Origin: Iocasia fonsfrigidae
GTDB lineage: Bacteria > Bacillota > Halanaerobiia > Halanaerobiales > DTU029
NCBI RefSeq assembly: GCF_017751145.1
Contig: NZ_CP046640.1
Location: forward strand, 3,328,137 to 3,392,136
DNA: 64,000 nt
Reading direction: 5' to 3'
Both the position numbers and the translations under genes were made by a program. The notes beneath the pieces were generated by a model. The model was not told where the DNA came from, searched no databases, and saw nothing but the letters and a program-made list of their open reading frames with translations. Shown one piece after another: positions 1 to 64,000 of this stretch. Every line of letters starts with the position of its first letter. The first letter of the stretch is position 1.

Positions 1-262
1 CACCTATAATCTGTTCATTAAACCTTATTGGAAGATTGATACCAGGTTTAACCCCCTTAAAGCCAGCTATATCTTTATCTTTTATGATCACCATTTTACC
101 AGTTTTAACTACTTCTGCCGCACCCTTATGATACATATTTATTCTTTCTTGATTCCCACTAGCAATAATTATACCGTTGTAGTCCATTATATTAATGTTT
201 TTGCCTAATACATCCATAGTATTTTTAACTATTTTTTTTGCTAAATCCATGGTTAATTTCAC
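1..262 (-). CDS. CdaR-like sugar diacid regulator, N-terminal part (runs off window)
   Basis: The minus strand reads open from a GTG at 262 to the window edge. The first 87 residues begin MVKLTMDLAKKIVKNTMDVL and continue with NIMDYNGIIIASGNQERINMYHKGA-type sequence. This is the putative sugar-diacid recognition domain found at the N-terminus of CdaR family regulators, which activate glycerate, galactarate or glucarate catabolism. An AGAGGG stretch about 9 nt upstream of the GTG can serve as ribosome binding site; an in-frame ATG four codons later is the alternative start. The helix-turn-helix expected at the C-terminus lies outside the window, so the effector and the targets cannot be judged. 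Confidence 0.75.
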   Translation of the reverse strand, partial: MKLTMDLAKKIVKNTMDVLGKNINIMDYNGIIIASGNQERINMYHKGAAEVVKTGKMVIIKDKDIAGFKGVKPGINLPIRFNEQIIG

Positions 263-369
263 AATAGTACACCCTCTTAGAAACAATCTATTTGCAATAT
301 AATATACCGTTAATCTTATGTTCTATAATAAATCTATATTACTTCCGCTTAAACCCTAAATGCTGTGTA

Positions 370-538
370 AGCCAATTATATTAATGTAGCGACTTTAACT
401 TTTTGTGGAGGCAGGACGCCGGAACATTAGAAGCACGGCTTAAAACCTTGTTTCGTAGCGCGGCTCTATGCTATGAAGTAATAGAGGACGAAAGCAGGAC
501 GCTGAAGCGAACGACAAGCGGAGTTAATATAATTGGCT
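370..538 (+). repeat. Structured repeat, copy A
   Basis: Perfect 15-bp inverted arms at 370-384 and 524-538 (left arm AGCCAATTATATTAA) enclose a GC-richer core. The core begins TAGCGACTTTAACTTTTTGT, carries the hairpin GGCAGGACGCC, and ends with a second hairpin AGCAGGACGCT followed by GCGAACGACAAGCGG. The same core occurs at 33762-33885 (copy B) and, inverted, at 53307-53435 (copy C). Copy A carries roughly 46 extra bases between the two hairpins, with their own potential stem (CTCTAT...ATAGAG). No protein is evident; function unknown. Confidence 0.8.
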
Positions 539-737
539 GGAACGGAAAAGTGCAATATTTATCCTCAGGGTATATCCCCTCTATAAAATCATGACCTACT
601 ATATCTAAAACAAATACATATTGTTATTATTCTACCTTAATTATTAAATAAATATGGGGAATTTCCTGCATTACATCTTAAAAAATTTTATTTGCAAACC
701 ATTACCCATAGGTAGAAAGGTTTTAATTGTTAAACAC

Positions 738-772
738 AAAAAATACACCTCTTTTAAAGAGATGTATTTTTT
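738..772 (-). terminator. Rho-independent terminator of the AEC transporter gene
   Basis: A hairpin with arms AAATACA-CTCT and AGAG-TGTATTT and A/T runs on both sides lies about 50 bp past the stop of the 819-1766 gene. It could act on both strands. Confidence 0.75.
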
Positions 773-818
773 AATAAAAATATATAAAACCAGAAGTTCT
801 TATCCAAGACAACTTTAC

Positions 819-1766
819 TTACACAATTCCAATCGTCTTAAAGATAAATACAAAACCAGTCATAGTAAAAACTGATAACAAGGTAGTTGTCATAATAATA
901 TTAGATGAAAGCTTCTCATCCCCATTCATAGCCGCTGTCATAATATATGATACAAGTGAAGTAGGCACCCCAAATAATATATATATCAGCAGGATATCTT
1001 CATTAGAAAAGCCCAGCAGGTGTGCACAAAATACCGCAGTTGCCGGTAGAATAATCAATTTTAACATACTGGCTAATAAAGGCTGAAATAAATTTTGAAC
1101 CGATTTCTGCAAACTAAAGGTGGCACCTATTGTAATTAAAGCCAGTGGTGTTACTACTACTTCAAAGTAACCCATAGTACGTGTTAAAATTATAGGTAGG
1201 CTTAGTTCGAATCGAGAGGCAACGACACCTGCTAGTATAGCAATTATTAAAGGATTTTTGACAATGTTTGATAGCGTTTTTTTGATACTAATATTACTAC
1301 CCTTACTTGTATCAGTAACTGTTAAGACTATAACAGCAAGTATATTATATAAAGGTATAACAAAAGCCAGTACTAGCGGGGCTTTACTCCCTATTGAACC
1401 AGTTATGTTTTCCATAATTGATAAACCTATATAAAGGAAATTTCCCCTAAATGAACTATGAATAAATGCCCCTAACCTTGATCTTTCTCTGATAAAAATT
1501 AGACCTAAAATCCAGATAAAAACAACACTTAAAATAGTCCCCATAACAACAAATACAGTGAATTTAATATCAAAATAATCACTAATGGAAGTTTTCATTA
1601 CATCACGAAATAATTTAATAGGTAAAGCTATATTAAAAATAAGTTTATTGGCTGCTTTTACAAAACCGTTACCTACTATTTCTTTCTTTTTTAAGATATA
1701 ACCAGTAAACATAACCAAAAATATCGGAACTACAATACTTATACTAAATATAAAATTATCTATCAT
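819..1766 (-). CDS. AEC family (auxin efflux carrier-like) membrane transporter
   Basis: 315 residues, almost entirely hydrophobic, with about ten predicted membrane helices in the two five-helix halves typical of the AEC/bile-arsenite superfamily. The N-terminal FLVMFTGYILKKKEIV segment and the late NEDILLIYILFGVPTSLVSYIM segment match the family pattern. Bacterial members export or exchange organic acids such as malate, but substrate cannot be read from sequence. It stands alone on its strand, with the lysS terminator upstream and its own terminator downstream. The ATG follows a GAGGGAAAG ribosome binding site. Confidence 0.8.
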   Translation of the reverse strand: MIDNFIFSISIVVPIFLVMFTGYILKKKEIVGNGFVKAANKLIFNIALPIKLFRDVMKTSISDYFDIKFTVFVVMGTILSVVFIWILGLIFIRERSRLGAFIHSSFRGNFLYIGLSIMENITGSIGSKAPLVLAFVIPLYNILAVIVLTVTDTSKGSNISIKKTLSNIVKNPLIIAILAGVVASRFELSLPIILTRTMGYFEVVVTPLALITIGATFSLQKSVQNLFQPLLASMLKLIILPATAVFCAHLLGFSNEDILLIYILFGVPTSLVSYIMTAAMNGDEKLSSNIIMTTTLLSVFTMTGFVFIFKTIGIV

Positions 1767-1827
1767 ATATAAACTTTCCCTCTTTTGGATATAGTAATTA
1801 TATTATTTCAACATTTGATACAGAAAA

Positions 1828-1852
1828 ACAGAGGATCATAAAAATCCCCTGT
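1828..1852 (-). terminator. Terminator after greA-lysS
   Basis: On the minus strand ACAGGGGA and TCCTCTGT pair around a 9-nt loop, and TTTTTC follows. It lies just past the lysS stop. Confidence 0.75.
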
Positions 1853-1861
1853 CTATTGATA

Positions 1862-3334
<1,473 letters not shown>

Positions 3335-3343
3335 CTATTTCCC

Positions 3344-3829
3344 CTACCCCTTTTTTTGTTTTTTTATTGATAAAATTTCATATTCAGTAATACCAGAAGG
3401 CACTTCAACCTTTACAGTATCACCCTTTTTATGCCCCAGGATAGCTTTTCCGATTGGTGATTCATTAGATATTTTAAAATTAAGCGGGTCAGCCTCAGCA
3501 GAACCAACAATCTTATATGAAAACTCATCATTAGTATCCATATCTTTTAATTCCACAATTGTACCTAAATTAACAGTATCACCCGTAATCTCGTCATCCT
3601 TAACAATACGGGCATTTCTGAGCATGATTTCTATTTCTTTAATTCTACCTTCTATAAAGGCCTGTTCATTTTTAGCATCATCATATTCGGAGTTTTCACT
3701 AATATCACCAAATTCACGAGCTACTTTAATTCTTTTGGCTATTTCCCGCCTTTTAACATTTTTTAGATTATTAAGTTCACTCTCAAGCTTTTCATACCCT
3801 TCCTGAGTTAACAATATTTCTTCTGCCAT
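3344..3829 (-). CDS. greA: Transcription elongation factor GreA
   Basis: 161 residues, full length. GreA enters the secondary channel of RNA polymerase and stimulates cleavage of backtracked transcripts. The N-terminal coiled coil (about 1-75) carries the acidic tip segment around GDISENSEYDDAK; the C-terminal FKBP-like domain contains SPIGKAILGHKKGD. First gene of the greA-lysS unit. The ATG has an AAGGGG ribosome binding site. Confidence 0.97.
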   Translation of the reverse strand: MAEEILLTQEGYEKLESELNNLKNVKRREIAKRIKVAREFGDISENSEYDDAKNEQAFIEGRIKEIEIMLRNARIVKDDEITGDTVNLGTIVELKDMDTNDEFSYKIVGSAEADPLNFKISNESPIGKAILGHKKGDTVKVEVPSGITEYEILSIKKQKKG

Positions 3830-3870
3830 ATTTTCGACCCCTTTACAATTAATTTATCTATTATCAAAAT

Positions 3871-3898
3871 AGTGTCAAGTTATTCAATACTTGACACT
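3871..3898. repeat. Perfect inverted repeat in the greA leader
   Basis: Arms AGTGTCAAGT and ACTTGACACT (10 bp each) surround an 8-nt loop. The element lies between the -10 box and the greA start. It could be an mRNA hairpin or an operator; the following bases (ATTTTGAT) are a poor U-run, so a terminator role is doubtful. Confidence 0.7.
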
Positions 3899-3923
3899 AA
3901 TATGTATATTCTAATTATTAATT

Positions 3924-3952
3924 ATTATAAGTTACCCGTAAATATTTGTCAA
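3924..3952 (-). promoter_or_regulatory. Sigma-A promoter of greA-lysS
   Basis: On the minus strand a perfect -35 TTGACA and a perfect -10 TATAAT are separated by 17 bp. Transcription would start near 3917 and run into greA. Confidence 0.85.
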
Positions 3953-3997
3953 GGTGAGTTAAGGAAATAAGGAAATAAGCTAATAGCTATCATCTCA

Positions 3998-5089
3998 CTA
4001 GTACATCATCATCATTTTTTCTTCAGCCCTCTGCCTTATTTCAGCAATTTTATGATCAGAAAGTGCCCTTTCAAAACTCCTGAGCCCAGCTAATTTAAAA
4101 CCGTGCTTTTCTGCCATACTAGCTGTTTCTTTTACTTTTTCAACTTCAATGAATGGTCCAAGACTGTAATCCTCAAATCTACCCTCTAAAGTAAGCATCA
4201 TTGTCTCTGCCATACAGGCATAAGCAGTCTTGGGGGGATAACCAAAATTAAAATTAAAATTAACTGCCCCAGGCACCTCAACTATACCACCTTCTATTAC
4301 TAAAACATCATCCCGCTGGGTTCCCACTCTTACTGCCACATCCCGGGGGCGGGCCACATCACAGACAACTGCCCCAGGCAACAAATCAACAGGGTCTATT
4401 AAAGCGTCTACCGCCCCAGATGCACTAATAATTACTTCAGAACTACTGACAGCCTGTTTTACATCAGTTGTACAGTTTATCTCTAATTGATAATTTAAAC
4501 CCTCTATCTCTTTTTTTAACTGATTTAATCTTCCCATATCCCTACCAACAAGTATAAGCCTCTCTAAATCTGAACTTAAAACAAGACTGACTGCCCGTCC
4601 AATTGAACCAGTAGCACCGACAACAGCTGCTGTTATATCTGTTAATTGATATCCCATCTTTTTTACGGCCAGCCTGGTACCCTTAATTGCTGTAGCTACA
4701 GTGTAACTATTTCCTGTAGTAACTGGAATACCTAATTCTCTGGCAACAGTAATACCCTTATCTCCAACAACCGAGGTAAAAGCCCCCAGACCTACTATCT
4801 GAGCACCAAGTTCCCTGGCTTTTTCCCCAGCATGTATTATTTTTTTTATTACTTTGTCAGTAGGCAAACTCATCATCTGTCTGGTTGTTAAAAAACAACT
4901 AACAAAATACCCTTCAATCTCCTTACCTGTCGCCTCTGATTCTACACCTGTAATGTGAGATACCTTTAAAGCCGGTAACATCCGTGTAACCCTTTCTAAT
5001 ACATAATCTGGCAGTTTATCAGCCCAGCTATATTTCCTGCTATAATCAGTAATTTCAAGGGGGTGAATTATAAAACCAAATTTATCCAT
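3998..5089 (-). CDS. Shikimate dehydrogenase-like / acyl-ACP reductase-like oxidoreductase
   Basis: 363 residues from the ATG at 5089, which follows GGAGGATT; a longer frame to 5128 lacks such a site. A Rossmann nucleotide site is seen at AAVVGATGSIGRAVSLVL. The flanking segments (FVSCFLTTRQMMSLP, IVGLGAFTSVVGDKG, CDVARPRDVAV, NFNFGYPPKTAYACMAETM) resemble the family that includes cyanobacterial long-chain acyl-ACP reductase and clostridial proteins labelled shikimate dehydrogenase. The actual substrate is not known to me. It lies 16 bp after the quinate-dehydrogenase-like gene and is probably in one operon with it and the HTH gene. A possible acyl or aldehyde substrate is inference only. Confidence 0.7.
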   Translation of the reverse strand: MDKFGFIIHPLEITDYSRKYSWADKLPDYVLERVTRMLPALKVSHITGVESEATGKEIEGYFVSCFLTTRQMMSLPTDKVIKKIIHAGEKARELGAQIVGLGAFTSVVGDKGITVARELGIPVTTGNSYTVATAIKGTRLAVKKMGYQLTDITAAVVGATGSIGRAVSLVLSSDLERLILVGRDMGRLNQLKKEIEGLNYQLEINCTTDVKQAVSSSEVIISASGAVDALIDPVDLLPGAVVCDVARPRDVAVRVGTQRDDVLVIEGGIVEVPGAVNFNFNFGYPPKTAYACMAETMMLTLEGRFEDYSLGPFIEVEKVKETASMAEKHGFKLAGLRSFERALSDHKIAEIRQRAEEKMMMMY

Positions 5090-5105
5090 AGAATAATCCT
5101 CCTTC

Positions 5106-6029
5106 TTAAGATACAGCTTGTCTATCAAATTCTATTACTCTGGGGCTAAAACCAATCTTATCTAATAATTTTAAATAATCATCACTACTTAATTCCCCTG
5201 GTTTTTTACCAGCCAGAGTAATCAGCACACCCTCCATTACATTAGTGCCAAATGACCGGCCATTTAATTCAGGTGTTGTAGTAATTAAAGTCTTAATACC
5301 ACTTTTTTCTAGTTCAGATATATTTTCCTGAGTAACTGTATTAGTAATTATTATTTTCCCATTCATATCCTGGGGCATATATTTGCGAACAAAATGATAA
5401 TCCCCGGCAATAACATCTGCTTCCTGATAATACCTGGTATATTTTTCATCTGTATACTTTTTATCCTGATTATTCCCAGTAGGATATACCCACTCAATAG
5501 GTAATTTAGTAATTACTGGTGCAAAAGTTCTGGCTATTTTATCTAACGTCTTAAGTGAATAAATAGGCATAGGTAATCCCAGAGCAAAGATTAAATCACC
5601 AAAAATAACCTCAGCACCAAGGGAAACCAGGGCCTCTGCCATACCAAATCTATCAACAGCAGAGACCATTAAAACCTTTTTGTTAGCTAGTTTTAACCCC
5701 GTTTTTTGATCCAAAAAAGCAACAACACGCCTTTCCAGAGTATTTTTTAAACCACTACCATCTACAGCAGGGGTTTGTTTGACATCTTTAATCAGTTTTT
5801 TAGCATCCCTAAAAGTATATCTCTTTTTACCGGAATATATGTATAAATCAATACCACCTATTCCAAAGGCATCATATTTACCATCTAATTCAGTAAAGAG
5901 CCGGGCAGCTTTTTTCTTATCACCATTTGTTCCCCGTCTTTCTATGATAAATTTTTCCCCTAAAATATTGACTTCAACCCTGTGGTCACGTTTGCTTGAA
6001 CCCAGGCTAATACTTATTACTTTCTTCAC
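5106..6029 (-). CDS. Quinate 5-dehydrogenase-like protein of unknown function
   Basis: 307 residues. It resembles proteins commonly labelled quinate 5-dehydrogenase in clostridia, an unproven name. A Rossmann-like segment KKVLMVSAVDRFGMAEALVSLGAE lies near residues 118-141, but a classical GxGxxG is absent. The N-terminal part (FGIGGIDLYIYSGKKRY) is charged and soluble; no signal peptide. It sits between an HTH gene and a Rossmann oxidoreductase, all on one strand with short gaps, so the three probably act together. Confidence 0.6.
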   Translation of the reverse strand: MKKVISISLGSSKRDHRVEVNILGEKFIIERRGTNGDKKKAARLFTELDGKYDAFGIGGIDLYIYSGKKRYTFRDAKKLIKDVKQTPAVDGSGLKNTLERRVVAFLDQKTGLKLANKKVLMVSAVDRFGMAEALVSLGAEVIFGDLIFALGLPMPIYSLKTLDKIARTFAPVITKLPIEWVYPTGNNQDKKYTDEKYTRYYQEADVIAGDYHFVRKYMPQDMNGKIIITNTVTQENISELEKSGIKTLITTTPELNGRSFGTNVMEGVLITLAGKKPGELSSDDYLKLLDKIGFSPRVIEFDRQAVS

Positions 6030-6054
6030 CCTGGTTTCCCCCTTAATTATGTAT

Positions 6055-6576
6055 TTATGAAAAGGTAGTAATTATTCTCTTTATTTCTTCAGGGTTAACA
6101 TACTTATCTTCAGTAATCGGTGATTCACCTAATTCAACACCAATAACATTGCCATCAAGTAATTTATCAATTAAATCAAGCCTCATATCAGAACCTAAAA
6201 AGATTATTAAATCAAAACCCTTTAGCTTAACAAGGATCTCCATAATTTCATTAAATATCTCTACTCCCTTTTTGTTGCGAACAAATGACCATCTTTCTTC
6301 TTCAGTTAATATTAGGACATAATCAAGTCCAAAATCAACAGCAAGCTGTTGTAGGTCGTCCTTATTTTTTACAGGAAACCCAAGTAAAGCAATCTTTTTC
6401 CCCTTCCTAATCTCCCCAATACTTTCAAGCCTTGATATAAAAGTCCTTTCAACGCCTATTTCATTAGCAACCATTGATTGTGAATAGCCTTTTTCCCTTA
6501 AAGATATAACCCGTTTAATTATTCTATCAATCTTTTTATTATTAATAATCTTATTCCCAATCCTGCTAAACTTCAT
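6055..6576 (-). CDS. XRE-like helix-turn-helix regulator
   Basis: 173 residues from the ATG at 6576, which has the strong site GGGAGGTG 5 nt upstream; a longer frame to 6645 would overlap the promoter. An HTH is seen in residues about 18-48 (ISLREKGYSQSMVANEIGVE then RTFISRLESIGEIRKGK). The rest (ALLGFPVKNKDDLQQLA, GFDLIIFLGSDMRLDL) looks like an alpha/beta sensor domain I do not recognise. As first gene of the trio it is a likely local regulator. A TGTG...CACA dyad between the -10 box and the start could be its operator (inference). Confidence 0.7.
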   Translation of the reverse strand: MKFSRIGNKIINNKKIDRIIKRVISLREKGYSQSMVANEIGVERTFISRLESIGEIRKGKKIALLGFPVKNKDDLQQLAVDFGLDYVLILTEEERWSFVRNKKGVEIFNEIMEILVKLKGFDLIIFLGSDMRLDLIDKLLDGNVIGVELGESPITEDKYVNPEEIKRIITTFS

Positions 6577-6617
6577 AGCAGCACCTCCCGGCAATGTGCA
6601 CAAATACGTACACATAT

Positions 6618-6710
6618 ATTGTATCACTCCAGAAAAAAATGTCAAGAATTTCTCAATATAAGTATCTTTCTATCCTTAAGACGGTATAATATAATATAAT
6701 GTTTAAAGTA
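6618..6710. promoter_or_regulatory. Divergent promoter region, HTH trio / MurE-like gene
   Basis: Minus strand: TTGACA (6640-6645) and TACAAT (6618-6623) with 16 bp spacing, directed at the HTH gene. Plus strand: a TATAATATAATATAAT run starting at 6685, about 40 bp before the MurE-like ATG, provides -10 boxes but no clear -35. Confidence 0.65.
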
Positions 6711-6728
6711 GTATTGGGGGTTTAAATA

Positions 6729-8189
6729 ATGAAAGAGCAAATCACTAAGAATAATATTCCTGATTATACCGGTATAACCTGTGATTCAAGAGAGGTTAAA
6801 CCAGGCTTTGCCTTTGTTGCTATTAAAGGTTTTAACCGGGATGGTCATGATTATATCAATGAGGCTATTGAAAAAGGTGCCAGCGTTGTTTTTACTGAAA
6901 AAGAGCCTGTGGCAAAAACAAATAGAAACATTCCAATCATAAAAGTTCAAAACTCCAGAACGGTTTTTGCACAACTGGCTGCTGATTTTTATGAGTATCC
7001 CTCAGAGGGGCTTGAACTAATCGGTGTAACAGGTACAAATGGAAAAACAACAACAACCCATTTGATTTACCATCTATTAAATCATAATCACAAAAAAGAA
7101 AAAAAAGCCGCCGGACTTATTGGTACTGTTAAAGTGGATACAGGTCAAGAAATAATACCCGGCAAATTAACTACCCCTGCCCCGATAACTTTACAAAAAT
7201 ATCTGCAGGAAATGCTTAAAAACAATTTGAAATATGTTTGTATGGAGGTATCATCACATGGTATAAAATTAGATAGAATTGCAGGATGCAAATTTTCAGT
7301 TAAAGTAGGTACCAATATCAGCATTGACCACTTTGACCTACATCCTAACTTCCCTGAGTATATAAATATTAAGAAGGGGTTTTTACAGGGAAACAAAAGC
7401 AAATTAATCTTAATTAATCAGGATGACCCTTACCTTAAATCTCCTGATATACTTACTAAGAACTTATTAAACTATGGTATAGACTCTAAAGCAAATATTA
7501 GGGCAGAGAATATAGAAAAATGGAATAATGGTACCTTGTTTAACTATAGACTATGTAAACCTATCAAAATGGATAACGGAAACCTGTTATCACCATTAAG
7601 GTTTCCTATAAAAATGCACCTGCCAGGCAAACATAATATCTATAACTCCCTGGTCGCCATTAGTATTGCCCTCTTTTATGGTCTCAAGCCGACACTAATT
7701 CAGGATTTTTTTGCTAATTTTATGGGTATCTGGCGGCGCCTTCAATTTATTTATAAAAAAGACTTTATTATCTTAGATGATTGTGCACATAATCCTGGAA
7801 GTTACCAGGCAGTATTTAATGCTGTTACTAAACTAAAATATAATAAAGTCTATATAGTAAACTCCCTGCGAGGAAACAGGGGAGTTAAAATTAATAAAAA
7901 AAATGCTGAGGTAATCAGTCAATGGCTTCCACGCTTAGGGGACTACTCCCTATTTACCTCAAACTGTAATGAAGTAGTAAAAGAAATTGATAGGGTCTCA
8001 CAAAATGAAGAAGAAATCTTTTTGGAGATATTAAATAAGAATAAGATAAGATATTATCATTATAATAATTTAACCCCTGTCCTGAAAGATGTTATCTCAC
8101 AGGTGAACAGGGGCGACCTTATCTTATTATTGGGCCCACATGCCATGGACCAGGCAGGTAAGATGATCCTTAAAATAATTAAAAATTAA
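6729..8189 (+). CDS. MurE-like Mur ligase family protein (paralogue)
   Basis: 486 residues. The N-terminal domain (ITCDSREVKPGFAFVAIKGF) and ATP site TGTNGKTTTT at 101-110 follow MurE, the ligase that adds the third residue to UDP-MurNAc-dipeptide. The central part has MEVSSHG, and DHFDLH...INIKK in place of the usual DHLDYHGT-AAK segment. The C-terminal domain starts with DDCAHNPGS, closer to FolC-type wording than the DYAHTP of MurE, and I do not see the DNPR motif of diaminopimelate-adding enzymes. The gene stands alone, away from a division cluster. I read it as a divergent Mur ligase whose amino acid or substrate is unknown, rather than the essential murE. The GGGGG site is 9 nt before the ATG. 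Confidence 0.8.
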   Translation: MKEQITKNNIPDYTGITCDSREVKPGFAFVAIKGFNRDGHDYINEAIEKGASVVFTEKEPVAKTNRNIPIIKVQNSRTVFAQLAADFYEYPSEGLELIGVTGTNGKTTTTHLIYHLLNHNHKKEKKAAGLIGTVKVDTGQEIIPGKLTTPAPITLQKYLQEMLKNNLKYVCMEVSSHGIKLDRIAGCKFSVKVGTNISIDHFDLHPNFPEYINIKKGFLQGNKSKLILINQDDPYLKSPDILTKNLLNYGIDSKANIRAENIEKWNNGTLFNYRLCKPIKMDNGNLLSPLRFPIKMHLPGKHNIYNSLVAISIALFYGLKPTLIQDFFANFMGIWRRLQFIYKKDFIILDDCAHNPGSYQAVFNAVTKLKYNKVYIVNSLRGNRGVKINKKNAEVISQWLPRLGDYSLFTSNCNEVVKEIDRVSQNEEEIFLEILNKNKIRYYHYNNLTPVLKDVISQVNRGDLILLLGPHAMDQAGKMILKIIKN

Positions 8190-8198
8190 ATATCTACT

Positions 8199-9170
8199 TT
8201 AATTAGATAATTTCATCAAATAGTCCTGTAATACTTCCTTAACACTTCGATATGATTTCAAGTAGTTTAATTTTTCCTTTATTTTACTAGAATAAGGTCT
8301 ACCTTTTAAATACCAGGACAGGTGTTTTCTCATTAGAGGAATGGCCCTTTTTTCACCATAGTAATCAACAGATTTTTTCAGGTGGTAAAGCGCCATCTCA
8401 ATTATCTCCCTGTCAGTTGGTTCATCAAGCAACTCGCCTGTTTTAATGGCATGTACAGCCCGCTTGATAAGCCAGGGATTACCCTTAACCCCCCTGGCAA
8501 TCATCACAGCATCACAATTGGTTTCTTCTATCATCTTTACCGCGTCTTCAGGCTGAAAGATATCTCCATTGCCAATTACAGGTATATTCACTTTTTCCTT
8601 GACAGCTTTTATTATCTGCCAATCTGCCTTTCCACTGTAAAACTCTTCACGGGTCCTACCGTGAACAGCAACAGCCTTAACCCCCATCTCCTCGGCCAGC
8701 ACAGCTGTCTCAACTGCATTAATATGTCTGTCATCCCAACCTTTACGAATCTTAACTGTTACTGGGATGTCAACTGCAGTAACCACAGCTTTAATCAGAC
8801 TTCTGGCTTTTTTTAGATCCTTCATCAAAGCAGAACCAGAGCCATTCTTAACTATCTTGTTGGTAGGACAACCCATATTGATATCAATGATATTTACTGC
8901 ATATTTTTCCTGTATATGTGCAGCAGCCCTGGCCATAAATGCCGGATCTTCACCAAAAATTTGCACAGCAATAAAACCATCTTTTTTATTATATTCAACC
9001 AGCTCTTCTGTTTTTTCATTACCATAGGCAATCCCTTTGCTACTAACCATCTCGGTATAAAGAAGTTGGCAGCCCATATCCCTTATTATCTGTCGATAGG
9101 GGTAATCACTTACACCGGCCATCGGTGCTAAAAAAACTGGATTATCTATCTGCAAATCACCTATTTTCAT
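8199..9170 (-). CDS. dusB: tRNA-dihydrouridine synthase, DusB/NifR3 type
   Basis: 323 residues. FMN-dependent reduction of uridine to dihydrouridine in the tRNA D-loop. The TIM-barrel starts with FLAPMAGVSDYPYRQI; the catalytic cysteine lies in DINMGCPTNKIVKNGSGSAL, and the FMN phosphate segment is MIARGVKGNPWLI. It ends 10 bp from the convergent MurE-like gene and starts 17 bp after coaX. birA, coaX and dusB probably form one unit; coaX and dusB also lie near ftsH and lysS in Bacillus. Confidence 0.95.
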   Translation of the reverse strand: MKIGDLQIDNPVFLAPMAGVSDYPYRQIIRDMGCQLLYTEMVSSKGIAYGNEKTEELVEYNKKDGFIAVQIFGEDPAFMARAAAHIQEKYAVNIIDINMGCPTNKIVKNGSGSALMKDLKKARSLIKAVVTAVDIPVTVKIRKGWDDRHINAVETAVLAEEMGVKAVAVHGRTREEFYSGKADWQIIKAVKEKVNIPVIGNGDIFQPEDAVKMIEETNCDAVMIARGVKGNPWLIKRAVHAIKTGELLDEPTDREIIEMALYHLKKSVDYYGEKRAIPLMRKHLSWYLKGRPYSSKIKEKLNYLKSYRSVKEVLQDYLMKLSN

Positions 9171-9187
9171 TAATTACACCACTTTCA

Positions 9188-9961
9188 CTAATCAATTATA
9201 CCATTGAGTTTCCCTATATGGTAAAGACCTTCTAGAGTAAGGAAAGCATCTATTATATGGATTGAATCTGTCTCCTTAGCTATCAATCCTGCTAAACCAC
9301 CAGTAGCAATCACCTTTGGCTCTCCATCTATCTCTTGAATAAATCTATTAATAAGCCCTTCAACCTGTCCTACAAATCCATAGATAATCCCCGACTGTAT
9401 AGCCATAATAGTATTTTTACCAATAGCCTTTTCTGGCCTGGACAGTTCAACCCTGGGTAACTTTGCAGCATAATTAAAAAGGGCTTCTGAAGCTATACCA
9501 ATACCCGGAGCAATAGCCCCACCAATATAATCACCCTTTTTAGTAACAGCACAAAGAGTTGTGGCAGTTCCAAAATCAACAATTATTACTGGCCCACCAT
9601 ATTTCTGATAGGCTGCTATTGCGTTAACAACACGGTCAGCCCCTACTTCTCTGGGGTTTTCCATTAAAATATTCATGCTTGTTTTCACACCTGGACCAAT
9701 GATCAGGGGTTTAACCCCTATAAAAAGCTCTGCAGCTTTTTGCAGGACAGTAACTACTGGTGGGACTACACTTGAAATAATAATCCCTTTAATATCAGCT
9801 GTTTCAATTTCTGTATAAGAAAACAAATTATAGACCAGGATACCATATTCATCAGCTGTTTTATCTTTATCAGTTGATATCCTCCAATCTTTTATTAGTT
9901 CACCATCACTAAAAACCCCTAAGACAGTATTAGTATTACCAACATCAATTGTTAAAATCAT
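9188..9961 (-). CDS. coaX: Type III pantothenate kinase
   Basis: 257 residues, typical for CoaX. It phosphorylates pantothenate, the first step of coenzyme A synthesis. The ASKHA-fold phosphate loop is [15 protein letters not shown] at the N-terminus; [12 protein letters not shown] and [14 protein letters not shown] provide the pantothenate and ATP site residues. The gene is preceded by birA with a 37-bp gap and followed closely by dusB. The ATG follows AAGGGGG. Confidence 0.96.
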
Positions 9962-9998
9962 ATAAATCCCCCTTATACTTCATATTTATAAAACAGTC

Positions 9999-10985
9999 CT
10001 ATTTTTTCCGGCGAAGGCTGACATCCCCTGCCCAAAACTTATTTATCTCACCATTTTTGTCTTTTATTATTAATTCCCCCTGTGAAGAAACATCAAGGAC
10101 ATTACCCTCATAAGTAATACCTTCATTAGCATAAATAATAACCTGTTCACCAATAATATTTAACTGCTTTTTCCACAGGCCTAATAACTTATCATAATGA
10201 CCTGCTTCCATTTCCAGATAATATCTTTCAAAAGAAACTATTATTTCCTGAACTAACAGAGTACGGTCTATCTCATTTCCGGCTTCTATTTTTAATGAAG
10301 TAGCAATATCAGCTATTTCAGCTGGAAAAGAAGTCTGGTTCACATTTATGCCTATTCCTGTAACTGCATATTTTATCATACCTAGGTCTGCATTTAATTC
10401 AGATAAAATCCCACAGACCTTTTTCCCAGCCAGTAATACATCATTAGGCCATTTAATAACCGGAACTAATGAACTGGCAACTTTTTTGATCCCCTCTGAT
10501 ACAGCAAGCGCAGATATAATAGTGAGAAAAGGGGCCTTATTAGGTGCAATGTCTGGTCTAAGTAAAACCGAAAACCACAACCCTGTTCCTGGAGGTGAAT
10601 ACCATCCCCTACCACGACGACCTTTCCCCTGCTGCTGCTCTTCAGTAATAATAACTGTCCCTGTTGGGTAGTCATCAGCTGCTAACTCTTTTGCTTTTGT
10701 ATTTGTTGAATCCAAACTAGGATAAACCCTTATCTCCTTACCAAAAACTTCAGTATCTAATCCCAGATAAATATTCTCTGCAACCATCCCCTGTGGGGAT
10801 TTAATTAAACTATACCCCTTCCTGGTAAGTGAATCAATTTGATAACCAAGTTCACGAAGCTTATTGATATGTTTCCAGATAGTAGTACGTGAAACCCCCA
10901 GTTCCTGACTTATCTTCTCTCCTGAAACATAATCCCCTTTATTTTCTATCAATAATTTTAATAATTTAATATTGATTTTATTCAT
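9999..10985 (-). CDS. birA: Biotin-protein ligase / biotin repressor
   Basis: 328 residues. The N-terminal winged HTH (GEKISQELGVSRTTIWKHIN, about residues 22-41) indicates the bifunctional form that both biotinylates carboxylases and represses biotin genes. The ligase domain shows SLDSTNTKAKELA, the biotinyl-AMP loop QQQGKGRRGRGWYSPPG and KWPNDVLLAGKKVCGIL. A small C-terminal SH3-like domain closes the protein. No biotin operon lies in the window, so its targets are elsewhere. Confidence 0.96.
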   Translation of the reverse strand: MNKINIKLLKLLIENKGDYVSGEKISQELGVSRTTIWKHINKLRELGYQIDSLTRKGYSLIKSPQGMVAENIYLGLDTEVFGKEIRVYPSLDSTNTKAKELAADDYPTGTVIITEEQQQGKGRRGRGWYSPPGTGLWFSVLLRPDIAPNKAPFLTIISALAVSEGIKKVASSLVPVIKWPNDVLLAGKKVCGILSELNADLGMIKYAVTGIGINVNQTSFPAEIADIATSLKIEAGNEIDRTLLVQEIIVSFERYYLEMEAGHYDKLLGLWKKQLNIIGEQVIIYANEGITYEGNVLDVSSQGELIIKDKNGEINKFWAGDVSLRRKK

Positions 10986-11126
10986 CTGATCACCCTTTAA
11001 TATAATTTTAATGCTTTTCTAATCTTTTTTTAATTGTATTCTAGCATATATTTTATTATAATTTTTAATGTAAAGCAAAATAAATATTATTATAAAACAT
11101 AATTAGAAAGAAAGGTGTGATATAAT

Positions 11127-12317
11127 ATGAAATTTTTTAAGAAAACTAGATTAATGCCTTATGTATTAATAGCTTTACTGGCTCTAATGATCGGGGTTGT
11201 AGCAGGTTCCACTGATAAAGTAACCCCTTTTTCTAAAGCAAATGAAGCAAGCCCTGGGGATGCTGATAATGCAGAAAAAATTGTGATAACTGAAAGCAAT
11301 GTCTTTGCTGATATTGCTGAACAAATAGACCCGGGTGTAGTATTAATCACTTCTGAGGTTGAAGTTCAGGGTAGTCAGGAAAATCCATTTTTTAATGACC
11401 CCTTCTTTAAATACTTTTTTGGAAATCAATTTGACATTCCTGAAAGTCAACCGAGGACACAGGAAGGGTTTGGTTCTGGTTTTATAGTTTCTCAGGATGG
11501 TTATATAGTAACAAATGAGCATGTTATCCATAATGCTAATAGTATTGAAGTAACAATTAAGGGTTTTGAAGAACCTGTTCCAGCAGAGGTAGTCTGGTCA
11601 GAAGTTAATACAGATCTAGCTGTTCTTAAGGTTAATGTAAAAGAAGATTTACACGCCGTTAAATTAGGTGATTCTGATAAAATTCGACCTGGTGATTGGG
11701 CCATAGCCATAGGAAATCCTTTTGGTTTTGAACATACTGTTACCACAGGTGTTGTAAGTGCCCTGGGAAGACCAATTACAATCCCTTCCTCAGATGGTGA
11801 ACAGAGGAGTTATCCTAACCTCATCCAAACAGATGCAGCTATTAACCCCGGCAACAGTGGTGGACCTCTTTTAGCCCTTAATGGAAAAGTTATTGGTATT
11901 AATACTGCTGTTAGTACCCAGGGACAAGGTATTGGTTTTGCAATTCCCATTAATGAAGTTAAGGGAATAGTAAATGACCTCAAAGTAAAGGGCGAGATCA
12001 TACAACCCTGGTTAGGTATTTACTATAGCCAATTGGATTCTAAATTTAAAGAACAATACAAGAAATATTATAATATTAAGGAACTTAACGGTGTTATCAT
12101 CGCTAAAGTATATGATGACAGTCCAGCCGATGAGGCCGGTCTCCTAGCAAATGATATCATTACCAGAATAGATGAAACAGAGATTAAAGAATTAACTGAT
12201 GTGAAAAAGATCATAGAAAAGAAGAATATTGGAGACAGCATCAGAATAGATATTATTAGAAATGGCAATTCCAAGATTTTATTTGCCAGGATAGCTAAAA
12301 GGCCAGGCAAACTATAA
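11127..12317 (+). CDS. HtrA/DegP-like serine protease with PDZ domain
   Basis: 396 residues. An N-terminal membrane anchor (about 10-28, MPYVLIALLALMIGVVAG) puts the protease outside the cytoplasmic membrane. The chymotrypsin-like domain has the triad in TNEHVI (His), NTDLAVLKV (Asp) and INPGNSGGPLL (Ser). One PDZ domain follows (about 290-390, NGVIIAKVYDDSPADEAGLL). Such proteases degrade misfolded envelope proteins. A single plus-strand gene between minus-strand units; the GGTGTGAT site precedes the ATG by about 5 nt. Two hairpins follow the stop. Confidence 0.95.
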   Translation: MKFFKKTRLMPYVLIALLALMIGVVAGSTDKVTPFSKANEASPGDADNAEKIVITESNVFADIAEQIDPGVVLITSEVEVQGSQENPFFNDPFFKYFFGNQFDIPESQPRTQEGFGSGFIVSQDGYIVTNEHVIHNANSIEVTIKGFEEPVPAEVVWSEVNTDLAVLKVNVKEDLHAVKLGDSDKIRPGDWAIAIGNPFGFEHTVTTGVVSALGRPITIPSSDGEQRSYPNLIQTDAAINPGNSGGPLLALNGKVIGINTAVSTQGQGIGFAIPINEVKGIVNDLKVKGEIIQPWLGIYYSQLDSKFKEQYKKYYNIKELNGVIIAKVYDDSPADEAGLLANDIITRIDETEIKELTDVKKIIEKKNIGDSIRIDIIRNGNSKILFARIAKRPGKL

Positions 12318-12323
12318 AAAATT

Positions 12324-12352
12324 ACTCCACCCCTGACTCTAAGGGGTGGAGT
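12324..12352 (+). terminator. First hairpin after htrA
   Basis: ACTCCACCCCT and AGGGGTGGAGT (11-bp arms) with a 7-nt loop, starting 6 bp past the htrA stop. The U-run is weak. Confidence 0.6.
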
Positions 12353-12370
12353 TAATATAGATTACTTAAG

Positions 12371-12412
12371 ATACCCCCCGATTCTAAGTAGATAATCGGG
12401 GGGTATTTTTTT
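12371..12412. terminator. Strong bidirectional terminator between htrA and folT
   Basis: ATACCCCCCGATT and AATCGGGGGGTAT pair perfectly (13 bp, 10-nt loop), followed on the plus strand by a T7 run. It lies between convergent htrA and folT and probably serves both. Confidence 0.88.
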
Positions 12413-12944
12413 AACCAGTCTCCAGACTAATATTAAAAACAACATTTTTTAGTAATACTCTAATCAAATAGACATAAACTGGCACGTGAAAAAGCTGACC
12501 TTTAATTTTACCGATAAGCAATGGAAGAAAAGGAATACCAAATAAATGGTTTAAGAATAATGGTACCAGTATAACTGATGATATTAACTGCCCTACTGCT
12601 ATAGCAACCATCAAAGACAAATAACTTGTTTCTCCTTTGAAAAAGTAGAAAACTACTGCACCAGGGAGAAAACCTGTCAGAAATGATGTCAGTGTAAAAT
12701 GAGGCATATAAGGCCCCATTGGGGATAAGAAAAATCCTAATATATCAGCAACTGCACCAACAATTCCCCCTGCTAAGGGACCAAATAAAACACCAGTAAA
12801 GATAATAGGCAATCCACCAAAACCAATTCTAATACCTTCTACTCCTCCAATCGGTATATGGAGGCTTAATATACGTGTCAAAACAATACTAAGTGCTATC
12901 AGAAAAGCCATATAAACAATCCTGCGGTTAGAAATATTTTCCAT
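12411..12944 (-). CDS. folT: Folate ECF transporter S component
   Basis: 177 residues from the ATG at 12944, which has AGGGAGGTGG 6 nt upstream; the longer frame to 13031 runs into the riboswitch and is not used. About six membrane helices are seen, with ECF S-component features (IPIGGVEGIRIGFGGLPIIF, GPLAGGIVGAVADILGFFL). S components bind a vitamin and dock to a shared EcfAAT module, which is not in this window. The THF riboswitch directly upstream identifies folate or a reduced folate as the likely substrate. Confidence 0.9.
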   Translation of the reverse strand: MENISNRRIVYMAFLIALSIVLTRILSLHIPIGGVEGIRIGFGGLPIIFTGVLFGPLAGGIVGAVADILGFFLSPMGPYMPHFTLTSFLTGFLPGAVVFYFFKGETSYLSLMVAIAVGQLISSVILVPLFLNHLFGIPFLPLLIGKIKGQLFHVPVYVYLIRVLLKNVVFNISLETG

Positions 12945-13012
12945 CTCTAGCCACCTCCCTCCCCTTTGGACCATGGCAGAAACCTGCACCAAAGAGAAGA
13001 GCTCTCTGGTGA

Positions 13013-13108
13013 CAGCGGACGCGATGACCATACCGCAGCCTCTACAGGCATTTCGTCTTAAGGCAACGTCCCATCCTTAAGCACTCTAACGCATGACATC
13101 TACTCTGC
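13013..13108 (-). promoter_or_regulatory. THF riboswitch upstream of folT
   Basis: The minus strand reads AGAGTAGATGTCATGCGTTA, then GGATGGGACGTTG, ACGAAATGCC, GCGGTATGGTC and ATCGCGTCCGCT. These match the conserved blocks and order of the tetrahydrofolate riboswitch (folE/folT type). A separate hairpin at 12987-13011 (CACCA...TGGTG arms) sits between the aptamer and the folT ribosome binding site and may form part of the expression platform. High THF should lower folT expression. Confidence 0.93.
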
Positions 13109-13135
13109 CACTTTTCATTGATATAATTGTAACAT

Positions 13136-13164
13136 AGTAATAAAATTGATACAAGTTAAAATTC
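13136..13164 (-). promoter_or_regulatory. Promoter of folT
   Basis: Minus strand TTGTAT, 17 bp, TACAAT. It sits just upstream of the riboswitch and just past the fhs stop, so folT has its own start. Confidence 0.7.
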
Positions 13165-13170
13165 AATAAT

Positions 13171-14841
13171 TTAGAACAGACCTGTTATTTTTCCTGCCGC
13201 GTCAATATCTATCAATTCTGCTGAAGGTTGGGCAGGAAGACCAGGCATAGTCAGGACAGGGCCAGTCAGGGGTACAAGAAAGCCAGCACCTGCAGAAAGG
13301 TTAATCTCCCTCACACTAACCCTGAAACCCCTAGGTCTACCCTTTAAAACCGGATTATCTGAGATAGAACTCTGTGTCTTGGCCATACAAACAGGTAGCT
13401 TATCATAACCGCTTTCAGTATATTTATCAATTTGCTGACAGGCTTTTTTAGAGAAATCAACTCCATCAGCCCCATATATTTCCTGAGCTATCAGCTTTAT
13501 TTTTTCTTTAATAGAGAAAGCAGTATCATATAGATATCTGAAATTACTTTCATTTTTATTGAGAATATCTATTAATTTTTGAGCTAAAGCAATTCCACCC
13601 TTACCACCTCTAGCCCATACATCTGATAGCTCAACCGCAACCCCGATAGACCAGCACCTCTCTTTTATAAAGGCAAGCTCTTCATTACTATCATCCGGGA
13701 ATTTATTGATAGCAACTACCAGGGGCAAACCAAAACTTGCTATATTTTCAATATGTTTTGCCAGATTATCCATACCCTTTTTCAGGGCAGTTAAATTTTC
13801 TTCCCGGAGATTATCAAGACTTACACCACCATGCAACTTCAGGGCCCTGACAGTAGCAACCAGTACTACAGCATCTGGATGCAAGCCGGCATAACGACAT
13901 TTAATATTGAAAAACTTTTCGGCTCCTAAATCAGCCCCAAAACCTGCTTCAGTAACAGCTATCTCTCCTGATTTCAAGGCTAGTTTTGTAGCTATTATAC
14001 TATTACAGCCATGTGCTATATTAGCAAATGGTCCCCCATGGATAAAAGCTGGAGTGTTTTCCAGTGTCTGAACCAAATTCGGCTTAATGGCCTCTCTCAA
14101 AAGGGCAGTCATCGCCCCGGCAACCTTTAAATCATTACAGGTAACAGCCTTACCATCATAGTTATATCCCACCACAATCTTTCCTATTTTTTCCTTTAAT
14201 TCCTTTAGGTTATTGGCCAGACAGAGTATAGCCATTATTTCTGAAGCAACAGTAATCATAAAGTGATCTTCTCTGGGAATACCATGGGCCTTTCCCCCAA
14301 GACCAACAACAATATTACGAAGTGCTCTATCATTCATATCAACTACCCTTGTCCAGCTGATATTCGTGGGATCTATCCCGAGTTTGTTACCCTGTTTGAT
14401 ATGATTATCAAGAACTGCCGACAAAAGATTATGAGCCATACCAATTGCATGAATATCACCTGTAAAATGAAGATTAATATCCTCCATAGGTAGAACCTGG
14501 GAATATCCACCACCGGCAGCCCCACCTTTTATACCCATAGTAGGCCCTAGAGAGGGCTCCCGCAGGGCAATAACGGCCTTTTTACCAAGCCTATTAAGGG
14601 CCTGACCGAGGCCAACTGTCGTGGTTGTCTTGCCTTCGCCGGCTGGTGTTGGTGTAATCGCAGTTACCAGAACTAATTTTCCATCATTTCTTTTTAAAAA
14701 CCTATCATATGTTGTTAGCTTTACTTTGGCCTTATATCTGCCATATTGTTCAATATCATCCCTATCAAAACCGAGGTCAGCAGCAATATCTGTGATCTCC
14801 TTCATTTCTGCTGACTGTGCAATCTCAATATCACTCTTCAA
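13171..14841 (-). CDS. fhs: Formate-tetrahydrofolate ligase
   Basis: 556 residues from a TTG at 14841. That codon gives the usual start [16 protein letters not shown] and has AAGGGAAG 7-9 nt upstream; a frame to 14862 would put the ribosome binding site inside the coding region. The enzyme makes 10-formyl-THF from formate, THF and ATP, feeding purine synthesis or the Wood-Ljungdahl methyl branch. The nucleotide site [20 protein letters not shown] and [20 protein letters not shown] are diagnostic. Its neighbour folT supplies the folate carrier, which is consistent but not proof of shared control. Confidence 0.97.
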
Positions 14842-14894
14842 CTCTAACACTTCCCTTAACAAATATTATCTTTTTTGCATAATTTTTTATCTAT

Positions 14895-15962
14895 CTACCA
14901 TTGATAATTAAAACCAGCCAATCTTGCTATCTCTTCTCTTGAAAACCCTTCTTGCAAAAGAGCTGTAATAATATCTTCTTTACTGGGAGGAATATAACAA
15001 ACAATAGCCTCTAATTGTCCGCTTATAGTTAAATTCTTAAGTGAGGCTGGAATAAAATATGTCATCCCTCTGTCAAACTCAAAACTCTTGTTATCATACC
15101 CAATCTCACCTTTACCAGTAATATTCATTAAGATGTAAAAACTCTTCCCAGCGGGATTCAATGTAAATTTTTTGCAAACATCATATTTTTCTACTGCAAA
15201 ATATGGACAAATTGATAGATATTGCTTGCTATAATTTTGATTTTCCACAAGCAGTGATTTTGTAGTATTGCTGAAAGGATTTACTGCAAAATCTATTACA
15301 TCAAGAGCCTTTTTTATATGTAAATCACGTGGTTTTCCATCCTGTCCCTTTCTATTCCAATCATAAACACGATAAGTAGTATCTGAATTCTGCTGAATCT
15401 CTGCCAGTAAGATCCCCTCTTCTATAGCATGTAATGTACCTGAAGGTATGAAAAAGAAGTCTCCCGTTTTTACTTCTATTTCACAAAGATATTTCTCCAG
15501 GGTCCCTTTTTCAATAGCCTGGCTAAAGCCCTCTCTACTTATTCCTGGCTTAACCCCATAGATTAAATTGGCAGCAGGTTCAGCATCTATAATATACCAC
15601 ATCTCTGTTTTACCCTGTTCAGCTTCATTTTCTCTGGCATAATTGTCATCAGGGTGCACCTGGACAGATAGTTTATCATTGGCATCCAGCAGCTTGACCA
15701 GCAGTGGAAAACTATCCCCTTCTTGATATGAAACCCTTTTACCTAAAAGCTGAACTGGGTATTTATTTAATAATTCCTGGAAAGATTTCCCAGCAAACTC
15801 ACCATTAGCAATGATGCTCATTCCCTTCTTATGGGCTGCTATTTCCCAACTCTCGCCTATCTTATCACCTGTAATATCCCTGTCGAAAAAATCTCGAATC
15901 TTATTTCCACCCCAAATCTTCTCTTTATATACTGGATTAAACAAAAGTGGATATAAACACAT
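14895..15962 (-). CDS. manA: Mannose-6-phosphate isomerase, class I
   Basis: 355 residues. Interconverts mannose-6-phosphate and fructose-6-phosphate; zinc-dependent cupin enzyme. Zinc-site segments are seen at LSVQVHPDDNYARENE and GKTEMWYIIDAEP, with the later GTLHAIEEGILLAEIQQNSD segment. The C-terminal tail (EDIITALLQEGFSREEIARL) is longer than in the roughly 315-residue Bacillus proteins. It starts about 80 bp after ftsH, with a terminator between, so it probably has its own promoter, which I cannot point to. Confidence 0.93.
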   Translation of the reverse strand: MCLYPLLFNPVYKEKIWGGNKIRDFFDRDITGDKIGESWEIAAHKKGMSIIANGEFAGKSFQELLNKYPVQLLGKRVSYQEGDSFPLLVKLLDANDKLSVQVHPDDNYARENEAEQGKTEMWYIIDAEPAANLIYGVKPGISREGFSQAIEKGTLEKYLCEIEVKTGDFFFIPSGTLHAIEEGILLAEIQQNSDTTYRVYDWNRKGQDGKPRDLHIKKALDVIDFAVNPFSNTTKSLLVENQNYSKQYLSICPYFAVEKYDVCKKFTLNPAGKSFYILMNITGKGEIGYDNKSFEFDRGMTYFIPASLKNLTISGQLEAIVCYIPPSKEDIITALLQEGFSREEIARLAGFNYQW

Positions 15963-15986
15963 CTTTGGTCAACTCCTTACAATAAA

Positions 15987-16018
15987 AAGACCATTACCCT
16001 GTGATGGATAATGGCCTT
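15987..16018 (-). terminator. Terminator after ftsH
   Basis: AAGGCCATTA and TAATGGTCTT pair (one G-U) around a 12-nt loop on the minus strand, followed by TTTATT, just past the ftsH stop. Confidence 0.75.
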
Positions 16019-16042
16019 ATTGTTTGTTTTAAAATTATAATT

Positions 16043-17956
16043 TTATTCACCCTGATCTATGTCATCATCACTTTTTATTACATTATGAGTATTATCATTT
16101 TTCTTATCCTGTTCATTGGTTTCAGCTGTTTCAGCACTTTCTTCTTCTAGTTCCTTCAAGGGTTCTCCATCCATTAATTTCTGCAATTGTTCAGAATCAA
16201 GGGTCTCCCTTTCTTTAAGTGCCCTGACAACCCTTTCAACTTTAGCTGTATTTTCTTTAAGCAGCTTTTCAGCCCTTTCATAACAATCTCCGATAAGTGA
16301 ACTAATCTCCCTATCAATTTCAGCAGCAATCTCTTCACTATAATTGCGCTGCCTGGATATATCACGGCCGAGGAATATCTGTTCATTATGCTTTTGACCT
16401 AATGTTAAAGGACCCAGTTTTTCACTCATACCATATTCAGTAACCATAGCCCGCACAATTTTACTTGCCCGTTCCAGGTCATTCTGAGCACCAGTACTAA
16501 TATCATCAAGGAAAATAGCTTCTGCAGCACGTCCTCCTAAAAGTACTACTATCTCATCAAGAAGTTCTTTTTTTCCCATAAAATTCTTGTCATCATCAGG
16601 TAGTGTCCAGGTCATTCCACCAGCCCTACCACGAGGGACAATAGAAACCTTGTGCGTCTTATCAGCAAATTCCAGGAGATTAGCTGTTAACGCATGCCCT
16701 GTCTCATGATAAGCCACCAGATTCTTTTCTTTTTCAGACATCACGCTGCTTTTTTTAGCAGGACCAGCAATTACCCGGTCAATAGCATCATCAAACTCAT
16801 CCATTTGAATATTATTCTTCTTCCGCCTGACCGCAAGAATAGCAGCTTCATTAGCAAGGTTTTCCATATCAGCCCCGGTAAAACCAGGTGTCCTTTTAGC
16901 AAGCACCTTTGTATCCACATCATCAGCAATAGGTTTATCACGTAAATGTATTTTTAAGATACCCTCTCTCCCACGGACATCTGGCTTATCAACTATAACC
17001 TGACGGTCAAAACGTCCAGGTCTTAGTAAGGCAGGGTCTAATACATCCGGCCTATTTGTAGCAGCCATTAAAATAATACCTTCATTTGTTTCAAAACCAT
17101 CCATTTCAACAAGAAGCTGGTTTAGGGTTTGTTCCCTTTCATCATGTCCTCCACCAAGGCCAGCTCCCCTCTGTCTACCAACAGCATCCAGCTCATCAAC
17201 AAATATAATACAGGGAGAATTCTTTTTACCCTGTTCAAAGAGGTCTCTTACCCTGGATGCACCAACACCAACAAACATTTCGACAAAGTCAGAACCACTT
17301 ATAAAAAAGAAAGGCACTCCGGCTTCGCCTGCTACAGCCCTGGCCAGTAAGGTTTTACCAGTACCAGGAGGGCCAACCAATAAAACCCCCTTAGGAATCT
17401 TAGCCCCCATCTTGGTAAATTTACGGGGATTTTTAAGGAATTCTACTACTTCCTGGAGCTCTTCTTTTACTTCTTCATAATTAGCAACATCATCAAAAGT
17501 AACCTGTTTGCTATTCTCATTTAGACGGGCTTTACTCTTACCAAATGACATCATCTGACTGCCGCCGCCCTGCATCCGCTGCATAATAAAAAACCAGGCA
17601 CCTATTAATATTATTATCGGTAAAACATATCCTAAAAGACTCATCCACCATGGTGCAGTTGGCTGAGGTTTTGTGCTAATTTCAACATTATTTTCTCCCA
17701 GAACCCTCATTAATTCAGGAACGGCCTCCGGGGGAATTGGAACATTAAATCTCTTGTTGTTATAACTCCCCTGTACTTCCTCATTACCAATAATAGTTAC
17801 TTGATTAATTTTCCCTTTTTCAACCTGAGTAATAAGATCTGTATAACTGAAGTCTTTAATAACATCAGGGGTTTGCTGCATAAAAAATTGCGCTACTAAA
17901 ATCGATATTACAATCAATACTAAATAAAAACCTAAATTCTTAACAAAACCATTCAA
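16043..17956 (-). CDS. ftsH: ATP-dependent zinc metalloprotease FtsH
   Basis: 637 residues, full length. Membrane-anchored AAA protease degrading unassembled membrane proteins and regulators. Two membrane helices (about 8-25 and 105-125) flank the small extracytoplasmic domain. The AAA domain has Walker A GPPGTGKT and Walker [11 protein letters not shown]; the zinc protease site is HETGH. The start is TTG at 17956, with GGGGAGG 9 nt upstream; the nearby ATG is out of frame. It follows hpt, with a promoter of its own in the gap. In Bacillus the same hpt-ftsH order is found. Confidence 0.97.
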
Positions 17957-18003
17957 TAAACTTAACCTCCCCTCAGGTTAACAATAACCATATACAATGT
18001 AAT

Positions 18004-18032
18004 ATTATATCATAATAATATCTATTTGACAA
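18004..18032 (-). promoter_or_regulatory. Promoter of ftsH
   Basis: Minus strand TTGTCA, 17 bp, TATAAT, in the 85-bp gap between hpt and ftsH. Confidence 0.75.
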
Positions 18033-18041
18033 TTAGTTTTA

Positions 18042-18602
18042 TCATGAATAAAGTTCTTTTTTAAGGACACCAATAAAAGGCAGGTTGCGGTACCTTTCTG
18101 CAAAGTCAAGTCCATAACCAACCACAAATTCGTCTGGTATCTCAAAACCATTAAAATCTGCATTTATCTGTTTAACAACCCTTCTTTCAGGTTTATCCAG
18201 AAGAGTGGCTATCTTTATACTGGCTGGGTTTCTGGTCTGAAGCATATCTACTACATATTTTAAAGTCTTTCCAGTATCCATGATATCTTCTACAATCAGG
18301 ACGTGTCTATTTTCTATATTCTCTTCCAGATCCTTTATTATTCTGACTACACCAGATGATTCAGTAGCAACCCCATAACTCGACACATCCATAAAATCAA
18401 AAATAACAGGCAAATTTATCTGCTGAGACAAGTCAGCCATAAACATTACAGCCCCACGTAAGATACAGACCATAACAACCTCTTCACCATGTTGATAACT
18501 TGACGTTATCTCACCACCTAACTCCTCTATTCTATTCTGTAAGACCCTTTCTGGTATGATTATCTTTGCTATATCATCTTTAAAAATACTATCACTTCTC
18601 AT
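18042..18602 (-). CDS. hpt: Hypoxanthine phosphoribosyltransferase
   Basis: 186 residues. Salvages hypoxanthine and guanine to IMP and GMP using PRPP. The PRPP loop HVLIVEDIMDTGKTLKYVV lies in the middle; VVMVCILRGAVMFMADL and FVVGYGLDFAERYRNLPFIG are the other active-site segments. It starts one base past the tilS stop, with GGAGGGG overlapping the tilS end, so the two are translationally close. The conserved tilS-hpt-ftsH order supports the call. Confidence 0.96.
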   Translation of the reverse strand: MRSDSIFKDDIAKIIIPERVLQNRIEELGGEITSSYQHGEEVVMVCILRGAVMFMADLSQQINLPVIFDFMDVSSYGVATESSGVVRIIKDLEENIENRHVLIVEDIMDTGKTLKYVVDMLQTRNPASIKIATLLDKPERRVVKQINADFNGFEIPDEFVVGYGLDFAERYRNLPFIGVLKKELYS

Positions 18603-18603
18603 T

Positions 18604-20019
18604 TTAATCCCCTCCAGGATATTTTATACCTATTTTTAAAATATTTGCTGTATCAGGGCTAACCTTAAACCTATCATCCATCCTCATTCCCACAATCCAT
18701 AATACTCTGTCTTTATTATCAACAATAATAGGTGTTTTATCTCGCTTATTTAAGGGGACCTTTTCATCAATATAAAAATCCTTTATCTTTTTTTCTCCCT
18801 TCATACCAAGTGGTTTAAATCGATCACCATTCCTTCGATTTCTAACAAAAAGAGGCAAGTCTATCTTGTTATAATCACAAAAACAGATATCCTGACTAAA
18901 GGCATCTTGCTGCCAGTCGTTATAAAAAGGAATAATCCAGGTTTTTATAACTACTTTATTAGATAACAGGGTCTCACCAGGCACTGTCAATCTCTTATTA
19001 TAGGAACTTACTTTTTTTCCCCTATTTTTTATCTCAAAAATGAGTTTATCATAAGAAATACGAATCTGCAATTCTTCTTTAATAGGTATTTTCTTTCCAG
19101 TTTCACCAGCACAGATCAATTTATCAATAGCTTTATAATGTACTGTATAGAGATCAATAACATCACCACGCAGGAGTCCAATCACCCCTTTTACCAGTCT
19201 CCTTCTGATAAGCTGTTCTTCTTTTTGTATAGCTGATAGTGATAATACTATCCTATGCTTATTATTCTCAAGTAAAATCTCAGCCAACTTTTCCTGGGTA
19301 ATCCTGGAAAGAAAATTCTCTACACTACGAAGATGTGCGGCCATCCTGCTTACCGCCCCCTTAAGACGGGGATTAATCTCCTTTTCAAGATATGGTATGA
19401 CTTTATGTCTTAATTTATTCCTCGTATAGATGACTTCATTATTTGTCTGGTCATAGACCGGCTTCAAATTATTTTCCTGACAATAATTTTCTATCTCTTC
19501 TCTATATATGTCAAGAAGTGGGTGGATAAAATTAATCCCATCAATTTCTGTAAGAGGGTTAATACCAGTTAACCCCTGCAGACCTGACCCCCGCGTTATA
19601 TTTAGAAACACTGTCTCTACCAAGTCATCTTTATTATGTGCCAAAGCCACCTTTTTAATATCTAATTTTCCTGCCCATTTTTTAAGTAAATTAAACCTTA
19701 CCTTTCTGGCTGCCTCTTCTGGTGAAAGCCCCTCCTTCTGAATATAGGCCGGGACATCATATTCCTCAATAATAGCTTTGATTTCATATCTCTTAGCAAT
19801 CCCTCTAACATATTCCGCTTCGGCAGATGCCTCCTTACGAAACATATGATTAAGATGAAAAACTACTAAATAGAGATTGTATTCCTTTTTAAGACTATTC
19901 AGGAGATGAAATAAAGTTAGCGAATCAGGCCCCCCTGAGACACCAATAATTAATGAATCACCATTTTTAAGTAGGTCATATTCTTTTATGTACTCTTTAA
20001 ATCTTGCTATTAATTTCAA
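18604..20019 (-). CDS. tilS: tRNA(Ile)-lysidine synthetase
   Basis: 471 residues from the TTG at 20019, which has AAAGGTGG upstream; a GTG at 20046, directly after the spoIIE stop, is the alternative. TilS converts C34 of tRNA-Ile(CAU) to lysidine so that it reads AUA. The PP-loop is LIIGVSGGPDSLTLFHLL; the KVALAHNKDDLVETVFLNI and GLTGINPL segments belong to the N-type ATPase core. The C-terminal tRNA-binding domain begins about residue 380 (NRRNGDRFKPLGMKG). Second gene of spoIIE-tilS-hpt. Confidence 0.95.
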   Translation of the reverse strand: MKLIARFKEYIKEYDLLKNGDSLIIGVSGGPDSLTLFHLLNSLKKEYNLYLVVFHLNHMFRKEASAEAEYVRGIAKRYEIKAIIEEYDVPAYIQKEGLSPEEAARKVRFNLLKKWAGKLDIKKVALAHNKDDLVETVFLNITRGSGLQGLTGINPLTEIDGINFIHPLLDIYREEIENYCQENNLKPVYDQTNNEVIYTRNKLRHKVIPYLEKEINPRLKGAVSRMAAHLRSVENFLSRITQEKLAEILLENNKHRIVLSLSAIQKEEQLIRRRLVKGVIGLLRGDVIDLYTVHYKAIDKLICAGETGKKIPIKEELQIRISYDKLIFEIKNRGKKVSSYNKRLTVPGETLLSNKVVIKTWIIPFYNDWQQDAFSQDICFCDYNKIDLPLFVRNRRNGDRFKPLGMKGEKKIKDFYIDEKVPLNKRDKTPIIVDNKDRVLWIVGMRMDDRFKVSPDTANILKIGIKYPGGD

Positions 20020-20046
20020 ACCCAGACCACCTTTTACCCTAATCAC

Positions 20047-22428
20047 CTATTTTATTCTAGAGAAGGCCCTAAATTTCCTGCTTTTTTTTGTAACTTCTTC
20101 TATTTTATAAACAACAATAGTCATATCGTCATTAACCCCGTTTTTATTTAATACTACCTCCATTATATAATCCACCATATCACCTGGGTCATCAAAAGAT
20201 GAATTCTGCAATAGTTGCCTCAACCATTCATCTTTATTTTCTATATCTGAACACGCATCTATGATACCATCTGTTAACATAATAACAAAGTCGCCCTGTT
20301 TTAATTGATAGTCCTGGGAAGTAAGTTCTATTTTATCAAGAATACCTGCCGGCAAACAGGCTGAATCAACTTTAATTAAATCCCAGCCCCTTTTTATATA
20401 GCTTGCTATTGCACCTATCTTACTAAAGGTAATCTCAGCAGTAAATGTATCAAATATAGCAATATCAAGGGTGGTAAAACTTTCATCTTGATTCCTGAGA
20501 TATAAAGCTGAATTAATTGTCTTTACAGCCAGTTCCTGTTCAAAACCTGCCTCAATTATACTTTCCAAAAGGTTAATTGCTGCTTCACTCTCCACGGCAG
20601 CCTTTTTACCAATACCCATACCATCTGATATAACTATAAGATTCCTGCCATCCCTCAAAGGTTTATACATAAAACTATCACCGGAAACATCCCCTGTTGA
20701 AGCCTGCTGCATATGTGACAAATTCAAACGATAATTACCACTTGGACCATATTTTACCCTACATCTTTTATCTTTTAGTTTATTACCACATACACTAGTT
20801 AATTTTCTAAAAGAATAATCATACTCACCATTAATGAGGTCTAATACCTGCTCTTCACATGGACAATTACCAGCACATGGTTCCATCTCTACCAAAAAAT
20901 TTATTCTTTCAGATTTAAGATTAGAAACAAATTCAATATTAGATATTTCAATATTACTTTCCAGGGCTTTTTTCTTAATATGTTCTAATTTTGACGGCAC
21001 TTTTACAGTAATATTGGGCTCACTGGCGAATTCCTTAATTATTTCACTTATACCAGCCAATTGTTCAGATACAATCTCCTGCTTATCATTAAGCCTCTCC
21101 CTCCAGAAATCATTTACCTGGTATATTTCATAACTTGCTTTAGCACTCCCTAATATCTTATCACTATAAGTACACCTATTTCCTAAATGTCTTGTTATAA
21201 TCACCCGATTTAACCCCCCATTTCTGACACAATCCCTGAGCATTAAAGCAAGTTTTTTTATTGTATCCCCTTTTTCTTCATCCCAACAATACCTTCTACG
21301 CTGACAACTACCACAAACCTTATTCCTGAATATATAAATGAAGTCATCTACTTTTTTATCTCTCTCAGCAGGCAGCACCTCTTTAAATGTTACACTTAAT
21401 TCTTGAAAAAGACCGGCTAATTCCTCAAGGTGATGTTTGAAATTATTAGCCTCTTCAAAATCAAAACTTATATTTTCTACCTGAAAACCCTTAGTAATAA
21501 AAGGGGAAAAAATGTTCCTCCATAAATTTAAGGGTAATATTAAAAAAATCAAATAAGCTACAGATAGCTCCAACACAGCCTGCTTAAGATTATATGTAGT
21601 TGGAGAAAAACCCGAATACAAGAAAAAAGCCATAGCAGACCCAAATAACATCCACCTCTTCTTTTTTTTGTAAAACAGGCTGGAAATAAAAGCGGTAACT
21701 ATATACCTGACCATGGTCAGGATAGGTACAACCCCAACACCGGTCATAAACAACCCAATTAACACACTTGCTGAAATACTCATATTTAATCCTAAGGTAC
21801 TTGCCATAGCAATCAAAAATGTAATTATTACTATATTTACTGCTATTACTGGTACTAACTGGAGGTTAGCCAGACCAATTAAAATCCCACAGGAGGTAAT
21901 AAAAACTGTAATTAAGCCTGGGCGAGTTAGTTTTCCGTTTTTGCATAATTTCTCTTTTCCCTGGAGAACTATAGAAGAAAGTATATAAATAAAAACTGAT
22001 TCCCCTACTAATATAAAATACTGGTAGTATAAGACCCTGGTAAAATAATAAATAGGTAACGAGATTAGTAAATAACTCAATGTAACACATAAAGGTAAAT
22101 CAAATAACTTTATTTTTTTGTTAATAAACTTATACAACAACAGAGCCATGAAAGCTGCTGCTAAATAAGAAAAATTATAATAATCCCCACTGAGATATAG
22201 GCCTGTCCCAATAGATAGAGTAGTAAAAAACGAAAGATATCTATTTAGCCCGATTACCGCTACCCAATATATCAAAGCCAGAGTATATAAACCCGTTAAT
22301 AATTCTGCCTTGGCTAATAAAAACCCCATTAAACACAAAAGAAAATAATCATATCTTAATCTAAAATCCTTTTTATCCCTATCAACAGTATCCTGTTGAT
22401 TAATAGCAAAATATGTACCCTGAGACAT
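20047..22428 (-). CDS. spoIIE: Stage II sporulation protein E (serine phosphatase)
   Basis: 793 residues, close to the usual length of about 820. SpoIIE dephosphorylates SpoIIAA to activate sigma-F in the forespore and binds FtsZ at the polar septum. Residues about 25-310 are some ten membrane helices. A central cytoplasmic region has a Cys-rich stretch (CGSCQRRRYC), and the C-terminal PP2C phosphatase domain starts around residue 560, with VISDGMGIGKKAAVES and VIMLTDGIIDA. It is strong evidence that the organism sporulates or recently did. The promoter has 21-bp spacing as in Bacillus. Confidence 0.96.
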   Translation of the reverse strand: MSQGTYFAINQQDTVDRDKKDFRLRYDYFLLCLMGFLLAKAELLTGLYTLALIYWVAVIGLNRYLSFFTTLSIGTGLYLSGDYYNFSYLAAAFMALLLYKFINKKIKLFDLPLCVTLSYLLISLPIYYFTRVLYYQYFILVGESVFIYILSSIVLQGKEKLCKNGKLTRPGLITVFITSCGILIGLANLQLVPVIAVNIVIITFLIAMASTLGLNMSISASVLIGLFMTGVGVVPILTMVRYIVTAFISSLFYKKKKRWMLFGSAMAFFLYSGFSPTTYNLKQAVLELSVAYLIFLILPLNLWRNIFSPFITKGFQVENISFDFEEANNFKHHLEELAGLFQELSVTFKEVLPAERDKKVDDFIYIFRNKVCGSCQRRRYCWDEEKGDTIKKLALMLRDCVRNGGLNRVIITRHLGNRCTYSDKILGSAKASYEIYQVNDFWRERLNDKQEIVSEQLAGISEIIKEFASEPNITVKVPSKLEHIKKKALESNIEISNIEFVSNLKSERINFLVEMEPCAGNCPCEEQVLDLINGEYDYSFRKLTSVCGNKLKDKRCRVKYGPSGNYRLNLSHMQQASTGDVSGDSFMYKPLRDGRNLIVISDGMGIGKKAAVESEAAINLLESIIEAGFEQELAVKTINSALYLRNQDESFTTLDIAIFDTFTAEITFSKIGAIASYIKRGWDLIKVDSACLPAGILDKIELTSQDYQLKQGDFVIMLTDGIIDACSDIENKDEWLRQLLQNSSFDDPGDMVDYIMEVVLNKNGVNDDMTIVVYKIEEVTKKSRKFRAFSRIK

Positions 22429-22464
22429 ATCCCTCTCCCCCTAGTTTTAACAATATGTAATCAT

Positions 22465-22497
22465 ATTATAACTTATCATCATAAATATGTCTGTCGA
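22465..22497 (-). promoter_or_regulatory. spoIIE promoter with 21-bp spacing and Spo0A-box-like -35
   Basis: Minus strand TCGACA (22492-22497) and TATAAT (22465-22470) are 21 bp apart. In Bacillus subtilis the spoIIE promoter is known for this unusual spacing and for activation by Spo0A~P. ATCGACA differs by one base from the 0A box (TTCGACA). Confidence 0.7.
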
Positions 22498-22596
22498 TAT
22501 AAAGGGAGGAGACTTCCAAATTTTCTGCTAAAAGAATGCATAAATCTGGAAAATAATCTGTATTCTATAAATAATTATTATTTTTTCTTGGCTTGA

Positions 22597-22620
22597 TAAA
22601 AAAAAATCCCCTTCGGGATC
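22597..22620 (-). terminator. Terminator after tRNA-Leu
   Basis: GATCCC-GAAG-GGGATT followed by a run of T on the minus strand, starting three bases past the tRNA CCA end. Confidence 0.85.
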
Positions 22621-22623
22621 TTT

Positions 22624-22712
22624 TGGTGCCGGGGGTCGGGCTCGAACCGACACGGGTAAAAATACCCACCGGATTTTAAGTCCGATGCGTCTGCCAATTC
22701 CGCCACCCCGGC
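22624..22712 (-). tRNA. tRNA-Leu (anticodon TAA)
   Basis: The minus strand begins GCCGGGGTGGCGGAATTGGC and ends with the complementary acceptor arm CCCCGGC-A-CCA. The anticodon loop reads ACTTAAAATCC, giving TAA (leucine). A long variable arm (GGTGGGTATTTTTACCC) is typical of class II tRNAs, and TTCGAGCC is the T loop. CCA is encoded. It lies between ppx/gppA and spoIIE with its own terminator. Confidence 0.96.
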
Positions 22713-22784
22713 AAAAATATTTAAATAATATTTGTTGATGACAGAAGTTATTATAATATATAATAGATAAAGAGTCAAGTAAAA

Positions 22785-23699
22785 TCAATCAACTGCTTTT
22801 ATTATTTCTTTTGCTAGACCATATAATATATCATGTTCACTTACAATCACCTCATCTAGACTTAATTCTTTCATGATTACCTGCAAAATTACCGTTCCTG
22901 CTATAATCACATCAGCCCTACCAGGCTGTAGTCCAGGTACTAATTTTCTCTGCTGAAGAGTTTTATCGGCTAATTCCTGTTTAATATCACCGATTTCCTC
23001 ATAAGTCAGTCTATAATTATGAATTTTATCTGGATCATAGTCAAGTAATCTTTGATTTACAGCAGCAAGGGTAGTAATTGTACCACCAAGACCAACTGCC
23101 TGCAGGCTATTTTCTTTTATATTCAGCTTTTCTATTATAGTTTTCGAAACATCCTGCTCAATAGCCAGCAACTCATTATCAGAAATAGGCTGGCTGGTAT
23201 CTTTAAGATGTCTTTCTGTCATCCTAACAGACCCTATATTAAGACTTTTATAGATAATACTATCACTATCCTGCCAGATAAATTCTGTACTACCTCCACC
23301 AATATCAATTAAAATAAAATTATCATCTACCAGGTCAAGCATAGCCCCCTGCAAATTATAAACAGCCTCTTCTTCCCCACTAATTATTTCAATTCTTAGT
23401 CCTGTTTTTCTATAAACCCCGTCAAGTAAAATACTGGCATTGCTTACATCTCTTAAAGCACTGGTCCCAACAATCTTTGTCTTTTTTACACCATAGTTCT
23501 CAAGCTCTACTGCATAGTTTTCTAAAGCCTTTTCTACCCTATTCATCGCCGTTTCTTTTAATCTACCGGTACTATCAACACCCTCACCCAGTCTGGTTAT
23601 TATTAAACCTTGTTTTAAAACCTTAAATTTACTATTATTATAATCCAGTATTAACAGGCGGCAGGAATTAGTACCAATATCAATTACCCCTATCCTCAT
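22785..23699 (-). CDS. Ppx/GppA family exopolyphosphatase/pppGpp phosphatase
   Basis: 304 residues from the ATG at 23699 (GGGAG 8 nt upstream; the GTG at 23708 is unlikely). ASKHA-fold phosphatase acting on polyphosphate or pppGpp. The phosphate-1 loop is IGVIDIGTNSCRLLI and the phosphate-2 loop FILIDIGGGSTEFIW; AVGLGGTITTLAAV is also typical. The length of about 300 fits the short form lacking the C-terminal HD domain. It starts three bases upstream of the DUF501 stop and is probably co-transcribed with it. Confidence 0.9.
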   Translation of the reverse strand: MRIGVIDIGTNSCRLLILDYNNSKFKVLKQGLIITRLGEGVDSTGRLKETAMNRVEKALENYAVELENYGVKKTKIVGTSALRDVSNASILLDGVYRKTGLRIEIISGEEEAVYNLQGAMLDLVDDNFILIDIGGGSTEFIWQDSDSIIYKSLNIGSVRMTERHLKDTSQPISDNELLAIEQDVSKTIIEKLNIKENSLQAVGLGGTITTLAAVNQRLLDYDPDKIHNYRLTYEEIGDIKQELADKTLQQRKLVPGLQPGRADVIIAGTVILQVIMKELSLDEVIVSEHDILYGLAKEIIKAVD

Positions 23700-23700
23700 C

Positions 23701-24228
23701 TTAATCACTCCCAGTCATACAAATACTACACTCTGACGGCCAAGCAGTTTTCTGCCAGACTAGACTTCCAATCGGATTTTGTTTATTTACCAGATAATCA
23801 GCCAGGTGCGTATGTAAACATTTAATACCCTGTTTATCCATTATACCCCCTACACCAGCCTCACGCAAGACCCTTAATATAGCAGGTGATTTATCTGATA
23901 ACAACTCCTTTTCTGACTCATCAAGATAGGAAAAACGAAGCAAAGCATATTTCTGGTGTGCCTTCATTAATTCCTTTTGTAAATTAGTATCTCTTTTTAG
24001 CAGTTCAGTCAATTCCCTGATCAATCCCTCATCTTCCAGTCTAGCAACACTTTTAACAAGATAAGGACAGCTTAACCAGTAGAGAGTGGGAAAAACCCCA
24101 TTTTCTTTACTATAGGGTGCTGTTAAGACTACAGCCGGATAATCAAAGGGACAATAGGCTCTAACACCTGCAAAGTTTTCCGGCTCCCTTCCAAGCTGTT
24201 TTGTTATAACTGCTAGCTCATCTTCCAT
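23701..24228 (-). CDS. DUF501 family protein
   Basis: 175 residues from the ATG at 24228, with GAGGTG 7 nt upstream. The protein matches the small DUF501 family (REPENFAGVRAYCPFDYPAVV, TLYWLSCPYLVKSVARLEDEG, GGIMDKQGIKCLHTHLADYL). Conserved Cys and His residues in CLHTHLADYL and near the C-terminus (SECSICM) could bind metal, but no biochemical function is known to me. DUF501 is often next to ppx/gppA in Bacillota, as here. Confidence 0.85.
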   Translation of the reverse strand: MEDELAVITKQLGREPENFAGVRAYCPFDYPAVVLTAPYSKENGVFPTLYWLSCPYLVKSVARLEDEGLIRELTELLKRDTNLQKELMKAHQKYALLRFSYLDESEKELLSDKSPAILRVLREAGVGGIMDKQGIKCLHTHLADYLVNKQNPIGSLVWQKTAWPSECSICMTGSD

Positions 24229-24284
24229 GTACATACACCTCATTAAATATTAATTATTATAACAATTATAATATATCATTATCC

Positions 24285-24317
24285 AAACAAAAAAACACCC
24301 CCTATTAAGAGGATGTT
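24285..24317 (-). terminator. Terminator after yabR
   Basis: AACATCCTC and AGGGGGTGTT pair imperfectly on the minus strand, followed by TTTTTTTG, 27 bp past the stop. Confidence 0.7.
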
Positions 24318-24343
24318 AATATACAAAATTAGTCTATGCTAAT

Positions 24344-24709
24344 TTATCTGCTATTACCACCGCGCTTTACTTCCCGGTTCCTAATATCCTGAAGGCGTTC
24401 ACTACTCTCTTTCATAAACTTAGACATTTTATCCTCAAAAGACATCTGTGGGGCATGGTCTTTGCGCTCGGAAGGGTCTTTTAGCTGTTTAATGGAAAGC
24501 CCAATTTTCCCATCATTACCTATTTTAATAACCTTCACCTTAACCTTTTCATCTTCCTTAAGAAAGTTATTAATATCTTTCACATAGGTATTGGCCACCT
24601 CTGAAATATGGATTAAACCAGTATCGCCCCCCGGCAACTCAACAAACGCTCCAAATTTAGTAATACCTGTTACTTTACCTTCAACAGTACTGCCTACCTC
24701 AATGGACAT
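24344..24709 (-). CDS. yabR: S1-domain RNA-binding protein YabR
   Basis: 121 residues from the ATG at 24709, which has GAGGAGGAA upstream; the frame to 24778 is an extension in AT-rich DNA. One S1 domain fills residues 1-75 (VGSTVEGKVTGITKFGAFVE, GLIHISEVANTYVKDI). The tail is basic and charged (RLQDIRNREVKRGGNSR). Related to general stress protein 13/YabR, which in Bacillus lies between divIC and spoIIE. It lies just downstream of tex, itself S1-containing. Confidence 0.9.
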   Translation of the reverse strand: MSIEVGSTVEGKVTGITKFGAFVELPGGDTGLIHISEVANTYVKDINNFLKEDEKVKVKVIKIGNDGKIGLSIKQLKDPSERKDHAPQMSFEDKMSKFMKESSERLQDIRNREVKRGGNSR

Positions 24710-24787
24710 GCTTAAAAAATTCCTCCTCAAATTATTAATATTATATATATTATATCTTACCCATATGTATATTGTCAAATAGGATAC

Positions 24788-26956
24788 TTATATTTTCATA
24801 GTAAGAGAAATCCTTTTTCTCTTTTCATCAACAGCCAGTATCTTAACCGTGACTATATCACCAACATTTACAATATTAAGTGGGTCTGTTACATAGTCTG
24901 AACTCATCTCCGATATATGAACAAGACCATCTTCTTTAACACCAATATCAACAAAAGCACCAAAATCTACTACATTGCGTACTGTTCCCTGGAGAGTCAT
25001 CTCTGGTTTTAAATCTGCCAGACTAAGGACATCTGTCCTAAATATAGGTTTAGGCAGTTCCTCTCTGGGATCACGCCCTGGCTGTTTTAAGGCCCTGATA
25101 ATATCCCTCAGGGTGGGAATACCTATCTCCAGTTCTTTAGCCTTATCAACAATGGATATCCTGGATAATTTTGATCTCAAAAGATTAAGCCTGTCTTTAT
25201 TCCTGATATCTTCCGGTAAAAACCCTAAGTCCTTTAACAGTTCCCTGGTAGGCTGATATGATTCTGGATGGATAGGGGTTTGGGCCAGAGGATCATCACC
25301 ATTATCAATTCTTAAAAACCCAGCAGCCTGTGTAAATGTTTTAGCACCAAGACGATATACCTCTTTTAACTGACTCCTGGTCTTAAAAACCCCATTTTCC
25401 TCACGATATTTAACAATATTTTTGGCTACACTACTATTAATACCTGCCACATACTGCAGTAATGATTGAGAAGCAGTATTTAAATCAACACCAACATAAT
25501 TAACAGCTGATTCAACAACCTTTCCCAGGGATTCTACCAGCTGTTTTTCATTGACATCATGTTGATAAAGCCCTACTCCAATGGAACGGGGTTCAATCTT
25601 CACAAGCTCAGCCAGTGGGTCTTGTAATCTTCTGGCAATTGACACTGCTCCTCTCATTGAAACATCAAGTTCAGGGAATTCCTCGCGGGCTATCTTTGAT
25701 GCTGAATAAACAGAAGCGCCTGCTTCATTAACAATTATATACTTTACCTCAATATTTATCTCCCTAATTATTTCCACTATAAATAATTCTGTTTCTCTAG
25801 AAGCAGTACCATTACCAATAGCAATCGAATTAACACCATGTTTTTTTAACATAGCAGTTATTTTTTTCCTGGATGATTCTACATCATTTTGTGGGGGATG
25901 AGGATAGATAGTTGCCGTGTCAAATAGTTTTCCAGTCGAATCAATAACACAGACCTTTGAACCTGTTCTAAAACCTGGGTCTATCCCCATGACAACATGT
26001 CCCTTTAAAGGTGGTTGCAATAATAGTGATCTAAGATTGCGTGCAAAAACACCGATGGCATGTTCATCTGCCTGTTCAGTCAACTTACCTCTGAGCTCTC
26101 TCTCTATCGATGGGGCTATTAACCTTTTATAACTATCCTCTATAGCCATCTCTAACTGCTGTTTAAATACATCCTGGTCTGTTATAATAATTTCGTTTTT
26201 TATATAATCCAGGATCATTTCATCTGGTGTAAGGACCCTTACCTGTAAAACACCCTCCTTTTCTCCCCTGTTTAAAGCCAGAACCCTGTGTGGGGGGAGT
26301 TTTTTTAATAATTCACTATACTCATAGTAGATCTCATATTTACCCTGTTCATCAAGCCCTTTATCGGTACAGCAGCTTTCAATTATTCCCTGCTCAAAGC
26401 TATCATGTCTAAGCTTTTTTCTTATTTCTGCATTATCAGAAACCATTTCCGCAATTATATCCCTGACACCCTGATAAACATCACTTATACTCTCTATTTC
26501 TAATTCAGGATTTATATATTCCTGAGCTAATTCTTCAAGGTTAACTACTGTATCTTCCTGTTTCCAGATTAACTCTGCCAGTGGCTCCAATCCCTTTTGA
26601 CGAGCCTTACTTGCCCTTGTTTCCCGTTTTTGCCGGTACGGGCGATAGAGGTCTTCAACTTCCTGCAAAACAGTAGCCTTATTTATCTTATCTGCTAATT
26701 CCTCTGTTAATTTATCTTGTTCATCTATTAAGCGGATAACCTCTTCCTTGCGTTTTTCCAGATTACGTAAATACTCCAGGCGTTCTTCAATCTCTCTAAG
26801 CTGAGTCTCATCAAGTCCACCAGTAACTTCCTTGCGGTACCTGGCAATAAAGGGAATAGTATTACCCTCATCAAGCAGAGCTACTGTTCCCTTAACCTGT
26901 CTATCCTTAATACCCAGTTCATCAGCAATTATACCAATCAATTCCTTCGCCATCAT
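24788..26956 (-). CDS. tex: Tex-like S1 RNA-binding transcription accessory protein
   Basis: 722 residues, typical of Tex. Parts in order: N-terminal helical HTH-like region (1-180, GNTIPFIARYRKEVTGGLDE), YqgF/RuvX-like domain about 320-460 (VVMGIDPGFRTGSKVCVID), helix-hairpin-helix repeats about 490-560 (LLQYVAGINSSVAKNIVKYR), and an S1 domain from 645 (GTVRNVVDFGAFVDIGVKED). Tex binds RNA and affects transcription in several bacteria. It lies between divIC and yabR, which are adjacent in Bacillus, so tex appears inserted into that order. Confidence 0.95.
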   Translation of the reverse strand: MMAKELIGIIADELGIKDRQVKGTVALLDEGNTIPFIARYRKEVTGGLDETQLREIEERLEYLRNLEKRKEEVIRLIDEQDKLTEELADKINKATVLQEVEDLYRPYRQKRETRASKARQKGLEPLAELIWKQEDTVVNLEELAQEYINPELEIESISDVYQGVRDIIAEMVSDNAEIRKKLRHDSFEQGIIESCCTDKGLDEQGKYEIYYEYSELLKKLPPHRVLALNRGEKEGVLQVRVLTPDEMILDYIKNEIIITDQDVFKQQLEMAIEDSYKRLIAPSIERELRGKLTEQADEHAIGVFARNLRSLLLQPPLKGHVVMGIDPGFRTGSKVCVIDSTGKLFDTATIYPHPPQNDVESSRKKITAMLKKHGVNSIAIGNGTASRETELFIVEIIREINIEVKYIIVNEAGASVYSASKIAREEFPELDVSMRGAVSIARRLQDPLAELVKIEPRSIGVGLYQHDVNEKQLVESLGKVVESAVNYVGVDLNTASQSLLQYVAGINSSVAKNIVKYREENGVFKTRSQLKEVYRLGAKTFTQAAGFLRIDNGDDPLAQTPIHPESYQPTRELLKDLGFLPEDIRNKDRLNLLRSKLSRISIVDKAKELEIGIPTLRDIIRALKQPGRDPREELPKPIFRTDVLSLADLKPEMTLQGTVRNVVDFGAFVDIGVKEDGLVHISEMSSDYVTDPLNIVNVGDIVTVKILAVDEKRKRISLTMKI

Positions 26957-26967
26957 ATCCCAACTTT

Positions 26968-27261
26968 CTATTCTTTTTCCTCCACTGGAATTATTAATAA
27001 TTCCCCGGGTTTTACCAGTCCAAGTTCCTTGCGGGCAATCTCTTCAATATAGGACGGGTCATTTAGATAGGCCAGTTCTTCCTTTAATTCAAGATTTTTT
27101 TGGCTGGCCATTTCTATCTTTTCTTCCATCTCCTTGATAGCAAATCCTATATCCTTTATTTCTTTATAATTTGTATAAAAACTATATCCTGTAAATATTA
27201 GTAATAAAACTAATATTAGTTTAAAACCCCTGGAAAAAACAAAACTTTTTAATGCCTTCAT
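26968..27261 (-). CDS. divIC: DivIC/FtsB-like septum formation initiator
   Basis: 97 residues: a short cytoplasmic N-terminus, one membrane helix (about 13-29, FKLILVLLLIFTGYSFYT), then an extracytoplasmic coiled coil (about 33-75) and the PSYIEEIARKELGLVKPGE motif of the DivIC/FtsB family. It forms the divisome complex with FtsL and DivIB. Its place between yabQ and yabR is as in Bacillus, apart from the inserted tex. RBS is weak (CCAGGGGG). Confidence 0.88.
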   Translation of the reverse strand: MKALKSFVFSRGFKLILVLLLIFTGYSFYTNYKEIKDIGFAIKEMEEKIEMASQKNLELKEELAYLNDPSYIEEIARKELGLVKPGELLIIPVEEKE

Positions 27262-27286
27262 ATAAAAACCCCCTGGTAAGCCTATA

Positions 27287-27571
27287 CTACCTCTTCCTAA
27301 TAACTTTTTTAAAACCCATGCAGCTTATGAAACCTAAAAACATTGACAGGATTACAAAAAAACGCAGTTCTCCCCAGTTAGCATAAATTAATACCAGAAA
27401 ACCAACTACTGCAGCTATGATAGAAAAAAAGAGATCTAAAATGTTCATATAAATAGATTTTAGATTAATCCTGTTTAATAAATACTGGTAAAGAATAAAA
27501 CCAATCCCAATCAAAATACCCAACAGAAACATCATCACAAAAGTATATAATTGTTGTGATAAAAAAACCAT
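27287..27571 (-). CDS. yabQ: Spore cortex protein YabQ
   Basis: 94 residues with three hydrophobic helices (about 10-28, 44-65, 69-85) and a basic C-terminus (FKKVIRKR). The opening MVFLSQQLYTFVMMFLLGIL and the position next to divIC match YabQ, a membrane protein needed for spore cortex formation. Shorter than the Bacillus protein, which has a longer C-terminal part. A GGAGGG site precedes the ATG. Confidence 0.82.
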   Translation of the reverse strand: MVFLSQQLYTFVMMFLLGILIGIGFILYQYLLNRINLKSIYMNILDLFFSIIAAVVGFLVLIYANWGELRFFVILSMFLGFISCMGFKKVIRKR

Positions 27572-27764
27572 TCTAAAAATCCCTCCTTAAAAAGACCACT
27601 TTTATTATATGCCTGAATGAGGGATTTTGTTAAAATTATTATTCAATGTATAACTTCTACAAGAGTATTAATATTCCTGCATTCAGAAATATTCTTTATC
27701 ACTCATAATTATTAATTAAATATAATATTAATTAATAAGAAGCAGTGCGAAAGGGGGTAACAAA

Positions 27765-28052
27765 GTGAAAAATCAACAAGATACAGGAAAAGAAAATATT
27801 GCTGCACATAGTTTTTCTCTAAACAACCGCAAACAGCTTAATATGACAGGGGTTAAAGAGGTCGTTACCTTCAATGAAAACAAGGTCATTTTACAGACTA
27901 CTCAGGGTAATCTATCAATAAAAGGAGAAGATTTAAATATACACAACTTAAATTTAGATGATGGCAGTGTTAAAATAGAGGGTTATGTTTCATCACTGGA
28001 ATATACTGATAAGATAAATAGTAAAGGATTGCTTAATAAACTCTTTAAATAA
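27765..28052 (+). CDS. yabP: Sporulation protein YabP
   Basis: 95 residues from a GTG at 27765 with AAGGGGG 7 nt upstream. The segment HSFSLNNRKQLNMTGVKEVV and the following short beta-rich part (VILQTTQGNLSIKGEDLNIH) match the YabP/YqfC family, spore envelope assembly proteins. It is divergent from yabQ; in Bacillus yabP and yabQ are co-directional, so a local inversion has occurred. A hairpin terminator follows. Confidence 0.88.
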   Translation: MKNQQDTGKENIAAHSFSLNNRKQLNMTGVKEVVTFNENKVILQTTQGNLSIKGEDLNIHNLNLDDGSVKIEGYVSSLEYTDKINSKGLLNKLFK

Positions 28053-28077
28053 GTTTTAAATATTATTTTATAAAGCT

Positions 28078-28106
28078 AGAGCGGCCTCCCGGCCGCTCTT
28101 GTTTAG
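28078..28106. terminator. Terminator between yabP and the msmK-like gene
   Basis: AGAGCGGCC-TCCC-GGCCGCTCT, a perfect 9-bp GC-rich stem, followed by TGTTT on the plus strand. It sits between convergent genes. Confidence 0.82.
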
Positions 28107-28125
28107 GTATTTATCTGGTGCTTTT

Positions 28126-29241
28126 CTAAATAATTATTTCCTCAGTTTCAGCATCAAATACATGCATTTTATCAGTATCTACAATCAACTTGACATTATC
28201 ACCAACTGCTGCCTTACTCTGAGCTTCAACCCTGGCAATCATGGAATGTTCTGCTACTGTCATATAGAGATATATTTCTGAACCCATCGGTTCAACAACC
28301 TCTACAGAAGCCATAAAAGAATTATCATCATTAGCTTCTTCAGGATTAAGACTGGCATCCTTAAGGTCTTCAGGACGAATACCAAATACTACATCTTTAC
28401 CATTATAGTCTTTGAGTTCTGGAGCCTTATCTAAAAATCCACCTGGTATCAGGACTTTAAAGGAACCAGCACCATCAAGATAGTATTTATCACCCTCTTT
28501 TACCACTTTAGCATCAAAGAAATTCATCGGTGGTGTTCCAATAAAACCAGCCACAAACATATTAGCCGGATGATTATAAATTGTAATTGGGTCATCTACC
28601 TGTTGAATAAAACCATCACGCATAACAACAATCCTGTCGCCCATAGTCATGGCTTCTCTTTGATCATGTGTAACATAAATAAAAGTTGTTTGTAATCTAT
28701 TGTGAATCTTACTTAATTCAGTACGCATCTGATCCCTCAATTTGGCATCAAGGTTAGAGAGGGGCTCATCTAAAAGGAATACCTTTGGTTCACGAACAAT
28801 AGCCCTTCCTACAGCCACACGCTGTCTCTGACCACCTGATAACTGTTTTGGTTTGCGGTCGAGCAGATTCTCTATCCCCAGAATTTCAGCAGCTTCATGT
28901 ACACGCCTGTCTATCTCATCTTTGGGAAATTTGCGTAATTTGAGTCCAAAAGCCATATTATTATAAACATCCATATGTGGATAAAGGGCATAATTTTGAA
29001 AAACCATGGCAATATCCCTATCTTTAGGTGGGATATCATTAACAACTGTATCCCCAATCTCAATAGTTCCACTACTTATGTCCTCTAAACCAGCAACCAT
29101 CCTCAAGGTAGTTGTTTTTCCACAGCCTGAAGGCCCCACTAATACCAGAAACTCCTTATCTTCAATCTCCAAATTTGCCTTATTAACCGCTGTTACCTCA
29201 TCATATTTTTTGGTAACATTTGTCAAAGTTACACCAGCCAT
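28126..29241 (-). CDS. Sugar ABC transporter ATPase, UgpC/MsmK/MalK type
   Basis: 371 residues. ABC domain (1-240) with Walker A GPSGCGKTT, signature LSGGQRQRVA and Walker B VFLLDEPLSNLDAKL. A C-terminal TOBE/OB regulatory domain follows (VVFGIRPEDLKDA). This subtype energises CUT1 oligosaccharide transporters and is often a lone gene shared by several importers. No CUT1 permease lies here. It follows lacI by 26 bp and is probably co-transcribed under the same LacI control. Confidence 0.93.
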   Translation of the reverse strand: MAGVTLTNVTKKYDEVTAVNKANLEIEDKEFLVLVGPSGCGKTTTLRMVAGLEDISSGTIEIGDTVVNDIPPKDRDIAMVFQNYALYPHMDVYNNMAFGLKLRKFPKDEIDRRVHEAAEILGIENLLDRKPKQLSGGQRQRVAVGRAIVREPKVFLLDEPLSNLDAKLRDQMRTELSKIHNRLQTTFIYVTHDQREAMTMGDRIVVMRDGFIQQVDDPITIYNHPANMFVAGFIGTPPMNFFDAKVVKEGDKYYLDGAGSFKVLIPGGFLDKAPELKDYNGKDVVFGIRPEDLKDASLNPEEANDDNSFMASVEVVEPMGSEIYLYMTVAEHSMIARVEAQSKAAVGDNVKLIVDTDKMHVFDAETEEIII

Positions 29242-29267
29242 AATAAAATTCCTCCTTAAAATTATTT

Positions 29268-30278
29268 TTATTTTACAGGCGGATTAGATGATTTCCGCAC
29301 TTTTAAAACCGGCTCCAGTACCTTTATAGATTCTTCTAAATCATTATTATCGAGTAAATCTATTAAATATTGAGCAGCCAGTCTTCCTAATTCTTCTAAG
29401 GGTTCTGCTACCACTGTAAGTGGCGGATTAATAATTGAGGTTATAATACTTTCCCCATAACCAACCACTGCAAAATCATCTGGTATAAAATAAGCCCCCA
29501 TTTTGACTGCCTCAATCAGACCTACTGCAAGCAAATCACTTGTCACAAAAAAACCCTGCGGCAATTCACTTAATTTTGTGATCTTAAAAAAACTATCATA
29601 ACCATCTTTCCTTTTACCAGTTGTTTCAATAATATATTCTCTTTTTACCTTAATACCCTTTTCCTGATGTGCCTGGAAATAGCCATTTAATTTCTCAGAT
29701 TCAAGGTAATCTTCAGAAGAACCCATTATAATAGCAACCCTTTTGAGACCTTGATCCAGTAAATGTTTAGTTGCCAGATATCCCCCCATAGCATTATCCA
29801 CCAGAACAGTTGGAATCAAAATTTCTTCAGACAGACAATTAACCAGTACTATAGCATCTTCCTTATTAAGGGCTGTTCTCAAAATATTTTTATCTGCCAA
29901 TTCCCCACCCAGAATAATAGCCCCATCAACACGGTGCTTACTCACCAGGTCAAGATAAGCCTTTTCTCTTTCAAGGTCATTATTGGTATTACAGAGAATC
30001 ACCTGATAATTATTTTCATTGGCTATATCCTCAACCTTCTTAATGATTTCAGTATACCCGGGTGTGGTTAAATCTGATAATATAAGGGCCAAGATATGTG
30101 TTTCCTTTTTGGCCAGCCCCTGTGCCAGTTGATTTGGTTTAAAATTATATTCTTTGACAATATTAAGTATCTTTTCTTTAGTCTTTTCACTAACACCTGG
30201 TTTATTATTTATTGCCCTTGATACAGTTGATTCAGCCACACCAGCCATCCTGGCAATATCTTTTAATGTCAAGGGCAT
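29268..30278 (-). CDS. LacI family transcriptional regulator
   Basis: 336 residues. HTH and hinge helix in residues 1-55 (LTLKDIARMAGVAESTVSRA, ILNIVKEYNFKPNQLAQGL). The periplasmic-binding-like effector domain follows (ILALILSDLTTPGYTEIIKK, GYLATKHLLDQGLKRVAIIM, DFAVVGYGES). GGAGGAG lies upstream of the ATG. Two perfect LacI-type palindromes overlap its own promoter, so autorepression is likely. Effector sugar unknown; the co-transcribed ATPase suggests oligosaccharide uptake. Confidence 0.93.
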   Translation of the reverse strand: MPLTLKDIARMAGVAESTVSRAINNKPGVSEKTKEKILNIVKEYNFKPNQLAQGLAKKETHILALILSDLTTPGYTEIIKKVEDIANENNYQVILCNTNNDLEREKAYLDLVSKHRVDGAIILGGELADKNILRTALNKEDAIVLVNCLSEEILIPTVLVDNAMGGYLATKHLLDQGLKRVAIIMGSSEDYLESEKLNGYFQAHQEKGIKVKREYIIETTGKRKDGYDSFFKITKLSELPQGFFVTSDLLAVGLIEAVKMGAYFIPDDFAVVGYGESIITSIINPPLTVVAEPLEELGRLAAQYLIDLLDNNDLEESIKVLEPVLKVRKSSNPPVK

Positions 30279-30333
30279 TAAAAAATCTCCTCCTTAATCA
30301 AATATCAACTTACAGATATAACTCATTAAATGT

Positions 30334-30397
30334 ATTATATATTAAGTTTAAATATTTCGCAAGCGCTTGCAATATCATCCGCAAGCGCTTGCGGATG
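30334..30397 (-). promoter_or_regulatory. lacI promoter with two LacI-family operators
   Basis: Minus strand -35 TTGCGA (30357-30362) and -10 TATAAT (30334-30339), 17 bp apart. Operator 1, GCAAGCGCTTGC at 30359-30370, overlaps the -35; operator 2, the same 12-mer at 30381-30392, sits in a 22-bp perfect palindrome (30376-30397). Centres are exactly 22 bp apart, two helical turns. The CG-centred palindrome is the usual LacI-family site. Confidence 0.85.
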
Positions 30398-30490
30398 ACC
30401 AAAATACTATATATTCCTTTTGCTCTATTTTCCTCTCTTTTCCTCAAGCTTAGGAATCTTTTTATTTGAGAACAAAATGGCTCCGCCACC

Positions 30491-30760
30491 CTACTGCAAC
30501 TCAGAATCCCCTTCTGTTTTACGGTAGGGGTATTTAATATAAGATGATTCAAAAACCATCTTTGTAAGACATTCAGGACATGCCACTCCAGGCATTTCCC
30601 CTTCTTTCAATTTTTGAACCATTGCAAACTCATCTACTACAAAATCAGGTACATGATCATCCATCCCACACTTTGGACATCTATAAACATACCATTCTTC
30701 TTGGTGGTCCGGGGAATGGAATGGTAGTTCCCAGTTGTCTCGCTCTTTTTCGTCTTTCAA
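30491..30760 (-). CDS. Small zinc-ribbon protein of the IS, copy 1
   Basis: 89 residues, identical to the copy at 32089-32358. Two CxxC pairs (C28/C31 in YRCPKCGMDD and C61/C64 in ACPECLTKM) suggest one zinc ribbon. It begins 80 bp before the end of the transposase gene, in the +1 frame, so translation may be coupled. Not a protein I recognise; it could be an IS accessory factor. Its retention in both copies is only weak evidence, since the copies are nearly identical. Confidence 0.6.
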   Translation of the reverse strand: MKDEKERDNWELPFHSPDHQEEWYVYRCPKCGMDDHVPDFVVDEFAMVQKLKEGEMPGVACPECLTKMVFESSYIKYPYRKTEGDSELQ

Positions 30761-32051
30761 TTCTAGGATCCTCCTCCCATGGATATCTTTTTATATGTCG
30801 TCCATTTTCATCTGTATGTTCAAAATGATAAATAAAATCATGTTTAGGACTCCATATCTCATATAATACCATCTCCGAACCACATTTCCTACATATTAAT
30901 GGGTCTCTATCAAAACTTTTTATAATATTTTCTCGCCATCTCATTACTCTTTTTTTCTTTTCTACCACTATTAGTTTTAACTGTCTTTTCTTCATGTATT
31001 TCCATAGTGATACTATCTTTTTTACTTTTTTATTAAAACCTCTACTATATAACCCATATCTTCTTACCATCTTAAAATACTTTTTAGGTACATGCATTAT
31101 CAATCTACCTATAAAGTCTAATACATCAAGCAGTAATTCTTTTCTTTTTTTCGTATTATGGTCTTCATACCAAAACCTTACCTTCTTACCATCATACTCT
31201 AGTATTCTATATTCAGCCATAGCTGGACGTGCTAGATATCTACCAATATATCTAGTTGCACCTCTAGCATTAATTAGTCTAGATTCAGCATTTACATAAA
31301 ATCCATTAGGATATTTTTGATACAGTTCTCTTACTAAATTCTGAACCTTTAAGTCCTCTTTGAAATACTTTCGAAATATATTAAGTAATACTTTCTGCCA
31401 TGACTTTCTTAAATATGGATATGAAATATATCCAATATGCTTCCACTGCTTATATTTATCTAATGCTCCTTCTGTTAATAGAGCATGGATATGAGGATTA
31501 AACCCTACATCCCTCCCAAAAGTATGAACTACTGTTATTACTCCAACTTGATATTCTTTTTCCTTTGATTGTTTATCATAGTAATCTTGAATTAATTCAT
31601 TTACTGCATCGCACATATCTTTCAATAAATCTCTATGCCAATATACATACCCTCTTAATTGTTCTGGTAATGTAAATACTAAATGTCTATGACTTGTATC
31701 AAGTATATTCTCTACTTGTTTCTCAACCCAATTATCTATATATTTCTTGCCACATCGTACACAAAAACGACTTTTACAGCTAAATCCAATTATATGCTCA
31801 TGACCACATTCAAGACATTTATATAAAGTATATCCATTTTCAGGATTTCCACAACCCAATGCCCTTTCAACCTGTTCAATTACATCATCTATCATATCAG
31901 CTGGAACCACTTCTGATAATCTGTTATCTTTAAAGATTTTCCAGTTATTATTATGAGTAAATATTTTTTTAATCGTATGTTGTTTTTGTATCTCTTTTCT
32001 TTTCATAATACTTATTAATTCTATTAAGTTATCCACAAACCTGCTTAACAC
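30681..32051 (-). CDS. IS91 family transposase (HUH, Y2), copy 1
   Basis: 456 residues from a GTG at 32051; an ATG at 32006 is an alternative. An N-terminal zinc-binding region has C79, C82, C92, C97 and C100 (CLECGHEHIIGFSCKSRFC). The HUH motif is H187-I-H189 in GFNPHIHALL. The two catalytic tyrosines fit Y268 and Y272 in RYIGRYLARP, the YxxxY pattern of Y2 enzymes. A second CxxC (C387/C390) lies near the C-terminus. It should nick and join single strands during rolling-circle transposition. One residue differs from copy 2 (D233 versus G233). Confidence 0.9.
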   Translation of the reverse strand: MLSRFVDNLIELISIMKRKEIQKQHTIKKIFTHNNNWKIFKDNRLSEVVPADMIDDVIEQVERALGCGNPENGYTLYKCLECGHEHIIGFSCKSRFCVRCGKKYIDNWVEKQVENILDTSHRHLVFTLPEQLRGYVYWHRDLLKDMCDAVNELIQDYYDKQSKEKEYQVGVITVVHTFGRDVGFNPHIHALLTEGALDKYKQWKHIGYISYPYLRKSWQKVLLNIFRKYFKEDLKVQNLVRELYQKYPNGFYVNAESRLINARGATRYIGRYLARPAMAEYRILEYDGKKVRFWYEDHNTKKRKELLLDVLDFIGRLIMHVPKKYFKMVRRYGLYSRGFNKKVKKIVSLWKYMKKRQLKLIVVEKKKRVMRWRENIIKSFDRDPLICRKCGSEMVLYEIWSPKHDFIYHFEHTDENGRHIKRYPWEEDPRIERRKRARQLGTTIPFPGPPRRMVCL

Positions 32052-32088
32052 ATAATTTCCTATACCTGAACAAAATGGCTACGCCACC

Positions 32089-32358
32089 CTACTGCAACTC
32101 AGAATCCCCTTCTGTTTTACGGTAGGGGTATTTAATATAAGATGATTCAAAAACCATCTTTGTAAGACATTCAGGACATGCCACTCCAGGCATTTCCCCT
32201 TCTTTCAATTTTTGAACCATTGCAAACTCATCTACTACAAAATCAGGTACATGATCATCCATCCCACACTTTGGACATCTATAAACATACCATTCTTCTT
32301 GGTGGTCCGGGGAATGGAATGGTAGTTCCCAGTTGTCTCGCTCTTTTTCGTCTTTCAA
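32089..32358 (-). CDS. Small zinc-ribbon protein of the IS, copy 2
   Basis: Identical in sequence to the 30491-30760 product: 89 residues, CxxC pairs at 28/31 and 61/64, overlapping the 3' end of the copy 2 transposase gene by 80 bp in the +1 frame. Function unknown. Confidence 0.6.
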   Translation of the reverse strand: MKDEKERDNWELPFHSPDHQEEWYVYRCPKCGMDDHVPDFVVDEFAMVQKLKEGEMPGVACPECLTKMVFESSYIKYPYRKTEGDSELQ

Positions 32359-33649
32359 TTCTAGGATCCTCCTCCCATGGATATCTTTTTATATGTCGTC
32401 CATTTTCATCTGTATGTTCAAAATGATAAATAAAATCATGTTTAGGACTCCATATCTCATATAATACCATCTCCGAACCACATTTCCTACATATTAATGG
32501 GTCTCTATCAAAACTTTTTATAATATTTTCTCGCCATCTCATTACTCTTTTTTTCTTTTCTACCACTATTAGTTTTAACTGTCTTTTCTTCATGTATTTC
32601 CATAGTGATACTATCTTTTTTACTTTTTTATTAAAACCTCTACTATATAACCCATATCTTCTTACCATCTTAAAATACTTTTTAGGTACATGCATTATCA
32701 ATCTACCTATAAAGTCTAATACATCAAGCAGTAATTCTTTTCTTTTTTTCGTATTATGGTCTTCATACCAAAACCTTACCTTCTTACCATCATACTCTAG
32801 TATTCTATATTCAGCCATAGCTGGACGTGCTAGATATCTACCAATATATCTAGTTGCACCTCTAGCATTAATTAGTCTAGATTCAGCATTTACATAAAAT
32901 CCATTAGGATATTTTTGATACAGTTCTCTTACTAAATTCTGAACCTTTAAGCCCTCTTTGAAATACTTTCGAAATATATTAAGTAATACTTTCTGCCATG
33001 ACTTTCTTAAATATGGATATGAAATATATCCAATATGCTTCCACTGCTTATATTTATCTAATGCTCCTTCTGTTAATAGAGCATGGATATGAGGATTAAA
33101 CCCTACATCCCTCCCAAAAGTATGAACTACTGTTATTACTCCAACTTGATATTCTTTTTCCTTTGATTGTTTATCATAGTAATCTTGAATTAATTCATTT
33201 ACTGCATCGCACATATCTTTCAATAAATCTCTATGCCAATATACATACCCTCTTAATTGTTCTGGTAATGTAAATACTAAATGTCTATGACTTGTATCAA
33301 GTATATTCTCTACTTGTTTCTCAACCCAATTATCTATATATTTCTTGCCACATCGTACACAAAAACGACTTTTACAGCTAAATCCAATTATATGCTCATG
33401 ACCACATTCAAGACATTTATATAAAGTATATCCATTTTCAGGATTTCCACAACCCAATGCCCTTTCAACCTGTTCAATTACATCATCTATCATATCAGCT
33501 GGAACCACTTCTGATAATCTGTTATCCTTAAAGATTTTCCAGTTATTATTATGAGTAAATATTTTTTTAATCGTATGTTGTTTTTGTATCTCTTTTCTTT
33601 TCATAATACTTATTAATTCTATTAAGTTATCCACAAACCTGCTTAACAC
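32279..33649 (-). CDS. IS91 family transposase (HUH, Y2), copy 2
   Basis: 456 residues, identical to copy 1 except G instead of D at residue 233. All catalytic features are present (H187-I-H189, Y268/Y272, N-terminal Cys cluster), so this copy also looks intact. A DnaA-box-like TTATCCACA overlaps the start of the gene (33628-33636). Confidence 0.9.
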   Translation of the reverse strand: MLSRFVDNLIELISIMKRKEIQKQHTIKKIFTHNNNWKIFKDNRLSEVVPADMIDDVIEQVERALGCGNPENGYTLYKCLECGHEHIIGFSCKSRFCVRCGKKYIDNWVEKQVENILDTSHRHLVFTLPEQLRGYVYWHRDLLKDMCDAVNELIQDYYDKQSKEKEYQVGVITVVHTFGRDVGFNPHIHALLTEGALDKYKQWKHIGYISYPYLRKSWQKVLLNIFRKYFKEGLKVQNLVRELYQKYPNGFYVNAESRLINARGATRYIGRYLARPAMAEYRILEYDGKKVRFWYEDHNTKKRKELLLDVLDFIGRLIMHVPKKYFKMVRRYGLYSRGFNKKVKKIVSLWKYMKKRQLKLIVVEKKKRVMRWRENIIKSFDRDPLICRKCGSEMVLYEIWSPKHDFIYHFEHTDENGRHIKRYPWEEDPRIERRKRARQLGTTIPFPGPPRRMVCL

Positions 33650-33665
33650 ATAATTTCCTATACCT

Positions 33666-33687
33666 GAACAAAATGGCTACGCCACCC
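33666..33687 (-). repeat. Third copy of the IS origin end (remnant)
   Basis: GAAC followed by AAAATGGCTACGCCACCC is identical to the start of copy 2 at 32068, but the following bases (AGACTT) are unrelated to the IS. It is either the footprint of a lost third IS copy or the original target. Confidence 0.8.
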
Positions 33688-33761
33688 AGACTTAATCAAA
33701 ACATCAACTTTCTTAACTCAAACTATTTATTACCCATAGTTAATCAGCAAACTACTAACCA

Positions 33762-33885
33762 GACAAATATATTTGTTGGACGACTCTAGAAATTATCCGC
33801 AGGCAGGACGCCGAAGGAGAATTTCTAGACAGTAAGCGGAGGTAGGACACCGCAGCGCACGACAAGGGAAACAAATATATTTGTC
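33762..33885 (+). repeat. Structured repeat, copy B
   Basis: Perfect 16-bp inverted arms (GACAAATATATTTGTT at 33762-33777; its complement at 33870-33885) enclose a 92-nt core. The core has stem CTAGAAATT/AATTTCTAG around GGCAGGACGCC, a second hairpin AGCGGAGGTAGGACACCGC, then GCGCACGACAAGGG. It aligns without gaps to the 92-nt core of copy C. It lies beside the IS remnant. Confidence 0.85.
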
Positions 33886-33929
33886 GGTCTTCAAAGTTAT
33901 CCACAATTCTGCAAATCGCATAATTTATG
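33871..33929 (+). repeat. IS-end-like repeat D, copy 1
   Basis: The first 38 nt (ACAAATATATTTGTCGGTCT, then TCAAAGTTATCCACAATT) match 53454-53491 with two differences. The later part (AAGTTATCCACAA..CTGC....CATAATTT) also matches the transposase-start end of the IS91-like element (32026-32060, 33624-33658) over about 35 bp with interruptions. It may be a solo terminal end of a related element. Contains a DnaA-box-like TTATCCACA. Confidence 0.6.
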
Positions 33930-33984
33930 GTAGTATATAATAAAATTGACATTTAACGAAAATTAGCATTCTAAATATAGAAAA

Positions 33985-34017
33985 GCATAGGTAACACCAA
34001 GGAAGTAATACCTATGC
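33985..34017 (-). terminator. Terminator of the sugar ABC operon
   Basis: GCATAGGT and ACCTATGC pair over a 17-nt loop on the minus strand and TTTTC follows. It sits about 50 bp past the last permease stop; a small AGACA/TGTCT hairpin lies at 34021-34034. Confidence 0.7.
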
Positions 34018-34063
34018 CTAAGACAAAAATGTCTTCTATCTTTTAATTTTCAATAACTTAATA

Positions 34064-34993
34064 CTATATGGTTTTTTCCCTCATCTGACTATTTGTATGA
34101 TACATCGTTATAAAAACTACCATAATTAATACTATTCCTTTAATTCCTTCTGCCAGCACTCCACTAACATTAGCTAGAGTTAAGCCATTTTCTAAAATAC
34201 CTACTATTAAAGACCCAATAAATAATTTGTAAATTTTTGAAGATGTGCCACCTGTAACTGGAATACCTCCTGCAAATAATGCTAACAATACCTGTAGTTC
34301 AAAAAAATTACCCATCCCAGGGTCAACCCCACCAATTCGGCTTAAAGTAAAAACCCCTGCTACTCCAGACATAATTCCAGACATAATAAAGGCTAATATT
34401 TTCATTTTGCCTACTGGAACACCACTATATTGGGCTTTTACTTCATTAGCACCTATTATTTTTGAATAATAACCCATTTTAGTATATTCAAAAAAGTAAG
34501 CTATACTAATAATTAATCCTATAAATGTTGGAAATAATATATTGAAATTACTAAAAGCAAAAAGTTCAAATGGTATATATATTACTGTACCCTGACATAG
34601 GACAGCAACCAGAGCCCTAATTGCAATTAGTAAACCAAGTGTACAGGTAAGTGATGAAACTTTAAATTTGCTAACCACAACACCATTAATTAAACCAACT
34701 AATCCCCCAACTAACAAAACAGTCGGTATGATTGCCAGTAGACCATAATTATTAACCACTATACCTGTTAAAGTCGCTACTAACGCCAAGGTAGAACCCT
34801 GAGAAATATCAACACTTCCCTGTGCTACTACAAATATCATTCCTAATCCGCCTATCATAATTAATACCGTTTGATTAAAAATAGCTAACAAATTATTTGT
34901 TTTCCAAAACTTCCCACCAATAATTAAACTAAATAAAATTAGTAGTAGTAATAAGCCTATAAAAGGTACAATTTGTTCAAACTTTTTTTTCAT
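34064..34993 (-). CDS. Sugar ABC transporter permease (RbsC-like, CUT2), second
   Basis: 309 residues with about nine membrane helices. The cytoplasmic segment that contacts the ATPase is GYYSKIIGANEVKAQYSGVPVGKMKI, matching the xGxNxxAAxxxGI pattern of RbsC-type permeases. ISQGSTLALVATLTGIVV and GGIPVTGGTSSKIYKLFIG are also typical. Its ATG overlaps by one base the in-frame stop of the restored ATPase tail (TAATG), showing an originally coupled operon. Substrate probably a monosaccharide. Confidence 0.9.
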   Translation of the reverse strand: MKKKFEQIVPFIGLLLLLILFSLIIGGKFWKTNNLLAIFNQTVLIMIGGLGMIFVVAQGSVDISQGSTLALVATLTGIVVNNYGLLAIIPTVLLVGGLVGLINGVVVSKFKVSSLTCTLGLLIAIRALVAVLCQGTVIYIPFELFAFSNFNILFPTFIGLIISIAYFFEYTKMGYYSKIIGANEVKAQYSGVPVGKMKILAFIMSGIMSGVAGVFTLSRIGGVDPGMGNFFELQVLLALFAGGIPVTGGTSSKIYKLFIGSLIVGILENGLTLANVSGVLAEGIKGIVLIMVVFITMYHTNSQMREKTI

Positions 34994-36505
34994 TATATCA
35001 TCACCTCAACAATTGAGTTTTCACTAAACCCTTCATTTCTATTAAAAACTCTTTTCACCTTACCTTCTTTCATAACAATAATTCTATCAGATATACCTAT
35101 TAATTCCGGCAATTCATCAGATATTAATATCATCGCAATTCCCTGTTCTTTCGCTGCCACAATTCTGTTATATATATGCTTTTACTCCTACATCTACACC
35201 TCGGGTAGGACAATCTAAAATCATGATCTTATTGTCCTTTACCATCCAGCTGCCAATACTAACCTTTTGTTTATTACCTCCACTAAGTTCACCTACATTT
35301 TGTTCAATATTATTAGCTTTTATTTGGAAATTGTCTAATATATTTTGGGCAAATTTTTTCTTCTTGACAGGACTTATAAATCCAACAACACCTTTTAATA
35401 TATCTATCGAAGGTAAACAGATATTTTCTTTGATGCTTGCTGCTAACATTAAACCTTCATCATCACGATCTTTAGGCACATAGGAAATATCATTATTTAT
35501 TGCACTAAATATATCAGTAATATTATCCTGAGAGTATGGAAGGTATATCATTCCATCGTCTGCTTGAATTAATCCAAATAAAGCCTTTCCTAAAATATGT
35601 GTTCCACTCCCATTTAAACCAGCTAATCCCAAAATCTCACCCTGATAAAGAGAAAAATTGACATCTTCAAATTTATTATTATAAGACAGGTTTTTTACTT
35701 CCATAACTACTTTTTGTTCTTTATTTTTATTCTTTTCTATTGAATCAGATCTATGATACATATTTTTAATATCTCTTCCTACCATCAACCTTTTTAAACT
35801 ATCTTCATTTAGAGAACTACTCTCCACAGTATCTACTACTTCACCATCTTTCATAATAGTAATCTTATCAGCAAGGTCGATATTTTCCTGTAAGTCATGA
35901 GATATAAAAATAACAATTTTCTTATCTTTTTTTAACTTCTGAACCAATTCATAAAAAAATTCACGTTTATCCTGGGATAAGGCAGCAGTAATTTCATCAA
36001 AAATTATAATATCTGGGTCACCTAATAAAGCTCTAGTAAGTTCGACCAGTTTCTTTTCTTCCACTGATAAATCACGTGCAATAATATTAACTGGAATATT
36101 ATCTATCTTCCATTTTTTTAATTCTTTTTCAGCAGATCTATACAATTCCTTTCTATTTATAATTCCTTTATAACTAAACTTCTCTGTTTTACCCAGAAAA
36201 ATATTTTCAGCCACAGTTAAGTTCTGAACAAGTCCTAGCTCCTGTACAACAATACTGACCCCTTTACTATTGGCATCAACAGGACTTTCAGGATGGTATT
36301 CTCTACCATTCTTATTCATTTGACCTTCATCACTATTTAATATACCTGCTATAATAGATGAGATGGTTGACTTCCCGGAACCATTTTCTCCTACCAATCC
36401 TCTTATTTCACCTTTATCAAAAGAAAGACTAATGTTCTTGTTTGCGTGGGTTGGTCCAAAGCTTTTACTTATATTTTTTATTTGAAAGTAATTACTTTTG
36501 CTCAT
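34993..36505 (-). pseudogene. Sugar ABC transporter ATPase (RbsA-like), frameshifted
   Basis: The main frame (35168-36505) gives 445 residues with two ABC domains: Walker A GENGSGKST, LSVEEKKLVELTRALL, then GLNGSGTHILG and LSGGNKQKVSIGSWM. It stops right after DCPTRGVDVGVKAYI. The next frame continues the family sequence for 58 more residues (NRIVAAKEQGIAMILISDEL, then PELIGISDRI) and ends exactly at the permease start, restoring about 503 residues, the normal RbsA length. The break lies in a short TA tract at 35170-35178 and fits loss of two bases. Without the tail the second domain lacks its D-loop-to-H-loop part. It could be a true mutation, a phase-variable tract, or a sequencing error. 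Confidence 0.85.
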
Positions 36506-37434
36506 TTGACAACACCCCTCACATTTTTCTGAGAAATTCCAGCAATCACAACCACACTAAGACCTAAGATAACTTCCTGCCAGGTACCGGAGGGTACTCC
36601 TAATAAAGTTAATGTGTTAAATAACGCCGATATAGAGATTGCTCCAATGGTCGCACCAATAACTATATTTAATGTATTTTCCATTGCCTGTGCCATTAAA
36701 AAAGCAGCTAAAGGTTGAAAAATTAAGGCAATACTAGACAAGCCCGTTAAAGGCATTACCCGTCCTGCATAACTCTCATTTATTGCACCAGCTAACCCAA
36801 TAAATATTCCACCAATTAGAACTGCATAGATTTTAGCCTTTTCTACGTTAACACCCATTTTACTTGAAACCTCTTCATTACCACCCACTGCCTTAATATT
36901 TAATCCTATAGAAGTATAATTATAAAGAATATATGCCAAAACAAATCCTAAAAACCAAAAAATAATATTGTAAGGTATTAAACCAAGTGCACGGACTTTA
37001 TCTCCTAAATGAACAATTTCTTGTCCGTTTTTCACACACAAAAACGAATAATAAGCAACAGCAGACTCATAAATCATGGCCATCGCCAGACCAGTAACCC
37101 ATGAAGGTATCTTCAGTTTAGAAAAAACCTTGCAATTTATATATTCCAATAATAATCCCGTTATTAGTCCTCCACTTACTAAGCCCAGATAACCAAATTT
37201 TAACCCCAAAAAACCAGCAACAGTAGAAGCTACAACCATTACTGCACCTAAAGATAAGTCCATGATATCTGCTTTAAAAATAAAACATAAAGCCCATACA
37301 ATAAATGTGGGAATAATTGCATGACTTATAACAACACGAATATTTGATAAAATAAGGAATTTACCAGAAGTTATTATATGGAAGAATAACATAACTAATA
37401 TATAAATTATAAATAATCGTATTTTTCTAGACAT
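36502..37434 (-). CDS. Sugar ABC transporter permease (RbsC-like, CUT2), first
   Basis: 310 residues with about nine membrane helices. ADIMDLSLGAVMVVASTVAGFLG and GLNIKAVGGNEEVSSKMGVNVEK are the family's conserved membrane and ATPase-contact segments. It overlaps the ATPase start by 4 bp. Two different permeases in one unit suggest a heterodimeric channel, as in some CUT2 importers such as YtfT-YjfF. Confidence 0.9.
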   Translation of the reverse strand: MSRKIRLFIIYILVMLFFHIITSGKFLILSNIRVVISHAIIPTFIVWALCFIFKADIMDLSLGAVMVVASTVAGFLGLKFGYLGLVSGGLITGLLLEYINCKVFSKLKIPSWVTGLAMAMIYESAVAYYSFLCVKNGQEIVHLGDKVRALGLIPYNIIFWFLGFVLAYILYNYTSIGLNIKAVGGNEEVSSKMGVNVEKAKIYAVLIGGIFIGLAGAINESYAGRVMPLTGLSSIALIFQPLAAFLMAQAMENTLNIVIGATIGAISISALFNTLTLLGVPSGTWQEVILGLSVVVIAGISQKNVRGVVK

Positions 37435-37479
37435 ATATTTTTTTCATCCTCTCTTTTTTTAGCATTGCAACTAAGTTTT

Positions 37480-37511
37480 TATCAGGGATACCTAAATAGG
37501 TATCCCTGATA
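37480..37511. other. Perfect stem-loop between binding protein and permease genes
   Basis: TATCAGGGATACCTA and TAGGTATCCCTGATA pair over 15 bp around AA. No U-run follows on the minus strand, so it is more likely an mRNA-stabilising element that raises binding-protein levels over the membrane genes than a terminator (inference). Confidence 0.7.
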
Positions 37512-37520
37512 TATACAAAT

Positions 37521-38657
37521 CTAAATTCCATATGACTCCAGTTCTTCTTTGCTTATTTTACCTTCTTCGTATCTTTTTATTAATCTACTCTCAATACTAT
37601 AATTTTTCATTACTTCTCTAAAATCATCCAAAGAAACATCTTTATTCCATTTATAGCTCATATTTTTCATCTCTTCTGCCGTAAATGGTTGATTGTCTAA
37701 CCACCACTCCTGATAAGCATTAGCTTGAGTATTAGGCAATACCAGAATAGGCACTTCAATAACAGGGGCTTGACCATCTTTATTTAATAAAGGTTTGTCT
37801 AATAAATAATTATGAAGTAATGCTACAGCAAAACCGGAGTTTATCCAGTGGGCACCATTAGCAGCTGCTACTTCTTTATTATTAAGCGCTTCTAATACTG
37901 GTGGATCCAAATCAGTTATATAAAGTCTAGCATCTATATTAGCATGTTTTTTTAATATCTGTAAAGCCCCTATACCCCAATCACCACCACTAACATATAC
38001 AGTATCAATATCTTGATTAGCTACAACTAAGTTCTCAGTAATTCCCATTGCATCAAATCTTGTAACACAACCCCAACCAACACCTAACACTTTTCCACCA
38101 TTTGTCTCAAAAGCATCGGTAAAACCTTTCACCCTGGCTTCATGGGTTGTATCTCCTCTTTTACCAGTTACAATAATAGCTTTTTTCAGATTAGATTCAA
38201 CAGCAAACTCACCAATCGGAAAACCAGCGTTGTAATCTCTTTCACCTACTGCTCCTACAAAATATGGGTTTTGTCTTAAATACTTAAGGGTTTTTTCAGT
38301 AGGTAGATGGTCATAAAGAACAAATGGAACCTGAGCTGCTCTACATTTATTAGATACCACAGGAAATAGGGTATCACTAATTCCAAAGAATACTATTCCA
38401 TCTACTCCTGAGGCAATTAAGTTTTCAACATTGGAAATAGTTTTCTCCAATTTGGCCTCATCATTAACAGCTATTGATTTCATTCCTAAATTATCTGCTG
38501 TATAGACTGCAAATCTTTCCAGAACATCTAGACAATAGAGCCCCTGCAGATAATTATTAATCCCAATTTTAAAGTCCTCAGCTAATACTCCACCTGATAT
38601 TGATATTATCAAAACACTAACAATCAATAACATAAACACTTTTCTCATTTTTTTCAT
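37521..38657 (-). CDS. Sugar ABC transporter substrate-binding protein
   Basis: 378 residues. A signal peptide is clear: MKKMRKVF, hydrophobic MLLIVSVLIISISGG, cleavage near VLAEDF. The periplasmic-binding type 1 fold is indicated by GVDGIVFFGISDTLFPVVSN, KKAIIVTGKRGDTTHEARVK and DTVYVSGGDWGIGALQILKK. No lipobox cysteine is seen, so the means of attachment to the cell surface is unclear. It heads the transporter genes, 87 bp before the first permease, and follows the GH3 gene by 100 bp. Confidence 0.92.
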   Translation of the reverse strand: MKKMRKVFMLLIVSVLIISISGGVLAEDFKIGINNYLQGLYCLDVLERFAVYTADNLGMKSIAVNDEAKLEKTISNVENLIASGVDGIVFFGISDTLFPVVSNKCRAAQVPFVLYDHLPTEKTLKYLRQNPYFVGAVGERDYNAGFPIGEFAVESNLKKAIIVTGKRGDTTHEARVKGFTDAFETNGGKVLGVGWGCVTRFDAMGITENLVVANQDIDTVYVSGGDWGIGALQILKKHANIDARLYITDLDPPVLEALNNKEVAAANGAHWINSGFAVALLHNYLLDKPLLNKDGQAPVIEVPILVLPNTQANAYQEWWLDNQPFTAEEMKNMSYKWNKDVSLDDFREVMKNYSIESRLIKRYEEGKISKEELESYGI

Positions 38658-38757
38658 TACTTAATACCTCCTATTGGGTTTTTATTATTAAGGATTACTC
38701 CTTAATCTCTAACCTAATAAATCATGTCTAATCATTGAATATTGAAAACCTGCCTTT

Positions 38758-40818
38758 TTATATATTTATTTTTGTAGCTAACAAATCCTCATTATCTGAA
38801 GAAGGTCCTGCATATATTTCATATTCTATATCTTCAATTTCCCATTTTTCAGTTTTGTCATTGTAATAAGCAAGTTCATCAATTTTAATATCACAACTAA
38901 CAGTCTTTGTCTCTTGGGGTGCCAGAACAATTTTCTTAAACCCTTTTAGCAATTTTAAAGGTCTATCTACTTTAGAGTTACTAAAGCCAACATAGTATTG
39001 AACTACCTCTTCACCTTCGATATCTCCTTGGTTTTTCACATCAATATTTACTGTAATAACCTCATTTTTAAGCTCTGTCTGTAGGTTGTCATAACTATAA
39101 CTTGTATAACTAATACCATATCCAAATGGAAATGCTGGCTTATATTTTTCTTTATCAAATAATGTATAGCCATGATAATAACCATAATTAATTTCTTCTG
39201 CATCTTTATCAAAGAATGGTAATTCTTCCTCAGAAGAAGGAATCGTAAAGGGCAGCTTTCCACTGGGATTTACCTCTCCAAATAGTATTCTCGCTAAAGC
39301 ATTACCACCTTCCATACCAGAGTACCAGGCTATTAAAATGGCTGCTGCTCTTTCTTTCCATTCTTCCATCATAATTACACTACCACCTGTCAAGACTACA
39401 ATGCTGTTTTCATTTTCATTTATAGCTGTATCCAGTATCTCATATTCTTCTTCAGCAATAGTAAGACTATCTCTATCTCCACCATTATTGGCATCACCAA
39501 AATCTTCGAGGTATTCTCCTTCATCCCCAGTTCTATTACCTGTTATAACAATTACAAGATCTGCAGCTGAAGCTACTCTGGCCACCTCTTTTAAATCAGA
39601 GCCATCCTGATAATTAATTTTAATATCTCTACCTACCAGATTTTTTATCCCCTCTAATGGTGTAACAGTATATTCATTTCTAACATTACTACTCCCTCTA
39701 TCTCCAGTATTAGGTGTATTTGCCAGGCTACCAATTACAGCTACTTTTTTTACTTCATCAGTATTAATTGGCAAAATATTATTTTGATTCTTTAAGAGTA
39801 CCATACTTTTTTCTGCTGACTCACGTGCTAACCCTCTATGTTCTTTACAGGCCACCATAGATATATCATAATTTTGTTTATCTTCAGCAGTAATAAACTT
39901 TAATTTTTGACGTATTATTCGTAAAACTGCATTATCTATAACTTCTTCATCAATCTTTTTCTCTTCTACTAATTTTTTTAGTTTATCTCCATAATGCATA
40001 GTAAAGGGCATCTCGATATCAATACCTGCTTTAGCGGCTTTTTCCCCATCATACATACCAAATACAAAGTCAGTTATTACAAAACCATCAAAATTCCAAT
40101 CTTCTTTAAGTACTTTGCTCAATAGGTATTCATTATGACCACAGTATTTACCCCTGACCTTGTTATAAGCACTCATCACAGAGCCTGCACCTTCATCTAT
40201 ACAGCGTTTGAAATGAGGTAAATATACTTCCCTTAAGGTTCGCTCATCAAGGTTAACATCCACTTTAAAGCGAGCATTTTCCATACTATTAACAGCAAAA
40301 TGTTTTATACAGGCTATAACATTATGTGATTGAATTCCTCTTACCTGAGCTGAGCCAAACTCACCTAAAAGAAAAGGATCTTCACCAAAAGTTTCCTGAG
40401 CTCTTCCCCAGGCAGGATGTCTTAATAAATTTATACATACACCTCCATAGTAGTTAGCCCCCTGTGCTCTTGCTTCTATCCCCATTACATCAGCAATGCG
40501 TTCTTCTAAACCAATATCCCAGCTGGCAGCCCTTGCCATAGACACGGGAAAACAGGTTGAATTTCCTATAACAATCCCCCGTGGACCATCTGTAAATGCA
40601 ATTGGGGGAATACCCAATTCTTCATCTTGCCCGGCATAATAAGGTTCTAGATTATATCCATTTTCCATCATATTATCCACAGCTTCTTTTGTATAGAAGC
40701 TATCACCAGACATCTGATTGACTTTTTGTTCGAGAGTCATTTTTGCAAGTATTTTTCTAGCCAATTTATTAATTTCATCTTCAGTTCTCTTTTGCCTCTG
40801 CCATATTTTAACTGTCAT
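38758..40818 (-). CDS. Glycoside hydrolase family 3 beta-glycosidase
   Basis: 686 residues, no signal peptide, so cytoplasmic. The GH3 N-terminal barrel has PPIAFTDGPRGI, KHFAVN (172-177) and the likely nucleophile Asp250 in GFVITDFVFGMYDG. The alpha/beta sandwich (about 325-560) and a C-terminal fibronectin-III-like domain (from about 590, KNQGDIEGEEVVQYYVGF) follow. Beta-glucosidase and beta-xylosidase are both possible. It probably hydrolyses short oligosaccharides imported by the transporter; the AraC-GH39 gene upstream points to xylo- or related sugars. Confidence 0.9.
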   Translation of the reverse strand: MTVKIWQRQKRTEDEINKLARKILAKMTLEQKVNQMSGDSFYTKEAVDNMMENGYNLEPYYAGQDEELGIPPIAFTDGPRGIVIGNSTCFPVSMARAASWDIGLEERIADVMGIEARAQGANYYGGVCINLLRHPAWGRAQETFGEDPFLLGEFGSAQVRGIQSHNVIACIKHFAVNSMENARFKVDVNLDERTLREVYLPHFKRCIDEGAGSVMSAYNKVRGKYCGHNEYLLSKVLKEDWNFDGFVITDFVFGMYDGEKAAKAGIDIEMPFTMHYGDKLKKLVEEKKIDEEVIDNAVLRIIRQKLKFITAEDKQNYDISMVACKEHRGLARESAEKSMVLLKNQNNILPINTDEVKKVAVIGSLANTPNTGDRGSSNVRNEYTVTPLEGIKNLVGRDIKINYQDGSDLKEVARVASAADLVIVITGNRTGDEGEYLEDFGDANNGGDRDSLTIAEEEYEILDTAINENENSIVVLTGGSVIMMEEWKERAAAILIAWYSGMEGGNALARILFGEVNPSGKLPFTIPSSEEELPFFDKDAEEINYGYYHGYTLFDKEKYKPAFPFGYGISYTSYSYDNLQTELKNEVITVNIDVKNQGDIEGEEVVQYYVGFSNSKVDRPLKLLKGFKKIVLAPQETKTVSCDIKIDELAYYNDKTEKWEIEDIEYEIYAGPSSDNEDLLATKINI

Positions 40819-40949
40819 ATTACCTCTCCCCCTTTTCTCTTTATCTTATAATTTATTATAAAATAAAAAAAATTACGAATCTCTCCTTTTTTTCACTACT
40901 TTTTTTTACGTGTTTAGACAATTTTTTTAAAAATTTTTTAAATAAAGAA

Positions 40950-40992
40950 AAAACCGAAAAATCACTAAAAAGTATTGGTGATTTTTCAGTTT
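40950..40992 (-). terminator. Terminator after the AraC-GH39 gene
   Basis: GAAAAATCAC and GTGATTTTTC pair over 10 bp with a 12-nt loop, extended by A/T pairs and ending in T on the minus strand; about 30 bp past the stop. Confidence 0.75.
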
Positions 40993-41021
40993 TTTCTTTA
41001 AGCCAAATACATATTTAGCTA

Positions 41022-43493
41022 TTATATTTCATATATCTTATTCAACACTATCAATTCTATTCCATGAACCGGTATTTCTGTTTTTACGGTATATTCTTTT
41101 TCACAATCAACTCTTTCTATCTTCATCTTGGGATATGATTTTATTTTTAAATATTTAATTTCCTCATCATTTAATTCATAGGGGCAACCAAGTTCAACCC
41201 ACTCATCAAAAGCAGAACCATCCTCCCTATTCAAATAATAATGTCTAAGCTTATATTTTCCCTTTAAACCTTTGATATTAAGATTTAACTTCATATCGTC
41301 CTTTCTCTCAAATACTTTATATCTATTTTTTTTTGAGATCTGATTAATTTTACTATTCCCCTTCATATATATATTATTAAGATAGGAATAATTATAGACA
41401 AGTATCTGAATATCGGAACTTTTTTTGGTAACTATATAATAATCACCTTGCTCAACTACTGTGCTACCTAATTTTGAAAGGAGCCAAAAAGCATAATATG
41501 ATGGTTTTTTAATCCCCTCTGTATTTACCAGACCACTTCCACCAAAAAAAGGTCCTTCATCTATCGGCCACTCATATAAAACATCAGATAAAGAAAGAAA
41601 ACCCATTCCTTCAACCTTTTTGCCTGCTTTAAGAGCAGTATCAACAACATAAGTGGCCATAAATGCTGTATCATGGACATATTCTTTAACATCCCAGCTC
41701 ATATTCCACCTGACTATCATAAATTCAGCATGTGGATAAAAATCTTTTAACAAATCTTTTGTTTCTGCAGCTGTATCTACTGTATGCATTTTATCAGAAT
41801 AGCCAAACCAGACACTTAAAAGGGTATTATCATCAAAAAAATCAGACTTATTAAAATCTAAATCCTTTTCATTTAAAATCCGATTATGATAGATATTAGC
41901 ATTGTAAAAATCTATTGGGACATTGTTCTCCTGACAGAATTGCAAAAAATTTCTTGATTTTCTGTATCCATGATAATAATTTTCTGAAGCTGGGCCAATC
42001 TTAATAGATTTAGATATTTTTTTTATTTCTTCAGCAGTTTGCTTATAAAAAAGAAAATACTCTTCATCTGTCCCATCCCAGTGGAGATTGTAGAAAGAAA
42101 ACTCACCCCATATCTGAAAATACCATTTTTCAATACTGTCCATTCCATACCTATTGATACAGTGAATAAAAAAAGAATAAACAAGATCAAGCCACTGTTC
42201 TATTTTTTTAGGAGGAGAGGCATTAGCCCTATAATGAAAGACCTTTTTATTTGTTTTAGCCAGTACATCAGGCATAAAACTAAGACAGACAAAGGGTTTA
42301 AGTTTTAATTCAAACATAAAATCAAAAACCTTATCTACGAACTTCCAATTATAATAAATATCTCCATTCTCGTCTAGTTTACATACCTCCATCTCATCAT
42401 TAAATATACCCTCAAATCTTAAATATTCAAAACCAATATCTTTCTGCATTTCTATAATCTGGACTTGAACATTTGAATCTAAAATTGTATATACTGAACC
42501 AATGTTTATTATTTTCTGCCATGATTTTTTCAGTATACCGCTAGTATTATCGATATTAACAGTAATTTCTTTCTCTAAAGCCTCTTCCTTGTTATCCTGA
42601 ATAAGCTGACCTTGATCTAAATATGTCTTGACTTTTCTGTGTACATAAAGACCCTCATCCTCCTGATCATTATTTGTCTGTCTATATAAATTTCTATATT
42701 CACCAGGAGTACAGTTATAATAACGATGAAATGCCCTATAAAAACTTTTTAGGCTGGAAAATCCGTTATTATAGGCAATGTCGCTAATATTTTCATTTTT
42801 ATATAGTATCGACTTCATTGCATTATACAATCTAACTATATCTACGTAGTCCTTAAAATTTATGCCAACAAAATCTTTAAATTTTTCAGATAAATACGAT
42901 GTGTTATAATGTTTTTCTTCAGCAATATTTTTTAAGGTTATTTTATTCATATAATTGCCTTTAATGTGCTCAATCATCTCGTTAATAATGATATACTTGC
43001 TATTTTCAAATTTACTAAGCTGGGATTCGCCCTGATCAATAGTAAAATTATCTTCTATATATTTTAACATCTTTATAAGGTTATTATTTATATTATCCAG
43101 CATTTCTATTGTCTTTTTATTGTAAATATCTATCATTCTACTAAATAAAAATCGAATCAGTTCATATCTCTGCTGTTTTTCATTAGAAGAATTTAATAAA
43201 AAATGTTTATTATTAAAGTTAGCTATATATTCCTGACAGAAACTCTTTTCTATTTCCATTACCAAAAACTTATGATCATCACCTGTATTTAATCTATGAT
43301 TACTAAAACTATTAACTAATAATAAATCATCATTGTAAAGCATAATCTTTTTATTTTCAACCTGTACAAATAATTCCCCATCAAGGACCCAGATTAATTC
43401 TAGTCCATCATGGAGATGAAACTTATTTCTGGGAGAATTAACAAATATCTTAATAGGCAGACCATAATCGTAATTAATACATTGAAAGTTCAT
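41022..43493 (-). CDS. AraC-type regulator fused to a GH39-like domain
   Basis: 823 residues. Residues 1-95 form an AraC-type cupin sensor (HLHDGLELIWVLDGELFVQV). Residues about 172-275 hold the two AraC HTHs (LKNIAEEKHYNTSYLSEKFK, ISDIAYNNGFSSLKSFYRAF). From about 320 to 790 the protein resembles GH39 beta-xylosidase-type barrels (FQIWGEFSFYNLHWDGTDEE, MGFLSLSDVLYEWPIDEGPF). In the FQIWGEFS segment the acid/base position, usually NEP, reads GEF, so the catalytic Glu is present but its context is altered; sugar sensing rather than hydrolysis is possible. It probably controls the downstream GH3-transporter genes. Confidence 0.85.
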   Translation of the reverse strand: MNFQCINYDYGLPIKIFVNSPRNKFHLHDGLELIWVLDGELFVQVENKKIMLYNDDLLLVNSFSNHRLNTGDDHKFLVMEIEKSFCQEYIANFNNKHFLLNSSNEKQQRYELIRFLFSRMIDIYNKKTIEMLDNINNNLIKMLKYIEDNFTIDQGESQLSKFENSKYIIINEMIEHIKGNYMNKITLKNIAEEKHYNTSYLSEKFKDFVGINFKDYVDIVRLYNAMKSILYKNENISDIAYNNGFSSLKSFYRAFHRYYNCTPGEYRNLYRQTNNDQEDEGLYVHRKVKTYLDQGQLIQDNKEEALEKEITVNIDNTSGILKKSWQKIINIGSVYTILDSNVQVQIIEMQKDIGFEYLRFEGIFNDEMEVCKLDENGDIYYNWKFVDKVFDFMFELKLKPFVCLSFMPDVLAKTNKKVFHYRANASPPKKIEQWLDLVYSFFIHCINRYGMDSIEKWYFQIWGEFSFYNLHWDGTDEEYFLFYKQTAEEIKKISKSIKIGPASENYYHGYRKSRNFLQFCQENNVPIDFYNANIYHNRILNEKDLDFNKSDFFDDNTLLSVWFGYSDKMHTVDTAAETKDLLKDFYPHAEFMIVRWNMSWDVKEYVHDTAFMATYVVDTALKAGKKVEGMGFLSLSDVLYEWPIDEGPFFGGSGLVNTEGIKKPSYYAFWLLSKLGSTVVEQGDYYIVTKKSSDIQILVYNYSYLNNIYMKGNSKINQISKKNRYKVFERKDDMKLNLNIKGLKGKYKLRHYYLNREDGSAFDEWVELGCPYELNDEEIKYLKIKSYPKMKIERVDCEKEYTVKTEIPVHGIELIVLNKIYEI

Positions 43494-43839
43494 TATAATC
43501 TCTCCCTCTTTAGGTTCTTAAAATAAAAAATTCAACGAATATACTTAATCCTGATCTATGACTTAAATATTACTTAAATAAGCAAAAAAACAAAACTATT
43601 ATCAATATTCGACAATATTCCTGAATATCCTTCAAGTTGACAGCTATCTCTTTTGTTAAAATAATACCATTATACCTATTATTATTTTTATAAACTATGT
43701 GTTTTCCAGATTTACATCAAATTTAAAAAGGAATTTTAATAAAAATTAAAAAATAAGATATATCAGGTAACTCAAATATAAATTTCAAATTCAATATTAT
43801 AACAACAACAATAATAATAATTACTAAATAATAGGTAAA
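43494..43839. other. AT-rich intergenic region upstream of the AraC-GH39 gene
   Basis: About 345 bp of very AT-rich DNA with no coding signal. It should contain the promoter of the AraC-GH39 gene. I see no convincing paired -35/-10 and no repeat of the A-D families. Confidence 0.6.
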
Positions 43840-43872
43840 AAGCCCTGGAGAAAATTAAAAAATCCAAGGCTT
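43840..43872 (-). terminator. Terminator after metH
   Basis: On the minus strand AAGCCTTGGA and TCCAGGGCTT pair (one mismatch) around a 13-nt A/T loop, followed by TTTACC. Confidence 0.7.
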
Positions 43873-43958
43873 AATTTATATTATAAGATCTTAAAATAAA
43901 CATCTTGCATCCTATCTGACATTTTAGCCAAGCAAACATTAAACATATCCAATACAAT

Positions 43959-46400
43959 CTAGTTCCTCTTATTACTATCCCCTCTCCTCAAATAACTATT
44001 TATCTTCCTCACTCCATCAAGGGCATCTTCGGCATAAAGGTCAGCACCAATTTCATCTGCATATTCCTGGCTTGTCACTGCACCACCAATAATTACAGCA
44101 CCTTTAAAGTCTTTCTTTTTCAGCAGTGAGACAACATGCCTCATTTCCTCCATAGTAGTAGTCATTAAGGCACTGAGCCCTACCAGATCAACATCATATT
44201 CAAATGCCTTCTCTACAATTAGTTCTGTAGCAACATTGGCCCCTAGATCAATGACCTCTAGGCCATGGTTAGCGAAAATAGTCTTTACTATATTCTTACC
44301 GATATCATGCATATCACCTTTAACTGTTGCCAGTAAAACCAGGGCCTTTTTCCCTACCTCTGTATCACTCCCCAGTAGCCCTTTCAGGTAATCAAAAGCA
44401 GCCTGAACTGTCTCGGCACTTCTTAATAACTGGGGCAAAAAATACGTACCCTGATCATATAGCACACCAACCTCTTCAATTCCAGGGATCAGTGCTTCAT
44501 CTATTACCTGCTGGGGCTTAGTCCCTTCCTCAACCGCCTGCTCGGTATAAGCAACAATATCATCTTTATTACCCTCTATAATTATACCATGAATTTGCTT
44601 TAAAATACCTGTTTTCTTATCTTTTGACTTTTTTTTACAATCTTTATCCTCGTTTCCTTTATTGACACTATACCAACTAATAAATTCTCGACCATCTTCA
44701 TCACGACTGGTAAGCAAATTAGCAGCCCTGATAATATGATATATTCTCTCATTAAAGGGATTAATAATCGGCAAATCAAGTCCTGCCCCAAGGGCCATTG
44801 TTAAAAAGGTTTCATTAATTAACTCCCGGCCGGGCAATCCGTGTGAAACATTACTGATGCCCAGGGTTGTCTTTACCCCAAATAGCTCTTTCACCTCAGC
44901 CAGGGCTTTAACAGCTATAAGGACCTCTTTTTGTTTAGCACCTGCTGTCAAAGCTAAAGTATCAATTACTATATTACTCCTTTTAATACCATACTCCTCT
45001 GCTGCCTCAATAATCCTTTTAGCTATAGCAATTCTACCATCAACCGTTGCTGGTATACCCTTTTCATCAAGTGTTAAACCAATAAGAGCAGCACCATATT
45101 TTTTAGCCAGAGGCATAATAGCTTCAAGAGATTTTAGCTCACCATTTACTGAATTTATCAGAGCCTTACCAGTATACTCCTGTAGAGCCTTTTCCAGTAC
45201 ATCAGGGCTATTTGAATCCAACACCAAGGGAACATCAACCTCAAGCTGTAATTCCTGAACAAGCCTGCCCATTACCTCTTTTTTATCAATCCCAGAAATA
45301 CCAATATTAACATCAAGTAGGTTAGCACCGGCAATCACCTGTTTTTTGGCCAGGTCTTTTAAATACTTCCAATCCCTGTTCCGCAGGGCAGTTTTAAGGT
45401 CATCTCTACCAGTAGGATTTAGCTTTTCCCCAATAAGCTGTACTGCTTGCTGATCTGATACTTCAATATGTTTATGATTACTGCTAAGAAATAAACTTGG
45501 TTTTTCACCATTTTTATTTTCCACAATAGTCTTTTTAGCCGCCTCTTTAATCGCCGATATATATGCAGGTGTAGTACCACAACAACCACCTATTAATCTA
45601 ACATTATATGTCAGCAATTCATTAATCCTTAGACTATAGTCTTCAGCACTTTGGGGATAAAAAGTCTGATTATCCTTCATTACTGGTAATCCTGCATTAG
45701 CAAAAACACTAAGGGGTAGTTCAGTAACTGCTGACATCTTTTTTACTATCGGTATAGCCTCATCAAGGCCAGCTACACAGTTCACCCCAACCATATCTAC
45801 ACCAAGCCCATCAAGGACAATTGCTACCAGTTCCGGTGTACTCCCGGTAAGGGTAAGTCCCCGCTCTGTATAGGTCATCTGGGCCACAAGTGGAATCTGG
45901 TATTCCCGGGCCGCAACCACCGCTGCCCTCATTTCCTTCAAGTCACTCATTGTTTCTATACATATCAGATCAACACCAGCTTCAACTAAATACCCTATTT
46001 GTTCTGAAAATACCCCTCTAGCTGTAGAAAAACTAAGTTCTCCATGAGGCTCCATCAGTTTCCCAGTCGGACCAACAGAACCAGCTACCAGAATATCATC
46101 CCCTATACCCCTGGCTATCTTGACCGCTTTCTTATTTATCTCTTCGATCCTATCTTCTAAACCTTCCAGGGCTAATTTTAAACGGTTAGCCCCAAAGGTA
46201 TTGGTCTCAATCAATTCAGCTCCGGCAGTAGCATATTCCTGATGAATCCTGGCTATTTCAGCTGGGTTTTCCAACATAAATAATTCCGGTGGATTAATCT
46301 GTTGGCATTTAGAATTCTGGATCATAGTCCCCATAGCCCCATCACCAACAATAATCTCCTCTTGTATTAAATCTATAAACTTATTCTCTACCAACTGCAT
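43959..46400 (-). CDS. metH: Cobalamin-dependent methionine synthase without reactivation domain
   Basis: 813 residues. Domains: homocysteine methyltransferase (1-300; zinc cysteines in GVNCVAGL and GGCCGTTPAYI), pterin-binding methyl-THF domain (about 315-570, IGEKLNPTGRDDLKTAL), B12-binding cap (about 600-680) and cobalamin-binding domain (about 690-805, VKGDMHDIGKNIVKTIF with the cobalt-ligand His). The C-terminal AdoMet reactivation domain of the roughly 1200-residue E. coli enzyme is absent, so a separate reductase must repair oxidised cobalamin. It is last in the SAM-riboswitch operon, 50 bp after the UPF0280 gene. Confidence 0.95.
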   Translation of the reverse strand: MQLVENKFIDLIQEEIIVGDGAMGTMIQNSKCQQINPPELFMLENPAEIARIHQEYATAGAELIETNTFGANRLKLALEGLEDRIEEINKKAVKIARGIGDDILVAGSVGPTGKLMEPHGELSFSTARGVFSEQIGYLVEAGVDLICIETMSDLKEMRAAVVAAREYQIPLVAQMTYTERGLTLTGSTPELVAIVLDGLGVDMVGVNCVAGLDEAIPIVKKMSAVTELPLSVFANAGLPVMKDNQTFYPQSAEDYSLRINELLTYNVRLIGGCCGTTPAYISAIKEAAKKTIVENKNGEKPSLFLSSNHKHIEVSDQQAVQLIGEKLNPTGRDDLKTALRNRDWKYLKDLAKKQVIAGANLLDVNIGISGIDKKEVMGRLVQELQLEVDVPLVLDSNSPDVLEKALQEYTGKALINSVNGELKSLEAIMPLAKKYGAALIGLTLDEKGIPATVDGRIAIAKRIIEAAEEYGIKRSNIVIDTLALTAGAKQKEVLIAVKALAEVKELFGVKTTLGISNVSHGLPGRELINETFLTMALGAGLDLPIINPFNERIYHIIRAANLLTSRDEDGREFISWYSVNKGNEDKDCKKKSKDKKTGILKQIHGIIIEGNKDDIVAYTEQAVEEGTKPQQVIDEALIPGIEEVGVLYDQGTYFLPQLLRSAETVQAAFDYLKGLLGSDTEVGKKALVLLATVKGDMHDIGKNIVKTIFANHGLEVIDLGANVATELIVEKAFEYDVDLVGLSALMTTTMEEMRHVVSLLKKKDFKGAVIIGGAVTSQEYADEIGADLYAEDALDGVRKINSYLRRGDSNKRN

Positions 46401-46449
46401 TAGATATCACCCCTGACTAAAATATTTAAATAAATTTCATACTATAGTT

Positions 46450-47172
46450 TTATCGCTTTATTAATTCAATATCCCCCCATACACCTAACTGGTCATCCAT
46501 CATAATAACAGCAGCTATAATACCTTCAATTCCCTTTAACCAATTAATTGTCTCTGCTATATCATCCCTGTTTTTTACGCGATTACAAGCAGCTGTGGCA
46601 GCTGCATCAGCCAATATAGTTGAAGAGCTTACTACTGTAACAGCATCTGCTTTACCCTTACTAAAAGAAGGCCCTAATCTCCCGGATGAAGTACAGATAC
46701 CTAGAGGCTTTTGCCTGGGAAACACCTTAATAGCCAGTTTATCACTGAAGGGGGAGCCTTTACCAGCATAAAGTCCTATCCTAGAATCCTCATTGAGGGA
46801 TAAAAAAATGTCTCCACCATTTTCAACTATGACCTCATCTGTATAATCTAATAAATAACAACCAATCCTTTCAGCAAACAAACCAGCAATACCAGCCATT
46901 GGCCCTACCCCTACCCTGGCAGACATTTCAGCCATAACTTTTACTTCATCAGGGGCATTACCATATATGTCAAGAGGAACAAAACTACTGAGAAAAGCAG
47001 GATGACTATTAATATAATAATCAAGACTTTTTCTTAGCCTTCTTACTTCCTCATATGTTTCTTCTACCAGTTTTTTGGGGGCATATATCAAGAGATCAGT
47101 CTCCTGATAAGATACTGTAAATTTTTTATATCTATTACTAGTCCATTCCCTATAAAAACGCGGCTCATACAT
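46450..47172 (-). CDS. UPF0280 family protein (homocysteine synthesis-associated)
   Basis: 240 residues from the ATG at 47172 (start MYEPRFYREWTSNRYKKF), with GGGTGAG upstream; the frame to 47187 overlaps the previous gene. The sequence matches the UPF0280/COG2122 family, distantly ApbE-like (GVGPMAGIAGLFAERIGCYL, VENGGDIFLSL, CTSSGRLGPSFSKGKADAVT). Genetic work in methanogens links this family with DUF39 and NIL-ferredoxin proteins in sulfide-dependent homocysteine synthesis (established for those organisms, inference here). Its operon place supports that. Confidence 0.85.
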   Translation of the reverse strand: MYEPRFYREWTSNRYKKFTVSYQETDLLIYAPKKLVEETYEEVRRLRKSLDYYINSHPAFLSSFVPLDIYGNAPDEVKVMAEMSARVGVGPMAGIAGLFAERIGCYLLDYTDEVIVENGGDIFLSLNEDSRIGLYAGKGSPFSDKLAIKVFPRQKPLGICTSSGRLGPSFSKGKADAVTVVSSSTILADAAATAACNRVKNRDDIAETINWLKGIEGIIAAVIMMDDQLGVWGDIELIKR

Positions 47173-47179
47173 TAAAAAC

Positions 47180-47593
47180 TCACCCAAGCTCCAGGGAAAG
47201 GGCCTTCATTGAACAGGCAGATAAGCACATTTCACATAATAAACACTTATCCTGATCAACTATTAATTCCCAGCTTTCTTGATCCATAAGCAGAGCACCA
47301 CTCCTGCATACCCCTGTACAGGCCCCACAATTAATACACCTATCCTGATTATAACTAATACTCTTTTCCAAAAAATCAACCATTACACCCTCTGACTGCA
47401 AGTATTTAATACTCTTTTTAATAGATTCCTCGTTTTTACCTCTTATATCAAGCACCATATGGCCTTCTTCATCAGGCAAAACCCTGGCCTGAAAAACATT
47501 AATAATTACATCATATTTTTTAATTAAATTATAGGTTACTGGCTTACCGACAATTTCAGGGCCAAAAACCAACTTTAATCTTTTTTTACACAT
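47180..47593 (-). CDS. NIL domain ferredoxin of homocysteine synthesis
   Basis: 137 residues. N-terminal NIL domain (1-75, LKLVFGPEIVGKPVTYNLIK) and C-terminal 2x[4Fe-4S] ferredoxin (CINCGACTGVC, CLLCEMCLSAC). It overlaps the DUF39 stop by 8 bp. In methanogens the equivalent pair (MA1821/MA1822 type) reduces sulfur onto aspartate semialdehyde to give homocysteine; the ferredoxin would supply electrons. Confidence 0.9.
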   Translation of the reverse strand: MCKKRLKLVFGPEIVGKPVTYNLIKKYDVIINVFQARVLPDEEGHMVLDIRGKNEESIKKSIKYLQSEGVMVDFLEKSISYNQDRCINCGACTGVCRSGALLMDQESWELIVDQDKCLLCEMCLSACSMKALSLELG

Positions 47594-48770
47594 TAGGAAC
47601 AGCCCCTTCCTTCAATATCTTAAACTGACTGTTTGTTGATAAATTCTCCACGGGTTTTTCTAATAAAAATTCTCCATTATTTATCCATTTCTTTAATTCA
47701 AGGGCAATCTTTCTGGCCTTATTATAGCTGGATAATGGTGCAGTCGGTACTTCCCGGCCATTTTCCAGAACAATCGTACCTGACCTCAATTGTTCATAAT
47801 TAACCTGACCTAAGGTAGGGTTATCCCTTACACCACCACTATAATCAACAATAGTAACATCAATGTCCCTATCCCTAACCGCTGTATACCTGACCATTTC
47901 TTTATTTAAAATAGGAATTGGCACACCTATTCCCACATACATACTTACACCATATTTTTCAATAGAGGCAGGCCGGACATATTCAGTACTCATCTCTTTT
48001 AAATCCCCAATCACTGCCATAGTACCAGCACCACCTACCGGGATCCCTTTTTGATTTCTTTCCCTAACAGGATTATGCTGGGTACCCTCCCAGGCAATAT
48101 ATCCCTGGGCACCACCCAGAAATATCCGACTCCCAATACCAATAGTTTTATAATAGGGGTCATTTAAAAGAGGGCTTAATTGTCCAGCACTACTATAACT
48201 TGCATTCCCAAATCTGGCCATCAAAGGCCCCATATAGGTATAAATCATTTTATCAGAGGAATTTACTGCTACCCAGTAATTTTGGTAGCAATTCCGGGGA
48301 TTAAACAAATAGGCCTGATTCAAATCTTCCAGGGTAATATAGGTATCAAGTTCTTTACGGGGATAAGAATCAGTACCCTTTGAAGTGGCCCTTAAATGTA
48401 CTTTTCGACCAGCAAGTAGTTCTTCAATAACATGTGCCCCTCCATATTCCAGCCCTTTTATCTCAGATTCTTCAGTTGCACCTAAGTAAACATCAACAGC
48501 TGCCAGACCAGCATAAGCCATAACATCATTTAACCAGACCCTCCCCATTCTTATAGGGGGATCACAATGTCCAAAATTTAAAAAGGCACCAGAAGAACAC
48601 ATTGCCCCAAAAGTAGCTGTAGTAACTACGTCAACCTCTGCAAGGGCCTTATCCTCACCATTTTCATCTACAAAATCAATCATCTCTTCAGCTGTAAGAA
48701 CCAGGGCTTCACCTTTTTTTATTCTTTGATTAATCTCAGCATAACTCTTTTCTGTTTTTTTCCCGCTCAT
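47586..48770 (-). CDS. DUF39 homocysteine biosynthesis protein
   Basis: 394 residues from the ATG at 48770 (GGAG 8 nt upstream; the GTG at 48779 is less likely). The DUF39 family is seen at EVDVVTTATFGAMCSSGAFL, FGHCDPPIRMGRVWLNDV, GSRIFLGGAQGYIAWEGTQH and GVSMYVGIGVPIPIL. The Cys in TFGAMCSSGAF is a candidate active residue. Proteins of this kind sulfurylate aspartate semialdehyde to homocysteine without O-acylhomoserine. First gene after the SAM-I riboswitch, so repressed when SAM is plentiful. Confidence 0.92.
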   Translation of the reverse strand: MSGKKTEKSYAEINQRIKKGEALVLTAEEMIDFVDENGEDKALAEVDVVTTATFGAMCSSGAFLNFGHCDPPIRMGRVWLNDVMAYAGLAAVDVYLGATEESEIKGLEYGGAHVIEELLAGRKVHLRATSKGTDSYPRKELDTYITLEDLNQAYLFNPRNCYQNYWVAVNSSDKMIYTYMGPLMARFGNASYSSAGQLSPLLNDPYYKTIGIGSRIFLGGAQGYIAWEGTQHNPVRERNQKGIPVGGAGTMAVIGDLKEMSTEYVRPASIEKYGVSMYVGIGVPIPILNKEMVRYTAVRDRDIDVTIVDYSGGVRDNPTLGQVNYEQLRSGTIVLENGREVPTAPLSSYNKARKIALELKKWINNGEFLLEKPVENLSTNSQFKILKEGAVPNV

Positions 48771-48815
48771 TTCCCTCACTCCTTAATTATTTCGATACTT
48801 TAAACTCCCTTTATA

Positions 48816-48846
48816 AATAAAATCCTCTTCCCTGGAGGAAGAGGTT
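48816..48846 (-). terminator. Riboswitch-controlled terminator
   Basis: Minus strand CCTCTTCC-TCCA-GGGAAGAGG followed by ATTTTATTTA, between the SAM-I aptamer and the DUF39 gene. Confidence 0.85.
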
Positions 48847-48856
48847 ATTTACATAG

Positions 48857-48960
48857 CTCTCATCTTCCAGGAAATAATTTATCCTGCAGGATTTAGCACC
48901 GTGCTTATGCCGGTTGCCGGGCTTCATCGGGCCAGTCCCTCAGCCATCTCTTGATAAGAA
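48857..48960 (-). promoter_or_regulatory. SAM-I riboswitch (S box)
   Basis: The minus strand reads CTTATCAAGAGATGGCTGAG, GGACTGGCCCGATGAAGCCC, GGCAACC, GGTGCTAAATCCTGC and closes with GATGAG pairing to CTTATC. All core blocks are in order. With the terminator at 48816-48846 it gives SAM-dependent premature termination of the homocysteine-metH operon. Confidence 0.96.
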
Positions 48961-48980
48961 ATGAATATTAAATTATCAAT

Positions 48981-49009
48981 AGTATAGCATAATACTTTTC
49001 TTAAGTCAA
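48981..49009 (-). promoter_or_regulatory. Promoter of the homocysteine-metH operon
   Basis: Minus strand TTGACT, 17 bp, TATACT, about 20 bp upstream of the SAM-I aptamer. Confidence 0.8.
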
Positions 49010-49011
49010 TA

Positions 49012-49668
49012 TCACTGTACAATATCAGCCAGTTTAATATCTTTTATTTTATCATACCTGAAATCAGCCTGTCCAACCCGCTCTTCAGGCCCAATACCAA
49101 CAGTATGCATCCCTGCCGCCAGAGCTGCTTCAATCCCAGACTCTGCATCTTCAATCACAATACATTCCTCAGGTTCCACCTCTAACTCCTCAGCAGCATA
49201 GAGGAACAGGTCAGGGGCTGGTTTATTATTTTTCACACTATAGCCGTCAGCAATAAGCTGAAATTTCTTCCCAATCTCCAGATTTTCAATAACTGTTCTA
49301 GCATTTCTACTTGCTGAAGCAACAGCCAGCTTATACCCATCTTCTTGCAGCTGATTTAATAGTTCCTCTACACCTGGTATAAGATCTTCCATTGTAATAT
49401 TATTAATTAATTCCTGATAATATTCATTCTTTTTAACCATCAACTCTTCCATTTTATCTTCAGGTAGTGTCTTCCCTTTTAGCAAAATTTCCAGTGACTG
49501 CCTCCTGGTTACACCCCTTAATTGTTCATTATCCTCTCTGGTAAAAGATATCCCTTCTTCCTGAGCAAGCTTTTTCCAGCTTTGATAATGATATTCCGCT
49601 GTATCTGTTAAAACACCATCTAGATCAAAAATAACCGCCTTTATTTCTCCCTTATTCCTTTTGCTCAT
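49012..49668 (-). CDS. HAD-IA phosphatase, beta-phosphoglucomutase-like
   Basis: 218 residues. HAD motif I is VIFDLDGVLTDTAEYHYQSW, motif II the ASASRNA segment, motif III the Lys of NNKPAPDLFLYAA, and motif IV VIEDAESGIEAALAAGMHT. The DLDGVLTDT start and RGVTRRQSLEILL cap are close to PgmB, which interconverts beta-glucose-1- and 6-phosphate, but other sugar phosphates are possible. It follows the ABC ATPase by 40 bp and is probably the last gene of the T-box unit; the functional link is not obvious. Confidence 0.85.
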   Translation of the reverse strand: MSKRNKGEIKAVIFDLDGVLTDTAEYHYQSWKKLAQEEGISFTREDNEQLRGVTRRQSLEILLKGKTLPEDKMEELMVKKNEYYQELINNITMEDLIPGVEELLNQLQEDGYKLAVASASRNARTVIENLEIGKKFQLIADGYSVKNNKPAPDLFLYAAEELEVEPEECIVIEDAESGIEAALAAGMHTVGIGPEERVGQADFRYDKIKDIKLADIVQ

Positions 49669-49707
49669 ATTAATAATACACCCCCATAGTTATATCCTTA
49701 TAAACAA

Positions 49708-50985
49708 TTATATTTTTATTAAGTCTTCGATTAATTGTAAAATATCCGCCGTTTTATTCTTCAAATAACACCCTGGACGCCGCTTAAGTTCCTGCCATAA
49801 TAAAGTAGCTTCTCCCCCTGTAAAATCACGCTCCTGAAACTTCCTTCCCCCCTTAAGAATTATAGTTTTGTCACTTAAATCAAGAAGGAGTTTTAGATTA
49901 TCTAGATTACCATGGCCGAAAGGTGTTTCAGCAAGCAAGATTATATCTGCCTCAGTCATTAACTGTCGGTTATATTCCAAACTCTGCTTACTTATCGGGT
50001 TAAAAGGTGGACTCTCAGCTATCTTAAGGTTTAACCTCCTGGCTGTTTCCCAATCACTATCACCAATATTTAAAACTCCACAACTTAATTGAAAACCCTT
50101 ATTATGAAGCAGGGAAAACATTTTGCGCCCTGAACCACCCCCACATATCAAATGAATTTTAGGAGTATTTTCTGTAATTGTGCTTCTCTTTCCCCACTGC
50201 TTTTTTTTACTACCCCCAGGAACCATAATCAGGTATGGTTTGCCAGTAAAAGGATTCTCCTCAATAATCACATCACTCTGATAGACCTCAGCAATAGTTT
50301 CACTCCTTAATACTTCTGTAGGAATACCTGTCTTATAGACCTGCCCATCCTTTAACAAAATCAGTCTATCACAATATTGACCACTGAGATTAAGGTCATG
50401 TGAAACAAGGATAATCGTAATACCCCTGTACCTATTTAATTTAGCCAGCAAGTCAAATATCTCCCCCTGATAATTAATATCCAGACTGGCAGTTGGTTCA
50501 TCCAGCAGCAAGATATCAGGTTCCTGAGCCAGGGCCCGGGCAATAATCACCCTCTGCCGCTCTCCCCCACTAAGTTTATTAATATTCTCCTGAGAAAAGC
50601 CCTGAGTATCTGTCATCTCCATTACTTCACTTACAATTTCCCTATCTTGCTCACTCACCATGCCCCAGCGATTCTGATACGGTCTTCGCCCCATCATAAT
50701 CAGGTCATAAACTTTAAAATTATAATCAACATTTGTATCTTGAGGTACCACAGCCATTATACGGGCTAAGTCCTCATTAGATACTTTATTTAATAAATAA
50801 TTATCTAGATAAATAACACCCTTATCAGCTGGTAAATACCCGCTTAATGTCTTAAGAAAGGTTGATTTTCCAGAACCGTTGGGCCCAATTATACCGATAA
50901 AATCACCTCTAGTAAGATATAGATTTATCTCCTTTAATACTCTTTTATCCCCATAACTAAAATGAAGTCCTTCTATTTTTATCAT
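49708..50985 (-). CDS. FecE/BtuD-like ABC ATPase with extra C-terminal domain
   Basis: 425 residues. Residues 1-255 are an iron-siderophore/cobalamin-type ATPase: Walker A GPNGSGKST, signature LSGGERQRVIIA, Walker B LLLDEPTASLDINYQG. From about 265 an additional domain follows (KIHLICGGGSGRKMFSLLHN, GDSDWETARRLNLKIAESPP, EADIILLAETPFGHGNLDN), an alpha/beta fold I cannot name. Similar fusions occur with clostridial cobalamin or iron importers. It lies 6 bp after the permease; no binding protein is present in the unit. Confidence 0.9.
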   Translation of the reverse strand: MIKIEGLHFSYGDKRVLKEINLYLTRGDFIGIIGPNGSGKSTFLKTLSGYLPADKGVIYLDNYLLNKVSNEDLARIMAVVPQDTNVDYNFKVYDLIMMGRRPYQNRWGMVSEQDREIVSEVMEMTDTQGFSQENINKLSGGERQRVIIARALAQEPDILLLDEPTASLDINYQGEIFDLLAKLNRYRGITIILVSHDLNLSGQYCDRLILLKDGQVYKTGIPTEVLRSETIAEVYQSDVIIEENPFTGKPYLIMVPGGSKKKQWGKRSTITENTPKIHLICGGGSGRKMFSLLHNKGFQLSCGVLNIGDSDWETARRLNLKIAESPPFNPISKQSLEYNRQLMTEADIILLAETPFGHGNLDNLKLLLDLSDKTIILKGGRKFQERDFTGGEATLLWQELKRRPGCYLKNKTADILQLIEDLIKI

Positions 50986-50991
50986 TTTCTA

Positions 50992-52002
50992 TCACCAGTA
51001 CTCCCCTTTAGTCTTTCGTAATAGGTAAATAAAATACGGTCCCCCTGCTAAAGCAGTAATAATTCCTACCGGTATTTCCATAGGTGCCAGGAGAGTACGG
51101 GCCAGGTTATCACTGACAAGCAAAAACAACCCCCCTAACAGGGCTGCTGCCGGTATCATTTTTCTATGATCCGGACCTATTAATATCCTGACAATATGAG
51201 GTACAATCAGACCGATAAAACCAATAATGCCACTTACAGATACTACTGCCGCTGTCATAAGGGCCGCAGCAATGATCAAGTGTAGTTTAACTCTTTCAAT
51301 ATCCAGACCCAGGTTATAGGCATTCTCTTCCCCTAGTAGTAAGGTGTTTAGGTCATTTATATGGAAAATTATTATAAGCAAAGCTGTAAAATAATAGGGA
51401 AGAATCGTTATAATCTCCTGCCAACTGGCAGTAGCCAGACTACCCATCAACCAGTAAACCACCTTGTGTAAACTGTTTGTCCCTAAAACCATTAAAAAGG
51501 ACATGACAGCATTAAGTAGAAATCCCATTGCTACCCCAGCTAAAAGAAAAGTTATAACCGGAAGGCCCCTTTTACTGTAAGATAAGCTGTAAACAATATA
51601 TACGGTTATTACCGCACCTATAAAAGCCATTAAAGGGATAGTACTTATCCCCAGAAACTCCCAGTCAATATTTAGAATAATAGTCAGGGTTACTGCTGTA
51701 CCAGCCCCAGATGAAATCCCTACAACATAAGGGTCAACCATTGGGTTGCGGATAACTCCCTGAAATACAGCACCAGCCAGAGCAAGCCCTGAACCTACCA
51801 GCAAACTCAATATAACCCTGGGTAAACGAATATTTTTAACAATTAAGCCATAAGTACTCCCACTTTCAGCTGAAAACAATACCCTGATAAGCTGTTTGAA
51901 AGGGATATATATACTACCAATTGACAGGGATAAACTAATTATTATAAGCCCTATCAATAAAAACCCTATAAAAAAAAGCATTGTCTTAATTTTATTATTC
52001 AT
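50992..52002 (-). CDS. FecCD/BtuC-type ABC transporter permease
   Basis: 336 residues, about ten membrane helices. Family marks: RLPRVILSLLVGSGLALAGA, FQGVIRNPMVDPYVVGISSG, and VSVSGIIGFIGLIVPHIVR before the ATPase-coupling loop, LGLDIERVKLHL earlier. Imports iron-siderophore, heme or cobalamin. No cobalamin riboswitch is seen in the 50-bp gap upstream, and the gene appears to share the T-box leader of the aminotransferase gene, which makes the substrate uncertain. Confidence 0.92.
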   Translation of the reverse strand: MNNKIKTMLFFIGFLLIGLIIISLSLSIGSIYIPFKQLIRVLFSAESGSTYGLIVKNIRLPRVILSLLVGSGLALAGAVFQGVIRNPMVDPYVVGISSGAGTAVTLTIILNIDWEFLGISTIPLMAFIGAVITVYIVYSLSYSKRGLPVITFLLAGVAMGFLLNAVMSFLMVLGTNSLHKVVYWLMGSLATASWQEIITILPYYFTALLIIIFHINDLNTLLLGEENAYNLGLDIERVKLHLIIAAALMTAAVVSVSGIIGFIGLIVPHIVRILIGPDHRKMIPAAALLGGLFLLVSDNLARTLLAPMEIPVGIITALAGGPYFIYLLRKTKGEYW

Positions 52003-52052
52003 TAATAACCACCATATACTTTATTCAAGAAATAAATTAAAATTCCTGTTTT

Positions 52053-53249
52053 TTAATAATCAATAATTATCCCTGCTAATAACGCTATACCCTTTTCTAT
52101 TTCAGCAGGGGTAGTATCAGAGAATGACAACCTGATATAGTGATTACCATCCTGATAAACCGGGAAAAAAGAATTCCCAGTAACAAAGGCCAATTTATTT
52201 TTAATTGCTACCTGAAATAAATCCCTGCTCTTTATATTTTCCGGCAACCTTACCCAGAAGAAAAAACCACCTTCAGGCTGATACCATGAAGTGTTTTCAG
52301 GAAAAAATTTCTGCAGAGACTCTTCCATCTTTAGTAACCTCGCTTTATAAAAAGGTTTAACCCTTTTTAGCTGTTCATCTACTAAGCCACTATTACCAGC
52401 AAGGGCCAGCAGTTCCTGACCATATGTGTTTGAAGCCAGGTCAGTATTTTGTTTAGCCTTTGTCAATAAATCTATCATCCCTTCCTCAATACAGACCCAA
52501 CCGACCCGCATACCCGGTATAAAAAATTTAGAAAAAGACCCCAGCATAATAACCCGGTTATCTTGATCAAATTCCTTAATAAAAGGCAGTCTTTCATTAA
52601 AGTAATTAAGTTCACTATAAGGAGTATCTTCAATAATATAAAAATCATATCTTTCAGCCAACTCTAAAATCTTTTTTCTCCTCTCCAGTGACAATCTACT
52701 TCCAGAGGGATTAGAATAATCAGGAACCAGATAGATAAACTTAATCTGCTCCCCTTCGGCATATATTCTATCCAATTTTTCTTCAAGGATATTTACACAT
52801 AAACCATCTTTATCAAGATCAATCCCTATAAGATTAGCCTGATAACTCTTAATTGCCCCAATACCACCTACATACCCTGGTTTCTCTACAATTATATTGT
52901 CCCCTGTATTAATAAATATTTTACTGATAAGATCAAGGGCCTGTTGTGAACCAGTAGTAATCAGCAGTTCCTTTTTACTGGTATTAATACCCCTCTCTCC
53001 CAGAAAACCTACAATATATTCCTTGAGGTTGTCAGAACCGTCAGTACTACAATACTGAAAAACCTCTGCCCCCAGATCATTTAAAAGCCTATCATTCAGG
53101 TCTTTTAGTCCGTTATAAGGAAAAACCTCACTGGCAGGGATCCCCCCGGCAAAAGAAAGCACATCCCCCTGACCAACCAGTTTCATAAACTCAGCAAGTT
53201 CACCATTTGACATCTCCTCAACCCTATCAGCAAACAAATTATCTAACAT
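52053..53249 (-). CDS. PLP-dependent aminotransferase, class I (LysN/ARO8-like)
   Basis: 398 residues from the ATG at 53249 (AAGGGG 8 nt upstream). Fold type I: SFAGGIPASEVFP, TTGSQQALDLISKIF, VPDYSNPSGSRLSL, and the PLP lysine in MLGSFSKFFIPGMRVGWV. This subgroup uses 2-aminoadipate, leucine or aromatic amino acids and lacks the N-terminal GntR domain of MocR proteins. The T-box leader and the branched-chain operon just upstream suggest branched-chain transamination (inference). Confidence 0.88.
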   Translation of the reverse strand: MLDNLFADRVEEMSNGELAEFMKLVGQGDVLSFAGGIPASEVFPYNGLKDLNDRLLNDLGAEVFQYCSTDGSDNLKEYIVGFLGERGINTSKKELLITTGSQQALDLISKIFINTGDNIIVEKPGYVGGIGAIKSYQANLIGIDLDKDGLCVNILEEKLDRIYAEGEQIKFIYLVPDYSNPSGSRLSLERRKKILELAERYDFYIIEDTPYSELNYFNERLPFIKEFDQDNRVIMLGSFSKFFIPGMRVGWVCIEEGMIDLLTKAKQNTDLASNTYGQELLALAGNSGLVDEQLKRVKPFYKARLLKMEESLQKFFPENTSWYQPEGGFFFWVRLPENIKSRDLFQVAIKNKLAFVTGNSFFPVYQDGNHYIRLSFSDTTPAEIEKGIALLAGIIIDY

Positions 53250-53306
53250 TAACAATTCCCCTTTCTTATTTTTAAAATTAAGTGGTTTCGTCAGCCTGCT
53301 ACGACC

Positions 53307-53435
53307 GTAATAATTTTCATTCTACCGCTTGTCGTTCACTACGGCATCCGTGCCTCCGCTCTCTGTCAAAACTTTTTGCTCCGGCGTCCTGCCTCTACAA
53401 AAAGTTAGAGTCGCTATAGAATAAAAAATTATTAC
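53307..53435 (-). repeat. Structured repeat, copy C
   Basis: Arms at 53307-53324 and 53417-53435 pair with one bulge (GTAATAATTTT then ATTCTA). The 92-nt core, read on the minus strand, has stem AACTTTTTG/CAAAAAGTT around GGCAGGACGCC, then hairpin GGCACGGATGCC and GTGAACGACAAGCGG. It aligns ungapped to the core of copy B. It lies between the T-box terminator and the aminotransferase start, so it should be part of that mRNA leader. Confidence 0.85.
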
Positions 53436-53453
53436 TTAGCCACCTTAACTAAG

Positions 53454-53512
53454 ACAAATATATTTGTTGGTCTTCAAAGTTATCAACAATTTCAAAATCA
53501 CATAGTTTCTCA
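53454..53512 (+). repeat. IS-end-like repeat D, copy 2
   Basis: The first 38 nt match 33871-33908 with two differences (ACAAATATATTTGTTGGTCT, TCAAAGTTATCAACAATT); the rest (AATCACATAGTTTC) is related more loosely. It starts 19 bp beyond the arm of copy C. Confidence 0.65.
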
Positions 53513-53527
53513 TATGAATAAAACAAA

Positions 53528-53770
53528 ACACCCCTACATAAATGCAGGGGTGTATAATTTACACGGTACCACCATGCTTTGTTATCTATCACAATAACCT
53601 CAGCAAGTGCTGTTTATTCACAGCAGCTTAAGTTTTAACGGTACAACCGATGATTCCTACTTAGATTATGTTCAGAACCCAGCTCCAGGGCGGCTTAATC
53701 CCTTTCCTCACTCTTTATTTATATAATTATAAATATATAAAATATATTTAAACTATAAAACAATCTTCTT
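53528..53770 (-). promoter_or_regulatory. T-box leader with terminator
   Basis: Minus strand: GCCGCCCTGGAGCTGGGTT, TCTGAACATAATCTAAGTAGG, stem CGGTTGTACCG then TTAAAAC, and the T-box TGGTGGTACCGTG (53562-53574), followed by terminator ACACCCCT...AGGGGTGT (53528-53553) with TTTTG. It senses uncharged tRNA. The triplet after GAAC is ATA (isoleucine); ATC follows one codon later, so isoleucine is my reading, with doubt. The 5' half of stem I is replaced by, or embedded in, unusually AT-rich sequence. Confidence 0.88.
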
Positions 53771-53771
53771 T

Positions 53772-53800
53772 ATTATACCACAGCAATTTTATTTAATCAA
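53772..53800 (-). promoter_or_regulatory. Promoter of the T-box unit
   Basis: Minus strand TTGATT (53795-53800), 17 bp, TATAAT (53772-53777), just past the cimA stop. Confidence 0.8.
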
Positions 53801-53840
53801 TCTAATCATAGAAATTAACTCAATAGTACTAAATATCCTG

Positions 53841-55424
53841 CTAATTAGCACTTAAACTACCGTTGTTTTTGGCTAGATAAAGAGCATATTCAAAACTATC
53901 AATCAGAGCCTGCCAGCTGGCCTGAATAATATTAGTTGACACTCCAATTGTAGTCCAGGACTGTTCTGTATTAGAACTCTCTATTAAAACACGTACCTTG
54001 GCAGCAGTTCCATCTTTACCATTTAAAACACGCACCTTATAATCTATTAATTTCATTACATCTATGGAAGGGAAAAAACTGAGCAGTGCCTTTCTTAAGG
54101 CATTATCAAGGGCATTAACCGGTCCATCTCCTTCGGCAACTATATGAACAGATTCCCCTTTCACCTTTAGTTTGACAACGGCTTCAGAATCAGTTTTTTT
54201 GCCAAAATTATGGCTAATTATCTTAAAGTCTTCTACCCCAAAAAGTGAATGATAGTCTTCATATTCCCTGAGAAAAAGTAATTTAAGAGAAGCCTCAGCA
54301 CCCTCAAACTGGTAACCTTGATATTCCATATCCTTGATCTTGGTAGCCAAGCTGCGGTATTCCTCTTTTGTAAAATTTGACAGGTCAAAACCTAGTTCCT
54401 GAAGTTTATATTTTAAATTACTCTTTCCTGATAGTTCAGAAACAAGTATCCTCCTCTTATTACCAAATATCTGAGGAGAGACATGTTCATAGGTCTCTGA
54501 ATTTTTTTGCAGGGCATTTACATGCATCCCAGCTTTATGTGTAAAAGCACTGCTCCCTACATAGGGATGATTGTTCTCAGGAACCAGATTAGCTACCTCC
54601 ATTATATAATAATAAAGAGAGGTTATTTTATTAACATTCAAATTACTAAGTTCAAGCTTATACTTCGTTTTTAAAGCAGGTATAATACTGGCAAGATCCG
54701 CATTACCACACCGTTCACCAATACCACCGATAGTTCCCTGAATCTGAACTGCTCCCAGTTCATAGGCCAGCAGCGAATTCGCTACAGCTACATCACTATC
54801 ATTATGGGCGTGAATACCTAATGGTGCTGTCAAGGATTCCTTTACCTTACCTATAGTACTAGCCAGTTGTGTCGGCAACTGCCCACCATTGGTATCACAT
54901 AAAACTAAAACCTCTGCACCTGCTTCATAGGCAACCTTCAGGGTCTCCAGGGCATATGTTGGATTACTAGCAAAGCCATCAAAAAAATGCTCAGCATCAA
55001 AAATAACCTGCATATTATTTTCAAGCAAATATTTTATTGTATCCTCGATCAGGGCCAGATTTTCATCCAGGGATATTTTAAGGACATCAGTAACATGGAA
55101 ATCCCAGGACTTACCGAAAATGGCGACTGTATCCACCCCGGAATCTATCATTTTCTTGATATTTAAATCATCTTTAATATCAATACCATACCTCTTGGTA
55201 GAACTAAAAGCAACAATCTTACTATGTTTTAGTTTTAAATCCCTGATTGCCGCGAAAAATTCTTCATCTTTAGGGTTAGAACCAGGCCAACCCCCTTCAA
55301 TATAATCAATCCCAAAATCATCAAGTTTTTTAACTATCTTTATTTTATCATCAACAGTAAAAGATACACCTTCACCCTGTGCTCCATCCCTTAAGGTTGT
55401 ATCATAAAATGTTAATGATTTCAT
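53841..55424 (-). CDS. cimA: (R)-citramalate synthase
   Basis: 527 residues, the length of CimA rather than LeuA. It condenses pyruvate and acetyl-CoA to citramalate, opening the threonine-independent route to isoleucine. HMG-CoA-lyase-like barrel: FYDTTLRDGAQGEGVSFTVD, LCDTNGGQLPTQ, and the metal His pair in GIHAHNDSDVAVANSLLA. The C-terminal LeuA-type regulatory domain begins about residue 395. The GAQGEGVSF signature and GGWPGSNPKDEEFF segment separate this group from LeuA (GEQSPGVN). Last gene of the operon; its start overlaps the leuB stop by one base. Confidence 0.94.
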   Translation of the reverse strand: MKSLTFYDTTLRDGAQGEGVSFTVDDKIKIVKKLDDFGIDYIEGGWPGSNPKDEEFFAAIRDLKLKHSKIVAFSSTKRYGIDIKDDLNIKKMIDSGVDTVAIFGKSWDFHVTDVLKISLDENLALIEDTIKYLLENNMQVIFDAEHFFDGFASNPTYALETLKVAYEAGAEVLVLCDTNGGQLPTQLASTIGKVKESLTAPLGIHAHNDSDVAVANSLLAYELGAVQIQGTIGGIGERCGNADLASIIPALKTKYKLELSNLNVNKITSLYYYIMEVANLVPENNHPYVGSSAFTHKAGMHVNALQKNSETYEHVSPQIFGNKRRILVSELSGKSNLKYKLQELGFDLSNFTKEEYRSLATKIKDMEYQGYQFEGAEASLKLLFLREYEDYHSLFGVEDFKIISHNFGKKTDSEAVVKLKVKGESVHIVAEGDGPVNALDNALRKALLSFFPSIDVMKLIDYKVRVLNGKDGTAAKVRVLIESSNTEQSWTTIGVSTNIIQASWQALIDSFEYALYLAKNNGSLSAN

Positions 55425-56485
55425 TATTTATCCCCCTTCAGTTCTTTAAGAACCTTAACAAGGTGATTTCCTACTTCAGAGGTGCTCAGTTCTCCACCCA
55501 TATCAGGTGTTACTTTATTATTATCTATCGAAGACTGAACAGCCTGATCAACCATAGCGGATAATTCTTCATGGCCAAGGTATTCGACAATCATACCGGC
55601 AGCCAGGATTGTTGCCAGTGGGTTAGCAATATTCTGTCCGGCAATATCAGGTGCAGAACCATGAACTGGTTCAAACATAGAAACAGTATCAGGGTTAATA
55701 TTACCAGAAACCGCCAGACCCATCCCCCCCTGTAATTCTGCCCCAAGGTCAGTAATAATATCCCCAAAGAGATTACAGGTGACAATAACATCAAATATTT
55801 CCGGGTTTCTTACCATCTTCATCGTAATAGCATCAATAAGGTAATGGTTTGTCTCTACATCACTATATTCCTGAGCCATTGCTTTGAAGGCCCTCTGCCA
55901 CAGGTTGTGAGCATAAGTCAGGACATTACTCTTATCAGAAACAGTTAACTTCCCTCCAGTCTTACGGGCATATTCAAAAGCATATTTGAGTATCCTGTCA
56001 ACACCTTTTCTGCTAGCAATCATCTCCTGGGTGGCTATCTCATCAGGGGTGTCTTTTTTTAGAAAACCACCAATACCTGCATAAAGTCCTTCTGTATTTT
56101 CACGAACAACTGTAAAATTAATTTCATCAACACCCTTACCTTTTAAAGGAGAAAACCTATCATTATATAATTTTACTGGACGCAAATTAACATACTGATC
56201 AAAATAAAATCTTAATTTAAGGAGAATACCCTTTTCCAAAATTCCAGGCTCAACAGCAGGGTCACCTACCGCCCCTAAAAAAATAGCATCAAAGGTTTCC
56301 AGCTCATTTAATACATTATCAGGAACCAGTTCCCCATATTTTAAATACCTGGCAGCACCAAGATCAAATTCTTTAAAACTAAGACCTAACTCATAAGTGC
56401 TATTCAAATATTCTAAGACCTTAACTCCCTCATTTACAACCTCTTTACCGATCCCATCACCAGGAATAACAGCAATTTTCGCCAT
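55424..56485 (-). CDS. leuB: 3-isopropylmalate dehydrogenase
   Basis: 353 residues. NAD-dependent oxidative decarboxylation of 3-isopropylmalate, and of 3-methylmalate in the citramalate route. IPGDGIGKEVVNEGVKVLEY, the substrate helix FDQYVNLRPVKLY, VRENTEGLYAGIGG and the NAD segment MFEPVHGSAPDIAGQNIANP are typical. It abuts leuD on one side and cimA on the other, so leuD-leuB-cimA are tightly coupled. A separate tartrate/isocitrate-type specificity cannot be excluded but context favours LeuB. Confidence 0.94.
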   Translation of the reverse strand: MAKIAVIPGDGIGKEVVNEGVKVLEYLNSTYELGLSFKEFDLGAARYLKYGELVPDNVLNELETFDAIFLGAVGDPAVEPGILEKGILLKLRFYFDQYVNLRPVKLYNDRFSPLKGKGVDEINFTVVRENTEGLYAGIGGFLKKDTPDEIATQEMIASRKGVDRILKYAFEYARKTGGKLTVSDKSNVLTYAHNLWQRAFKAMAQEYSDVETNHYLIDAITMKMVRNPEIFDVIVTCNLFGDIITDLGAELQGGMGLAVSGNINPDTVSMFEPVHGSAPDIAGQNIANPLATILAAGMIVEYLGHEELSAMVDQAVQSSIDNNKVTPDMGGELSTSEVGNHLVKVLKELKGDK

Positions 56486-56977
56486 TTAACCAACCTCCCC
56501 TTTTACTTTCTCAATCAGACCGCCGGCCTTGATAATATTCTGCATAAACTCAGGGAAAGGTGCTGCTTGATATGTTTGATCCGTATCTAGGTCCTTTATC
56601 TCTCCACTATCAAGATCTACTGCTAATCTAGCCCCGGCTTTAATGCCTTTTACTGCTTCTGGAGAAGTCAGAATAGGGAGGCCTATATTAATTGAATTAC
56701 GGTAGAAAATACGGGCAAAACTATCAGCAATAACACAGGAAACACCAGCTGTTTTGATAGCAAGGGGGGCATGTTCCCTTGAACTACCTGAACCAAAGTT
56801 CTTGCCGCCAACTATTATATCCCCCTCGGCTACCTCCTGTGCAAAATTCTCATCAATATCTTCCATACAATGAGCAGCCAGTTCCCGGGGATCAGAATTA
56901 TTAAGATACCTTGCTGGTATGATCACATCAGTATCGACATTGTCTCCATATTTAAAAACCTTACCTGTTAACTTCAT
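56486..56977 (-). CDS. leuD: 3-isopropylmalate dehydratase small subunit
   Basis: 163 residues, the short LeuD of anaerobes and archaea. Swivelling aconitase domain with [16 protein letters not shown] and [19 protein letters not shown]. It works with LeuC on isopropylmalate and citramalate. Its ATG overlaps the leuC stop by 4 bp. Confidence 0.95.
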
Positions 56978-58239
56978 TCTACTACCTCCTCAGGACTAGC
57001 TATATATCCTTTAACCGCTGACGCAGCTGCCACTGCTGGGTTAGATAAATATACTTCACTTTCAGGGTGACCCATTCTACCAACAAAATTCCGGTTAGTA
57101 GTTGAAATAGCCCTTTCCCCTTTAGCCAGAATTCCCATATGTCCGCCAAGACATGGGCCACAGGTCGGTGTGCTTACTGCTACACCAGCATCAATAAAAA
57201 TTTCAAATAATCCTTCTTTCATAGCCTGCTTATAGATCTCCTGAGTACCTGGTAATACAATACAGCGGACATCTTCATGGACATGTTTATTTTTAAGAAC
57301 CTCAGCAGCAATTCGCAGGTCTTCCAGGCGTCCATTGGTACAGGAACCAATAACAGACTGCTGTATCTTAACATCCCCTGCCTTACTAACAGGACGGGTG
57401 TTTTCCGGTAGATGGGGGAAGGCAACCTGAGGTTCTATCTCACTTACATCATATTCAATTACACGGTCATAGATTGCATCATTATCACTATAGTAAGGAG
57501 TAAAATCCCTTACAGCCCTATCTGTTAAATACTCCCTTGTCTTATCATCACAGGCAATAAGCCCACATTTACCACCTGCTTCAATAGCCATATTAGACAT
57601 TGTCATTCTACCATCCATTGACAGGTTCTCAATAGCCTCACCAGTAAATTCCATTGCTTTATAAAGGGCCCCATCAACTCCTATCTTACCAATTGTATAG
57701 AGGATCAAGTCCTTACCACTTACCCAGGGGTTAAGTTTACCTGTATAGACGAACTTGATTGTTTCCGGAACCCTGAACCACAATTCACCAGTAGCCATAG
57801 CTGCCGCCATATCTGTACTACCAACACCAGTAGCCAGAGCACCTAATGCTCCATAGGTACAGGTATGTGAATCTGCCCCAACTATAATTTCACCAGGCAG
57901 GGTCAAACCCTTTTCTGGTAAGAGACAGTGCTCAATCCCCATCTCCCCTACTTCAAAATAATTAGTAATTTCCTTCTCCCGAGCAAAGTTTCTGACCATT
58001 AAGGCCTGCTGAGCAGAATTTATATCTTTATTTGGTGTAAAATGATCTGGCACTATTGCCACCCTATCTCTATCAAATACAGAATCTACTCCAATTTTAT
58101 TAAATTCTTTAATGGCAACAGGTGTTGTGACATCATTTCCCAGAACCAGATCTACCCTGGCATTAACTATCTGACCGGGTTTAACACTATCATTATCTGA
58201 ATGGGCGGCTATAATCTTCTCTACCATAGTCATCCCCAT
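56974..58239 (-). CDS. leuC: 3-isopropylmalate dehydratase large subunit
   Basis: 421 residues from the ATG at 58239 with GAGGGGG upstream; the open frame to 58365 overlaps leuA and passes through a heptamer repeat, so it is not used. Aconitase-type [4Fe-4S] enzyme; cluster cysteines are in [13 protein letters not shown] and [14 protein letters not shown]. The length fits the short LeuC/homoaconitase-like form. It serves both leucine and citramalate-isoleucine branches. Confidence 0.95.
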
Positions 58240-58264
58240 ATAATTACCCCCTCTGTTTATATTA

Positions 58265-58310
58265 CACTCCTCATTTCTTATCTTACTTCTTACCTCTGAC
58301 TTCTTATTTC
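58265..58310. repeat. Degenerate heptamer repeat between leuA and leuC
   Basis: Plus strand units such as CTTCTTA, CCTCTGA, CTTCTTA, TTTCCGA, preceded by CATTTCT and TATCTTA, follow one another with a 7-bp period. It overlaps the last codons and stop of leuA. Confidence 0.6.
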
Positions 58311-59821
58311 CGATTGGTCGACATATATCTATTAATCGCCTCAAGATAAGACAATGTACTGGCATAGGTGATATCTGTTTGAGCTGAATGGCCTATATAT
58401 GTCTTGCCATCAATCTCAAGTTTTACTACTACTTCACCCAGGGCATCTGTACCTTCAGTAATAGCATCAATCTTATAGGAGATTAATTTTATATTATCAA
58501 AGTCAAGGACTTCATTTATGGCCTGAAAAATAGCATCTATCGGGCCATCACCACTACAGGCTGCTTTTTCTAAAATATCTTCCTCTTTCTTGATTCTAAT
58601 AGTTGCCGTGGGAAGTACTGTATTACCTGTTGAGACAGAAACATAATCAAGTTCATAAATAGTATCTATGGCATATATTTCGTTATTAATCAAAGCCTCA
58701 ATATCCATAGGTTTTAACTTTTTCTTCTTATCAGCCAATTTTTTGAATTCCCTGAAAAGGTCTTCAAATTTTTCCTCACTGAGCTCATAACCACTTTTTT
58801 CTACAAAATCCCTGAGGGCATGACGCCCAGAGTGTTTACCCAGTACCAGACTGTTTTCATTAAGACCAATGCTCTTAGCATCCATAATCTCATAGGTAGT
58901 TCTCTCTTTGATAACACCATCCTGATGAATTCCAGCTTCATGGGCAAAGGCATTTTTACCCACTATAGCCTTATTGGCCTGAATATCCATACCAGTTAAA
59001 TTAGCAACCATTCTACTTAATCTCATAATCTGAGTAGTATCCTGATTTACAGCCAGATTATAATAATCTTTTCTGGTAGCCAGAGCCATAACTATCTCTT
59101 CAAGAGCGGTATTGCCTGCCCTTTCACCTATTCCATTGACAGCTACCTCTACCTGTTCTGCTCCATTTTCCAGAGCAGCCAGACTATTAGCAACCGCCAG
59201 ACCTAAATCATTGTGGCAGTGCACACTAATCTCAGCTTGATTAATATTACTGACATTTTCTTTAATACCCTTAATTAAATTGCCAAACTCTCCAGGGGTA
59301 GCATAACCAACTGTATCAGGGATATTTAAGACAGTTGCACCAGCTTTAATAACCTCTTTAAAGAGACGGTAGAGAAACTCAGACTTACTCCGCGAGCCAT
59401 CCTCAGGTGAAAACTCAATATTGGAGGTATACTGCCGCGCATGCTTTACAGCAAAGACAGCCCTTTCCAGGACCTCATCCTCTGTCATCTTTAATTTGTA
59501 TTTCATATGAATCGGCGAGGTAGCAATAAACACATGTAGTCTCGGGTTTTCAGCCCCTTTAAGTGCCTCCCAGGCCCGATCAATATCCTTTTGATTTGAC
59601 CTGGCCAGACCAGCTATTTCTACATCTCTAACTACTTCGGCAATAGCCTTTACTGCTGCAAAATCCCCTGGTGAAGCAATCGGAAACCCGGCTTCTATCA
59701 CATCTACCTTAAGTCTGGCCAGCTGTTTAGCTATAGCCAGCTTTTCTTCAGTAATTAGATTAACACCAGGCGATTGTTCTCCATCCCTTAATGTTGTATC
59801 AAATATCTTGATCCTTTTCAT
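58304..59821 (-). CDS. leuA: 2-isopropylmalate synthase
   Basis: 505 residues. Condenses 2-oxoisovalerate and acetyl-CoA, the committed step to leucine. [17 protein letters not shown], the metal site [20 protein letters not shown] and [14 protein letters not shown] are diagnostic. The C-terminal regulatory domain (about 385-505) should mediate leucine inhibition. It lies 14 bp after ilvC. Confidence 0.95.
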
Positions 59822-59835
59822 AATATTTTCACTTC

Positions 59836-60825
59836 CTATTTAATCCAGGACATCATACCACGCAGTTTCTTGCCTACTTTTTCCAGGAGTGAGTCTTCAT
59901 CCTTTTTAGTAAGGGCATTAAATAAGGGTCGGTTAGCTCTGTTTTCCAGGATCCAATCCCTGGCAAACTTACCGTTCTGTATATCTTCAAGGACGCTCTT
60001 CATTTCTGCCTTGACATTATCATTGATTAATCTTGGACCAACTGTAATATCACCATACTGGGCAGTATCACTAACCGAATACCTCATATTACCCAGTCCA
60101 CCTTCATAAAGGAGGTCAACAATCAATTTAAGTTCATGTAAACACTCAAAATAGGCTATTTCAGGTTGATAACCTGCTTCAACCAGTGTTTCAAAACCAG
60201 CCTTTACCAATGCTGTAGTACCACCACAGAGGACAGCCTGCTCACCAAAGAGGTCTGTCTCTGTCTCTTCTTTAAAAGTAGTTTTAATAACACCAGCCCT
60301 GGTACAGCCTATACCCTTAGCATAAGCAAGACCTACTTCTTTAGCCTTACCAGTATAGTCCTGTTCTATTGCCAGCAGTCCAGGAACCCCCCTACCTTCT
60401 TCATACATTCTTCTTACTAAATGTCCGGGGCTTTTAGGAGCTACCATAAATACATCCACATTCTCCGGAGGTACAATCTGACCAAAGTGAATATTGAAAC
60501 CATGTGAAAAGACCAGGGCATTACCCTCCACTAGATTCTTCTCAATATCATTCTTATAGACTGCACTCTGCACCTCATCAGGTATTAGCAGCTGTACAAT
60601 ATCAGCCCTGGCAGCAGCTTCAGCAGTATTATATACCTCAAAACCAAAATCCTCAGCAGTAGTCTTACTCTTACTACCCTCTTTTAAACCAATAATAACA
60701 TCTAACCCGCTCTCTTTAAGGTTCTGAGCCTGAGCATGACCCTGACTACCATATCCAATAATAGCAATTGTCTTACCACTAAGCAGGTCTAAATTCGCAT
60801 CTTTGTCATAATAAATCTCTAACAT
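59836..60825 (-). CDS. ilvC: Ketol-acid reductoisomerase, class I
   Basis: 329 residues, short (class I) form. NADPH-dependent second step of valine and isoleucine synthesis. The Rossmann loop is [19 protein letters not shown]; catalytic segments are [18 protein letters not shown] and [20 protein letters not shown]. It lies about 28 bp after ilvN. Confidence 0.96.
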
Positions 60826-60853
60826 CTTACTTCACTCTCCTCAAAGGTTTATA

Positions 60854-61342
60854 TTATTTATCTAATAACTGCCCTCTACCAAGGGCTATTATCCCTGTTC
60901 TAACAATATCTTGAATGCCAAAATCCTTTAGGACCTCAATCAGGGCTTCAATCTTATTCTCTGTTCCAGTCGCTTCAATCATAACATTATCTGTAGAGAG
61001 GTCAACTACCTTTCCCCTGAATGTATCAACAATCTGTATAATCTCTGACCTATGTTCCCTGGTACAGTTAACCCTGATCAAAGCCAGATCACGGTCAACA
61101 ATATTACTCTGATCAAGGTCAGTAATCTTGATTACATCTATGAGTTTATGGAGCTGTTTTTTTACCTGTTCCAGGGTCTGATCATTCCCTTTAACCACAA
61201 TAGTCATTCGTGAATAAGAAGGGTCTTCTGTCTCACCTACATTTAGACTATCTATATTAAAATTTCGACGGGCAAATAGACCTGTAATCCTATTTAAGAC
61301 ACCCGGTTGATTTAATACTGTTACAGACAAAATATGTTTCAC
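60854..61342 (-). CDS. ilvN: Acetolactate synthase small subunit
   Basis: 162 residues from the GTG at 61342 (GGGGG 8 nt upstream gives MKHILSVTVLNQ); a TTG at 61357 inside ilvB is less likely. ACT domain: LNQPGVLNRITGLFARRNFN, the valine-binding regulatory site. The C-terminal half is the usual AHASS domain (VDRDLALIRVNCT). It activates IlvB and confers valine feedback. Confidence 0.95.
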   Translation of the reverse strand: MKHILSVTVLNQPGVLNRITGLFARRNFNIDSLNVGETEDPSYSRMTIVVKGNDQTLEQVKKQLHKLIDVIKITDLDQSNIVDRDLALIRVNCTREHRSEIIQIVDTFRGKVVDLSTDNVMIEATGTENKIEALIEVLKDFGIQDIVRTGIIALGRGQLLDK

Positions 61343-61346
61343 TCTA

Positions 61347-63014
61347 TTAACCCCCAATCATATCTTTTATTCCCGCACCGGCAGGTACCATTGGAAAAAC
61401 ATTTTCTTCCTGAGCAACCTTAATATCAAGTAGAACAGGTCCTTCATATTCAAAGGCCTTATTTAAAGCAGGTAATAAATCTTCTTTCTCTACTATTCTT
61501 AGAGCAAAAATGCCAAAGGCCTCTGCCAATTTAACAAAATCAGGATTATCCAACATCGTTGCTGAATACCTTTTTTCAAAAAACAATTCCTGCCACTGTC
61601 TGACCATACCAAGTGTACCATTGTTTAAAATCACTGTTTTAACCGGTATCTTATAATTACTGATAGTTGCTAATTCCTGCAAATTCATTTGGAAACTACC
61701 ATCACCAGAGATATTAACAACTGTTTTATCAGGTCTACCTATTTGAACCCCATAAGCAGCAGGGAGTCCATATCCCATAGTCCCTAAACCACCTGAACTA
61801 AAAAAGGTACGTGGTTTAGAATATTTATAGAATTGTGCCGCCCACATCTGATGTTGACCCACCTCTGTTACAATTAAGGCCTCACCCTCAGTAATTTTAT
61901 AAATACTTTCAATTACAGATTGTGGTAATATTTCATCTGCATTATTATTATATTTAAGGGGATGAGATTTTTTCCAGTCATCAATCTGACTTAACCACTC
62001 TTTTCTATCTTTATCTTTAATTAAAGGGAGTAACTCCCTGACAATATTTTTAGCATCACCAACAATCGGAATTAATATCTCTACATTTTTACTAATTTCC
62101 GCAGGGTCTATATCAATATGAATAACCTCAGCCTGAGAAGCAAATTTATCAAGCCTACCTGTAACCCTATCATCAAAACGTGTCCCAATAGCAATAATAA
62201 GGTCTGTCTCGCAAAAGGCATAATTGGCATAACGAGTACCGTGCATACCAGGCATACCAAGTGATAACTGGTCATCACCAGGGAAAGACCCTAAGCCCAT
62301 AAGTGATGTTATTACTGGAATATTTCCCTTCCAGGCCAATTCCTTTAATTCTTCAGCGGCCTCAGAGATAATAACTCCACCACCAGCAAAAATAACCGGT
62401 TTTTTAGCCTTATTTATCTTTTCTGCTGCAAGCTTTACCTGACGGCTGTGACCCTTATAGGTTGGTTTATAGCCAGGCAGGTCCGATTCAGCTGGGTAGC
62501 TATATTCAGCCTCTGCCTTAACTACATCGACAGGTAGATCAATTAATACCGGTCCAGGTCTCCCTGTCTTTGCAATATAAAAGGCATCTTTAATTGTTTT
62601 GGCCAGATCATTAACATCTGTTACCAGGTAATTGTGTTTAGTAACCGGCATGGTAATTCCCTTTATATCGGCTTCCTGAAAAGAGTCTTTACCGATCTGT
62701 GAAGTAGCTACCTGACCTGTAAAAGCCACCACTGGAACTGAATCCATGTATGCATTAGCAAGCCCAGTTACCAGATTAGTAGCACCAGGGCCAGAGGTAG
62801 CAATACAAACCCCAACCATTCCAGTGCTACGGGCATAGCCATCAGCAGCATGAATTGCTCCCTGTTCATGCCTGGCAAGATAATGTTTAATTGGACATTC
62901 ATATAATAAATCATATATATGGATTACTTTTCCACCAGGATAACCAAAAATCACTTCTACATTCTCCGCTAACAGACTCTTAATTAAGATGTCTGCCCCT
63001 GACATTACTGTCAA
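61347..63014 (-). CDS. ilvB: Acetolactate synthase large subunit
   Basis: 555 residues from the TTG at 63014, which is 8-9 nt after AGGAGAGG; an ATG three codons later is too far from that site. TPP enzyme: the catalytic Glu is in FGYPGGKVIHIYDLLYECPI-KHYLARHEQGAIH, the FAD segment is RFDDRVTGRLDKFA, and the TPP-Mg site is NISGDGSFQMNLQELATISN then KTVILNNGTLGMV. First enzyme of valine, leucine and isoleucine synthesis. First gene of the operon, behind a leader terminator. Confidence 0.95.
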   Translation of the reverse strand: MTVMSGADILIKSLLAENVEVIFGYPGGKVIHIYDLLYECPIKHYLARHEQGAIHAADGYARSTGMVGVCIATSGPGATNLVTGLANAYMDSVPVVAFTGQVATSQIGKDSFQEADIKGITMPVTKHNYLVTDVNDLAKTIKDAFYIAKTGRPGPVLIDLPVDVVKAEAEYSYPAESDLPGYKPTYKGHSRQVKLAAEKINKAKKPVIFAGGGVIISEAAEELKELAWKGNIPVITSLMGLGSFPGDDQLSLGMPGMHGTRYANYAFCETDLIIAIGTRFDDRVTGRLDKFASQAEVIHIDIDPAEISKNVEILIPIVGDAKNIVRELLPLIKDKDRKEWLSQIDDWKKSHPLKYNNNADEILPQSVIESIYKITEGEALIVTEVGQHQMWAAQFYKYSKPRTFFSSGGLGTMGYGLPAAYGVQIGRPDKTVVNISGDGSFQMNLQELATISNYKIPVKTVILNNGTLGMVRQWQELFFEKRYSATMLDNPDFVKLAEAFGIFALRIVEKEDLLPALNKAFEYEGPVLLDIKVAQEENVFPMVPAGAGIKDMIGG

Positions 63015-63039
63015 TAAAATCACCTCTCCTTAATTATAA

Positions 63040-63077
63040 AAAATTAAGCCCTGAATATAGCTATTCAGGGCTTTTAA
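63040..63077 (-). terminator. Leader terminator of the ilv-leu operon
   Basis: Minus strand AAGCCCTGAATA-GCTA-TATTCAGGGCTT, a perfect 12-bp stem, followed by AATTTTTT. It stands between the promoter at 63321-63349 and ilvB, so transcription attenuation is likely. No T-box motif is seen in the roughly 240-nt leader. Confidence 0.85.
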
Positions 63078-63241
63078 TACCAAAAAGATACAGATTTATC
63101 TTATATAAATATCTTTCTAATATAAAAGAAGTATCCCTACTAACTACTATTGCCTTCTTCTATACCTCTTATAAATTTATATTATATTTTTCTTTTATAA
63201 CTACTTCTCTTGATCACAATCAAGCAAATATAAATCCCCTT

Positions 63242-63296
63242 AACTAATTCCTGATCACTAATTCGGAGATTTAAAAGTTTAAAACTAATTCCTGAT
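63242..63296. repeat. Direct repeat in the ilv-leu leader
   Basis: AACTAATTCCTGAT occurs at 63242-63255 and again at 63283-63296. These could form alternative pairings in the leader RNA or simply be a duplication; meaning unknown. Confidence 0.6.
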
Positions 63297-63320
63297 TTTA
63301 GGTCAATTATTTAATTAATA

Positions 63321-63349
63321 ATTATATTACTATGACCTTAAAATGTCAA
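63321..63349 (-). promoter_or_regulatory. Promoter of the ilv-leu-cimA operon
   Basis: Minus strand perfect TTGACA (63344-63349), 17 bp, perfect TATAAT (63321-63326). It overlaps the end of hisC. An AGGTCA/TGACCT inverted pair (63299-63338) spans the -10 and start site. Confidence 0.88.
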
Positions 63350-64000
63350 TACAATTAATGAAATATTTATTTTCCTCAGGAAGTCCAATGCTCAATCTAA
63401 TATGTTCAGGATACCCCAGTGGTTTACCAGGTCTAATAATAAGCCCCATCTCCAGTAAACGCTGAAAAACACCCATTGAATCCATCTTGAGGTTTATTAA
63501 CATAAAATTTGCCTCTGTTGGCACATACTCAATACCTCTTTTATTCAGTTCTTGATATAAATACTCCTTACCCTTTTCATTTATCTGAAGTGATTTTTCC
63601 AGAAAAGCGGTGTCCTTAAGGGCTGCTCTGGCAGCTGCCTGAACTATTCGATTAACATTAAACGGGTCTCTGGCCTTCCTTAATATCTCTATAACCCCTT
63701 TACTGGCAACAGCATAGCCCAGCCTTAGTCCAGCTAAACCATAGGCTTTAGAAAAAGTCCTTAAAACAATAATCGGATACCCTTTTTGGATATACTCGAT
63801 CCCATCTGGATAATTCTCATCCTGTACATATTCATAATATGCTTCATCCATAACAACAATAGTCCCTTCAGGTAAGGTTTCAAGCAAATTGTCAAGCTCA
63901 CTCTGACTAAATATCGTACCAGCAGGATTATGAGGATTTGTTAAAAAAATCATCTTTGTTTTAGCTGTAACAGCCTCTGCTATTGCCCGTAAATTCTGTC
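63330..64000 (-). CDS. hisC: Histidinol-phosphate aminotransferase, C-terminal part (runs off window)
   Basis: About 223 residues; the frame stays open to the window edge (NLRAIAEAVTAKTKMIFLTN), so an internal ATG at 63953 is not the start. PLP fold type I: LTNPHNPAGT, VVMDEAYYEYV, the PLP lysine in VLRTFSKAYGLAGLRLGYAV, and the RPGKPLGYPEHIRLSIG end of HisC. It makes histidinol phosphate; broad-specificity members also act on aromatic amino acids. It ends about 10 bp into the ilv promoter. Confidence 0.88.
   Translation of the reverse strand, partial: QNLRAIAEAVTAKTKMIFLTNPHNPAGTIFSQSELDNLLETLPEGTIVVMDEAYYEYVQDENYPDGIEYIQKGYPIIVLRTFSKAYGLAGLRLGYAVASKGVIEILRKARDPFNVNRIVQAAARAALKDTAFLEKSLQINEKGKEYLYQELNKRGIEYVPTEANFMLINLKMDSMGVFQRLLEMGLIIRPGKPLGYPEHIRLSIGLPEENKYFINCIDILRS

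Follow-up and report, generated by a model that had tools for sequence, protein, structure and literature searches.

Short-stem T-boxes have been described as class III, in which the specifier lies in the apical loop of a short stem I, the IDTM is absent, and stem II is needed, its S-turn clamping the codon-anticodon duplex (PMC10482949; PMC7583486). The apical loop is given as 5 to 6 nt and the control as mostly translational (PMC10482949). In these sources, short-stem T-boxes in general are also mostly translational, and translational T-boxes come mostly from Actinobacteria (PMC10482949; PMC7583486; PMC7778990). We found no description of transcriptional short-stem T-boxes in Halanaerobiales in the accessible portions of the open-licence PMC literature.

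The DNA analyzed here, which we call the window, is a stretch of 64,000 nt (bases 3328137 to 3392136) of the 3.93-Mb single-contig genome of Iocasia fonsfrigidae (G000), and it carries a T-box ahead of an aminotransferase gene. Like the class III elements of the Nocardia farcinica and Mycobacterium ileS type, this T-box has a short stem I without an IDTM, an apical-loop specifier, a kink-turn, an S-turn in stem II, and a stem IIA/B pseudoknot. Because it has all of these class III parts, it most likely works in the same manner, with a terminator as the output. Compared with class III as described in those papers, however, it most likely reads alanine and not isoleucine, has a terminator (i.e., is transcriptional), has a 9-nt loop in place of 5 to 6 nt, comes from Halanaerobiales and not Actinobacteria, and would control an aminotransferase. 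A further point against the class III-like reading is its kink-turn strand, GAGGA and not GATGA. Since the loop length and the mode of control differ, we call it a class III-like transcriptional variant and do not assign it to class III as published. It shares stem II, stem IIA/B, stem III, and the antiterminator/terminator with class I T-boxes of the B. subtilis tyrS type but lacks the distal stem I with its S-turn and IDTM. With the alaS T-boxes of Firmicutes it shares an alanine specifier and the pairing of UGGU with ACCA, whereas the two such T-boxes described in the source consulted have GCU and a usual stem I in place of GCC and an ultrashort one (PMC4695836).

On the basis of sequence comparison, we consider it probable that the element is a transcription-attenuating alanyl-tRNA T-box, that an internal deletion has cut its stem I down to the base, and that the aminotransferase gene is read when tRNA-Ala(GGC) binds. 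In this mechanism, the anticodon of uncharged tRNA-Ala(GGC) would pair with GCC in the stem I apical loop. With the elbow-binding arm gone, the stem II S-turn, held in position by the IIA/B pseudoknot and the kink-turn, would take its place by clamping this pairing from the side. Pairing of the tRNA's ACCA end with UGGU would stabilize the antiterminator, and RNA polymerase would read on into the aminotransferase gene; the three genes that follow, for the permease, the ATPase, and beta-phosphoglucomutase, are probably on the same transcript in this genome. Of all this, comparison establishes the architecture with its conservation and covariation, the codon register, the terminator, and the presence of a matching tRNA in the genome.

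The T-box element and the aminotransferase gene

The RF00230 covariance model matched the minus strand at 53717 to 53543 over its full span (61.7 bits, E = 5.8e-13), and an intrinsic terminator follows at 53553 to 53528, which bears out the original prediction of a T-box and terminator ahead of the aminotransferase gene. The whole element extends from about 53717 to 53519. Its score is under the RF00230 gathering score of 93 because 72 stem I positions of the model stand as only 5 nt, and the element is therefore missing from a gathering-level Rfam scan of the window.

The ultrashort stem I (53681 to 53712, minus strand), delimited by Rfam alignment and by covariation in five genera, consists of a base helix AGU/GCU, a kink-turn-like GAGGA/GGA, a helix AGGG/CCCU, and the 9-nt apical loop AUUAAGCCG. 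Rfam alignment likewise places, on the same strand, stem II with its GAA/AGUA S-turn (53652 to 53679; also seen by comparison with relatives), stem IIA/B with the F-box CCGUUAA (53635 to 53649; three invariant pairs in five genera), and the T-box bulge UGGUACC (53565 to 53571), whose UGGU complements the ACCA end of tRNA-Ala (A73). The terminator comprises 11 pairs and a T run to about 53519; it was called by a terminator scan and folds better than shuffled sequences (z = -5.14). The antiterminator fragment is not clearly better than shuffles (z = -0.89), and stem I alone is no better, either here (z = 0.54) or in the relative G001 (z = -1.28). The AT-rich stretch that had been taken for a possibly degenerate 5' part of stem I is found at about 53760 to 53716, upstream of stem I and outside it, and stem I itself is not degenerate, being an ultrashort form conserved in relatives.

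Between the cimA-like gene and the T-box, a consensus scan found a promoter-like site, TTGATT-17-TATAAT with TG before the second hexamer (53772 to 53800, minus strand; 10/12 matches). The scanned region held 29 promoter-like sites versus 17.6 expected, and single sites therefore mean little.

The gene behind the T-box (52053 to 53249, minus strand) encodes a fold type I aminotransferase of the LysN/KAT II/multi-substrate kind by family and structure matches. It belongs to class I/II, and its best solved relatives are 1wst, 1x0m, and 3aov, with the alanine-glyoxylate transaminase 2zc0 also matched. Given an alanine T-box, an alanine-forming role is the simplest guess, and the enzyme probably makes alanine from pyruvate. 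The stretch between the terminator and this gene (53256 to 53522, minus strand) was found by a repeat search to consist largely of dispersed repeats in at least two separate blocks, with at least 60 matches in the genome, itself included, when 40 of 136 candidates were scored. A promoter-like site inside it (53486 to 53457) could bypass the switch. By eye, a sequence similar to these repeats follows the terminator of an ileS T-box of this genome (L005).

Genes downstream of the aminotransferase

The original prediction had named an aminotransferase, a FecCD-type permease and ATPase, and a HAD phosphatase, and family matches agree. All on the minus strand, those behind the aminotransferase are a FecCD-family permease resembling BtuC and HmuU (50992 to 52002; family and structure matches), a BtuD-like ABC ATPase (49708 to 50985; family matches), and a beta-phosphoglucomutase of the HAD type (49012 to 49668; TIGR01990, 250.5 bits versus a cutoff of 189.4). 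The best NCBIfam matches of the permease and the ATPase are BtuC and a corrinoid ATPase, both below the cutoffs, and the best PDB match of the permease is HmuU. As also predicted, no binding protein is encoded nearby, the four Peripla_BP_2 matches in the genome all being elsewhere. The ATPase carries a C-terminal extension of about 160 aa to which the Pfam search assigned no family of its own; among 20 loci from relatives, 19 have a match to it at 37 to 50% identity.

A promoter or a cobalamin riboswitch between the aminotransferase and transporter genes had been named as evidence against a shared unit. In the 50-nt gap between the aminotransferase and permease genes we found neither, nor any Rfam family at the gathering score or any terminator-like site, and co-transcription is therefore plausible. 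At Rfam gathering scores, no cobalamin riboswitch precedes the transporter anywhere in the window or in 17 relatives' loci. Against a single transcript are promoter-like sites inside the aminotransferase gene (52661 to 52633) and terminator-like sites inside the permease gene (51617 to 51600 and 51148 to 51125). The transcript likely ends near 49012, since a promoter-like site (49009 to 48981) comes just before a SAM riboswitch (48960 to 48857) and a homocysteine-biosynthesis/methionine synthase-like unit. The window also contains a THF riboswitch at 13109 to 13011.

The transporter genes could be a functional part of an alanine regulon, with the FecCD/BtuCD-like transporter moving something needed together with alanine synthesis, a possibility to which we give little weight. 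The empty gap favors it, as does the position of the permease gene directly after the T-box/aminotransferase pair in three of five genera (G000, G001, and G004), an adjacency kept in G004 with no close ATPase match behind it. However, other genes follow the pair in G010 and G012, and two long-stem genomes have it among still other neighbors. Permease matches of at least 49% identity occur in 30 of 41 genomes, this one included, and among 20 permease loci fetched from relatives, only two (L046 and L047) had an aminotransferase match and 18 did not, the contig in several of these 18 ending within about 1.2 to 2 kb upstream. The terminator-like sites inside the permease gene also argue against this reading, and the BtuC/corrinoid family matches, together with a neighbor in L065 that looks cobA-like by eye, hint at a corrinoid-type substrate. 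A general tRNA-FecCD system was rejected, as the transporter block is mostly unlinked to the aminotransferase, and the proposed combination of tRNA sensing with a FecCD-type transporter was seen in three of the five genera. The link between the T-box and FecCD looks like a lineage-specific adjacency and not a tRNA-transporter system; the conserved unit is the alanine T-box/aminotransferase pair, and the transporter is probably a neighbor drawn into its transcript.

In other relatives' loci (L048 to L064), the permease-ATPase block is mostly followed by a protein of about 190 to 215 aa and a beta-phosphoglucomutase, often with tRNA or rRNA genes ahead, and in some genomes a protein of about 770 to 790 aa, GH65-like by eye, adjoins the block.

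Conservation, specifier codon, and origin of the short stem I

We searched the class for the aminotransferase and read upstream of 18 of the 30 loci returned. Nine have a T-box, ultrashort in four and long in five; eight showed none, and one (L150) was cut by a contig end. Counting this genome, an ultrashort stem I precedes the aminotransferase in five genera of three families (G000, G001, G004, G010, and G012), two of the other four belonging to the same family as G000. The loci in which no T-box was found in the stretch examined upstream are L144, L146, L151, L152, and L158 to L161, the first two belonging to this family as well.

In the alignment of the five ultrashort sequences, 71 of 75 helix cells are paired (94.7%), and 6 of 15 pairs are changed on both sides, compared with 0 or 1 in slid versions; as only a few related sequences were compared and their helices were drawn by eye, these shuffle counts are not to be read as probabilities. 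The 9-nt apical loop A[UC]UAAGCC[AG] is present in all five, and so are UGGU, the F-box, and the terminator. The S-turn AGUA is kept in four; the remaining relative, L148, has AUUA, and its kink-turn is hard to draw.

A covariance model built from these five loci (R3) scored the same five at 86.9 to 106.7 bits in 59 genomes of the class, with the next match at 37.9. It also matched 15 class loci weakly; two of these (L188 and L176) were kept, whereas 13 did not look short on inspection by eye, one of them (L180) being a chance match. An earlier model of the whole leader (R1) was left unused for its implausible consensus pairing. Among 398 genomes of the phylum, model R2 gave two strong matches, of 93.3 and 110.1 bits, in this genome and G001; the other 13 scored no more than 41 bits (48.4 at the highest after realignment) and were long-stem T-boxes by eye, except L116, a coding sequence. 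A pattern search for the ultrashort stem in the 59 class genomes returned G001, G004, and L068 (assumed to be chance) but missed G000, G010, and G012, so that the exact pattern is no census. Lastly, a scan of an 84,980-species collection returned 27 stretches, two of which are ultrashort and come from Halanaerobiales MAGs (L127 and L139, apparent counterparts of G004 and G001), while four (L124, L131, L133, and L142) are T-boxes with a long arm in the preceding sequence; no T-box signature was accepted in the other 21. The pattern, R2, and 84,980-species searches were tuned to the alanine form, and other short forms outside the class could be missed by them.

This conservation bears on the view that the T-box is a decaying remnant, in which loss of the distal arm disabled the switch and expression became constitutive or came to depend on a promoter in the repeats. 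The low RF00230 score would fit such decay, as would a stem I no more stable than shuffles, the repeats with a promoter-like site between the terminator and the gene, and the eight aminotransferase loci of 18 at which no T-box was shown, two of them in the same family. We nevertheless think it quite unlikely, given the covariation and the near-invariant loop across five genera, the retention of UGGU, F-box, and terminator in all five and of the AGUA S-turn in four, and the equivalent short forms ahead of aminoacyl-tRNA synthetase genes in the same order (see below).

We place the specifier of the alanine T-box at 53692 to 53694 (minus strand), where GCC is followed by the purine G53691, a register taken from Rfam alignments, long-stem orthologues, and four other ultrashort T-boxes. 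When nine T-boxes of this genome, that of the window included, are aligned to RF00230, the codon lies directly before the 3' end of stem I, usually in the context GAA(N)-XYZ-N-CCYU..GGAG with A or G mostly following it; the exceptions are a C after the codon in L001 and L014 and the absence of GAA in L012 and L013. Clear cases are UUC before a DAHP-synthase-like gene, CUC before leuS, UCC before serS, and GUC before valS, the downstream genes having been named by eye from their translations and the valS leader read by eye. At this place the T-box of the window reads AGGG-AUUAAGCCG-CCCU, and the codon is therefore GCC, for alanine. Applied to the four other ultrashort T-boxes, the same register yields AUC ahead of ileS in two, CCC ahead of an ornithine cyclodeaminase gene, and UCC ahead of serS. 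A pattern search of the genome found three tRNA-Ala genes, one with GGC and two with UGC; the anticodon GGC is complementary to GCC, and this tRNA-Ala(GGC) ends in A73-CCA, complementary to UGGU. The specifier is placed 1 to 5 nt upstream of a conserved GAG in a paper on T-box regulons (PMC2494555), GCC obeys the C-rule for third specifier positions (PMC7778990), and published alanine T-boxes favor GCU, not GCC (PMC2494555; PMC4695836).

The window T-box thus most likely reads an alanine tRNA, not an isoleucine tRNA, as judged from these alignments. The original prediction had taken the ATA after GAAC as the specifier, calling on the lysidine tRNA-Ile; the covariance alignment it had proposed for fixing the codon puts this ATA (53669 to 53667) in stem II and gives GCC (Ala), neither ATA nor Ile. 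GAAC-ATA comes after stem I has closed and forms part of the stem II hairpin, whose own GAA/AGUA S-turn mimics the GAA-codon context and makes the specifier easy to misread. It is very improbable that the codon is one for isoleucine or leucine, either this ATA or the AUU or UUA in the short loop. On that reading, the switch would serve branched-chain metabolism, as does the citramalate synthase gene that lies upstream of the T-box next to leuB/leuD/leuC-like genes (the latter named by eye), and L147 has CUA, also leucine, at the UUA position. L147, however, has ACU in place of AUU, which led us to reject AUU, and the GCC register, in keeping with the C-rule, is backed by eight T-boxes of this genome, the orthologous long-stem T-boxes, and the four other ultrashort ones.

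The long-stem T-boxes in question precede aminotransferase orthologues of 44 to 47% identity in five genomes of another family (L153 to L157). Their codon position reads GCC, then A or G, then CC (two were checked by Rfam alignment); as gene and codon agree across the short and long architectures, they support the GCC specifier independently. In the alignment, which allows two registers for the 5' side, the short form looks like the loss of the whole arm between the 5' (A)UUAA and the 3' GCC. From this comparison, the likeliest origin of the short stem I is an internal deletion fusing the 5' (A)UUAA side of the loop to the 3' GCC-R-CC side. A short, terminator-bearing alanine T-box with a long-stem counterpart before an orthologous gene offers a direct test of the role of the distal arm in co-transcriptional tRNA capture. 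By eye, another genome, G351 (L109), has a long-stem T-box with GCC (AGC or CCC are also possible) before an AsnC-like gene and a different aminotransferase, a possible parallel.

Other short and intermediate T-boxes in the class

We ran RF00230 over 22 genomes of the class in two sets of 11; in this survey, other short forms were recognized by eye. All 120 matches of the first set were extracted, and those with a short F-box distance or no AG[AC]GA motif were read; a short form fitting neither filter would be missed. The second set gave 118 matches, of which nine, mostly short or weak, were fetched and 109 left unread.

Eight T-boxes of the first set are ultrashort, namely, the alanine elements of G001, G004, G010, and G012 and four others: two with AUC before ileS in two genomes (L188 and L229), one with CCC before a gene for a nickel-pincer ornithine cyclodeaminase (L230; TIGR00300), and one with UCC before serS (L231), whose bulge UGGC fits a G73 tRNA. 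Six more are intermediate, keeping AGUA/GAA under a short capping hairpin. These have UAC before aroA (L227) and before an NhaC-type antiporter gene (L228), UUC before two DAHP synthase genes (L239 and L240), ACC before thrS (L176), and CUC before leuS (L235). Among the nine matches fetched from the second set, we found no ultrashort form and two intermediate ones with UAC before DAHP synthase genes (L313 and L319; genes named by eye). The intermediate tyrosine form occurs in three families, in three of four cases before aromatic pathway genes. In G000 itself, 1 of 15 T-boxes is ultrashort by eye.

The codon is compatible with the downstream gene in all ten non-alanine short forms of the first set, going by NCBIfam names, although the gene was known when each codon was assigned from its position, and aroA and DAHP synthase genes would suit any aromatic amino acid. 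The two ileS pieces end at the locus edge and score under the NCBIfam cutoff; NhaC was counted as compatible because control of NhaC transporters by tyrosine T-boxes has been reported (PMC2494555). Departures from the usual context are a U after UUC in L240 and a UGGG bulge in L176. By eye, a hairpin and then a T-rich stretch follow in all ten; a script that looked for five consecutive T's had no match within the interval searched in L188 and L240. Every T-box that we call ultrashort or intermediate scores below the RF00230 gathering score, and the short forms here thus escape searches run at that score.

The eight intermediate forms (L227, L228, L235, L239, L240, L176, L313, and L319) resemble, by eye, class IV as in the Actinomyces ileS leader, with an intermediate stem I, no IDTM, and a side-bulge specifier, but they have terminator-like hairpins and Tyr, Phe, Thr, or Leu specifiers; the window element is shorter still. 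Taken together, it seems fairly likely that in Halanaerobiales the distal half of stem I was lost from T-boxes repeatedly while control by transcription attenuation persisted. The resulting class III/IV-like elements would be functional sensors of at least eight amino acids (Ala, Ile, Pro, Ser, Tyr, Phe, Thr, and Leu), and the short design would not be bound to ileS, to translational control, or to Actinobacteria. If such repeated loss is true, the alanine T-box, which occurs in a short and a long version ahead of the same gene, would amount to a deletion experiment made by nature on whether recognition of the tRNA elbow can be dispensed with.

Two further T-boxes came to light in these readings. 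A partial long-stem-I T-box (L316; G047:C1:211225-211386) lies just upstream of another T-box (G047:C1:211445-211720) before an ilvB-like gene, possibly a tandem or a remnant. In G000, a T-box with an apparent CUC (Leu) codon (L011; G000:C1:1061809-1062066) precedes a gene whose product looks by eye like a carbon-starvation transporter of the CstA type.
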